35,210 nucleotides of DNA from a virus. Shown here one piece after another: positions 1-35,210 of this stretch. The notes under the pieces are model-generated. The model was not told the origin of the DNA, did no database searches, and was given only the letters and a program-made list of their open reading frames with translations. The DNA is taken from IMG/VR virus record IMGVR_UViG_3300006749_000048, positions 1 to 35,210 of that record; one strand, 5' to 3'. The position numbers and the translations under genes are program-made. Numbering within the stretch: the first letter of the stretch is position 1; every line of letters starts with the position of its first letter.

Positions 1-68
1 TTACTACCAAAGCCAGGCAGACTGATACCGGTAGAAAAATTAAAATCTGGCAGATAAGAACTGGACAT
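1..68 (-). CDS. N-terminus of a gene cut by the left window edge
   Basis: An open frame begins with ATG at 68 and runs leftwards without a stop to the window edge, giving about 22 residues that begin MSSSYLPDFNFSTG. A weak ribosome-binding stretch (ACGGGTAA) precedes the ATG. It sits 42 bp downstream of the lytic transglycosylase gene on the same strand, so it probably belongs to the same late operon. The residues are compatible with a virion protein but nothing identifies it. Confidence 0.45.
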   Translation of the reverse strand, partial: MSSSYLPDFNFSTGISLPGFGS

Positions 69-110
69 TTACCCGTCGGCAAACTAAGTATCTTTTATCA
101 GTATACCGTT

Positions 111-968
111 TCAGAGAACTGATTTACCCATCTGGTAATTGCCGATGGCATTAGCCACGCTGGATTTCGTTCGATCCATAAACGATTTTAAGAGAGCTGC
201 TTCGGAGGCGGCTTGCTGTTGCTTCATTTGCATAGCAAACAAAGATTTTAAAAGTTCAATGTCTTTCTCAGAATCTTTTGTCTCTGCTTTTACTGGTTGT
301 GAGTCTTTACCGACCTCACCCTTTGGTTTGTCTTCTGCTTTAGGTTCGTTAGTTGGGGGCTGAGCTTTAGGTTCGTCAGCTTGGGGCTGCTCTTCTTGGT
401 AGGGTTGAACTTCAATTCGGATCGGACCCTGACTCGAAGCCGTCAGATCATCTGACAGTTTTGCTAAGCGCAATCGAGTTTTTGCCTCTTCATTTCCAGC
501 TTTTGCTTCATCTAAATTTGAACTCTGGTTCGAGCTTGAGCTGTCGTATTGCATTTGAGCAGCAGGTAAGTGCTTTAAATATCTTTCGTTTTTGAAGTCT
601 GACCACGCTCCAAAACCTTGACTATCAAAAACTTGTTTGGCGGCTTTGAGATTTGTCAGGGGATCTTTCAAATCTTCATTAGATCCGATACCGAATCTCT
701 GCCTCCTCTCCTCACCAAGCTTGTAGCCTGGTTCATCCAGCATGTTTATTTGGCACAGTCCGTATGAGTCGTCAGGATATGTGGAGTTATGAGCACCTGG
801 TCTACCTCCCGATTCTGACTTACAGATGGCAGCCATCGTGCTTGCGTCTGCCGGAGCGAAACCTGCTTTTATAGCAAGCTCTCTGATTTGTTCTACCGGA
901 AGAGAGTTAGCCATAGCACCAAGAGGAAAAGCGAATAACAGTGAAGCTAGTAAGGAATAAAGTTTCAA
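111..968 (-). CDS. secreted lytic transglycosylase (SLT/GH23-like) with long charged tail
   Basis: The protein should cleave the glycan strands of peptidoglycan, either during infection or lysis. Residues 1-20 form a signal peptide ending AMA. The lysozyme-like domain spans about 25-135, with the catalytic Glu52 in KSESGG, the SYGLCQINM block at 68-76 and the NLKAAK...GFGAWSDF block at 106-125, as in SLT/GH23 enzymes. Residues 140-285 are low-complexity (Pro, Glu, Lys, Gln) and are not expected for a simple endolysin. They hold PIRIEVQPYQEEQP (182-195), which recurs in the 5256-6788 protein, and a C-terminus resembling that of the 23067-23747 protein. Its start codon overlaps the stop of the NblA-like gene (ATGA). 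A virion-associated enzyme is as likely as a free lysis enzyme. Confidence 0.8.
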   Translation of the reverse strand: MKLYSLLASLLFAFPLGAMANSLPVEQIRELAIKAGFAPADASTMAAICKSESGGRPGAHNSTYPDDSYGLCQINMLDEPGYKLGEERRQRFGIGSNEDLKDPLTNLKAAKQVFDSQGFGAWSDFKNERYLKHLPAAQMQYDSSSSNQSSNLDEAKAGNEEAKTRLRLAKLSDDLTASSQGPIRIEVQPYQEEQPQADEPKAQPPTNEPKAEDKPKGEVGKDSQPVKAETKDSEKDIELLKSLFAMQMKQQQAASEAALLKSFMDRTKSSVANAIGNYQMGKSVL

Positions 969-1195
969 TCTTCCAGCTCCTCAAACACTCCTATATTAGG
1001 GTCTACAACTACACCAAGTTCATCGACAACGTATTTATAAGCTCTTTCTCGGCAGATTAATCTGACGATCCTGTTCCATAAATACTGATCTCGTTCTTTT
1101 CCTCTGAGTTCGTGAGCATCGTTTTTGATGCGGGTCAGGGTGAATTCGTCTTCCAGAGTCAGACCAACACTGATGTGCTCAGATGAATTCATCAC
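965..1195 (-). CDS. nblA: NblA-like phycobilisome degradation protein
   Basis: NblA is a small helical adaptor that brings phycobilisomes to the Clp protease; phage copies are known from cyanophages. This 76-residue protein carries the family pattern: LTLEDEF near residue 12, alternating hydrophobic positions through RIKNDAHEL, then RDQYLWNRIVRLICRERAYKYVV at about 35-57, matching the usual LTLEQEF...A-EYL--L-RQ-M--E-LYK-L layout. It is somewhat longer than typical 55-65 residue NblA because of an acidic tail ending EELED. GTG (1195) and ATG (1192) are adjacent possible starts and no clear ribosome-binding site is visible. It is translationally coupled to the lytic transglycosylase gene. The assignment rests on the pattern alone. 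Confidence 0.65.
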   Translation of the reverse strand: MMNSSEHISVGLTLEDEFTLTRIKNDAHELRGKERDQYLWNRIVRLICRERAYKYVVDELGVVVDPNIGVFEELED

Positions 1196-1256
1196 TAGCG
1201 AGCTGCTTTGCCCAGTCTAAGTTAAAAACTAATGAATACACCGTGTAACTAGGTGC

Positions 1257-1508
1257 TCACCAGTTCTTGCATGACCAATAGCCGGGAGTCAGTTTTGATT
1301 TTTTTTCATCGCAGTTGTGACGAGCCCTGAAATTTTTGCGACGCTCTGGATCGTCACTTCTGTTTTTCATGTTCGGGTCCCCAAACCTTACGAGTCTTAC
1401 CTTGTCACCTTCTTTAGCGGCTACGGAGAACTCTTTGCCGCTTTGTTTGTCCCGTTTCGGCTTGTTATAGCCTGAAAAGACTTCACCAGCGACCCGAACT
1501 TGTGCCAT
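1257..1508 (-). CDS. conserved small phage protein with RRKNFRARHNC motif
   Basis: An 83-residue basic protein with the block FGDPNM...DDPERRKNFRARHNC, followed by KLTPGYWSCKNW at the C-terminus. I recognise this block from many tailed phages of marine bacteria and cyanobacteria, often near head-assembly genes and sometimes fused to other domains, but know no established function. The two cysteines (in RHNC and WSCKNW) are characteristic and could bind metal together with the histidine. It is the first minus-strand gene after a candidate promoter (1536-1564) and is read away from the divergent HTH/Dps pair. Confidence 0.8.
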   Translation of the reverse strand: MAQVRVAGEVFSGYNKPKRDKQSGKEFSVAAKEGDKVRLVRFGDPNMKNRSDDPERRKNFRARHNCDEKKSKLTPGYWSCKNW

Positions 1509-1535
1509 TGGATACCGTCAAGATCTTCTTGATAT

Positions 1536-1564
1536 ATCATAACGCCCATAAAACATTAAGACAA
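1536..1564 (-). promoter_or_regulatory. sigma70-like promoter for the 1257-1508 gene
   Basis: On the minus strand TTGTCT (1564-1559) and TATGAT (1541-1536) are separated by exactly 17 bp. The leader to the start codon at 1508 would be about 20 nt. It lies in the divergent intergenic region shared with the HTH gene. Only base matches support it. Confidence 0.4.
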
Positions 1565-1646
1565 AATTACGCTGCCTTTTCCTCATGCACACTCAGATAT
1601 TCCTGCTAATCTTTTGCTGTTGCAGCCCACAAACATCTTTAATTGC

Positions 1647-1937
1647 ATGGCATCTCAGAACCTTCTCACAATTGCACAGACTGCCGAGCTTCTGAATTGC
1701 TCTGCTGGTTTCGTTCGTAAGCGCATCTCTCTGACCGAATCCCGTCAGCCCGGTGGCTGGCCTAAGCACACCTACGTCAACCTTCAACCTAACGGTGCCA
1801 AGTCACTCTTCAGAGTCGACAAGGACGCACTCCAAGATTTTCTTAAAAGCGAAGCACAAATCGAATCTGTCGAAACCGCAGAAGCTACAGTAGGGGAAGA
1901 AACTCCCACATGTACTACGGGCACTTGCTCGTTTTGA
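1647..1937 (+). CDS. excisionase/MerR-type helix-turn-helix protein
   Basis: A 96-residue protein with an HTH_17-like winged helix: LLTIAQTAELLNCSAGFVRKRI at about 6-27, then a wing (GGWPKHTYVNLQPNGAKSLFRVDKDALQDFL) ending near residue 66. The tail is acidic and ends CTTGTCSF, with two cysteines. Such domains act as excisionases or small transcription regulators. No integrase is in the window, so a regulatory role is more likely. The start is set at ATG 1647 because the fold begins right after it; an in-frame TTG at 1614 would add 11 residues. The Dps-like gene follows 5 bp later in the same operon. Confidence 0.7.
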   Translation: MASQNLLTIAQTAELLNCSAGFVRKRISLTESRQPGGWPKHTYVNLQPNGAKSLFRVDKDALQDFLKSEAQIESVETAEATVGEETPTCTTGTCSF

Positions 1938-1942
1938 GGTAA

Positions 1943-2476
1943 ATGACTTCTTCAAATATTCAACAGATGCTTACCGGTGCTGCTGTAGCACCGACTGGTG
2001 AAATAGTAAAAGAAGAAGTCATCATCACAAAAGAGGTCAGCGTCGACAATCTCATCTTTGGGATGGTCGAACTGGCCTCTTATTTGTATCACTTGAACAT
2101 TCAAGCAAACTTGCTTTCGCTGAACCTTGAGGGAGCTAATTCACTCGGGATGAGTGAGTTTTTAGAGGAGCAGTACAAAAGACACCTATGTGATTTCAAT
2201 CACATAGCAGAAAAAGTTCGTAGCATGGATTACCTCTTACCCATGTGCGAAAAGGGTTTGATGGGTGCTTACAAGAACTTCAAGAATGTAAAAAGCTATG
2301 AGTCACGGGATAGCTTGGTTACTTATGTGCGAAACCTCGAGGACTGTGGTTTCAAAGCGAAAGATCTCTATGACGTTGCGCGTGAAGTTGGTGCTCCGGA
2401 CATTGAAGCGTGTCTTGCGGAAGTTATCGGAAACCTTTTCCAATACGCTGGCAAAATCAAAGCGACCCTGAGATAG
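1943..2476 (+). CDS. Dps/ferritin-like four-helix protein with degenerate ferroxidase site
   Basis: The 177-residue protein follows the Dps layout: an approximately 30-residue flexible N-terminus, helices at about 33-60 and 68-96, the LNLEGAN turn (equivalent to HWNxxGxN of Dps), and KSYESRDSLVTYVRNL at about 117-133. Aligning by eye to Dps, the five ferroxidase positions His31, His43, Asp47, Asp58 and Glu62 (Listeria numbering) become Ser59, Ser71, Glu75, Asn86 and Glu90. Only the last is kept, with a conservative Glu at one more. Iron oxidation is therefore unlikely, while cage formation or DNA binding remains possible. A good ribosome-binding site (GAGGTAA) precedes the ATG. It is cotranscribed with the HTH gene and ends 11 bp from a convergent fibre gene. 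Confidence 0.75.
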   Translation: MTSSNIQQMLTGAAVAPTGEIVKEEVIITKEVSVDNLIFGMVELASYLYHLNIQANLLSLNLEGANSLGMSEFLEEQYKRHLCDFNHIAEKVRSMDYLLPMCEKGLMGAYKNFKNVKSYESRDSLVTYVRNLEDCGFKAKDLYDVAREVGAPDIEACLAEVIGNLFQYAGKIKATLR

Positions 2477-2487
2477 TCCGATATCAA

Positions 2488-3081
2488 TCAAGAAACAGGC
2501 ACCCAACCTCCACCAAAAGATAAATAAAGGCCGCTAGGCGGATCTACTCGATACCCAAATACACCTGAAGCAGGCACGGCTGGAAAAGCTCCACTGATTA
2601 CAGCTACTTCGAGAGCAAGAGCACCGGAAGCAAGTAAAGCTCCTGAAGCTATGGGAGTGCCTAATGCACCCGAGGCAACGACTGCACCAAATGCACCGGA
2701 AGCTACTAAGGCGCTATTTGCAACGATCGCACCTGATGCGATAGATACTGTCGCTGTTCCAGCTGCGTCAGCAAAAGCAGCGCCGATTTTGATGAATGCA
2801 GAACCGTCCCATACCCTAAGAAAATGATTTGTTCCGTCTTCTAACCACAGCTCGCCTACAGAATTACCTGTTGCGCCTGCCGGACTGCTATTGGGAGCAG
2901 TTGTTCCATAGTGGACACCGGTTACTTTACGAATATCACCAACAGAGTCTTTGAAGTAAAGGCCGTTTTCGGCGGCAGCAAAGTTAATCGCTAGCTCTCC
3001 TGCCTGGACAGTTGTATCTAAAGGTCGATCAGATGTATTACCAGATCTTTTAGAAAGAAGAGTTACTGGTGTGGTTGTCAT
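2488..3081 (-). CDS. tail-fibre-like protein with repeated ASGA motifs
   Basis: The 197-residue protein begins with TLLSKRSGNTSDRP and AGELAINFAAAENGLYFKD (about 27-45), the pattern common at the N-terminus of phage fibre or receptor-binding proteins. GELWLEDGTNHFLRVWDGSAF (about 75-95) is a second module of that kind. Residues 110-175 carry at least seven ASGA/SGAF-like units spaced 5-10 residues apart, suggesting a thin beta-rich shaft. The C-terminus is GLYLSFGGGWVPVS. The ATG follows directly on the stop codon of the 523-residue upstream gene, so the two are coupled. Confidence 0.65.
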   Translation of the reverse strand: MTTTPVTLLSKRSGNTSDRPLDTTVQAGELAINFAAAENGLYFKDSVGDIRKVTGVHYGTTAPNSSPAGATGNSVGELWLEDGTNHFLRVWDGSAFIKIGAAFADAAGTATVSIASGAIVANSALVASGAFGAVVASGALGTPIASGALLASGALALEVAVISGAFPAVPASGVFGYRVDPPSGLYLSFGGGWVPVS

Positions 3082-4653
3082 TTAGTACGTACCCCCATTG
3101 ATAATCGGGCTAAACAGCGGAGGAAGTGGCGCACCGTTTAGATAAGTGCCTCCATCATAAATAATCGTGCCACTGACACCACTAGGAGAGCCATTAAAGT
3201 ATTGACCTCCATCGATGATTGGTCTGTTTTCAGGTGGGACAGGCTGAAGAGGATTGAATTCATCGATGTCAAACATCACAAATCCACTCGGCACAAGAGG
3301 CACCGAAACACCTGAAGCAAGCGTGTCAAAGTTTAAGACTTTGACCATGGTTGGGTTCATGTCCGAGTAAAGAACATGATCAGGAACTGTGTCTCTTGCA
3401 GGAGAATAAGCCTCCCACCAATTCAAACTTCTAGCTGTCTGTAAGAAACGAGTTTGTTTGCCTAGTTGAATTTCAAAATATTCTCGATACCTTCCGTCCA
3501 TAGGCTCATCTGTTGGCTGCTGTAAAAATGCATCCAAATATTTATAGTTTTCAAACCTGTTCTGCATATCCCACCACGATGCGTAGATGTGCTTACAAAA
3601 TTTTGGCTGGAAGAACAGCAAGTTTGGATCGGAGTAAGACGTGCCTGGTCCGTCTCCTCCAGTAGCTGGACCTAAAAACAGATTTTTTGTATAAAGAAAA
3701 CCAAAGTCTCTTACGAATCCAGGAAAATCTCGAGTGTCAACAGGACGCTCACCATCAAATGTATTTGTACCGGCGTCGTATGTACCAGGCTTCAGATCCT
3801 GAGTGCCGGTGTATGGATAAGTTTTCTTTTGAGCGTATTTATAAAGATTAAAATCTTCCCGATTTAAATAGTCTGGGCAATTGCACCCAAACCTCATTGC
3901 GGTTGATAAAAATTCTCCTACTTGAGGGTTTCCAAAAGCTGGACTAGCAAATGACTTATCCTCGATCGTGGTGAAACTTTTTTCCTCGCTGACTGAAAGA
4001 AACAACGTATCCAGATCAGCCGCCCCTGTCGGAACCTGAGGACCGCCAGCCTTGGTTCCCACAGCGACCACTGTGTAATTTCCATAAGTTGTTTTTGGCG
4101 TACCGTCTGCTTGGAATCGATCTGAAACAAGCTCACCGGTCATATCTGAAACCGGAGGACCAAAGTTGCTACTGAGTTCGACGCCTATAACTTTGTTAAG
4201 TAAGTCAAAGTTAAAAACACTTTTGATCGAAAGACCTAAGTCAAGAAGATTTATGCTGTCTCTTGGTCTTATCACCACCATCCTCATACCCATGTCCTGC
4301 TCTGTGGACGGGTACATATACATCAGCCCCGGAATTTCGGTTCCTCCAGAACCGGCTTGCCCGTTCATGGCGTATCTGAACGTGTAATTCAAACCAACCA
4401 AAGCCTGGTTTGTATACATAAAAAGTTCGTATCCTCTTCTCCAGCGCGTCCACATGGATGCGTAGTTGTAGTCGTAGAGAATGCTGAAGTCTTTTAGGTT
4501 TACCTCAGGTCTAAATTTTTCATGCCAAGGCATCGGTCTGTTCAAAGACCGTTCAGTGTTTGAACCTTTTACTTTGTTAAACGCAAAGCTTGTACTCTTA
4601 GGCGCGTGGTTATCCCACCCGAAAAAATCAGAGCCTTTACGTCGTTTGCTCAC
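3082..4653 (-). CDS. large virion protein with a split SWIM-like CxC...CxH motif
   Basis: This 523-residue protein starts with GTG and is coupled to genes on both sides. The N-terminal 100 residues are rich in aromatic residues. CNCPDYLNR (Cys257, Cys259) and FCKHIYASWWD (Cys353, His355) together make the CxC...CxH pattern of a SWIM zinc finger, but with about 93 residues between the halves instead of the usual short spacing. The C-terminal 45 residues repeat I-I-x-G-G-x-Y three times (IIDGGQYFNG, IIYDGGTYLNG, IINGGTY). Position between fibre-like genes suggests a tail or baseplate component. I do not recognise a named family. Confidence 0.6.
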   Translation of the reverse strand: MSKRRKGSDFFGWDNHAPKSTSFAFNKVKGSNTERSLNRPMPWHEKFRPEVNLKDFSILYDYNYASMWTRWRRGYELFMYTNQALVGLNYTFRYAMNGQAGSGGTEIPGLMYMYPSTEQDMGMRMVVIRPRDSINLLDLGLSIKSVFNFDLLNKVIGVELSSNFGPPVSDMTGELVSDRFQADGTPKTTYGNYTVVAVGTKAGGPQVPTGAADLDTLFLSVSEEKSFTTIEDKSFASPAFGNPQVGEFLSTAMRFGCNCPDYLNREDFNLYKYAQKKTYPYTGTQDLKPGTYDAGTNTFDGERPVDTRDFPGFVRDFGFLYTKNLFLGPATGGDGPGTSYSDPNLLFFQPKFCKHIYASWWDMQNRFENYKYLDAFLQQPTDEPMDGRYREYFEIQLGKQTRFLQTARSLNWWEAYSPARDTVPDHVLYSDMNPTMVKVLNFDTLASGVSVPLVPSGFVMFDIDEFNPLQPVPPENRPIIDGGQYFNGSPSGVSGTIIYDGGTYLNGAPLPPLFSPIINGGTY

Positions 4654-4656
4654 GAA

Positions 4657-5211
4657 TCAATAGAAGCCACCTTGCGCCCAGAAAGAAACACCAGAAGGAC
4701 TTAGCCCACCAGAGACTGCCAAGGCTGAATCACCTAGATAGCCAACACCCAGGACATAGCCTTTTTCCAGGTAAAGAGCTTCGGCTCCACCGAGCTCAAT
4801 AGGTCGAGTCAAAGCAGTGTCTCCAACCTGTGGGGTAGGCGCAATGGTTTTAGGAAGTTCAACCCGTTGAATTAAGCCTTCTGTAGACCCTGATAATCCA
4901 ACCGTGAATTTATTAAGCAAAATTGAGGCTGCTGTAGCAGGGGCTGCCTGATTAGGCAGATAAACATACAGACCAAAAGCAGCAGCTCTAACTCCACCGT
5001 CATCAGGGTAGCCTTCGTTTGAAACAACAAAAATATCTTCGACTATCGCAGCGTCCTCAGAAGGTACGTCGCCGACTCGCACCAGTTGGATTAAATTCGC
5101 AAACTGAGTATTTACAGCGTCAACAGTGGGAGTTGCACTGGTGATCTTTGCACCCCTTAGAAAGGGGCGATCGACCATCATTGGTTGTTTGTTTGTAGAG
5201 GTCGATGCCAC
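4657..5211 (-). CDS. putative virion protein in the fibre operon
   Basis: A 184-residue acidic protein, GTG start at 5211 preceded by AGGAG six bases upstream. It is predicted to be mostly beta, with alternating hydrophobic segments (IVEDIFVVSNEG, AAFGLYVYLPNQ, ALYLEKGYVLGVGYLG) and a C-terminus GVSFWAQGGFY. This is the profile of a small baseplate, decoration or fibre-attachment protein. It is packed 3 bp from the 523-residue gene and probably assembles with it. No family is recognised. Confidence 0.55.
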   Translation of the reverse strand: MASTSTNKQPMMVDRPFLRGAKITSATPTVDAVNTQFANLIQLVRVGDVPSEDAAIVEDIFVVSNEGYPDDGGVRAAAFGLYVYLPNQAAPATAASILLNKFTVGLSGSTEGLIQRVELPKTIAPTPQVGDTALTRPIELGGAEALYLEKGYVLGVGYLGDSALAVSGGLSPSGVSFWAQGGFY

Positions 5212-5255
5212 TTTAAACTCCTAATTGTTTGTAGTTTAATTCAAGACTAATAAAA

Positions 5256-6788
5256 TCACTGACCCATTTGTCTGAAGAAACCAGTAGAGCCAGCCATCCG
5301 GGGCCTGAACTGCTCATCCACAAACTCTTCAGTCCGCTGTAGCTGAGGGCGAAGAATCGGTCGAGCTGCATCAATAATCTCATTGTTTTGTTGAGCTTGA
5401 GCTGCACCTTCTAAGGTTCCCTCCATCTGCTCCGTGGAGACATTTGCTGCTGCAGCCAAGGCTTGGCCTGTAGCGTTTGCAAGATTGTCGTCACCAAGTG
5501 CGCTTCCAACAGTTTGAGTGGTGATGGATTCACCGGTCTGTTCACTCATCATGGGATTGGGGCGCTGACTCTGACCACGCATCATCAGTTCATAAGCAAG
5601 CGTGGGGTTTGAAGCGACAAAAGCAGCGATGTCTGCTTCTGACATCGAGGGAGTTGCCTCAGCAACAGCTCCTTTCATCTTCTCCGTAAACTCACCGCCT
5701 TTCATTGCGTCGACAAACCGTTTGCGGTCGGCGTAGTAGTCAGCGATGTTTGAGTAACTAGAAGGATCGCGCGGAGCCATGGCGCGTGCTCTTGCTCCTG
5801 CTTCTCCAGGACTTTGTTGCATCGCAGTCGTAGCACGACTGATCGACTCATCTACAGCTGCAGCTTCTGGACCCATAGGTTGCTGTTCTACAAACTGTTG
5901 TACTTCCAATCGAATAGGATCAGTTTCTCCCGTCGCAGCCACAGAACCAGTAGCTGCTCCTTCCTCAATTGACTCAGGTAAATCAGCACCACTATCCATA
6001 GGAGTGGGAACTGCCGGATCTTGTCCTTGCATCATCAAAGGACTCAGAGCTCCAATGCCTGCTGAGAAAATGGCAGCTCTAACCATTGGATTGCTGAGAT
6101 CCACTTGGTTGACACCTGCAGAGCGCATTGTTTGCGGTAAGGCCATTGGTGACGGAACTTGAGGAGCTCGTGAAACACCAGGAGACATTTGCTGCATCAT
6201 CTCCCGAGTCACGCTTGGCTCTAGATCTAATGCGCGTTGACCTTCAGAACCTCTGAATCTAGGAAAGTCAGGAGCATCACTCACATCTCCGACACTCTGA
6301 CGCATCGAGCCTGCAACAGCTTCTGCACTTTGAGAGCTTCTACTTGGGCTATACATTTGCCCACCTCTGCCCGGTTGGGTAAAGGGAATACGAAGCTGAT
6401 TTCCTGCTTCAAAAGGTTCTGCGGCACTCGGAGCTGGGGGAACATCCTGTCGAGCGGTGGGGTCACCACGTCTAACGGTGTACTCTGGCCTGCTGCCCAT
6501 GGGGCGAGCACTCGGCATTGGGACTTCAACAGGCTCAGGACGAGGAGCTGGTCCAGTGAACTCAGGTTCAGGCGCTCGTCGTGGCGTTTGAGGGAGTTCC
6601 CTGACGCCCATGCGGATACCGCCTTGCTGTCGCATCGCGTCTTGGAGAGGACTTCTTGGAGGCGCTACAGACTCAAGCAGCTGGCGTGTGCCCTGCTTGC
6701 CTAACATTTGATTTAGACCCTCTAAAAAAACACGGGCGTTACTTTCGCCCATGCGTAATAATGCTGAAATCCCCTGAGCTCTAGACAC
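5256..6788 (-). CDS. large disordered Pro/Met/Gln-rich protein, candidate internal virion protein
   Basis: The 510-residue protein is mostly low-complexity. Residues 1-48 are helical (MSRAQGISALLRMGESNARV), 65-225 are Pro/Arg/Ser-rich, and 235-253 form one hydrophobic stretch (MVRAAIFSAGIGALSPLMM). PIRLEVQQFVEQQP at 291-304 matches a segment of the lytic transglycosylase tail. Residues 345-415 look helical (DRKRFVDAMKGGEF...AYELMMRG). It starts at GTG with no clear ribosome-binding site. The overall make-up resembles ejected or head-interior proteins, but it could also be a tail assembly protein. No family is recognised. Confidence 0.55.
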   Translation of the reverse strand: MSRAQGISALLRMGESNARVFLEGLNQMLGKQGTRQLLESVAPPRSPLQDAMRQQGGIRMGVRELPQTPRRAPEPEFTGPAPRPEPVEVPMPSARPMGSRPEYTVRRGDPTARQDVPPAPSAAEPFEAGNQLRIPFTQPGRGGQMYSPSRSSQSAEAVAGSMRQSVGDVSDAPDFPRFRGSEGQRALDLEPSVTREMMQQMSPGVSRAPQVPSPMALPQTMRSAGVNQVDLSNPMVRAAIFSAGIGALSPLMMQGQDPAVPTPMDSGADLPESIEEGAATGSVAATGETDPIRLEVQQFVEQQPMGPEAAAVDESISRATTAMQQSPGEAGARARAMAPRDPSSYSNIADYYADRKRFVDAMKGGEFTEKMKGAVAEATPSMSEADIAAFVASNPTLAYELMMRGQSQRPNPMMSEQTGESITTQTVGSALGDDNLANATGQALAAAANVSTEQMEGTLEGAAQAQQNNEIIDAARPILRPQLQRTEEFVDEQFRPRMAGSTGFFRQMGQ

Positions 6789-6817
6789 AACAAAATCTAA
6801 CGCTAGATAAATTTAGT

Positions 6818-7438
6818 TTAGCGCCAATTTGCTTGGAAATATAGACGATCAGATCGTGATACATCAGGAGGTCCAGGTATTGCCTGAATGAACTCACCGC
6901 CTGATCTTTCGAAGCGGTAACGCGACGCCACGGGGTCTCTATAGTTTGCAACGTAAAGCATCTGGGCCAACCGATCGCATTCATACATATAGTTTTCTCT
7001 CCAAATTCTTGCAGTTTCTCTTTTATCTTGGATGTTAATAGAACGACTGACGTCTCCTAAAATCGTTTCTTGTCTGCTTGTGGCCCTACCGTCAGCTAAC
7101 TCAGTGAATCTTTCAGCTTCTTCACAACGCTCAATCTGCTGAACAATTTTGTCGTTATAAAACTCACTAGGAATGCTATTGCAAGCTTCCACTAACCTGG
7201 CGTAATCTCCAGCGGGAACAGTGGCGATGTTATAAGCAAGGTGATAAGCGACACGGCTAAAGTTATAGTCATCAAGCTTATATCCAAAAACCTGTGCAGG
7301 GTTGCGCGTGATCTGATTGATCGCCGCATAAATTACTTCACGCTTCGAAGCATCGGTAGACGTGGCGTTAAATGTGACACCTTGTTGAGCTAGATAACTT
7401 TGAATCTGCTCGAGTTCACTTTGCGTTAATTGAGCCAC
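6818..7438 (-). CDS. conserved phage protein, possible head-tail connector
   Basis: The 206-residue soluble protein starts with GTG. It is predicted all-helical up to about 130 (LTQSELEQIQSYLAQQGV, SKREVIYAAINQITRNPAQVFGYKLDDYNFSRVAYHLAYNIA), then has a WRENYMYECDRLAQMLYVANYRDPVASRYRFERSGG segment. It lies between the HhH protein gene and the disordered 510-residue protein gene, with short gaps. Composition and setting fit a connector or internal structural protein. I cannot name a family. Confidence 0.5.
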   Translation of the reverse strand: MAQLTQSELEQIQSYLAQQGVTFNATSTDASKREVIYAAINQITRNPAQVFGYKLDDYNFSRVAYHLAYNIATVPAGDYARLVEACNSIPSEFYNDKIVQQIERCEEAERFTELADGRATSRQETILGDVSRSINIQDKRETARIWRENYMYECDRLAQMLYVANYRDPVASRYRFERSGGEFIQAIPGPPDVSRSDRLYFQANWR

Positions 7439-7458
7439 GATCTAACAGACATATAGCT

Positions 7459-7911
7459 TTATTCTACGTAAACTTCACCGGTCGAAAAGACTTCGTCCCA
7501 GTCGATCCTTTTTACTGCCTTCAATTGATCCAGTTTACTGAATCGTTCTCCAGGCAAACCCATCTTCAACTCAATAATCTCTTTTGCGGTTTTGATACCG
7601 ACTCCAGGAAGAACTTGAGTGAGTCCTTCTGCTGTCAAGGTATTAAGGTTCACCCGGTTGTCCGTAGGCACCTGAGGTTTGACCACAATCGGCTCTTTTT
7701 TAGTAGATGTAACTTTTCTCCGGTTGCGGCGAGTGCGAGCAGGACCTTCGTCGGAACCGCCTTCAACAGCAACAAGCTCCTGGATTTGATCTTTGTGAGC
7801 GTAAAAGACTTTACCGCTTGTGTCAGATTGAACCATCATGTACTCACCCTCATCGTGAATCGATAAGACGGTGACTTTGATGCCGCTAGGGCCGTAAATT
7901 TTCGTAGACAT
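7459..7911 (-). CDS. ComEA-like helix-hairpin-helix DNA-binding protein
   Basis: The start is taken at ATG 7911; a GTG nine bases upstream is in frame. Residues 1-48 form a small beta domain (VTVLSIHDEGEYMMVQSDTSGKVFYAH), 55-85 a basic linker (RTRRNRRK), and 86-150 a ComEA-type HhH domain: VNLNTLTAEGLTQVLPGVGIKTAKEII, with the LPGVGIKTA hairpin at 101-109. This fold binds double-stranded DNA non-specifically. Set among virion genes it could coat or guide packaged or ejected DNA rather than act in competence; that is inference. Confidence 0.75.
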   Translation of the reverse strand: MSTKIYGPSGIKVTVLSIHDEGEYMMVQSDTSGKVFYAHKDQIQELVAVEGGSDEGPARTRRNRRKVTSTKKEPIVVKPQVPTDNRVNLNTLTAEGLTQVLPGVGIKTAKEIIELKMGLPGERFSKLDQLKAVKRIDWDEVFSTGEVYVE

Positions 7912-7950
7912 GGCAGTCACTATACGAGCACAAGCTTAAACCAGAATAAG

Positions 7951-7963
7951 TTAGAATGGTAAT
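7951..7963 (+). promoter_or_regulatory. promoter-like motif upstream of the 7979 gene
   Basis: TTAGAATGGTAAT matches 10 of 13 positions of TTAGTATGCTAAC found between divergent genes at 26837-26849, and both lie 15 bp before their start codon. Probably a -10 region with a short leader. Confidence 0.3.
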
Positions 7964-7978
7964 TATCGAAAAAAGAAA

Positions 7979-8428
7979 ATGGGACAACCCATACGTATGG
8001 CGGGCGGGGGCAAATTTAGAAAATTTCTCAGTAAACTCCCTTTTGCCGGGGACATCATCAATGTGGGTTTAGAACTTGCTAACCCGCAAGAAAAAGATAT
8101 CATTCAAAAATTAAAAAACGCAGCGTTTGTCGGCGGCGGAGGTCTTGTAGCTTCAGGACTGACTGGCGGCGCTGATGCTATCCCAGCATTCATGGAACTA
8201 GCCGGGGTTCTTGGAGAAGATTTTGGAGCTCCAAAAGGACCCAAAGCTGTTAATGACGCTTTCACAAAAGCGCCAGCTCTAAACATTGAGCACTATCTGC
8301 GCTTAGCCGCATACGGTGGACGACACAAGCCCACAGAAGAAATCTTGGAAGCTGCCGGTCATCCAGGTGGATTCAAGAGACAGATTGATATACCGAGACC
8401 TAGCGGTTTGATTATGCCTCGGTTCTAA
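7979..8428 (+). CDS. small Gly-rich protein of unknown function on a plus-strand island
   Basis: A 149-residue basic protein. The N-terminus is MGQPIRMAGGGKFRKFLSKLPF, and 45-75 is a hydrophobic glycine-rich segment (AAFVGGGGLVASGLTGGADAIPAFMELAGVLG) that could insert in a membrane or bundle. The tail is RLAAYGGRHKPTEEILEAAGHPGG. It is the only plus-strand gene between 2.5 and 11.8 kb, and it ends 2 bp from a convergent minus gene. The Gly-rich hydrophobic N-terminal part recalls the 22282-23064 and 30849-31091 proteins, so a virion-internal role is possible. Confidence 0.5.
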   Translation: MGQPIRMAGGGKFRKFLSKLPFAGDIINVGLELANPQEKDIIQKLKNAAFVGGGGLVASGLTGGADAIPAFMELAGVLGEDFGAPKGPKAVNDAFTKAPALNIEHYLRLAAYGGRHKPTEEILEAAGHPGGFKRQIDIPRPSGLIMPRF

Positions 8429-8430
8429 TT

Positions 8431-8697
8431 TCAATCCCACCGGATATCGTGTTCTTGATCCATACGATACGAAAGTTTATCTAACTCGTCTAATCTCTTT
8501 GCCCAGGTGTCGCCACCGGTTTTTCCTTTGAGAGGGTTGAGACATTGAGGCGATTTGGCAGTATTACAGACTAATCCAGCTAAATCTATATCTTTTCCTG
8601 GTTTTCCCGTAGACCAATAAAGCTGTCCATTTATCCAAGTGGCTCCACACTTCTGACACTGTTTGCTCTTGATCGACATATCAGACAGATCAGGCAT
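8431..8697 (-). CDS. putative zinc-ribbon phage protein
   Basis: An 88-residue protein with CQKCGATW at about 14-21 and two further cysteines (VCNTAKSPQC at about 43-52), a likely four-cysteine zinc site. WINGQLYWSTGKPG and KGKTGGDTWAKRLDELD are segments I associate with a small conserved cyanophage protein of unknown role. An internal ATG (MSIKSKQ) is a possible alternative start. It is the last gene before the terminator serving the capsid genes, so it must be transcribed from its own promoter or by read-through. Confidence 0.65.
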   Translation of the reverse strand: MPDLSDMSIKSKQCQKCGATWINGQLYWSTGKPGKDIDLAGLVCNTAKSPQCLNPLKGKTGGDTWAKRLDELDKLSYRMDQEHDIRWD

Positions 8698-8763
8698 AGT
8701 GTTATTTATATGTCTTAAATATTTTAGATTACTTATATCTTTTGTAACGCACGGTAGGTTAAT

Positions 8764-8801
8764 TAAAACAAAAAAAAGACCCCTCCCGAAGGAAAGGTCT
8801 T
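8764..8801 (-). terminator. rho-independent terminator after the major structural genes
   Basis: On the minus strand an 11-bp perfect stem (AAGACCTTTCC pairing with GGAGGGGTCTT, including G:U pairs) closes a TTCG tetraloop at 8776-8801 and is followed by a run of T (8777-8764). The stem starts 23 bp after the stop codon of the 292-residue structural gene, as expected for the end of a highly expressed capsid operon. Confidence 0.9.
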
Positions 8802-8823
8802 GTCCGTGTTCCCTCTGATCTTA

Positions 8824-9702
8824 TCAGGAAGGAGAGGTAGAGGTGTAGACCTGAGACTCGGTAAGTCCGTCGGGCTGCAGGGCAACGTCCTGACGCTCGG
8901 GCGGCTCATCGGGAATGATCCAGCAGACTTCGCAGATTGCGAGAGCCTTGTCATCACCAGCAAGTTTGTTGACACCGGCACGGGGGTCATAGACACCGGA
9001 GCCTTGTGCCAGACCGGAAGCGGCAGCACCGCCCAAGTCAGTTGTGGTGAACAGCTTCCAGGTGGTCTCGGATCCAAGTGCAGCCCAGCTGCTGGAATCG
9101 AAGATGTTTGTGGAAGCAGTGCTGCCATTGGCAATGGCGCTGTTAGCACCAGTGATGGTTGCACCGAACTGACCGGAGACGACAGTGCCGTCATCCTTAA
9201 GACCAACGCCCACAGCGGGAACGAGGGTCAGTTCAGGGGTAGCGTCAGCACCTGCAACGCCGCTGCTCACGATGTCGCCGCCGCTTAAGCGCAGGGAAGC
9301 GCGATAAACGTAGGCGGAAGCGGGAACTGCGATGCCGTCGGTGATGTCGGCCCGGACATCCTTGTGGAAGTCGGGGGACGGAACGATGACATTTGCGTTC
9401 AGGAAAGGCTGCTCAGCGGAGTTCTGACCAGAGCCGTAAGGCTTGGTGTAGTAAGCCAGCTGATTGTTGGTGCCGAGAGCCTGGTAGCTCAAGTCGACAT
9501 AGCCAACAGCCTGTTGTGCAATCCATCCAGGCTGGAAGACAACACCAACAGGACCGCCGACAGGCTGTCCAGTCAGGTTTGTATCAACGCCGTTGGCGTT
9601 TTCATACTGGATGGTCTTCGTTTCGTGCCAAAAACGAAGAACGTTCGTGTAGTTACCAGGATAGATCTTGGCAACGTGAAGCTGATTGGGATTGATCGCC
9701 AT
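8824..9702 (-). CDS. abundant virion protein, candidate head decoration protein
   Basis: The 292-residue protein lies 14 bp downstream of the major capsid gene, with a near-perfect ribosome-binding site (GAGGAGGT) eight bases before the ATG and a strong terminator after it. Like the capsid gene it uses mostly C- or G-ending codons, a sign of high expression. It is rich in Ala, Gly, Ser and Thr and looks mainly beta: MAINPNQLHVAKIYPGNYTN, FQPGWIAQQAVGYVDLSYQ, YRASLRLSGGDIVSSG. Position and expression suggest a decoration protein or a second major shell protein. A major tail protein is an alternative. No family is recognised. Confidence 0.65.
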   Translation of the reverse strand: MAINPNQLHVAKIYPGNYTNVLRFWHETKTIQYENANGVDTNLTGQPVGGPVGVVFQPGWIAQQAVGYVDLSYQALGTNNQLAYYTKPYGSGQNSAEQPFLNANVIVPSPDFHKDVRADITDGIAVPASAYVYRASLRLSGGDIVSSGVAGADATPELTLVPAVGVGLKDDGTVVSGQFGATITGANSAIANGSTASTNIFDSSSWAALGSETTWKLFTTTDLGGAAASGLAQGSGVYDPRAGVNKLAGDDKALAICEVCWIIPDEPPERQDVALQPDGLTESQVYTSTSPS

Positions 9703-9716
9703 AGTTAATTACCTCC

Positions 9717-10832
9717 TCAAGCGTCGAAAGAGTAGGCAATGGTGGCGAAATCAGCGTTCAGAAGCTCGAAGCCTGCATAGAGGCTCCAGATCATCATGAT
9801 GAAACGGCTGAAGTCGTCATTGTTGTTGAGAAGCACCTGGGCGTTGTTGCCGCCGATGCCCACACCAACAGATTGAGGACCAAAGAACATGCCGATTGCA
9901 GCGTTGTAGTCAGCTGCAGCACCACCGATGGTGGCGTTTTGCGTTTGGGAAGGCATGTTGGTGGATTCGAAGAATCGCACGCCTTCAAAAACGAAGCCGG
10001 TCGGCATAATAGGCTCGCCAGCCACGAAAGTAGCTTGGCCGAACCCTTGACCCATGTAGATGCTCGCGTTCGGCTGCATAGCCGACATGAGCGGGTTAAT
10101 TTGACCATTGCCGGGGTAGCGAGCCACCTCACGGAAGTCACTGTTCTGACGCAAGTGCATCAGGAAAGTGGGGTCACAAACGCAGCGGTAGAAACCGTCC
10201 TGGTAGGTCGGAGTGTTGCGCTTACGCAGGGACTTAACCACACGGAGGAGGTCGTCCTTAACGTCGAACTTGGCTTGTTCGGCGTTGTTGTAAGTAAGAG
10301 CGCCAGTCGCGAGATCGCCGGGGAAGTAGTAACCGCCCTGGGTATCAGAAGACTGACCTTTTGAGACAGCTTTCAGGAGTTCGTTGATAAACACCCGATC
10401 GCGCCACCTTCTATAGTCGTCCAGCAGGGTCAGGCTGCCGATTGACTGGTGGAAAGTGGTCAGGTTGCCCGTATCCAGCAGCAAACGCTGTGCTGTGATA
10501 AGAGTTTCCCGAGCAATCTTGAACGTTGAAGGTTGAGTTGGATCAGCAGGATCTGCAGGTCCGGTATACTCTTTCAAGGTCACAAGGACCTTGTCCTTCA
10601 CGATATTACGGCTATTTGCAGTACCAATGGTCTGCTCAGCCGTACGTTCCCGAGATTCTTTGGAGCCGGGGTTACCGAAGAAGCGGTAACGGTCGAGCTG
10701 AACAGTCTGACCAGGCTGCTTAGAGAAGTCATGAACGACCACCGGTTCGGCGGCCATCTCGACGATATAGGCAGGATGGGGACGGTAAAGCTCCGCACCA
10801 AGAATCTTGGGGAAATCATTATCGATAAACAT
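9717..10832 (-). CDS. major capsid protein, N4-gp56/HK97-fold type
   Basis: The 371-residue protein has the features of the N4 gp56-like capsid family: an N-terminal arm, an RYRFFGNPG segment, a long spine-helix region (ETLITAQRLLLDTGNL...LLDDYRRWRDRVFINELLKAV, about 110-155), the P-domain block YRCVCDPTFLMHLRQNSDFREVARYPG (about 215-241), and GFVFEGVRFFESTN (about 278-291). It sits between a scaffold candidate and a decoration candidate, the usual head-gene order. Codons are strongly C/G-ending compared with neighbouring genes, consistent with the most abundant virion protein. No protease domain is present. Confidence 0.85.
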   Translation of the reverse strand: MFIDNDFPKILGAELYRPHPAYIVEMAAEPVVVHDFSKQPGQTVQLDRYRFFGNPGSKESRERTAEQTIGTANSRNIVKDKVLVTLKEYTGPADPADPTQPSTFKIARETLITAQRLLLDTGNLTTFHQSIGSLTLLDDYRRWRDRVFINELLKAVSKGQSSDTQGGYYFPGDLATGALTYNNAEQAKFDVKDDLLRVVKSLRKRNTPTYQDGFYRCVCDPTFLMHLRQNSDFREVARYPGNGQINPLMSAMQPNASIYMGQGFGQATFVAGEPIMPTGFVFEGVRFFESTNMPSQTQNATIGGAAADYNAAIGMFFGPQSVGVGIGGNNAQVLLNNNDDFSRFIMMIWSLYAGFELLNADFATIAYSFDA

Positions 10833-10914
10833 CGATAAATGTCCGCAAGAAACTACAAAATTATCTTAGCTGTTAGTTAGTTACAACTACATAGCTGATG
10901 TCTTGTTTTTAGCG

Positions 10915-11742
10915 TTAAATACCTTTTTGATTTGAACTGTTGACTGTAGAACTAAAGGTGCGGATCATGCCTCTAATACCTTCGCCAAGAACTCCATAGA
11001 CACCGCCGTAATTTGGAACATACCGAGTAGATCTGCCTCGATACGTACCCCTAACGACTGAATTAGTCCCGTCAGCGGTTTCACCAGGAGGCACGCGAGC
11101 TGTGACAGCTTCTGTCCACGTCTGACAGTAGACAGGCGTGTTGTAAACCCAATCTGCCCTAGATCCTGTTGTACCTTGTGTGGGATTCGTCAGAAGAGGA
11201 AACTGAGATAAAGGATATGCAACAGGGCCGCCAGTTATGCCTTGTGTAGACGAATTACCCTCAGGAGTTTCGAAAGGACTGTAAAACTGATTATCCGGTG
11301 GGTTATTTCCGTAAGAAATGTATGGTCCAATGTCTTTCAGGCCAGGTTCTGGTCCGAAAGCCGTCTGTACAGTGCTGTTGGCAGTATTTATAAGACCTTG
11401 ACGCCTAAAACCGTCGTAAACGTCTAAAACACCTGAAGAATGTGGGTATACATTCGTGTAATCAGTCCAATAGCCTGAAACTGCAGTAGGTACAGCTCTC
11501 CAAGCATCTGTGAAGAATCCAGATAAGTTAGGCGGACCCGGAGTGACTGTTCCGAAGCTTATACCTTGATCGCTGAGTGCTACAAATGTCTGTTGCTCAC
11601 CTTCTTTCCAGATATACCCGCTTGACGTAAGCAGGTACGTATCGATCAAGTTTAAATTTGATCCTGTGTGTTGAGGACCAGATTGAATACGGTGATATAG
11701 GGATTTATCGTATTTCCAGTTGGTAAGAGCAGCAAAAGTCAT
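10915..11742 (-). CDS. putative virion protein upstream of the capsid gene
   Basis: A 275-residue protein rich in Gly, Pro, Ser, Thr and Tyr with few charged residues, predicted mostly beta or extended. Marked segments include WKYDKSLYHRIQSGPQHTG near the N-terminus, DAWRAVPTAVSGYWTDYTNVYPHSSGV at about 79-105, and YRGRSTRYVPNYGGVYGVLGEGIRGM near the C-terminus. It lies 82 bp upstream of the capsid gene and has its own TATAAT-type promoter overlapping a palindrome. A tail, spike or decoration component is plausible. I do not recognise it. Confidence 0.5.
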   Translation of the reverse strand: MTFAALTNWKYDKSLYHRIQSGPQHTGSNLNLIDTYLLTSSGYIWKEGEQQTFVALSDQGISFGTVTPGPPNLSGFFTDAWRAVPTAVSGYWTDYTNVYPHSSGVLDVYDGFRRQGLINTANSTVQTAFGPEPGLKDIGPYISYGNNPPDNQFYSPFETPEGNSSTQGITGGPVAYPLSQFPLLTNPTQGTTGSRADWVYNTPVYCQTWTEAVTARVPPGETADGTNSVVRGTYRGRSTRYVPNYGGVYGVLGEGIRGMIRTFSSTVNSSNQKGI

Positions 11743-11765
11743 TTTCTGAAGCTTTTACTCTACTT

Positions 11766-11779
11766 TAATCCGGATTATA
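11766..11779 (-). promoter_or_regulatory. TATAAT promoter overlapping a 12-bp palindrome
   Basis: The minus strand carries a perfect -10 hexamer TATAAT at 11779-11774, giving a leader of about 25 nt to the start at 11742. It overlaps the perfect 12-bp palindrome TAATCCGGATTA (11766-11777), which looks like an operator. No good -35 is present (TAAAGG at 17 bp), so an activator or phage factor may be needed. The holin-like gene diverges from the same region. Confidence 0.4.
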
Positions 11780-11809
11780 TTTGATATAGCACCGGGCCTT
11801 TAGAGACTA

Positions 11810-12136
11810 ATGATCGAAAAGTTAGTCTCTATGTTGGTAGTTGATGCCGAATTAGCTGGTAGTTCGATTGCAGGTACTGTGACTGAATCGCTTGTTCACC
11901 CGCGAAACAAAAAGTACTTTCTAAGGCACTTTTTACGAGCCATGACGGTTGGATGGCTTCTCGCCACCTTCATTGCTCCTGCCATTGCTCACAGAATGCA
12001 GTTTTCCAAAGCAGAATCAGTCGCTGTGGCGTTCATCGGTGGTTACGCAGGTATAAAACTTCTAAATTCGGCTGAAAAAATCGCTTTGAACAAACTTGTT
12101 AAAGCTAAAAACGAAGAAGAAGACACTCAGAGCTGA
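11810..12136 (+). CDS. holin-like small membrane protein
   Basis: The 108-residue protein has two predicted transmembrane helices, AMTVGWLLATFIAPAIAH (44-61) and SVAVAFIGGYAGIKLLNSA (70-88), a basic segment before the first (PRNKKYFLRHFLR), and a charged C-terminal tail (KAKNEEEDTQS). The GTVTESLVHPRNKK...APAIA layout recalls LydA-type phage holins, which make lethal membrane holes at the end of infection. It is divergent from a virion gene and ends with a 10-bp convergent overlap with the next minus gene. The alternative is an unrelated phage membrane protein. Confidence 0.5.
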   Translation: MIEKLVSMLVVDAELAGSSIAGTVTESLVHPRNKKYFLRHFLRAMTVGWLLATFIAPAIAHRMQFSKAESVAVAFIGGYAGIKLLNSAEKIALNKLVKAKNEEEDTQS

Positions 12137-12261
12137 ACATTCTCGTCAAATTGCTCGTTTTTAGGCTCAACAGGCCGTGATGGACCCGGTGAAGCGCCTG
12201 TACGAGGTTTTTTGGCTTTACCTTGGCTTTCTTTGCGTCCGCTTGCGTTCAAAGCTTTCAT
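12127..12261 (-). CDS. 44-residue basic protein
   Basis: The start is taken at ATG 12261, preceded by AAAGGGTG nine bases upstream. A longer reading of the frame would have to cross the terminator at 12291-12314 and is rejected. The product (MKALNASGRKESQGKAKKP...) is rich in Lys, Arg, Gly and Pro with an acidic end and has no hydrophobic segment. It may be a small DNA- or scaffold-associated protein. The context (after the scaffold candidate's terminator, convergent with the holin-like gene) gives no function. Confidence 0.5.
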   Translation of the reverse strand: MKALNASGRKESQGKAKKPRTGASPGPSRPVEPKNEQFDENVQL

Positions 12262-12290
12262 AATTACACCCTTTATGTAAAAATTAGCAG

Positions 12291-12314
12291 AAAAAAACCC
12301 CTCCTGAGAGGGGT
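12291..12314 (-). terminator. rho-independent terminator after the scaffold candidate gene
   Basis: On the minus strand ACCCCTC-TCAG-GAGGGGT forms a 7-bp GC-rich stem with a 4-nt loop (12314-12297), followed by seven T residues (12297-12291). It lies about 54 bp after the stop of the 12368-13285 gene. Confidence 0.85.
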
Positions 12315-12367
12315 CATTCTGAGGAGCCGACACCCACCCACCGTGAAAGTGAAGGCGTCGAACTATA

Positions 12368-13285
12368 TCAGGAAGCTTCCATGAACAGAAGCTTGGAACG
12401 CAGAGCATCAGGACTCATTTGAGCCAGATGACGCCATGCATTCTCGGGTGAGCGATTCATTGCATCACCAAAAGCATCCCACTGCTGCTGAGGTTGCGCT
12501 GCTTGGGGTTGACCGGCAGTTGCTGCCGGAGGAGCAGGCATGTCGTAGTTCTGCTGATACTGCTGAGGAGCCTGAGTCTGAACATCACCGTCGATGTCAA
12601 CAGGAATCACTTCAGTAAAGAAGCGATCGGTGTAGTCAGCCAGGTAGTCAGGGTTGGTAAGGATTTGCTCCATACCACCTGCACGCTCAGTGATCTGATC
12701 AGTCTTTTGAGACTGCTGGATCAGCATGTCCTCCAGGGCACAAGCGTAGGAATTAAGGATTCCAGGGGCTTCAACCCCGAACTGCTTAATTACCTCTTGA
12801 CTTGCGGCGCTTAGTTGACCTTTGCTGCTGGCCGTAGAAGCCTGCGAGGAAGTTTGGGTCGGTGAGGCGCTGGTAACGGAGGTCTGCGGAGCCTGCTGTG
12901 CCTGGTAGGCCCATGGCTGGACCTGTGAAGGCTGACTCAGTGGTGTTGTAACCTGCTGCTGCAGCTGGGTCGATTGAGACTGTGGTGCCTGGCTGGGGGT
13001 TGGTAATTGGCCCAGAACCCGCTCCAGGGACCCCATCGCTGCTTCCCACGGATTGTTCGGGGAGGATTGCGACGTTGACGGGCTGGACAGGTTGCTGATA
13101 GAAGGGTCCAAAGCCGGTGCCGCCTGCTGTGGCGGTTGGGCTGTAGGAACCGAAGCTACCGCCGGGGTAGCTGTTTGTGCCACCCACTGCGGGTAGGCGG
13201 TTGTCGAGCCCTGGTCGTTGGATACCGCCGGGGCTGCCGCCGGGGAGACCGGGCTCGGGGTCGAAGCTTGGATCTGCTGGCTCAT
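12368..13285 (-). CDS. candidate capsid scaffold protein, overlapping the portal gene
   Basis: Between portal and capsid genes, where tailed phages usually encode the scaffold. The product (305 residues from ATG 13285) is rich in Gln, Pro, Ser and Ala up to about 165, then has a more ordered part: SAASQEVIKQFGVEAPGILNSYACALEDMLIQQSQKT with a helical core, EQILTNPDYLADYTDRFF, and a C-terminal helix NAWRHLAQMSPDALRSKLLFMEAS. Such extended helical proteins with a basic C-terminus are typical of scaffolds. The frame overlaps the last 500 bp of the portal gene. The portal frame has the stronger C-ending codon bias there. ATG 13036 (222 residues, GGGAAG upstream) is therefore a possible true start. 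Some overlap is needed in either case. Confidence 0.6.
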   Translation of the reverse strand: MSQQIQASTPSPVSPAAAPAVSNDQGSTTAYPQWVAQTATPAVASVPTAQPPQQAAPALDPSISNLSSPSTSQSSPNNPWEAAMGSLERVLGQLPTPSQAPQSQSTQLQQQVTTPLSQPSQVQPWAYQAQQAPQTSVTSASPTQTSSQASTASSKGQLSAASQEVIKQFGVEAPGILNSYACALEDMLIQQSQKTDQITERAGGMEQILTNPDYLADYTDRFFTEVIPVDIDGDVQTQAPQQYQQNYDMPAPPAATAGQPQAAQPQQQWDAFGDAMNRSPENAWRHLAQMSPDALRSKLLFMEAS

Positions 13286-15011
13286 AGCTACCCGAGTAAG
13301 TTAGTTCTTCCGCAAGGTGATCGAACGTCCTGTAAAGGAGCGGTGTGATATTCAGTCTAGGATCAGCCGCTAAAGGTTGATCAGGTGCAAGGGGATGCGG
13401 AGACTGCAACATCTGATTTAATAATACCAGGAATTGCTGCATTGCCGACTGTGTTTGTCCAACCATTCGGAATGGAAAGCCTTTCAACATTTCGGCACGT
13501 TCTGCTTCAGTCTTATCAGGGAAGAGGTATTTAATTGCCTCTACGCTGTTAACACCTACCTCTTGCATGTTTCGAACGACGATTGATTTTTGCTGTAAAT
13601 CAAAAGCCGTGTCCTCATAAACATCGCCCATAAAGCGATATGAAACACTGCGGTCGCCGTCTTCCGGAAGACCAACGACGCCGCGAGGAACTTTATTTTT
13701 TGCCAGTGCTTGCTTTATTTCTTCGTCGAGTTTCATATCAAATCGGCGGAGAGCCTTTTGATATTTCTCGAGTGTTTCTTCGGTTTGTTCTTTAGGTGGG
13801 TTTGGTTCTTTCATTCCGCTGGCCGCAATAAACGACTCACGGAAAATCATCTCTTGATGATAAATCATCATCTCCAAAAGACGACAGAAACCATAGGTAA
13901 GGAAGCTTTTATTCTTCCGTAGAGCCGTGGCTTGAGCACGGCCCATCAAACCTTTGATTTCAGTAGCGGTCGCTCCTGCTGAAATAGAGATCTCATCCAC
14001 ACCTCCAAGGGCTGTGCGGATTTCTTCTCTCAGAAGCAGGACATACCGGTTCATGTCCCCACTAATCGGGTCAGGCGTCATGTAGCCGACACGATCAGAG
14101 GGTTCAACGTTGGCAATGATGCGTGGAACACGCAGCCCACCTCCCATGGATGAACCGAAAGGTTCACTTACACGAGTAGAGGGAGTGTCCCGACCAGCAA
14201 AACCGCTTTGAGAGCTGATTGTCGGACGGAAAGTGCTACCGGCATCACCCGCTTCGACAAGGTCAGAACGGGGTCTGCTTGAGATAAGCGTAGGGTTGCC
14301 AAAGAATTCAATATTTTTCGATATATTCTGGATCATCTCGTTATGAAGCACGATCTGCTCCATAAACGGATCAAAGTCTCCCTCGCCGTCAGTGCCGCTT
14401 GCGTTTGGCTTGTTAAGACACTCAACAGCAGGGACAAATCCCAAAGAATTAGGTCTTACTTTCTGACCAGAAATTCCTGCACCAGGCTCTACCTCGAAGC
14501 TGAGCTCGGAGTCCGATTCGATTTCTGTGATTGTCTCGGCAGTAATAGATAGACGGACGTACCTTTTGTTCTGCCCATAAGTATCTGCCGGTAGACCAAG
14601 AGTAGCGTTCTTGACTTTGTAATCGTAAATAATGACGACTTCTTCGATCTGACCGTTCAAGTCATGAAAAACTCGATACTGATTTTTGTTGAAAAAATAA
14701 ATCTGATATTTCAGCTTCTGGTCAGGACGGAAATAAAAGAGTCCGCAACCATCGATTAGAAAATTTCTAATGATGGCTGGGAAACGAATATCAAGCCGGT
14801 TTAGCTCGATGACGTCGTGAAGAAAACTTGTTCGACTTTTGTAAGTGTCCTGATCGCAGTAAAAAGACAACCCTTTTTTAATCATCAAAAGGGTCATTTG
14901 CTGCAGGTGGCTCAGCACCACCATTGTCGCAGCTTGGTTCTGCCGACCTTGAGTACGAGCAGCCTCTAAGATCTCCTCGAACTTATTTCGGACTTCAGTA
15001 GAGGCTGTCAT
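12786..15011 (-). CDS. portal protein
   Basis: The 741-residue protein should form the dodecameric ring through which DNA enters and leaves the head. The N-terminal part is helical, then FLHDVIELNRLDIRFPAIIRNFLIDGCGLFYFRPD and a beta-rich wing lead to GFVPAVECLNKPNASGTDGEGDFDPFMEQIVLHNEMIQNISKNIEFFGNPTLI (about 190-245), followed by the long stem region with a conserved-looking ALGGVDEISISAGATATEIKGLMGRAQ (about 335-360). This is the layout of SPP1/N4-type portals. The C-terminal 150 residues are Gly/Pro-rich and end in a basic tail (STKRRKSRGN). The last 500 bp overlap the scaffold candidate in another frame. It lies upstream of the head genes, as usual. Confidence 0.85.
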   Translation of the reverse strand: MTASTEVRNKFEEILEAARTQGRQNQAATMVVLSHLQQMTLLMIKKGLSFYCDQDTYKSRTSFLHDVIELNRLDIRFPAIIRNFLIDGCGLFYFRPDQKLKYQIYFFNKNQYRVFHDLNGQIEEVVIIYDYKVKNATLGLPADTYGQNKRYVRLSITAETITEIESDSELSFEVEPGAGISGQKVRPNSLGFVPAVECLNKPNASGTDGEGDFDPFMEQIVLHNEMIQNISKNIEFFGNPTLISSRPRSDLVEAGDAGSTFRPTISSQSGFAGRDTPSTRVSEPFGSSMGGGLRVPRIIANVEPSDRVGYMTPDPISGDMNRYVLLLREEIRTALGGVDEISISAGATATEIKGLMGRAQATALRKNKSFLTYGFCRLLEMMIYHQEMIFRESFIAASGMKEPNPPKEQTEETLEKYQKALRRFDMKLDEEIKQALAKNKVPRGVVGLPEDGDRSVSYRFMGDVYEDTAFDLQQKSIVVRNMQEVGVNSVEAIKYLFPDKTEAERAEMLKGFPFRMVGQTQSAMQQFLVLLNQMLQSPHPLAPDQPLAADPRLNITPLLYRTFDHLAEELTYSGSYEPADPSFDPEPGLPGGSPGGIQRPGLDNRLPAVGGTNSYPGGSFGSYSPTATAGGTGFGPFYQQPVQPVNVAILPEQSVGSSDGVPGAGSGPITNPQPGTTVSIDPAAAAGYNTTESAFTGPAMGLPGTAGSADLRYQRLTDPNFLAGFYGQQQRSTKRRKSRGN

Positions 15012-15022
15012 TTAAAAATGGA

Positions 15023-15169
15023 TTACTTCTTTTCCTTGTGAGAACGTGCTTTTTCCTTGGCACGCTTTCGTTTTTCCATCTTAACCTCGTCACCGCTGGG
15101 AGCCTTTTTTTCCTCGCGGTCGGCTTTAAACTTAGCTAAGACCTCCGCAGGCATTTTATTGTCAGCCAT
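15023..15169 (-). CDS. 48-residue highly charged protein
   Basis: ATG 15169 overlaps the end of the GT17-like gene by 8 bp, so its translation is probably coupled. The stop lies 11 bp before the portal gene. The product begins MADNKMPAEVLAKFKADREEKK and is mostly Lys, Glu, Arg and Ala, a single predicted helix with a strongly basic C-terminal half (KRKRAKEKARSHKEKK). Similar short charged proteins often precede portal genes in phages, but no function is known. The continuous frame and tight spacing are the main support. Confidence 0.55.
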   Translation of the reverse strand: MADNKMPAEVLAKFKADREEKKAPSGDEVKMEKRKRAKEKARSHKEKK

Positions 15170-15983
15170 TGGGTAGAAGATACTTTCTAACTCTTTCTAT
15201 TCTAAGGGCTGCTTCTGGAAGTTTATCTATTGGATACGAAGTAAGTAGGTGGTCTTCACGACCGAGCATGTCGGTGTTGCCCTCTTCTGGCTCGAAGTCA
15301 TCACAAAGTTTTTGCACTTCCGGCTTATCCCAGATGTAGTACTCAGCAATCGAACGGAGTTTTGTCCGTCGTTTATCAGCGTCTCCCATCCAGCTGAGAT
15401 GCCACCCGGCATCACGTTCGCCGACATACCAGTTTCGAGTTGAGGCTCTTAGCGAGGAAAGAGTGCCAAATTCTTTGAGTTGTTTGACAGTACCTGCCGT
15501 ACCACAGCGCCAATCAAACTTTTCTCCTGTTGGTGAGTTGAGTTGCCGATCAGCTCTTCCGTAGTGCATGGACATGCTCAAACGCACCGTTTTGTCAGAG
15601 TGCTCTAGCACTGCTTCTTTGACTTCGTCGAGCTTTGAAGGGTTAGCGATTTCGTCGCAATCAGAACATATAAAGAAGGTATCCTCTGGCATCTGAAACA
15701 AGCCAACACTCAGAGCGTCCCGTTGTCCCCTTTCTCTAATCCACGGGTCGACTGCTTCCTCGAATGTCGGTAGTTCAACGTGGAGGACTTGGACTTTTTC
15801 CTCCGAGATGCCGAGCTCTCTAAGAGTATCAACGCAAGTAAACTCCTTAGGTTCGCCCCGGTGCGTATGATTCGCATCTGTGATCAAGAAACCATCTACA
15901 TGATCGTAGAGTGTCGCGATCCTGAGTTCCAGGAGCTCTTTCTCGTTAAAATACGGAAAGCAATCGATTAACACGACACGCAA
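15162..15983 (-). CDS. glycosyltransferase family 17-like protein
   Basis: The family includes beta-1,4-mannosyl-glycoprotein N-acetylglucosaminyltransferase; phage members probably transfer sugars to virion or host polymers. The sequence shows the family's N-terminal block IDCFPYFNEKELLELRI (6-22), then HVDGFLITDANHTHRGEPK, a metal-site motif FICSDCDEI (about 103-111, equivalent to DADEI), and DAGWHLSWMGDADKRRTKL near 190-210. Length (273) is normal for bacterial members. The longest reading starts at TTG 15983; a GTG at 15974 gives a product starting directly at LIDCFPYF and a better distance from a promoter-like motif at 15992-16004. It lies between portal and head-tail genes, so a virion target is likely. 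Confidence 0.8.
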   Translation of the reverse strand: MRVVLIDCFPYFNEKELLELRIATLYDHVDGFLITDANHTHRGEPKEFTCVDTLRELGISEEKVQVLHVELPTFEEAVDPWIRERGQRDALSVGLFQMPEDTFFICSDCDEIANPSKLDEVKEAVLEHSDKTVRLSMSMHYGRADRQLNSPTGEKFDWRCGTAGTVKQLKEFGTLSSLRASTRNWYVGERDAGWHLSWMGDADKRRTKLRSIAEYYIWDKPEVQKLCDDFEPEEGNTDMLGREDHLLTSYPIDKLPEAALRIERVRKYLLPNG

Positions 15984-16005
15984 CGACGAATAGCAATATG
16001 CTAAC

Positions 16006-16308
16006 TCAGTCTTCCATTCCTGCTACTTGGTTCAAGCGTTTCTTAGATACTTCAAGCAGGTAATTTTTTGTTCGTTCGACATTTTCATCAGCTTCTTGAT
16101 CCATACCTGCATCGAATTGAGGATTACTCCCGTCATCAGGCATAGTCGGAGGTACAGGTCCGCCTGCCTCCTGTTCTAAATCAGCTTGTACCTGACCCCG
16201 AAATCGATTCGAAGCTTGATCTTCTCTAGCACGTTGGAGACCAGCCGCGTCTACGGAGCGATCGTAACGATCGGAGAAAAAATCCGCAAAGCCAGTAAAG
16301 CTATTCAT
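16006..16308 (-). CDS. small charged protein of unknown function
   Basis: A 100-residue acidic protein with helical ends: MNSFTGFADFFSDRYDRSVDAAGLQRAREDQAS at the start, and DENVERTKNYLLEVSKKRLNQVAG at the end, separated by a Pro/Asp-rich linker (GGPVPPTMPDDGSNPQ). Its ATG overlaps the stop of the upstream virion gene (TAATG), indicating coupled translation. The neighbours are a head-tail type protein and a glycosyltransferase. No family is recognised; a chaperone or internal head protein is possible. Confidence 0.5.
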   Translation of the reverse strand: MNSFTGFADFFSDRYDRSVDAAGLQRAREDQASNRFRGQVQADLEQEAGGPVPPTMPDDGSNPQFDAGMDQEADENVERTKNYLLEVSKKRLNQVAGMED

Positions 16309-16592
16309 TAATAAAGAGCGATAACGCCCTGCACAGATCCTCCACTTAGTGTAATTGCACCGAAGGGAAGTTCTTCATTACCTTGCAGATTTTCAATCTG
16401 AATTAGCTGACCTGGAGCATCGTTCAAGGCAATGTAAACGTTGTCAGTGCCAGGTGTGCTTTTAGCTTCTACGTACAAACCACGGCACGTAGGGAAGTCT
16501 TTTTGTCCGTCAGCAGGAGCCCAATGAAATCCGCTGGCATACGGAAGTTTGGACTCTTGTCCGTAAATAGTACCGAAAGCTCGGATGTCCAT
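16308..16592 (-). CDS. small head or tail protein of the CRGLYV...GVIALY type
   Basis: The 94-residue protein follows a pattern I know from small structural proteins of many tailed phages: a central CRGLYVEAK (about 36-44), a beta sandwich (NVYIALNDAPGQLIQIENLQGNEELPFGAITLSGGSVQG) and a C-terminal GVIALY. These proteins are thought to be head-completion or spike components, but their role is not settled. The gene is coupled to the 100-residue gene downstream and lies 15 bp after DUF3310. Confidence 0.7.
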   Translation of the reverse strand: MDIRAFGTIYGQESKLPYASGFHWAPADGQKDFPTCRGLYVEAKSTPGTDNVYIALNDAPGQLIQIENLQGNEELPFGAITLSGGSVQGVIALY

Positions 16593-16607
16593 CTTTAAAC
16601 CTTTTTG

Positions 16608-16925
16608 TCAGTCTAACTTACTGAGCTCGATAAGCTTTTCCATGTACCACTTTGCTTTTTCAAGATCCTCTAACCCGTTTTTATGTTCGAACCTCCAAAG
16701 GTATTTCACAATCGACAGATGGCAAAAATTCTTTACTGCGTCCTTGCCAGCTGATGCAATCATTGCATCAATGCACTCTATGTCACCCTGGTTGTAATGA
16801 GAGGGATGGTTTACATTCGATTTCACAGGCGTTATGGGAGGCCACGACATATCGAAATCGGGAATACCACCGCCTGAAAAACAAAGAGTGTCGTCGGAGC
16901 AGGAGCTAGAGAAATCGCTTCGCAT
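16608..16925 (-). CDS. DUF3310 protein
   Basis: DUF3310 is a short helical domain found almost only in phages, of unknown function though sometimes labelled a putative nucleotide kinase. The diagnostic sequence is clear: VNHPSHYNQGDIECIDAMIA at about 38-57, FCHLSIVKYLWRFEHKNGLEDLEKAKWYMEKLIEL at about 67-101. The first 25 residues (a Ser/Cys-rich stretch) are not part of the domain. ATG 16850 (MSWPPITP) is a good alternative start. It lies 9 bp after the 290-residue glycosyltransferase gene, in the terminase operon. Confidence 0.92.
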   Translation of the reverse strand: MRSDFSSSCSDDTLCFSGGGIPDFDMSWPPITPVKSNVNHPSHYNQGDIECIDAMIASAGKDAVKNFCHLSIVKYLWRFEHKNGLEDLEKAKWYMEKLIELSKLD

Positions 16926-16934
16926 TTGTTTATC

Positions 16935-17807
16935 TCAGTAGGTAAACATGCTTTTCGTGTCAATCATACTTTGATCAGCAGAAAGAGCTGAAGAGTACTT
17001 ATTATCCAAATGTTCAAGAAGAGCAAAGTCAGGGATAGTCAAAGTGTCGCCATCCATTGCGAGGGGCACCACTCGTCGGTGCTCGGAGCCAGCGGGCACA
17101 TTTTCAAAAGCGAGTCCCATTGAAGATCTATCGGCAATAGGCCAGTTACGTTTGCCCGTGCGTGCGTAGCTTCTTATGGGATCACAGCTCTCACTATCTA
17201 TATAAATATCAGCGTCGTGTTGATCCAGAATCATCATGCCGTTGTAAGGATTGCCAAGCGAAGTGAACCCAACAAGTTCTGTTTCATAAGGTGTGATAAA
17301 CAGACCGGATCTATACGGAATGTCGCCCCAAACATTTTCTGTATCTCCTAATAAATTCCATTTACGATAATTATCAAAAGGAATTAATTTTTCCTTAATC
17401 TTTTCAACGCGACAAAAACCCGGCTCTAAATTTTTCGAACGCAAATAGTCTTTGTACTTGTACCAGTAATCAAAATGTTTTTTTGTAAAGACCATATCGT
17501 TCTCTGAGTACATATAAAAGTCATGAGTCTTCTCTCTAATACGTTTAATCAGCGTGGGTTTATGCGCCCAACAAAGGTCAAACCCTCTGTATTCTGGCCC
17601 TGCAACCGCAAAAGCGACCCTACCAAGCTTCGTGTGAGAAGCGACGATCATGGAAAATTCGTCTAGATCATGACGGCTGTTGTGATCAATAACGATCTCA
17701 ATCTGCTTGTCAAGCTCCAGGCTCTCATAACCTTTTAGAACTTTCAGAGTGGTTTCGATTCTTGAAAGCGGACTGTGCGCGGTGATCGTGATGTAAATTG
17801 ATTTCAT
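16935..17807 (-). CDS. GT-A type glycosyltransferase-like protein
   Basis: The 290-residue protein begins with a Rossmann-like strand (KSIYITITAHSPLSRIETTLKVLKGY) and IEIVIDHNSRHD, as in GT2-type enzymes, followed by DFYMYSENDMVFTKKHFDYW (about 96-115), where ENDM probably replaces the metal-binding DxD. The second half holds NVWGDIPYRSGLFITPYE and PYNGMMILDQHDADIYIDSES. Similar proteins occur among sugar-modifying genes of large phages. The ATG shares bases with the terminase stop codon (TGATG), so it is translated with terminase. The target, virion or host envelope, cannot be told. Confidence 0.65.
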   Translation of the reverse strand: MKSIYITITAHSPLSRIETTLKVLKGYESLELDKQIEIVIDHNSRHDLDEFSMIVASHTKLGRVAFAVAGPEYRGFDLCWAHKPTLIKRIREKTHDFYMYSENDMVFTKKHFDYWYKYKDYLRSKNLEPGFCRVEKIKEKLIPFDNYRKWNLLGDTENVWGDIPYRSGLFITPYETELVGFTSLGNPYNGMMILDQHDADIYIDSESCDPIRSYARTGKRNWPIADRSSMGLAFENVPAGSEHRRVVPLAMDGDTLTIPDFALLEHLDNKYSSALSADQSMIDTKSMFTY

Positions 17808-19327
17808 CAGTACTCAATAGAAAAGTTACCGCGTCGTTGAAGAAACGTCATGAGCCAGGTGTAAGCGTCGAGTAAATCATCGTGTGAAGTCGCTCCTACG
17901 TTAATGAGCTGGTCCACAAGCGCATCAAACTTTCTGTACTTGTTAAAGATAACTTTTTTGTTTTCTAGAAGACCAAGCGTGCCTCTGAAACGGGCTACTT
18001 TGTCGCCTCTAAAACCTTTAACTTCGTGAACATGGAGGTTAGACAACCCTCTTTCCTGCAGAAGAACTCTTCTCAAATCAGCAGCTAGAGAAGCTTGATA
18101 AGCAACAGCCTCAACAACCAGTGTCACTGTGGAGTAAGTAGGAAAGTAGGTGTCATTCTGTAGCTCTAGGATCCCCCACTCGACGAGCATGTCACAAAGT
18201 AAGTCGATTTTTTCGAGATTTCCAATCGATCTGACTTGGTGAGCGTCGATTACGTAGTACTTATCTTTTAAACGTCCGCCTAAAACAAATGCTGTGTAAT
18301 CCGAAGTCTCATTTTTACTCGCCGAAAGATCAATCCCTACTGCTAACGAATCAAATTCTGTCTCAACTGTGCCTTTGACGATCAAATCTGGAGATAAGAC
18401 CAGATCTGATGTCATGACTGGTTGTTGCTGGTATTGGTAAGCGAAAGCAACCGGGTCTAACTCCTTTTGTCCCTGTAAATACTCCACAGACCACTGCTCA
18501 GGCCAATAACTCATCGGCTCTCCCTCTTTGTTGTAAGTCAGAGCTTCCTGTGCGACCTGTTTCCAGCCTTTCTGGGGGACAAACATAGTTTTATGGATGT
18601 CAAGAGGATGGAATCGAGTGCCCAGACAAATGGAACGACCTCCTTCGAACACAATCGGTGCGATAACTGAAGACCAGTTATTGTTCATCTCCTCTCGCAC
18701 CGCAGGATTTTTGATATCAGAACTTGATTTGATCGGGTCATCCACGATCACAAGGTGAGCCCGTTTAGACGTAATTGAACCTCTAAGACCAGCAGCACGA
18801 AGAGTAAATTCTTCATCACCAATCCTGTCGATACCTGCGTAATCAAAGTCAACCGACCAACCAATATCACTCTGCATACCTGCTTTGAGCTTGACCCTAG
18901 GAAATATCTTTTTGAAAGTAGATGCATCAATAATTTGTTTGATGATTCGGCTTTTAGGGATAGCTGTGGCAATGTTGTATGAGCAGTAGATAATCTGTAA
19001 AGGTCTGCCCGCCTGAGTGTGTCTGCCGATCACCCAAGCTGTGAACAAATTTAGAACAGTGCTTTTTGCCGAACCGCGAGGACTCAAAATATCCAGGTTT
19101 GGCCCAGCAATATCCAGAAGATATTTATTACTGTCTCCAGTTATAAGTTCACGATGCCACTCGAGCATGTGTCTAGCTGGTGGCTTGTCAAGAAGCGTAC
19201 AGAATGTCAAGAAGTCATCTTGAGCTCTTGTAAAAACATTATCTATAGCAGTGTCTTCTGTTTCAACAGCTTTTTGAGCTCGGAGCTTTAAGTTGCGTCG
19301 GTAAGCAAAAGTTTCTCTGCTAGGCAT
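17807..19327 (-). CDS. terL: terminase large subunit
   Basis: This is the packaging motor: an ATPase pumps DNA into the prohead and a nuclease cuts it. All motifs are visible in the 506 residues: Walker A SPRGSAKST (82-90), Walker B LVIVDDP (192-198), the coupling motif GTRFHP (236-241), and the RNase H-like nuclease with GIDLSASKNETSDYTA (331-346), VVEAVAYQ (404-411) and HDDLLDAYTWL near 485-495. It opens the leftward operon that continues through a glycosyltransferase and DUF3310. Divergent from the GT4 gene across 44 bp that contain a palindrome-like promoter motif. No small subunit is certain; the 21755-22285 product is one candidate. Confidence 0.95.
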   Translation of the reverse strand: MPSRETFAYRRNLKLRAQKAVETEDTAIDNVFTRAQDDFLTFCTLLDKPPARHMLEWHRELITGDSNKYLLDIAGPNLDILSPRGSAKSTVLNLFTAWVIGRHTQAGRPLQIIYCSYNIATAIPKSRIIKQIIDASTFKKIFPRVKLKAGMQSDIGWSVDFDYAGIDRIGDEEFTLRAAGLRGSITSKRAHLVIVDDPIKSSSDIKNPAVREEMNNNWSSVIAPIVFEGGRSICLGTRFHPLDIHKTMFVPQKGWKQVAQEALTYNKEGEPMSYWPEQWSVEYLQGQKELDPVAFAYQYQQQPVMTSDLVLSPDLIVKGTVETEFDSLAVGIDLSASKNETSDYTAFVLGGRLKDKYYVIDAHQVRSIGNLEKIDLLCDMLVEWGILELQNDTYFPTYSTVTLVVEAVAYQASLAADLRRVLLQERGLSNLHVHEVKGFRGDKVARFRGTLGLLENKKVIFNKYRKFDALVDQLINVGATSHDDLLDAYTWLMTFLQRRGNFSIEY

Positions 19328-19338
19328 TATCTATGAGT

Positions 19339-19354
19339 GTTTGTATACTGATAC
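19339..19354. promoter_or_regulatory. divergent promoter motif between terminase and GT4 genes
   Basis: The 44-bp gap between two divergent genes holds GTTTGTATACTGATAC, centred on the palindrome GTATAC. It matches 10 of 13 positions of GTTAGTATGCTAA (26836-26848) on the plus strand, and on the minus strand TCAGTATACAAAC matches TTAGCATACTAAC at 10 of 13. TATACT would serve as -10 for the plus gene. Confidence 0.35.
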
Positions 19355-19371
19355 TGAAATTCTAAACGGGT

Positions 19372-20538
19372 ATGGCAAAGATTCTTTGGTACGGAGATGC
19401 CGTCTCTAATACAGGTTTTGGTCGTGTCACTCATAGCATTCTTGAGCATCTGCATAAAGAGCATGAAGTAGTCGTATTTGGCATGAACTACACAGGGGAC
19501 CCTCATCCATACCCTGTTAAAATTTATCCGGCCACAGCGCAAAACCCGCAAGATCGCTTTGGCATTGGTCGTATTCAAGCAGTCGTTGAAGCTGAGCGTC
19601 CCGACTTCTTTATTTGTCTGAATGATATCTGGATCGTAAATCAAGTTTGGGAAAGAATTCATCTCCTAAGAGACAAACTTAAATTTAAATTTATTGCATA
19701 TTTTCCAACTGACTCAGAATGGTATCCGCTTTCAATGGTGAGGTACATTGCTGATTTTGATTTCGCTATAACTTTTACAATCGAACAAGCTCAGCGTCTT
19801 ATGGCGCACGGGATTAAACCGCATCGTCTCGGTGTAATCCCTCACGGCCTAGATGAAGGTAAGTTTTTCGAAATGGACAGAGACGAGGCCAGAAGTCGTC
19901 TTGGTCTTCCTAAAGATAAATTTATTGTTTTCAATGGCAATCGCAATCAGCCTCGCAAGCGGATTGATGTGACAATCAAAGCGTTCTGTGAATTTGCTGT
20001 GGATAAAGATGATGTGATGTTGTACTTGAATATGGGAGCAAAAGATCTCGGTTGGGCAGTCAAAGAATTGTTTGAAACCGAAATGAAACGCCGAGGCCAA
20101 GACCCGACAGCAAAACTGGCTATTACGCCAAATATGAACTACCTAAACGCTCCGCCAGATGAGAACCTAAACCTTATGTATAACGCTGCCGATGTAGGTA
20201 TCAACACTGCAGACGGCGAAGGCTGGGGCTTGGTTCCTTTTGAGCACGCTCAAACACGCAAAGCTCAGATCGTTCCCAACCACACGTCTTCAGCTGACAT
20301 TTGGAAAAACAGTGCAGAACTTATAAACGTGGGAGCCTGGATCACTGATAAAGATTTGGGTGTTGAACGTGGCTTAGTTGACTTCAAACACGCTGCTGAG
20401 CTTTTGAATACTCTTTACGAAAACGAAGAATATCGAAAAGAGGTAGCAGACAAGTGCTTAGAGGTTACAAAAAATCCTTCTTACCGCTGGGACAAAGTGG
20501 CTGAAGGCTTTGACAAAGCTATGGAGGTGCTCAAGTGA
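19372..20538 (+). CDS. GT4-family glycosyltransferase (GT-B fold)
   Basis: A retaining glycosyltransferase that would move a sugar from a nucleotide donor. The 388 residues show an N-terminal GT-B domain with GDAVSNTGFGRVTHSILEHL (8-27), the linker region VIPHGLDEGKF (155-165), then the donor domain starting FNGNRNQPRKRID (187-199) and the E-x7-E signature EGWGLVPFE (283-291). This is a normal length for the family. The stop overlaps the start of the glycosidase-like gene (ATG within AAGTGACG region, 4-bp overlap), so the two are one operon on a plus-strand island inside the late region. Such enzymes in phages may act on the virion or on lipopolysaccharide. Confidence 0.85.
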   Translation: MAKILWYGDAVSNTGFGRVTHSILEHLHKEHEVVVFGMNYTGDPHPYPVKIYPATAQNPQDRFGIGRIQAVVEAERPDFFICLNDIWIVNQVWERIHLLRDKLKFKFIAYFPTDSEWYPLSMVRYIADFDFAITFTIEQAQRLMAHGIKPHRLGVIPHGLDEGKFFEMDRDEARSRLGLPKDKFIVFNGNRNQPRKRIDVTIKAFCEFAVDKDDVMLYLNMGAKDLGWAVKELFETEMKRRGQDPTAKLAITPNMNYLNAPPDENLNLMYNAADVGINTADGEGWGLVPFEHAQTRKAQIVPNHTSSADIWKNSAELINVGAWITDKDLGVERGLVDFKHAAELLNTLYENEEYRKEVADKCLEVTKNPSYRWDKVAEGFDKAMEVLK

Positions 20539-21626
20539 CGCTTCAACATATCCGCCACACAACCGCTCTAAGTTATTTAGAGCACCCAGTCAACATTCGT
20601 CCTAAAAATGGATACCCTACCGTTTACCAGCAAGCGGAAGATATTGGAGGTGAGTTCACAAGAATTCGTTGGGGTCTTCCTGAGGGAGCGATTGCAAATT
20701 TCAGTCCTTGCTTGACAATGAAAGACGGGCACAGGCTTGTCTCATTTCGCAGTCAACCTCAACCTTTTATATTTCATCCAGATCAAAACTATTACTACTA
20801 CAACAACACGCCTACAGAAATTTATGTAGGTGAACTTTCGTCTTACGACACTGTGCTAGGTGCTCGTAAGATTCGAAGCACTCCACATCGTCTTAGTTAC
20901 GAAGACTCGCGCTTATTCAAAGCGCCAGACGATGCTCTGTATATGCAGTTCATCACGAGTTCTTACGCAACGAAATGGAATAAGTCATCTCACAAACTTG
21001 TTAATCAACCCAAAGTTTGTGTGGGTCGTCTTGATGAATATGGGGAAGTAGTCGACTGTGTTTACCCCCCGGCAGGTCAAAATTTGACTGCTGGTAAGCC
21101 CGAGAAAAACTGGTGTTTCTTCACCGATGACGGTCACCTGCGGCTTCTTTACTCGACCCTTCCTCTTGTTATTAAGACTCCCGGTCAGTCTGATAAAACG
21201 ATTGACTCGAGCTGTTTGAAAAAAGTAGTAGGAGAGTCTCCTACTTTCAATTCAACCGCTCCGATTGACATCGGTGATGAATGGCTTGTGTTCTTTCATT
21301 GGAAGTACATGTGCTTCGACACAGTGGCACAGCGTAATTTCTTGCTTTACCACTGCGGGGCGTACACCCTTGATAAAGGTCTGACAAAAATTACCAGGCA
21401 ATGCACCGAAGCTCTTTTTAGTGGATCTTGTGCCGATCACCTTATTTGGTGGACTGACTGCACGGGTCAGCCTGTATCCACTCAGCCCGCTTGTATTCTT
21501 CCTTTTGGTGGAGAATACATCGAGGAAGATGACACACTCGAGCTAGCTCTCGGTGTGAACGACTCCTTTATGGGTATCTTCAAGTGCCCCCTCGTCAACA
21601 TTCTGGCTCTTCTCGAGGCTGTTTAA
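20535..21626 (+). CDS. five-bladed beta-propeller, GH130/GH43-like protein
   Basis: The 363-residue product looks like a glycosidase or phosphorylase of the five-bladed propeller type. Repeated blade strands are visible (SPCLTMKDGHRLVSFRS at 57-73, YMQFITSSYA at 136-145, WCFFTDDGHLRLLYST at 193-208, WLVFFHWKYMCFD near 260), YEDSRLF at 122-128 corresponds to the EDPR motif, and EKNW at 190-193 to the E/KNW block of GH130-like proteins. It starts at GTG overlapping the GT4 stop. The last 84 bp overlap the end of the convergent minus gene. It may trim or rearrange the glycan built by the neighbouring transferase; catalytic activity is uncertain. Confidence 0.6.
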   Translation: MTLQHIRHTTALSYLEHPVNIRPKNGYPTVYQQAEDIGGEFTRIRWGLPEGAIANFSPCLTMKDGHRLVSFRSQPQPFIFHPDQNYYYYNNTPTEIYVGELSSYDTVLGARKIRSTPHRLSYEDSRLFKAPDDALYMQFITSSYATKWNKSSHKLVNQPKVCVGRLDEYGEVVDCVYPPAGQNLTAGKPEKNWCFFTDDGHLRLLYSTLPLVIKTPGQSDKTIDSSCLKKVVGESPTFNSTAPIDIGDEWLVFFHWKYMCFDTVAQRNFLLYHCGAYTLDKGLTKITRQCTEALFSGSCADHLIWWTDCTGQPVSTQPACILPFGGEYIEEDDTLELALGVNDSFMGIFKCPLVNILALLEAV

Positions 21627-21758
21627 AAAAGCACAAGTAAGATCCCTGAGTTCCTTATATCGGATACCCCAATCAGGGATCAAACCGTAATGAGGTAATA
21701 CCTCACGGTCATATTCAGTATCTTCTATGTACTGGATAAGTCTTTCACGATCCGTCAC
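21543..21758 (-). CDS. small acidic protein of unknown function
   Basis: A 71-residue protein beginning at GTG (21758), where GTGA overlaps the stop of the upstream gene. MTDRERLIQYIEDTEYDREVLPHYGLIPDWGIRYKELRDLTCAFLNSLEKS looks like a genuine helical protein; the last 28 residues are encoded on the strand opposite the propeller gene's end. A shorter real product cannot be excluded because no stop lies before 21543. No family is recognised. Confidence 0.5.
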   Translation of the reverse strand: MTDRERLIQYIEDTEYDREVLPHYGLIPDWGIRYKELRDLTCAFLNSLEKSQNVDEGALEDTHKGVVHTES

Positions 21759-22285
21759 GATTTTTCTTCTCGTTCGATGGTTGACCAGACGACAAGGGCA
21801 GCTTCATCTAAAAGAGAAGCCATTGTGGGTGAGTCCTCGAAACTATTCATGAGTTCACGAAGACAACGATCCGCACCAGCGAGTAAAAGACCACGGCGAT
21901 CAAGACCATCCGTAAGTTGTCTGACCGCCTGAATATGCGATCGCAGTTCCTTTTGTAGCACGCTGATCTTGGTTGCTGCTGTGGCGTGATCACACATCCC
22001 AGTGAGTGTCATCTGCCTAACGTTATCAATATCCATCTTCAGACTGTCGATTTCAATCAACAAGACTTTACGTAAGTCTTGTTTGGGATATTTCTCTTGC
22101 ACCCAGGCGGATAAGTCGGCAATTGAGCCGCTATAACTAGGACGCAAAAAACGAGCAAATAAATACGACTCAATTTCGCTAGTGCTGTTCTTGACATAGT
22201 GCAAGAAAGAGTCTTTTTCGGTCTTGCCTAGAGTAGATAACCAAGCACCGACAGTGTCTGTTTCTACAGTTTGTGTTTGGATCAT
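21755..22285 (-). CDS. helical phage protein, weak candidate for terminase small subunit
   Basis: A 176-residue protein that is nearly all helix. The N-terminal part (VGAWLSTLGKTEKDSFLHYVKNSTSEIESYLFARFLRPSYSGSIADLSAWVQEKYP) could be a DNA-binding bundle, and 80-135 a coiled coil (LIEIDSLKMDIDNVRQM...TKISVLQKELRSHIQAVRQLTDGL). That combination of a DNA-binding head and oligomerising coil is found in small terminases, and terminase large is 2.4 kb away, but no motif proves it. ATG 22285 overlaps the stop of the upstream internal-protein gene by 4 bp. Confidence 0.45.
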   Translation of the reverse strand: MIQTQTVETDTVGAWLSTLGKTEKDSFLHYVKNSTSEIESYLFARFLRPSYSGSIADLSAWVQEKYPKQDLRKVLLIEIDSLKMDIDNVRQMTLTGMCDHATAATKISVLQKELRSHIQAVRQLTDGLDRRGLLLAGADRCLRELMNSFEDSPTMASLLDEAALVVWSTIEREEKS

Positions 22286-23064
22286 CCGAAGAATCGCTGA
22301 CCGGCCATAGCTATGTTCATAGCATTTTGACGCAGGTCTTTTGTAGCGCCAACGTTTGCGCGGATTCGAGCGATGTCGCTTTCTGTTTTAGCCTTGTTGA
22401 GCGTCAGCCCGCCCACAATTGAGGCATCGTATTTCGCCAGGTCACCAGCAATTCGCTGAGCTCCTAATGCAAGATTGGCTGCGCCAGTAGCTCGAGTCTG
22501 GGCCATTGCACCCAAGTCTCTTGCGTACTGTTGTGCAATATTTGTTTTAGCTGATTCTTGTAAGGCTTTAATCCCAAGGTTTGTTTCACCTAAGCTCTTA
22601 GCCAAGCTGTTATCACCATCACGAGCAGCGGTAGCTGCTTGAGACATAAATTGAGGATCGAGTAAAGCAACACTTAAACGAGCATCGCCAAGATTTTTTT
22701 GCAGATCCAGCCCTTTGCCAATCATGCCCAAGGCTTCACCTGCCTGGCCTTGGGTAGCAATTTGCCCACGCTCAGCAGCATCACGAAGCGCGGTAGCAGA
22801 CCCGGTGGATAATGTCGATCCTAAAAGACCCTGCGCTCCAGCTAATCCTTGAAGAGTCGTGCCATATCGCATTCCAGCTAAAGTAATCGGGCTGTTGGCT
22901 GCAGCAGCCATTGCTCCGTACTTTGAGAAATAATCTATAGGCGGAGCACCAGACGATCCTGAGCTTGAGCTACTACGACTACTTCCGCCGCCAAAGAGGT
23001 TTTGTACACCCCTTACGACGCTTAAACCAGTGCCGACTGCGCCTAAAATAGTTCCAATTGCCAT
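22282..23064 (-). CDS. Gly/Ala-rich candidate internal (ejection) virion protein
   Basis: The 260-residue protein opens with the hydrophobic MAIGTILGAVGTGLSVVRGVQNLFGGG, a Ser/Gly linker (SSRSSSSSGSSGAPP), then a long Ala/Gln/Gly-rich helical part (AAANSPITLAGMRYGTTLQGLAGAQGLLG ... QNAMNIAMAGQRFFG). Proteins of this make-up are carried inside podovirus heads and enter the host with the DNA. The 80-residue protein at 30849-31091 has a similar N-terminus. It is packed closely with three more low-complexity proteins (23067-25106), which suggests an internal-protein cluster. The assignment is by composition only. Confidence 0.55.
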   Translation of the reverse strand: MAIGTILGAVGTGLSVVRGVQNLFGGGSSRSSSSSGSSGAPPIDYFSKYGAMAAAANSPITLAGMRYGTTLQGLAGAQGLLGSTLSTGSATALRDAAERGQIATQGQAGEALGMIGKGLDLQKNLGDARLSVALLDPQFMSQAATAARDGDNSLAKSLGETNLGIKALQESAKTNIAQQYARDLGAMAQTRATGAANLALGAQRIAGDLAKYDASIVGGLTLNKAKTESDIARIRANVGATKDLRQNAMNIAMAGQRFFG

Positions 23065-23066
23065 AA

Positions 23067-23747
23067 TTACTTAAGCACTGAGCTCCCCATTTTGTAAGCT
23101 CCCACGACAGAAGGAGCTGTTGCATTAAGCGCCTGAATTACACCCATGTTAGGTGTATGTGCCAGGACGTTTGTGGCAAGCAGAGACTGAGCCAAAGCTT
23201 GGTCTCTTGCGATTTCAGCACGAGTAATCGCGCCCCACTCACCAATCACATCTCGTTTCCGAGCTTCTTCACCAACGACTCTTGCCTCAGCTTTACGAGA
23301 CTGAAGGATCGTGTTCAAAAGCTCAGGATTCTGTTGAATAATTTGAGCGACAAGCTCTTGATTCCTTCTATTGATATCAAGTGCATCGCCTTGAACAGAT
23401 GTAGCAGGCGTCTGATCTCGCTCAGGTTTAAAATCTTCGAGTTTTTTTACTTCTTGCCTTTTCTCGGTGCTTTTTTGCGCTTGCGGTTGCTGTGATCCCT
23501 GAATGGGTACTAAAGGACCACCACCTAAGATACGCTGTTGATTCGATTTATTCTGTTTTTCGAGTTCTCTTCGCCTCTCGATTAAGTTTCTAAGAAATTC
23601 AGGCATATTTTCTAGCCCGATTTTATCGATTACTTGGTCGTCTGTTAAAGGTGCATTGACCGAAGGGAGACCTCCCTGAGCCACGTTCAGGTCGACACCG
23701 TATCTTTGGCTAAGAGACGGGGCAAATTTTGAGAGATCTCCAGTCAT
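23067..23747 (-). CDS. charged, disordered protein of the internal-protein cluster
   Basis: A 226-residue protein rich in Gln, Glu, Lys and Arg: ENMPEFLRNLIERRRELEKQNKSNQQRI (about 46-73), EKRQEVKKLEDFKPERDQTP (about 94-113) and IIQQNPELLNTILQSRKAEARVVGEEARKR (about 136-165). The C-terminus, SVVGAYKMGSSVLK, resembles that of the lytic transglycosylase (AIGNYQMGKSVL), which hints at a common virion-targeting tail. It is separated from its neighbours by 2 bp. No family is recognised. Confidence 0.5.
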   Translation of the reverse strand: MTGDLSKFAPSLSQRYGVDLNVAQGGLPSVNAPLTDDQVIDKIGLENMPEFLRNLIERRRELEKQNKSNQQRILGGGPLVPIQGSQQPQAQKSTEKRQEVKKLEDFKPERDQTPATSVQGDALDINRRNQELVAQIIQQNPELLNTILQSRKAEARVVGEEARKRDVIGEWGAITRAEIARDQALAQSLLATNVLAHTPNMGVIQALNATAPSVVGAYKMGSSVLK

Positions 23748-23749
23748 GA

Positions 23750-24367
23750 TTACTTAGTAATTGTGCGAACAGCACCCAGATTGCCTAGGTAAGAGGCAGG
23801 TAAAGCACTTTCTAATACTTTACTCAAACCTGCTTGAGCTAGTTGACTTTGAGCAGTGCCGATTTGACCGATTGAAGTCATCAAATTAGGGAGAGCAGCG
23901 ACTTCTCCTTGTACCCGCATCTCCTCCATTTTCCTACGTGAAGATTGATTCAGCTGTTCGTTCAGACGTGCAGCAGTATCATTGAGGATTTGGTTTACAT
24001 CTATAGGTGCCTCCCCTGTAAAACGACGTCTGAAATTAATTCGGTCTGCAAACTGCTCAAGAGCTAAGACGTCTTGTGCGGTGATTGTAAATTTACCCGA
24101 CGTTCCAGTCGTTTGCGTTCCAGCAGGCGATCTCAGTGCGCCGCCTTGTCCTAAAAGTAATTTAAGAAGTTCTGGAGCAGCAGCAGCGCCAGCACTTCCA
24201 AGCAGTGAACTTTGGATTGCGCCCAATGTCGGTCCAGCCCCGCCACCCGCAGCAGCTGGCAAAGCAACAGGCATTCTCACCATGGGAGAGGCAACCTTAG
24301 TTGCTGCTGCTACACCGCCAGGTAAAATGTTTTGCAACATGGTAGATACGTTCGTAGCTCGGCTCAT
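23750..24367 (-). CDS. Ala-rich helical protein of the internal-protein cluster
   Basis: A 205-residue protein. The N-terminal half is hydrophobic and Ala/Gly-rich (KVASPMVRMPVALPAAAGGGAGPTLGAIQSSLLGSAGAAAAPELLKLLLG), and the second half helical and charged (ALEQFADRINFRRRF, ILNDTAARLNEQLNQSSRRKMEEMRVQGEVAALPNL). The opening MSRATNVSTMLQ is loosely like MSRAQGISALLR of the 5256-6788 protein. It is likely a head-interior or tail-assembly component, inferred from composition and tight packing (2-bp gaps). Confidence 0.5.
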   Translation of the reverse strand: MSRATNVSTMLQNILPGGVAAATKVASPMVRMPVALPAAAGGGAGPTLGAIQSSLLGSAGAAAAPELLKLLLGQGGALRSPAGTQTTGTSGKFTITAQDVLALEQFADRINFRRRFTGEAPIDVNQILNDTAARLNEQLNQSSRRKMEEMRVQGEVAALPNLMTSIGQIGTAQSQLAQAGLSKVLESALPASYLGNLGAVRTITK

Positions 24368-24369
24368 TT

Positions 24370-24603
24370 TTAACCCCCAGCAGGATTATCGAAAGAAGTT
24401 CCGCTGAGAGGTTTCTTCATTGATTTTAGGATATTATCGCTGTTATTCATCGGAAGCTGAGATTCCTTCTGTTCTTTAGAAGGCATCGAAGCAGTTTGTG
24501 GGAAGTTAGAAGCTAAATAACGATGCATAAAATCCACCGGGTTTGTCTCCGGTGCGTCCTTTTTTACATCGTTTTCTTGAAGTTGTTGTTCGCGTGCGTT
24601 CAT
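24370..24603 (-). CDS. 77-residue hydrophilic protein
   Basis: A short disordered protein rich in Asn, Lys, Gln, Ser and Pro, starting MNAREQQLQENDVKKDAPETNP and ending LSGTSFDNPAGG, with no hydrophobic core. Its start overlaps the stop of the 24603-25106 gene by one base and its end is 2 bp from the next gene, so it belongs to the internal-protein cluster. No family or function is apparent. Confidence 0.45.
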   Translation of the reverse strand: MNAREQQLQENDVKKDAPETNPVDFMHRYLASNFPQTASMPSKEQKESQLPMNNSDNILKSMKKPLSGTSFDNPAGG

Positions 24604-25106
24604 CAGCTCAGTTGTTGAAACTGGACAGAAGGCGGAATGGTGTTCGAAGCAGGAGCGTTCAGCATCGAATAGTTAGTGCCCTCATTAGGCATGTCAAAGT
24701 CAGGCGGACGCTGGGACGACAGCTCATCCATATGGCTTTGCTCAGCTGAATCTAAGGCATCAAGAAGCATCAGCATCTCCTGCACAAGCTCAGGGTTGCC
24801 CACGAGTTGTTGTAAAAGCTCCATCAGATACTGATCTTCAGATGGCTCTTCGACTTCAGTGCGTAACCGAGAGGCTAATTTAGCCTTGACCATCGGATAC
24901 TCAGTGTCGGGGTAGCTGTTTAAAGACCTCGTAGCCCCTGTATACATTCCATCAGTTTCTCCATTTGCACTCGGGGGTCTCATCTGCATGAAGTCACGCA
25001 GAACACGAGCAGTCATAGGAGCAGCAGCTGCTTGTTCTGCGGGAGTTGTCGGCATGGGCAGGCCGAGCAGACGAGCAGCTAAAGCGTAATCAGCCTGTGA
25101 GAACAC
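24603..25106 (-). CDS. Met/Leu/Gln-rich protein of the internal-protein cluster
   Basis: A 167-residue acidic protein starting at GTG 25106: FSQADYALAARLLGLPMPTTPAEQAAAAPMTARVLRDFMQMRPPS at the N-terminus, then SEDQYLMELLQQLVGNPELVQEMLMLLDALDSAEQSHMDEL (about 96-136) as an amphipathic helix pair. The tail is disordered. Its first 17 bp overlap the end of the HTH gene. The coding context is virion-like, but function is unknown. Confidence 0.45.
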   Translation of the reverse strand: MFSQADYALAARLLGLPMPTTPAEQAAAAPMTARVLRDFMQMRPPSANGETDGMYTGATRSLNSYPDTEYPMVKAKLASRLRTEVEEPSEDQYLMELLQQLVGNPELVQEMLMLLDALDSAEQSHMDELSSQRPPDFDMPNEGTNYSMLNAPASNTIPPSVQFQQLS

Positions 25107-25368
25107 CAGAACCTACTGCACAAGATAATTCCATTGTACTCTTTATTCTTAAAACGTCGCCAGGAGATACCTCAAGACTAAGGCATATCTTTTCAAGAAC
25201 TTCAGGGGAGGGTATGTACTGAGCGTCTGTGCAAATTTTGCGCGTGGTTGTCGGTGACAACGAAGCAAGCTTGCTTAGAGCGAAAGAGGAAAGACTCTTT
25301 TGATCTAGAAGCTCTTGAAGGTTATTTATCAAATAACCACTGGCAGTGAAAGCTGAGTAAAAAGGCAT
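25090..25368 (-). CDS. Xre/Cro-type helix-turn-helix protein
   Basis: The 92-residue protein contains a Cro/C1-like HTH: INNLQELLDQKSLSSFALSKLASLSPTTTRKI (about 14-45), with the recognition helix near SPTTTRKI, then PSPEVLEKICLSLEVSPGDVLRI (about 53-75), the usual end of HTH_26 domains. A short N-terminal extension may be an over-long start. It would bind DNA and regulate phage or host promoters, yet it is embedded between a methyltransferase and virion-like genes, overlapping both by a few bases, so it is expressed with the late operon. Confidence 0.75.
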   Translation of the reverse strand: MPFYSAFTASGYLINNLQELLDQKSLSSFALSKLASLSPTTTRKICTDAQYIPSPEVLEKICLSLEVSPGDVLRIKSTMELSCAVGSGVLTG

Positions 25369-26060
25369 CAGCCAAATTTCAATCCTTCAGAAATGTTGAC
25401 AAGACCGGTTCCACTGAAGTGACCAAAAGACGTCAGATCAATTTTTGGTGAATCAATCATCCGCCATGAGACCATTTCGCTAGGGAAACGGATATCGTCA
25501 AGCAAAAGCCAACGCGGCTTCTTGGGTAAGTCTAGGGTAGATAAAAGAGTATAAAATTTCATCTCAAACTCACCGTCTTTAGGTCCGTCACACATGATGA
25601 AGTCTGCTTCGCAAAGCATCTTTGCGTAACGGCTAAACACTTCGGTTTCTTTCAAATCCTGTATGTGTTGAGTAAGACGTGTCTCGAAGTCTTTTTCAGT
25701 TAAGTAAGTGGTTGGATTGTCCAACCAATTTGCAACATCAAAAGTCTCGACCTTATCTTCATCAGGTGAATAATCCAGCATCGTGCGAGCGGACAGACCG
25801 CAGCTTGTACCGATATCAATAAGGCTCAGTGGCCCATTAGAACGATCAAGGTTATAGATGAGGCCAGCCAAAATGCGGTAGTGATCGCCAGGAAAAGCAT
25901 TAGCAGTAGAAGCGTCACAATCGATGCGGCACTGAGAAGCCACGCGAACAGATTTGAGAACATATTCCCAACCGTCGAAGGCTTGAGCCGCAGGGTCATC
26001 ATCAACAGACCAGCATTGGCTCATAATAGAGTGACGTACATCTTTCATATCAAAAACCAA
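25368..26060 (-). CDS. class I SAM-dependent methyltransferase
   Basis: The 230-residue protein has a Rossmann methyltransferase fold: the SAM-binding motif I SLIDIGTSCGLSARTML (about 79-95), an acidic residue after strand 2 (KVETFDVANW, near 105), ADFIMCDGPKDGEFEMKF (about 152-169), and RWLLLDDIRFPSEMVSW (about 181-197). This is the Methyltransf_24 layout, often found with glycan or small-molecule modification genes. Its start overlaps the end of the GT2 gene by 11 bp and its end overlaps the HTH gene, so a sugar substrate made by the GT is plausible. Confidence 0.7.
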   Translation of the reverse strand: MVFDMKDVRHSIMSQCWSVDDDPAAQAFDGWEYVLKSVRVASQCRIDCDASTANAFPGDHYRILAGLIYNLDRSNGPLSLIDIGTSCGLSARTMLDYSPDEDKVETFDVANWLDNPTTYLTEKDFETRLTQHIQDLKETEVFSRYAKMLCEADFIMCDGPKDGEFEMKFYTLLSTLDLPKKPRWLLLDDIRFPSEMVSWRMIDSPKIDLTSFGHFSGTGLVNISEGLKFG

Positions 26061-26820
26061 GGTGTTTGCGGCGGACGAAATCTAGGTCATAAGTCGTGAA
26101 GCTGACCGGCATTTGCTCCAGATTAAATGGTGTTTTGTGTGTTTCACCGTCAACGTGTCCTTGCCAAGCTTCATTCCACTTCATCGTCACGTACTGTTTA
26201 TTCATTTCATGAGCAACATGCACACCTCGTGCAATAGACGGCTCAGAGCGCCATGTTTGACTTCCGTCGGAGTAATCGTCTTTCTTGTTTCCGTGGTAGT
26301 ACCCAGTATTTAGTGAAAGTGTTCTAGGTACATCGTCATGAATAAACCGCATACCGTAATCCATATCCTCGCAGTAACCCGGATATAGATTTTCGTCAAA
26401 CAAACCGTACCTCTGCACCATCCAGTCTTTCAAAGCAAAGATATCCCAACCACCGTTTTTGCCGTGTACTACACCAATTTCATCCCTTGCTGCCTCCTCA
26501 GCCATTTCACGAAGAAACCCTGGTTCGTACATCACGTCATGATTAGAAATCACCCAATAGGGTGCTTTCATGAACGATTTAATAATCAGATTCCAGGCAC
26601 CACTGCAGCCTAAGTTTGCGGGTAAGTGGCACACGTGAACATTTTTTATATATCTATGCGGAGCTAACCTCAAAAGATCAAGCTCATTGTCTATTTGCTT
26701 TCTTCCGTTGTTATTGAAAACGACAAAATTATCTACAGGGTAATCGATGCTGTAGAACAGTCTCCAGACCCAATGAGGCGTATTAACAATTGCTGTGCCT
26801 AAAACGGGAATAGATTCCAA
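26050..26820 (-). CDS. GT2-like glycosyltransferase (GT-A fold)
   Basis: The 256-residue protein starts at TTG 26820. GT2 features are LPANLGCSGAWN (66-77), equivalent to the nucleotide-sugar loop N-x-G-x-s-x-a-x-N, the metal-site motif NHD (93-95 in WVISNHDVMYEPGF) and the C-terminal catalytic block YPGYCEDMDYGMRF (147-159, ED at 151-152). RTLSLNTGYYHGNKKDD follows. It is divergent from the FkbM gene across a palindromic motif and overlaps the downstream methyltransferase. Transfer of a sugar to a virion or envelope glycan is inferred. Confidence 0.8.
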   Translation of the reverse strand: MESIPVLGTAIVNTPHWVWRLFYSIDYPVDNFVVFNNNGRKQIDNELDLLRLAPHRYIKNVHVCHLPANLGCSGAWNLIIKSFMKAPYWVISNHDVMYEPGFLREMAEEAARDEIGVVHGKNGGWDIFALKDWMVQRYGLFDENLYPGYCEDMDYGMRFIHDDVPRTLSLNTGYYHGNKKDDYSDGSQTWRSEPSIARGVHVAHEMNKQYVTMKWNEAWQGHVDGETHKTPFNLEQMPVSFTTYDLDFVRRKHLGF

Positions 26821-26834
26821 GTTCCCTTTTCAAC

Positions 26835-26851
26835 TGTTAGTATGCTAACAC
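26835..26851. promoter_or_regulatory. palindromic divergent promoter element
   Basis: TGTTAG-TATG-CTAACA is an inverted repeat with 6-bp arms lying between divergent genes. Read on the plus strand the TTAGTATGCTAAC core ends 15 bp before ATG 26865. Read on the minus strand TTAGCATACTAAC ends 16 bp before the start at 26820. The symmetry suggests one element serving both directions as -10 region or operator. Confidence 0.5.
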
Positions 26852-26864
26852 CAGTTACATCGAT

Positions 26865-27563
26865 ATGAGCACTTTTTTCTGGTCGCCTGGAATAGATTTA
26901 ATTGTACCTACAGTTACAACAAGTTTTTTAATGCACAGAGACGATTCAGGGCTCTGTCAGGCGCATAGAGTGGGTGTACCGGAGCATGCGCTAATTAATA
27001 ATCTCAAGAAGCACCTGGACGGAACTGGAATACTTCTTGACTGTGGCGCACACATGGGTGTATACAGCATACTGTTATCTGATTGTTTCGAAAAAGTCTT
27101 TGCCTTCGAAGCTCAAAAGAGAACATATTTTCAGCTTTGTGGCAACCTTTTTGTAAACGAGATCACAAACGTATTTCCTACTCACGCAGGAATAACCGCT
27201 AGCGATAAAACACACGAACACAAAACACTCTATGTCGTGAGTGAAGATGGTGGAGGCTCTTCATTTGTCAAACCAACAAATCAAAAGATTATTTCAGAAG
27301 AAAAGGTTTTGATGACCGCTATCGATCACAAAGACTATGAAGGTCCAGTAAAACTAATCAAATTAGATATCGAAGGATATGAACTTGACGCACTCAGAGG
27401 TGCGGAGATGACAATCGGTAAATTTAAACCGGTGATTCTTTTTGAAAGCAACCCAGGCGCAGAAGAGCAGAGAAACGAAATATTCAACTTCCTTAAAAAA
27501 TTCAACTACCAGGTGGGCAGAGTCGAACAGTTCGAAAATATGTTTATAGCTGTTGCTGATTAA
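26865..27563 (+). CDS. FkbM-family methyltransferase
   Basis: FkbM enzymes usually O-methylate sugars or polyketides with S-adenosylmethionine. The 232-residue protein shows motif I LLDCGAHMGVYSILL (57-71), FAFEAQKRTYFQLCGNL (79-95) with the ribose-binding Glu82, and the family signature KLIKLDIEGYELDALRGA (163-180), then VILFESNPG. It is a monocistronic plus-strand island: promoter palindrome upstream and a 20-bp convergent overlap with the next minus gene. Its likely substrate is a glycan made by the phage glycosyltransferases; not shown by the sequence. Confidence 0.88.
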   Translation: MSTFFWSPGIDLIVPTVTTSFLMHRDDSGLCQAHRVGVPEHALINNLKKHLDGTGILLDCGAHMGVYSILLSDCFEKVFAFEAQKRTYFQLCGNLFVNEITNVFPTHAGITASDKTHEHKTLYVVSEDGGGSSFVKPTNQKIISEEKVLMTAIDHKDYEGPVKLIKLDIEGYELDALRGAEMTIGKFKPVILFESNPGAEEQRNEIFNFLKKFNYQVGRVEQFENMFIAVAD

Positions 27564-27756
27564 TCATCGAGCGGTAGAAAGCACCTCTTGGTTTAGGATT
27601 AAATTTTTTATATTTAGGCGGCCTAGGAACCTTTTTCACCATGAAAGGTTTTATATATCTTTTTTTGTCATTATCATCGATAAAAAATTTACCACCTCTC
27701 TCACCTAAATAGAGCTGGTGTCCTTGATAAGTTTCGTCGAGTGGGGTCAGATCCAT
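27544..27756 (-). CDS. small basic protein with an RGGKFFI...KKRYI motif (PBCV basic adaptor-like)
   Basis: The start is set at ATG 27756; longer readings run into the tRNA gene. The 70-residue protein contains GERGGKFFIDDNDKKRYI (about 16-33), close to the RGGKYYI..GKK.YI motif of the PBCV-specific basic adaptor domain, which occurs in viral and phage proteins as a probable nucleic-acid or structural adaptor. The remainder is basic and Pro/Lys-rich (KKVPRPPKYKKFNPKPRG). It lies 12 bp downstream of the tRNA-Leu gene and overlaps the FkbM gene end. Confidence 0.6.
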   Translation of the reverse strand: MDLTPLDETYQGHQLYLGERGGKFFIDDNDKKRYIKPFMVKKVPRPPKYKKFNPKPRGAFYRSMINQQQL

Positions 27757-27768
27757 GTGATTGTGTAA

Positions 27769-27854
27769 TACCCGAGGCGAGACTTGAACTCGCACGACTT
27801 TAACAAGTCAGCGGATTTTAAGTCCGATCCGTCTACCGATTCCGGCACTCGGGC
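27769..27854 (-). tRNA. tRNA-Leu(UAA), intron-less
   Basis: A complete class II cloverleaf on the minus strand, 86 nt: 7-bp acceptor (GCCCGAG with CTCGGGT, first pair G:U), anticodon loop CTTAAAA with TAA at positions 34-36, a long variable arm (GACTT-GTTA-AAGTC), and a T arm GCGAG-TTCAAGT-CTCGC. The discriminator base is A, as in leucine tRNAs. The outermost anticodon-stem pair is a mismatch (T:C). CCA is not encoded. It lacks the group I intron common in the cyanobacterial host gene. It could support UUA codons during infection. Confidence 0.95.
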
Positions 27855-27880
27855 TGTAGCACCATATTAACATAAACAGG

Positions 27881-27890
27881 CTATGCTTAT
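27881..27890 (+). promoter_or_regulatory. -10-like element before the 27907 methyltransferase gene
   Basis: CTATGCTTAT, containing TATGCT, lies 16 bp before the ATG, at the same distance as the TATGCT element of the FkbM gene. It overlaps the inverted repeat AACATAA...TTATGTT (arms at 27869-27875 and 27887-27893). Confidence 0.3.
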
Positions 27891-27906
27891 GTTTTCTATT
27901 TGAGTC

Positions 27907-28623
27907 ATGACAGCGACGTCGTTCAAAGAGCTAATGGGACAGCTCAAAGAGGATACGACAGTACAAGTGACACCTGCAGACAAAAAACAACTTGCAGATC
28001 ACTACAACTTCACCGAAGGCTGGTATGACGCACTTTTGAACACCGATAAAGCCATTCGTAGCAACACTCAAGGTCCAAAGATTGATCTTGATCCAGCAGA
28101 AAAGCGTCAAATCGTAGAAATTGGCGTTTACGAAGGCGCATCTAGCTGTTTTTGGTCAGATTTTTACCTAGATCACGAAGAATCATCTCTGATCTCTATT
28201 GATCCGTTCACAGGAAGCGAAGAGCATCACGCAAACCCTGAAAAATACGCGGGACTTGAACGACTAGAGCGGACCGCTCGCGAAAATATCGCAAAATCTA
28301 AAAATTGCGGCAAAATCGAAATAATTAAAGGGTACTCACAGTATGTTTTTAAAGATCTGGACGCTCGTTTTGGTATTGAGCCTTGGATTGATGTTCTTTA
28401 CATCGACGGAGCCCACGACTCTGTGGCCGTCGCTAGAGATTGCACCCTCTTCATCCCTATGGTCAAGCCAGGTGGACTTGTTTTCTTTGATGACTACGCC
28501 CACCCTGATGTAAAACGAGCTATCGATGGCGCTTTGACGGCTTTTGCCAAGTTTGAATTTGCCATCTTTACCGGTTGGCAGCTCGTAGGCAAAGTAGCTT
28601 CCGTCGCGAACAAGCACGCTTGA
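27907..28623 (+). CDS. class I SAM-dependent methyltransferase (Methyltransf_24 type)
   Basis: The 238-residue protein has motif I IVEIGVYEGASSCFW (69-83), a strand-2 acidic residue (SLISIDPFTGS, Asp99), WIDVLYIDGAHDSVAVARD (about 159-177) and GGLVFFDDYAHPDVKRAIDG (about 189-208). These match Methyltransf_24 proteins often found beside glycan-synthesis genes, such as cephalosporin hydroxylase-like and sugar O-methyltransferases. It is alone on the plus strand; a structured hairpin follows the stop immediately and probably ends its transcript. Confidence 0.85.
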   Translation: MTATSFKELMGQLKEDTTVQVTPADKKQLADHYNFTEGWYDALLNTDKAIRSNTQGPKIDLDPAEKRQIVEIGVYEGASSCFWSDFYLDHEESSLISIDPFTGSEEHHANPEKYAGLERLERTARENIAKSKNCGKIEIIKGYSQYVFKDLDARFGIEPWIDVLYIDGAHDSVAVARDCTLFIPMVKPGGLVFFDDYAHPDVKRAIDGALTAFAKFEFAIFTGWQLVGKVASVANKHA

Positions 28624-28626
28624 TAA

Positions 28627-28672
28627 AGCAAAACTCCGGTTGGTTCACCCAAACCCCCGGAGTAATTTTGCT
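28627..28672 (+). terminator. bidirectional terminator-like hairpin
   Basis: AGCAAAA pairs with TTTTGCT and CTCCGG with CCGGAG, separated on the 3' side by a 3-nt bulge (TAA); TTGG/CCAA pair inside the loop. It begins 3 bp after the methyltransferase stop codon. T-rich flanks on both strands would allow termination in either direction, though the U-tract is short. Confidence 0.6.
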
Positions 28673-28803
28673 CTGCAGCCTAGTTAGGCTCTTTCTCCTC
28701 CAGGTGGGGATCTAAGGAGAAGGGGCACGTAATCCCTTGCCCGCACAGCAAATATACCAATTGTTGTGGGTCTGTCAACGCTGCTCCCACAGAAACAATT
28801 GTT

Positions 28804-28839
28804 GCAGCTTGCCGCAGTCGACGTTTTTTATTTACACCC
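28804..28839. repeat. direct repeat copy 1 (36 bp)
   Basis: Begins GCAGCTTGCCGCA, continues CGACGTTTTT and ends CACCC. It matches the copy at 28905-28940 at 30 of 36 positions, starts 101 bp apart, with no insertions or deletions. Confidence 0.85.
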
Positions 28840-28904
28840 AACTTCCCTGCCCCCTCTAACGCTTGTGGTCTCACCCCTTCCTGCGGCCACAGTGTTTTAT
28901 TCCT

Positions 28905-28940
28905 GCAGCTTGCCGCACACGACGTTTTTGTTCTTCACCC
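28905..28940. repeat. direct repeat copy 2 (36 bp)
   Basis: Second copy of the 28804-28839 repeat. Differences cluster after the first 13 bases and in the T-rich end. The conserved cores GCAGCTTGCCGCA and CGACGTTTTT could be protein-binding sites. Confidence 0.85.
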
Positions 28941-29080
28941 TTCGAAATATTATGTCAAGAGCGTGTGTCCGTGGGTCAACCCACTCTTGACGACCTTGCC
29001 TTGTAAGCACACAAGACCGGGGGGTCCCTCGGTTGACGGGTCTAGTTTGATCTAGTTAATAACTATGGTCAAGTTAATTT

Positions 29081-29290
29081 TTATATTCGATTGTTCTTTA
29101 ATAGCAACTCCATATACACAGCGTAGAAAAAGTTCTTAGTGTCCTGTAGATCTTGCTGCTCCTGTGGCTCACCACCCGACCACTTGTCCAAAGCAAATGA
29201 CAGAGCGTCGTAAGTAATTTTTGCCGTGTAGTAATCCAGAGTGATGATGCACTGGATGATATTTTCTTCTTCATCATCCAGCTCAAACAT
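29081..29290 (-). CDS. small conserved-looking helical protein
   Basis: A 69-residue protein, MFELDDEEENIIQCIITLDYYTAKITYDALSFALDKWSGGEP followed by a second helix ending in KNNRI. Its helices and WSGGEP turn look like a real folded protein of a type common in cyanophages, but I cannot name it. Its ATG overlaps the stop of the 273-residue gene upstream (TGATG), so the two are coupled, and it is the last gene before the hairpin-rich non-coding region. Confidence 0.6.
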   Translation of the reverse strand: MFELDDEEENIIQCIITLDYYTAKITYDALSFALDKWSGGEPQEQQDLQDTKNFFYAVYMELLLKNNRI

Positions 29291-30111
29291 CAGGAATAAA
29301 ACCCTCTTGTGAGTTCGTTCAAAGCACGGGTTGCTTCGTTGTTCACCATACCTTCGTTACCACCCTCAAAAACATCAGGTTCGATCATCCCAAGTTGTGA
29401 AAGAGCGGCATTCAAAAACTCATCTCTCTGATCGTCAGGTACTTCCATTTGTCCCAAAGGACTTATGAACGAGTCGCGTCCCACAGGCACAGGGCGCACA
29501 GTCCGATTATCGAAAACCGAACGCATGATTCCTTGCTCGCCTCTGGCGTTATCCCCCAGCAAATTAGCGTTATAAAAATTACCTGGATCGCTCGGATCGC
29601 CGCCGAGAAAATCATAGTAACTGCCTGCGAAAGCACCAGGACGATCGGGGTCACCAAATTCATATTCACGTGTTGCTGGTTCAGGAACGGGAAGGGGGAC
29701 TTCACGGGGAACAACTACAACAGGAGTATCTGGCTGTACAGCGCGAGCACCTAGTACATAGTCGAACACTTGACGTAACTCGGGCTCGGTGTCCACACGA
29801 TCAATTCCAAGTTCGTCGCTAACACGACCAAAAAGATCCGCAGTTCTAGCCGCCTCATCAACGGCATTGTCGATCATTAACTCTGGGGGCGTTGCATAAC
29901 CACTGCGATACCTGGCGAAATCAATCTCATCTCGCGGCATCTCATAGAAGTCAGTCGGATCTTCCTCGTACTCTTGGTACTCCATCGCCTCTCGACCGTA
30001 GTTACGAGGCTTGTTCTGGTATCCCTTATAAACTTCGTTGCGAAGAGCAGCAAGCTCTTTCTCTGTGAAAGCTCTAAACGCGGGCTCACTAGCAGCCATA
30101 CGCTCGGACAT
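29290..30111 (-). CDS. acidic protein of unknown function, virion-like
   Basis: The 273-residue protein has a helical N-terminus (FRAFTEKELAALRNEVYKGYQNKPRNYGREAMEYQ), an Asp/Arg/Tyr-rich middle, a Val/Pro stretch (TPVVVVPREVPLPVPEP at about 129-145) and many Gly-Asp turns (FGDPDRPGAFAGSYYDFLGGDPSDPGNFYNANLLGDNARGE). The C-terminus is helical (EFLNAALSQLGMIEPDVF, ATRALNELTRGFYS). It resembles the disordered proteins at 5256-6788 and 23067-25106 in composition. No domain is recognised. Confidence 0.5.
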   Translation of the reverse strand: MSERMAASEPAFRAFTEKELAALRNEVYKGYQNKPRNYGREAMEYQEYEEDPTDFYEMPRDEIDFARYRSGYATPPELMIDNAVDEAARTADLFGRVSDELGIDRVDTEPELRQVFDYVLGARAVQPDTPVVVVPREVPLPVPEPATREYEFGDPDRPGAFAGSYYDFLGGDPSDPGNFYNANLLGDNARGEQGIMRSVFDNRTVRPVPVGRDSFISPLGQMEVPDDQRDEFLNAALSQLGMIEPDVFEGGNEGMVNNEATRALNELTRGFYS

Positions 30112-30186
30112 AACCGATACCTAAAATTGTCGCTAATAAAAGTAGTCTACTGCTTATCTACTTAAACTTATAAAAACTCAAAAACG

Positions 30187-30336
30187 ATGCACATCACCAA
30201 GGAAGAAGTACAAACGCTTATCGATGCAGCGATTAGAAAGCACAATCGAAACGCATCGATTATCTCCGCAGTGCTTGGGTGGTCGGTATTAGGTTTTTAT
30301 ACAGATGGACTTATGCGTCTTACAGGTGTTTGGTGA
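30187..30336 (+). CDS. 49-residue membrane peptide
   Basis: A short plus-strand gene. The N-terminal helix MHITKEEVQTLIDAAIRKHN is amphipathic and basic at its end; ASIISAVLGWSVLGFYTDGL (about 28-47) is a single transmembrane helix. I recall similar short EEVQxLIDAAIRxHNRNAS peptides from cyanophages. It ends with TGA immediately followed by the stop codon of the convergent gene, with no gap. A second holin-type or pinholin-like role is conceivable but unproven. Confidence 0.6.
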   Translation: MHITKEEVQTLIDAAIRKHNRNASIISAVLGWSVLGFYTDGLMRLTGVW

Positions 30337-30849
30337 TCAAACTCGACCTTTGTTGTACTTGAGCTTTTCAAGGTCTGTTATAGCTTTTCGAATGTTTGGG
30401 TCAGACAAAGGGCCAATCTCGCCTTTACGCAAAGCACGCAGAAGCATTTCACTCTGGGGGTCCAATGACGCCATTCGCATACCAGTCGGCTCTGCTATCA
30501 AAGTCCCGTCATCAGGATTCGCATAACGAGGGAACACCTGTCTTTTCGAGCCCATAACTTCTTTATTTTGCTCAAGAGTTTTATTCAAGAAATCCAGAGG
30601 GACGACCTCGATGCTATCTACACCAGGGCGAAAAATAGGTTTCCGAATCTCATATTCATCTACACCTGGACGAAACAAAAAATCGCGTATTTCGGGCTCG
30701 ACAGGGTCGGGTCCTACATTATACGGATCAGAGTCTGGTCGAAACGCAGGACGTGTATCCGGTCCACCAACTGGGCCGCCAAATCCCACGGGGCGGCTAT
30801 AGATTTGACCGTTAACAAAAATGCGTTCTTTAGTATCTACAAGGCTCAT
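30337..30849 (-). CDS. protein with repeated FRPGVD motifs
   Basis: The 170-residue protein has a Pro/Gly/Asp-rich N-terminal half with repeats (FRPDSDPYNVG, FRPGVDEYEIRK, FRPGVDSIEVV at about 36-85), then a helical half ending SDPNIRKAITDLEKLKYNKGRV. Repeats of this kind occur in structural or adaptor proteins. It overlaps the upstream 80-residue gene by one base. No family is recognised; a virion component is inferred from its neighbours. Confidence 0.5.
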   Translation of the reverse strand: MSLVDTKERIFVNGQIYSRPVGFGGPVGGPDTRPAFRPDSDPYNVGPDPVEPEIRDFLFRPGVDEYEIRKPIFRPGVDSIEVVPLDFLNKTLEQNKEVMGSKRQVFPRYANPDDGTLIAEPTGMRMASLDPQSEMLLRALRKGEIGPLSDPNIRKAITDLEKLKYNKGRV

Positions 30850-31091
30850 CAGAGATCAACCGGACGAACTGAAGTAGCGTAAGACTCTTTAATGCCGTCT
30901 AAATATGCGTCCAAAAACATCTGAAATAACTGTTGGTCATCATCACCTCCTACTGCACCCATGACCATGGGGCGAGAAGAAGAAGATCCGCCGCCTCCCA
31001 TGAGACCGCCGAGGCCCCCAGCGATTTTACCTACTGCACCTACACCTTGAGCAACAGTGCCAAGCGTATCTACAAAACCGCTTAAGTCCAC
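30849..31091 (-). CDS. 80-residue Gly-rich hydrophobic protein
   Basis: MDLSGFVDTLGTVAQGVGAVGKIAGGLGGLMGGGGSSSSRP is a hydrophobic glycine-rich segment followed by a Ser linker, very like the first 40 residues of the 22282-23064 protein. The rest (DDDQQLFQMFLDAYLDGIKESYATSV) is one helix. It may be a paralogous short internal virion protein or a membrane-active peptide. It overlaps the downstream gene by one base. Confidence 0.5.
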   Translation of the reverse strand: MDLSGFVDTLGTVAQGVGAVGKIAGGLGGLMGGGGSSSSRPMVMGAVGGDDDQQLFQMFLDAYLDGIKESYATSVRPVDL

Positions 31092-31125
31092 TTTATAAAA
31101 AACACACTACACACAGTTTAGTAGA

Positions 31126-31566
31126 TCACCATGAAAAACTCAAAGTTGCTCGTGGACCTTGAATAATCGGGTCGTGGTAGACACCCTTAGGAATAAAAAT
31201 ACTGTCACCAGGGTTCAAAGTACAAACCGTACCGCTATCGAACTTATAACCAATAACTCCGATGGACTGAACAATAAGAACGTTCATATCGTCTTTGTGC
31301 CGACCAAATGTCGTGCTGTTCGCTGCCACAGACACATAAACGTGCATTTCGTCTATTGACTGATCTGCGTGAACTTCGTCATAAGCAGCTTGGAGAGTAC
31401 CAGGTCTGAAATCGTTATGTCCAATGAACGTAGGAGGCGTGTCAAGGCTTCCTACAACAAATTTTTGAGTTCGAACCTCAAATTCCTGTGATATCTTCGC
31501 CAGAACGTCTGACCACTGCACTTTTTTAACGAGTTTGAAGTGCTTAGGAGTGTATTTAAAATCCAA
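31126..31566 (-). CDS. cupin/JmjC-like protein, probable Fe(II) oxygenase relative
   Basis: The C-terminal half is a double-stranded beta-helix: MHVYVSVAANSTTFGRHKDDMNVLIVQ, with a HxD motif (His90-Asp92), CTLNPGDSIFIPKGVYHDPI with the distal His131, and a final RATLSFSW strand. This metal-ligand pattern fits cupin_8/JmjC-like 2-oxoglutarate hydroxylases. The start is uncertain: TTG 31566 lies 9 bp after the upstream stop, whereas GTG 31617 adds 17 residues but overlaps the neighbouring oxygenase gene by 43 bp. Pairing with a second oxygenase suggests a shared pathway. Confidence 0.65.
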   Translation of the reverse strand: MDFKYTPKHFKLVKKVQWSDVLAKISQEFEVRTQKFVVGSLDTPPTFIGHNDFRPGTLQAAYDEVHADQSIDEMHVYVSVAANSTTFGRHKDDMNVLIVQSIGVIGYKFDSGTVCTLNPGDSIFIPKGVYHDPIIQGPRATLSFSW

Positions 31567-31574
31567 AACGGTTA

Positions 31575-32183
31575 TTAGCTTATGAACTGGGTTATAGCAA
31601 ACCTTCCTGCACCCCACGGTGCATCTTTACCTTTCAAATGCACGGGTTTGACACCGTGACCCGCTTGCGAAGGAAATAACACCACTTTGTTGTTTTTAAA
31701 TTCAATGGTTTCGTCTATTTCAGTCAAAACAAACTCGCCGCCCGTAAAATCCGCGTAATTAGTTTTCAAAAAGTAAACTGCCGTGTGGATCGCATCGTCC
31801 ATATGCGGGTTATAAATGCCGTGATCGTGGTAGTAATTAACAACGCAGTTGTGTCTGTGGCACGCATCTATGCTTCTGGCTGCAAAACAACTATCTGAAT
31901 ATTTCGATTGATGCTCTCCAAAAATTTTTGATACATGTTTCATGATCGCTGAATTCTTTCCGCTCCAAGTCGGTATTTCATTAGGCCAGTAAGCAAACCG
32001 AAAGGATTTAACTTCACCTTCGTAGTTTTTGGCAGAAGATTTTTCGTCATGTACGAACCAACCGTTCTCAAAAGCCATATATATCTCCTGCCAAATCTCA
32101 GAAAGTTCTTTATCCGTAAAAAAATCATCACACGAATAATATTCAAATGGCCTGCACTCACACGTTTTTTTATTTTCCGCCAC
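31575..32183 (-). CDS. 2-oxoglutarate/Fe(II)-dependent dioxygenase (prolyl hydroxylase-like)
   Basis: The 202-residue protein keeps the catalytic set of P4Hc-type dioxygenases: HMDD gives the H-x-D pair (His127, Asp129), GHGVKPV the distal His176, and GRFAITQF an Arg (194) for 2-oxoglutarate. GGEFVLTE precedes the distal strand, as in prolyl hydroxylases. These enzymes hydroxylate proline or other residues of proteins, or small molecules. Cyanophages often carry them, with unclear targets. It starts at GTG 32183 and is adjacent to the cupin/JmjC-like gene. Confidence 0.85.
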   Translation of the reverse strand: MAENKKTCECRPFEYYSCDDFFTDKELSEIWQEIYMAFENGWFVHDEKSSAKNYEGEVKSFRFAYWPNEIPTWSGKNSAIMKHVSKIFGEHQSKYSDSCFAARSIDACHRHNCVVNYYHDHGIYNPHMDDAIHTAVYFLKTNYADFTGGEFVLTEIDETIEFKNNKVVLFPSQAGHGVKPVHLKGKDAPWGAGRFAITQFIS

Positions 32184-32215
32184 GTGGCATCCGCTAAGAC
32201 GCTGTAAGTATACAG

Positions 32216-32542
32216 TTAGTCTCTACAGCCTTCATCGTCGACAAACCATTTCTTCTTGTTGGCAAACCACTCAGCGAGTTCTACAGGAGTCTGTGATCCA
32301 GATAAGTGTTCAGTAGGATCTGGATCACCTAAGTCCATATCTTCAAGAAAACGGTCTAACCCTTCGGCTGGTTGATCTCCCCTCAGTGACCTTCGACGGG
32401 CTCTACGAAGCATCGCTTCGACACTGTGGTTGCTTTTTGCCCATTTCTGGATCCAGATCATGTCTGAAACCGGAACTTCTGCTCTTTCTGCGATTCTGGA
32501 ACAAATAAATTCAGCTTTCTTGCGTACTTCAGTCGAAAGCAT
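32216..32542 (-). CDS. small conserved-looking phage protein
   Basis: The 108-residue protein is helical with KKAEFICSRIAERAEVPVSDMIWIQKWAKSNHSVEAMLRRARRRS (about 8-52), a basic patch RRARRRS, and then an acidic tail (FLEDMDLGDPDPTEHL...) ending EWFANKKKWFVDDEGCRD. The EFICxRIA...WIQKWAxxN pattern is familiar to me from small cyanophage proteins without function. A role in binding nucleic acid is possible from the basic patch. It heads, with the next gene, the leftward operon. Confidence 0.6.
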   Translation of the reverse strand: MLSTEVRKKAEFICSRIAERAEVPVSDMIWIQKWAKSNHSVEAMLRRARRRSLRGDQPAEGLDRFLEDMDLGDPDPTEHLSGSQTPVELAEWFANKKKWFVDDEGCRD

Positions 32543-32565
32543 CTAACTAGCCCTTTGTTAACAGT

Positions 32566-32808
32566 CTAATTCCAATGTCTAATTACACCGGCAATGATAA
32601 AGCAGTTAGTAATCAAGTAACTCAAAAAAATAACTGTGCGTATTAACGCAACTTGATCAGCTTCACGACTGCATGTGGACGCCTTTTGCCCAAGTGCTCG
32701 TGCCCACGCTCGGAAAAACTTTTTACGTACCACATTACGTACCGAATTTTTTTCTGCGCCTGTTATTATATTGCTACTCCAGACGATTTGACCCCAAAAT
32801 ACCCGCAA
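32566..32808 (-). CDS. small protein with C-terminal transmembrane helix
   Basis: The last 35 residues read CSREADQVALIRTVIFLSYLI... and include one clear transmembrane helix ending near the C-terminus (HWN). A basic segment (VRKKFFRAWARALGQK) precedes it. The start is uncertain: ATG 32808 gives 80 residues and GTG 32733 gives 55; neither has a ribosome-binding site. It lies 23 bp upstream of the 108-residue gene in the same orientation. Similar tail-anchored peptides occur in cyanophages; the role is unknown. Confidence 0.5.
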   Translation of the reverse strand: MRVFWGQIVWSSNIITGAEKNSVRNVVRKKFFRAWARALGQKASTCSREADQVALIRTVIFLSYLITNCFIIAGVIRHWN

Positions 32809-32968
32809 GATACCTAGACCCTTCTCGCCCGTGCCGACGTGTATGTCAAATAAGTAAAAAAAGGCCGGATTGCGGGGTCAGATAAATATACATTATGGGT
32901 ACACATGTGAAGCCCTAGTCTGACTTGAATGACAGAATGTAAATATCATCCACGCCTGTGTGCTATAT

Positions 32969-33001
32969 ACGCGCGTGGGCGGGTGCGCGTTTCTTTTTTT
33001 T
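32969..33001 (+). terminator. rho-independent terminator-like element
   Basis: ACGCGC (32969-32974) pairs with GCGCGT (32985-32990) around a 10-nt G-rich loop, followed by TTCTTTTTTTT (32991-33001). It is oriented for plus-strand transcripts although no plus-strand gene lies between 30336 and this site. Confidence 0.6.
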
Positions 33002-33133
33002 AATTAGATCAGCTCTCGATAACTAAGAATCAAATCAAGAAGACTGTGACAATCGAGAAACCGCACACCATTCCAACTATTCGGTGTCGATTCATGATCT
33101 ACTTAATGGTGTCGAAGGGAGAGCGATCCATTA

Positions 33134-33307
33134 GTGATCAGCACCGACGACAAACCAGCCGCCAAACTGTCACAAGTTCCTACCACTTTCGGCAGTTTCT
33201 GCGGTTACAGTCAACACATCATCAGCCAACAGTTCCAACGATCACTATCGAACCAAGCGGTGAGCTCTGCTCTTCCCTTGCTAGCTTTAGTTATCACCTG
33301 GATCTGA
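33134..33307 (+). CDS. possible 57-residue protein
   Basis: GTG 33134 is preceded by AAGGGAGAG about ten bases upstream. The frame continues to TGA 33307 and encodes ISTDDKPAAKLSQVPTTFGS..., ending with the hydrophobic SSALPLLALVITWI. Amino acid make-up is more natural than that of the longer frame over the same DNA. It would be the first rightward gene of the early-type block. No relative is recognised and it may be chance. Confidence 0.3.
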   Translation: MISTDDKPAAKLSQVPTTFGSFCGYSQHIISQQFQRSLSNQAVSSALPLLALVITWI

Positions 33308-33484
33308 GGTATCAATCCCCCCAGTGTCAGGGTAGCCAGAGACGTGGAGTCGGAACTTCGACTAACGCCCACGTCCCGCTAGGTATCCGGAGCTGCCTTA
33401 ATACGGCTTTCGCTCCTTGATTAACTTAGTGCCCGCAGTAAGGCCCTTGGTATCTACAGGCTTAGTTATCTAACAGTACGGTGG

Positions 33485-33751
33485 ACCCTAGTAGGGTAAT
33501 CATCGAACGAACCGGTTCGCTTTACGGTTAGGTACAAATACGGGGAGATCCCCCCTTACATAGTATTACTGTGTGCTTTACATGCACCATTTTTAGTTTC
33601 ACTAAGTAAGCTGGACTTCTTCCCTGGGGGGTGTAGATCTTACATACCCTAGGGATAGTTCAGTCTTCATTGTTTATTCAATAGATCATTTTTGATCATG
33701 AAGCTCTCACTAAGTCACTAACATTCATAGTGCCTTACTGAGGGACTCAGT
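33485..33751. promoter_or_regulatory. cluster of palindromes upstream of the early-type operon
   Basis: Within 270 bp: ACCCTAGTAGGGT (33485-33497), the perfect 12-bp palindrome CGAACCGGTTCG (33508-33519), GGGGAGATCCCC (33542-33553), CCCTAGGG near 33648, GATCATTTTTGATC (33684-33697) and ACTGAGGGACTCAGT (33737-33751). Such density suggests operators or RNA hairpins that control the rightward operon starting at 33784. The word CACTAAGT also occurs twice (near 33600 and 33710). Confidence 0.45.
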
Positions 33752-33783
33752 CTCTCATCCTTTGTTCTACGTTCATTCCAAAC

Positions 33784-34122
33784 ATGCGTAACATCGAAAT
33801 CCTTATGAACAACGCCATCAGTGATTCCAAGAACTGGAAACTTGCGAACACTGAGGTTACTTTCGACCAAGAATCTGGTCACTCTCGTGTATATCTATAC
33901 GGCAACCACATCGCCACCATTGGTGATAACTTCGTCACAGTTACAGACGCTGGTCGTCGGACAAAGACTACGAAGTCACGGCTAAATGCAATCATCCGCG
34001 AGCATTGTGTGGAGGGTGAGTCTGTATATCAGAAACGTGGCGAGTGGTTTGTTACTACTTTCCTAGGCAAAGATAACCAAGTTACACACATTCCCTTCTG
34101 CGGTTCTTTCACCTTTCAGTGA
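33784..34122 (+). CDS. early-type cyanophage protein
   Basis: The 112-residue basic protein contains DSKNWKLANTEVTFDQESGHSRVYLYGNHIATIGDNFVTVTD, a beta-rich block I recognise as recurrent in small cyanophage proteins (pattern W..ANT.V....S.VYL.GN.IA), then TTKSRLNAIIREHC and a C-terminal FCGSFTFQ. The role is unknown; it is likely a host-takeover factor. It is the first clear gene of the rightward operon, with the stop overlapping the next gene region (TGATCATG). Confidence 0.65.
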   Translation: MRNIEILMNNAISDSKNWKLANTEVTFDQESGHSRVYLYGNHIATIGDNFVTVTDAGRRTKTTKSRLNAIIREHCVEGESVYQKRGEWFVTTFLGKDNQVTHIPFCGSFTFQ

Positions 34123-34124
34123 TC

Positions 34125-34325
34125 ATGTACAACATCATTCAAACTGTTCACCATGACTTCGGGCGTAAACCTTCCCGAGGTTGGTATAACTCAGCCGATG
34201 ATTTTCATCTCGCATTAGATATGTGTAACACATTCAATGTGGCTCGGGCTGAGAAGAATCAACGCGAGGATTCAATCGCTGTGACTTATCACGTTGAGTA
34301 TCACCCCACGGAATGGGAGGACTGA
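34125..34325 (+). CDS. 66-residue early-type protein
   Basis: ATG 34125 follows the previous stop by two bases; a GTG at 34119 is in frame and overlaps it. MYNIIQTVHHDFGRKPSRGWYNSADDFHLALDMCNTFNVARAEKN looks like a small folded alpha/beta protein ending in VTYHVEYHPTEWED. No family is recognised. It is part of a chain of overlapping genes. Confidence 0.6.
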   Translation: MYNIIQTVHHDFGRKPSRGWYNSADDFHLALDMCNTFNVARAEKNQREDSIAVTYHVEYHPTEWED

Positions 34326-34327
34326 TC

Positions 34328-34618
34328 ATGACACTTCCACTCACTATTGATGTTGACTTCGTCGAACCTGCGAGCTACGTCAAACACAAAGCATATAAGT
34401 ATGTATACCTAACTGATCCAATCGGTGAAGGTGATTTACGTGTGGGCGTGCTTGTCAAGTGCCCATACAGTGGTATGTTCTACATGATGTGGGACAATAT
34501 GCCTCCCACTAATCCTCAGACCAAGCTTTCATTCGATACATACACAGAGTGCCAGTGTCATGTTCATAAGAACGTGAAGGATTGGTTTCTTGAGAATCAC
34601 TCACCCGAGGAAGATTGA
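34328..34618 (+). CDS. 96-residue early-type protein
   Basis: ATG 34328 is chosen because GGGAGGA lies nine bases upstream and the previous gene stops two bases before. An upstream ATG (34313) would lie inside the ribosome-binding site. The product begins MTLPLTIDVDFVEPASYVKHKAYKYVYLTD and has cysteines at KCPYSG and TECQCH, possibly metal-binding (C, C, C, H). Its TGA overlaps the ATG of the 23-residue gene. Unknown function. Confidence 0.6.
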   Translation: MTLPLTIDVDFVEPASYVKHKAYKYVYLTDPIGEGDLRVGVLVKCPYSGMFYMMWDNMPPTNPQTKLSFDTYTECQCHVHKNVKDWFLENHSPEED

Positions 34619-34689
34619 TGCGCCGATTGTTTGCTTGGTTGTTGTTTCTTTTACTTGTACTCATCAATGCATTCTTAGGTAGATCATGA
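34618..34689 (+). CDS. 23-residue membrane peptide
   Basis: The ATG overlaps the preceding stop (TGATG) and the stop overlaps the next start (ATGA), so it lies exactly in the coupled chain. The product MRRLFAWLLFLLLVLINAF plus four residues is a basic tip followed by one transmembrane helix. Perfect overlaps on both sides make chance unlikely. Possible host-membrane effector or superinfection peptide; function unknown. Confidence 0.65.
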   Translation: MRRLFAWLLFLLLVLINAFLGRS

Positions 34690-34895
34690 ATCGCTTTCTC
34701 GCTCTGTATTATCTCTGGTTCGATGGTCCTAAACATAGGCGTGAGTTCACTCACATCTATGCAAAAGATCTGTCCGAAGCTATTGCTAAATGGTCAGGGA
34801 TTGCATCTGTCAATGAACAACTGATCCACATAGTTCCTGACCCCACGCCAGATCAAGCATGGAAACTTTACGACGAAAGGAGAGCGGAACAGTGA
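34686..34895 (+). CDS. 69-residue early-type protein
   Basis: Starts MNRFLALYYLWFDGPKHRREFTHIYAKDLSEAIAKWSGI, giving a short beta-alpha fold, and ends TPDQAWKLYDERRAEQ. The start is coupled to the membrane peptide gene and the end to the next gene (GTGA overlap). No family is recognised. Confidence 0.6.
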   Translation: MNRFLALYYLWFDGPKHRREFTHIYAKDLSEAIAKWSGIASVNEQLIHIVPDPTPDQAWKLYDERRAEQ

Positions 34896-35197
34896 ACAGT
34901 GCTGATCGATTCAATGAAACTTGTGAGGCAATGATTCAGCTCGGTCGTATCTCTGACCTACTGCGAAATGTAGATGCTCCGAGATACATAGTCGATCGGA
35001 TTGAAGGCATTGAGTGCAAACTCCTTGAGTTCTGCAACGACATAGAGAGTTTAATGTCTGACACTGAACAACAAGAACCATGTCGCTATTGCGGTGGTAG
35101 TTGTCCCAATGACGAGGACCACGCCTGTGATGGCTATCTCGGAGACATAGACAATCTCTACAACTCAACACAGGCAATCACTAGAGGATTTCAATGA
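34892..35197 (+). CDS. early-type protein with a C-terminal zinc-binding-like motif
   Basis: GTG 34892 overlaps the previous stop and has AAAGGAGAG seven bases upstream; an ATG at 34859 in frame would lie within the previous gene. The product (101 residues) has helices (DRFNETCEAMIQLGRISDLLRNV, YIVDRIEGIECKLLEFCNDIESL), then CRYCGGSCPNDEDHACDG, a Cys-rich motif that may bind zinc. Its stop overlaps the ATG of the next gene. Confidence 0.65.
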   Translation: MNSADRFNETCEAMIQLGRISDLLRNVDAPRYIVDRIEGIECKLLEFCNDIESLMSDTEQQEPCRYCGGSCPNDEDHACDGYLGDIDNLYNSTQAITRGFQ

Positions 35198-35210
35198 CTA
35201 AGAAGATCAA
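35194..35210 (+). CDS. start of the next early-type gene, cut by the window edge
   Basis: ATG 35194 overlaps the previous stop codon (ATGA), continuing the coupled chain. Only MTKKI is visible. Confidence 0.45.

Follow-up and report, generated by a model that had tools for sequence, protein, structure and literature searches.

We found that the space between two convergent genes of an uncultured phage very probably holds a structured RNA gene on the minus strand, a reading drawn from comparative sequence analysis. The window, a 35,210-base virus record (IMG/VR IMGVR_UViG_3300006749_000048), contains a 457 bp stretch (28624-29080) with no long ORF, and the many hairpins that the initial annotation had placed here between convergent transcription units were confirmed by folding and by the gene layout. 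That annotation held the structure to exceed what a terminator needs and to be perhaps a non-coding RNA, an origin or a packaging element; the first of these options is backed by covariation, covariance model (CM) hits to held-out relatives, a conserved promoter and synteny, and the other two gained no support. The best explanation of the whole, to which we give about an even chance, is a small RNA gene read leftward whose C-rich loop pairs with the starts of mRNAs. The region comprises the following features:

27907..28623, plus strand: class-I methyltransferase gene (PF13578, profile match), convergent, syntenic marker
28624..28744, minus strand: subtype I small RNA gene of about 120 nt, ends inferred (CM R2 hold-out hits, compensatory changes, folding z -3.1)
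28742-28723, minus strand: hairpin P1 (predicted fold and CM)
28721-28693, minus strand: hairpin P2 (predicted fold and CM)
28706..28712, minus strand: GAUCCCC in the P2 loop (fold and comparison)
28690-28677, minus strand: hairpin P3 (predicted fold and CM)
28671-28628, minus strand: hairpin P4 (predicted fold and CM)
28623..28671, minus strand: 3' hairpin P4 (GCAAAA..CUCCGG..CCGGAG..UUUUGC) with UUUAU tail, possible terminator, tail weak by sequence
28751..28778, minus strand: sigma-70-type promoter TTGACA-16-TATATT facing the RNA, 11/12 consensus (motif)
28765..28791, no strand assigned: TGTGG-N17-CCACA inverted repeat of unit 2, with the -35 box between its arms (motif)
28798..28839, minus strand: repeat unit 2 core, AAAAAACGUCG-NN-UGCGGCAAGCUGCA (self-comparison and relatives)
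28864..28891, no strand assigned: inverted repeat TGTGG-N18-CCACA of unit 1 (motif)
28899..28940, minus strand: repeat unit 1 core (self-comparison and relatives)
28953..28990, minus strand: additional long hairpin GTCAAGAG..CTCTTGAC, preceding repeat unit 1, sequence not obviously conserved (folding)
29081..29290, minus strand: gene upstream of the RNA, 69 aa, function unassigned (phrog_628; ORF list and profile match)

The RNA segment folded alone (28619-28750, minus strand) gave z = -3.1, with 1 of 300 shuffles equally stable. Instead of the one G+C hairpin and U-run of a bare intrinsic terminator, it has four hairpins and a poor U-run, and its own termination signal is weak. Model R2, trained on the window and four close relatives with L004 and L014 left out, matched both of these held-out, diverged loci (E 8e-12 and E 2.5e-10, respectively), and in a further scan R2 returned L004 again, together with L002, which is a copy of the L014 contig. 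In the subtype I alignment, which is model-fitted and hence leans toward the model, 93.8% of cells were paired and 13 pairs carried two-sided changes. The covariation score was reached by 0 of 500 shuffles and pairing fell to 36-53% with slid partners, so that in this comparison with related phages, a check proposed at the outset, compensatory changes lay far above both kinds of control. Such changes were also read by hand in unambiguous stems (P2, C-G to U-A; P3, A-U to G-C and C-G to U-A; P4, G-C to A-U), and the RNA refolds in L007, L010, L011, L014 and L004. Across the long hairpin at window 28953-28990, the equivalent stretch of L008 and L010 holds a hairpin unrelated in sequence, GTCCGGGTTAG..CTAACCCGGAC.

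Using the methyltransferase as query, we collected 37 and then 59 IMG/VR loci (overlapping sets), and in 19 IMG/VR contigs besides the window the RNA lies 3' of this same gene, taking one of two architectures. The window's closest relatives have the same arrangement at the same intergenic spot. Subtype II is a shorter RNA, located at this spot in twelve further contigs; its hairpin one carries an 8-nt 5' bulge (GAUCCCCC) and its hairpin two is G+C-rich. Here 94% of cells were paired, 10 pairs showed two-sided changes, the covariation score exceeded that of all 500 shuffles, and the subtype II model R1 matched the held-out L071 (63 bits, E 1e-13). Since the covariance models of the two subtypes do not detect each other, their shared origin rests on the locus, the promoter position and the motif UCCCC; these sequence features make common descent likely. 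On the opposite side of the methyltransferase gene from the RNA, the window carries a tRNA-Leu (UAA) (27769-27854, minus strand), and a tRNA was found at the equivalent place in 8 relatives examined.

Searches for known families returned only tRNA from Rfam 15 at the gathering cut-off and nothing credible at permissive thresholds, the best sub-threshold match being Pxr (22.8 bits, against a cut-off of 80). Nor did GenBank phages yield any match to the region by BLAST; scans of collections with narrow patterns turned up no further RNA outside the methyltransferase context, and the 273-aa upstream gene led to no relatives; the methyltransferase itself had two remote matches only in prokaryote genomes. 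By these comparisons this appears to be a real structured RNA family, new to Rfam 15 and, by BLAST, to GenBank phages; its general kind, the phage-encoded small RNA, is known. Because the window's terminase (17807-19327) shares 48.7% identity with its counterpart in Synechococcus phage S-EIV1, against <25% for the next listed records, we place the phage nearest to the S-EIV1 cyanophage lineage and infer that these uncultured phages probably have a cyanobacterial host. S-EIV1 itself lacks the motif by pattern and gave no CM hit.

The UCCCC core was present in 15 of 15 loci compared, in both subtypes despite their differing stems, and is exposed in a loop or bulge as in C-rich-loop antisense sRNAs. 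In the mechanism that we propose, host RNA polymerase would presumably transcribe the RNA leftward, starting at the gene's own sigma-70 promoter and ending tail-to-tail with the methyltransferase gene; the exposed C-rich loop may then pair with G-rich translation-start regions of mRNAs and so alter their translation. We regard antisense action through this loop, argued by analogy, as possible and somewhat doubtful. G-tracts near start codons in the window were mildly enriched (7/49 v 6.5% background), and no conserved G-tract was found at those start regions of relatives that could be checked; since the phage excess is mild and unconserved, host mRNAs would be likelier targets than phage mRNAs. 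At two places in the window (2488-3081 and 23750-24367), GGGGG stands shortly before an ATG and could pair with UCCCC; relatives for judging its conservation were not found.

An RNA that acts on a protein, be it RNA polymerase, a ribonuclease or a defence protein, with UCCCC as the contact motif, would agree with the failure of the mRNA target search and with an invariant motif displayed by a loop in subtype I and by an 8-nt bulge in subtype II. We consider this unlikely, as the motif matches those of known C-loop pairing sRNAs (PMC3771888) and the sequence suggests no protein partner.

The minus strand is favoured for the RNA because G-U outnumbers A-C on that strand, and because of the promoter. 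Across both subtypes we counted 39 G-U against 12 A-C cells, an asymmetry that by columns (13 v 6) is not significant alone. A promoter of the form TTGAYA-16-TATNWT recurred in each of the six subtype-I loci examined (window, L004, L007, L010, L011, L014), its spacing and placement unchanged and each match being equalled by at most 3 of 300 shuffles, while subtype-II promoters were weak (7-9 of 12 positions). Thus the own promoter of an independent small RNA gene is present in subtype I and weak in subtype II. Folding of the whole region (461 nt) gave z = -3.05 on the plus strand and -1.16 on the minus strand, and the repeat-bearing stretch gave z = -2.5 on the plus strand and about 0 as a minus-strand RNA. 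The structures might belong to the plus strand, as an elaborate 3' UTR or terminator that protects or ends the methyltransferase mRNA, given that the element always lies just 3' of this gene and its stems fold on both strands. This is improbable in our view: the near-consensus promoter conserved in subtype I and the excess of G-U pairs both point to the minus strand, no U-run follows the plus-strand hairpin, and the conservation of the C-rich loop exceeds what termination needs.

By sequence comparison, the direct repeat is a conserved element separate from the minus-strand RNA. The 36-bp repeat described in the initial annotation (30 of 36 identical, 101 bp apart) held up, with 300 dinucleotide shuffles giving at most 24/36; it lies within two 42-nt cores that are 81% identical, and the longest exact repeat was 14 nt, against a maximum of 13 nt in dinucleotide shuffles of the 457-bp stretch. 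Repeat and hairpins had been described as one element; both are present, but they form two modules, and the RNA does not include the repeat, because a 2OG-Fe(II) oxygenase-like gene separates the repeat from the RNA promoter in five relatives (L007, at 7006-7584 on the minus strand, L008, L009, L011 and L014). This gene, recognised in L007 from a sub-threshold match, is absent at that position in the window, L010 and L004, and where it intervenes the RNA keeps its promoter. In L008-L011, a minus-strand coiled-coil-like ORF of about 57 aa, which has no counterpart in the window, lies just upstream of repeat unit 1 with its stop codon at the repeat's A-run.

Across relatives, each unit consists of a core (AAAAACG..GCAAGCTGC) followed by TGTGG-N17-32-CCACA, and in most subtype-I relatives the RNA gene is preceded by two such units in tandem; in some relatives a stop codon stands immediately before the first of them. 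Elsewhere the core gave a stray match in L026 coding sequence and a doubtful one at L015:11192. A candidate hairpin inside the core (UGCGGCAAGCUGCA; in L081, read by eye, UGGGGCAAGCUCCA) showed one possible compensatory change only. The repeat may be an operator, a 3'-end signal or an RNA hairpin. In the window, and likewise in L004 and L010, the -35 box of the RNA promoter sits in the N17 spacer between the TGTGG/CCACA arms of the second inverted repeat, so the repeat could also modulate this promoter, a role that we hold to be rather unlikely.

Packaging (cos/pac) sites usually lie near terminase genes. With 9 kb between it and the terminase here, and with its occurrence tied to the methyltransferase gene rather than the terminase, the element gains no support as a packaging site; GC skew, proposed as a check for a role in replication, had no inflection at 28624-29080 and so lends an origin no support, a weak test on a genome fragment. 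The tandem units in many relatives and the inverted repeat around the -35 box would suit a repeat that is itself the functional core (origin iterons, packaging site or regulator operators) with incidental hairpins, yet the missing skew inflection, the distance to the terminase and the persistence of the RNA where a gene separates it from the repeat leave this with little probability. Equally slight is the chance that the RNA regulates the neighbouring methyltransferase in cis or as an antisense RNA, pairing with the gene's 3' end after readthrough past P4, as the tail-to-tail overlap at 28623, the weak terminator and its occurrence in these relatives only beside this gene would allow, since the conserved part is the structured RNA rather than the overlap and the spacing varies, with an extra small ORF between methyltransferase and RNA in subtype I relatives.

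The leftward small RNA gene is comparatively well supported as a structured RNA, cyanophage non-coding RNAs in the literature consulted being mostly Rfam-based predictions or psbA antisense RNA. Both covariance models can be used at once on cyanophage genomes and infection transcriptomes, and the invariant motif gives a concrete target prediction. Taken to its furthest, the proposal is of a new cyanophage sRNA family with a four-hairpin and a two-hairpin form, an invariant UCCCC and one syntenic locus, which would re-program host translation through G-rich ribosome-binding regions while infection proceeds; we put this forward tentatively, and think it more apt to fail than to hold.

Among known RNAs, Cyanophage Functional RNA I (CfrI) is likewise a cyanophage non-coding RNA, but it is antisense to psbA (PMC12197685), whereas the RNA here is intergenic and structured. 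The cyanophage abiF sRNA and the wcaG, manA and glnA cis elements were predicted from Rfam matches (PMC9964418); ours is likewise structured and predicted, but it scores below the gathering cut-off of every Rfam family. VpdS and PreS are trans-acting phage sRNAs able to re-tune host mRNAs, PreS being strongly Hfq-dependent and VpdS competing for Hfq (PMC12197685); the likeness is that of a phage-made RNA with a similar proposed role. In Xanthomonas, the targets that sX13 represses, without need of Hfq, are mRNAs carrying G-rich motifs close to their starts, and Helicobacter HPnc5490/RepG, which has a UCCCCCU loop, has been noted as similar (PMC3771888). The present RNA differs from these two in being phage-encoded, with neither a sequence or Rfam relation to them nor a target found here, and it has one C-rich loop or bulge where sX13 has three C-rich loops. 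Like both, it is small, has several stable hairpins and carries a CCCC motif in a loop.
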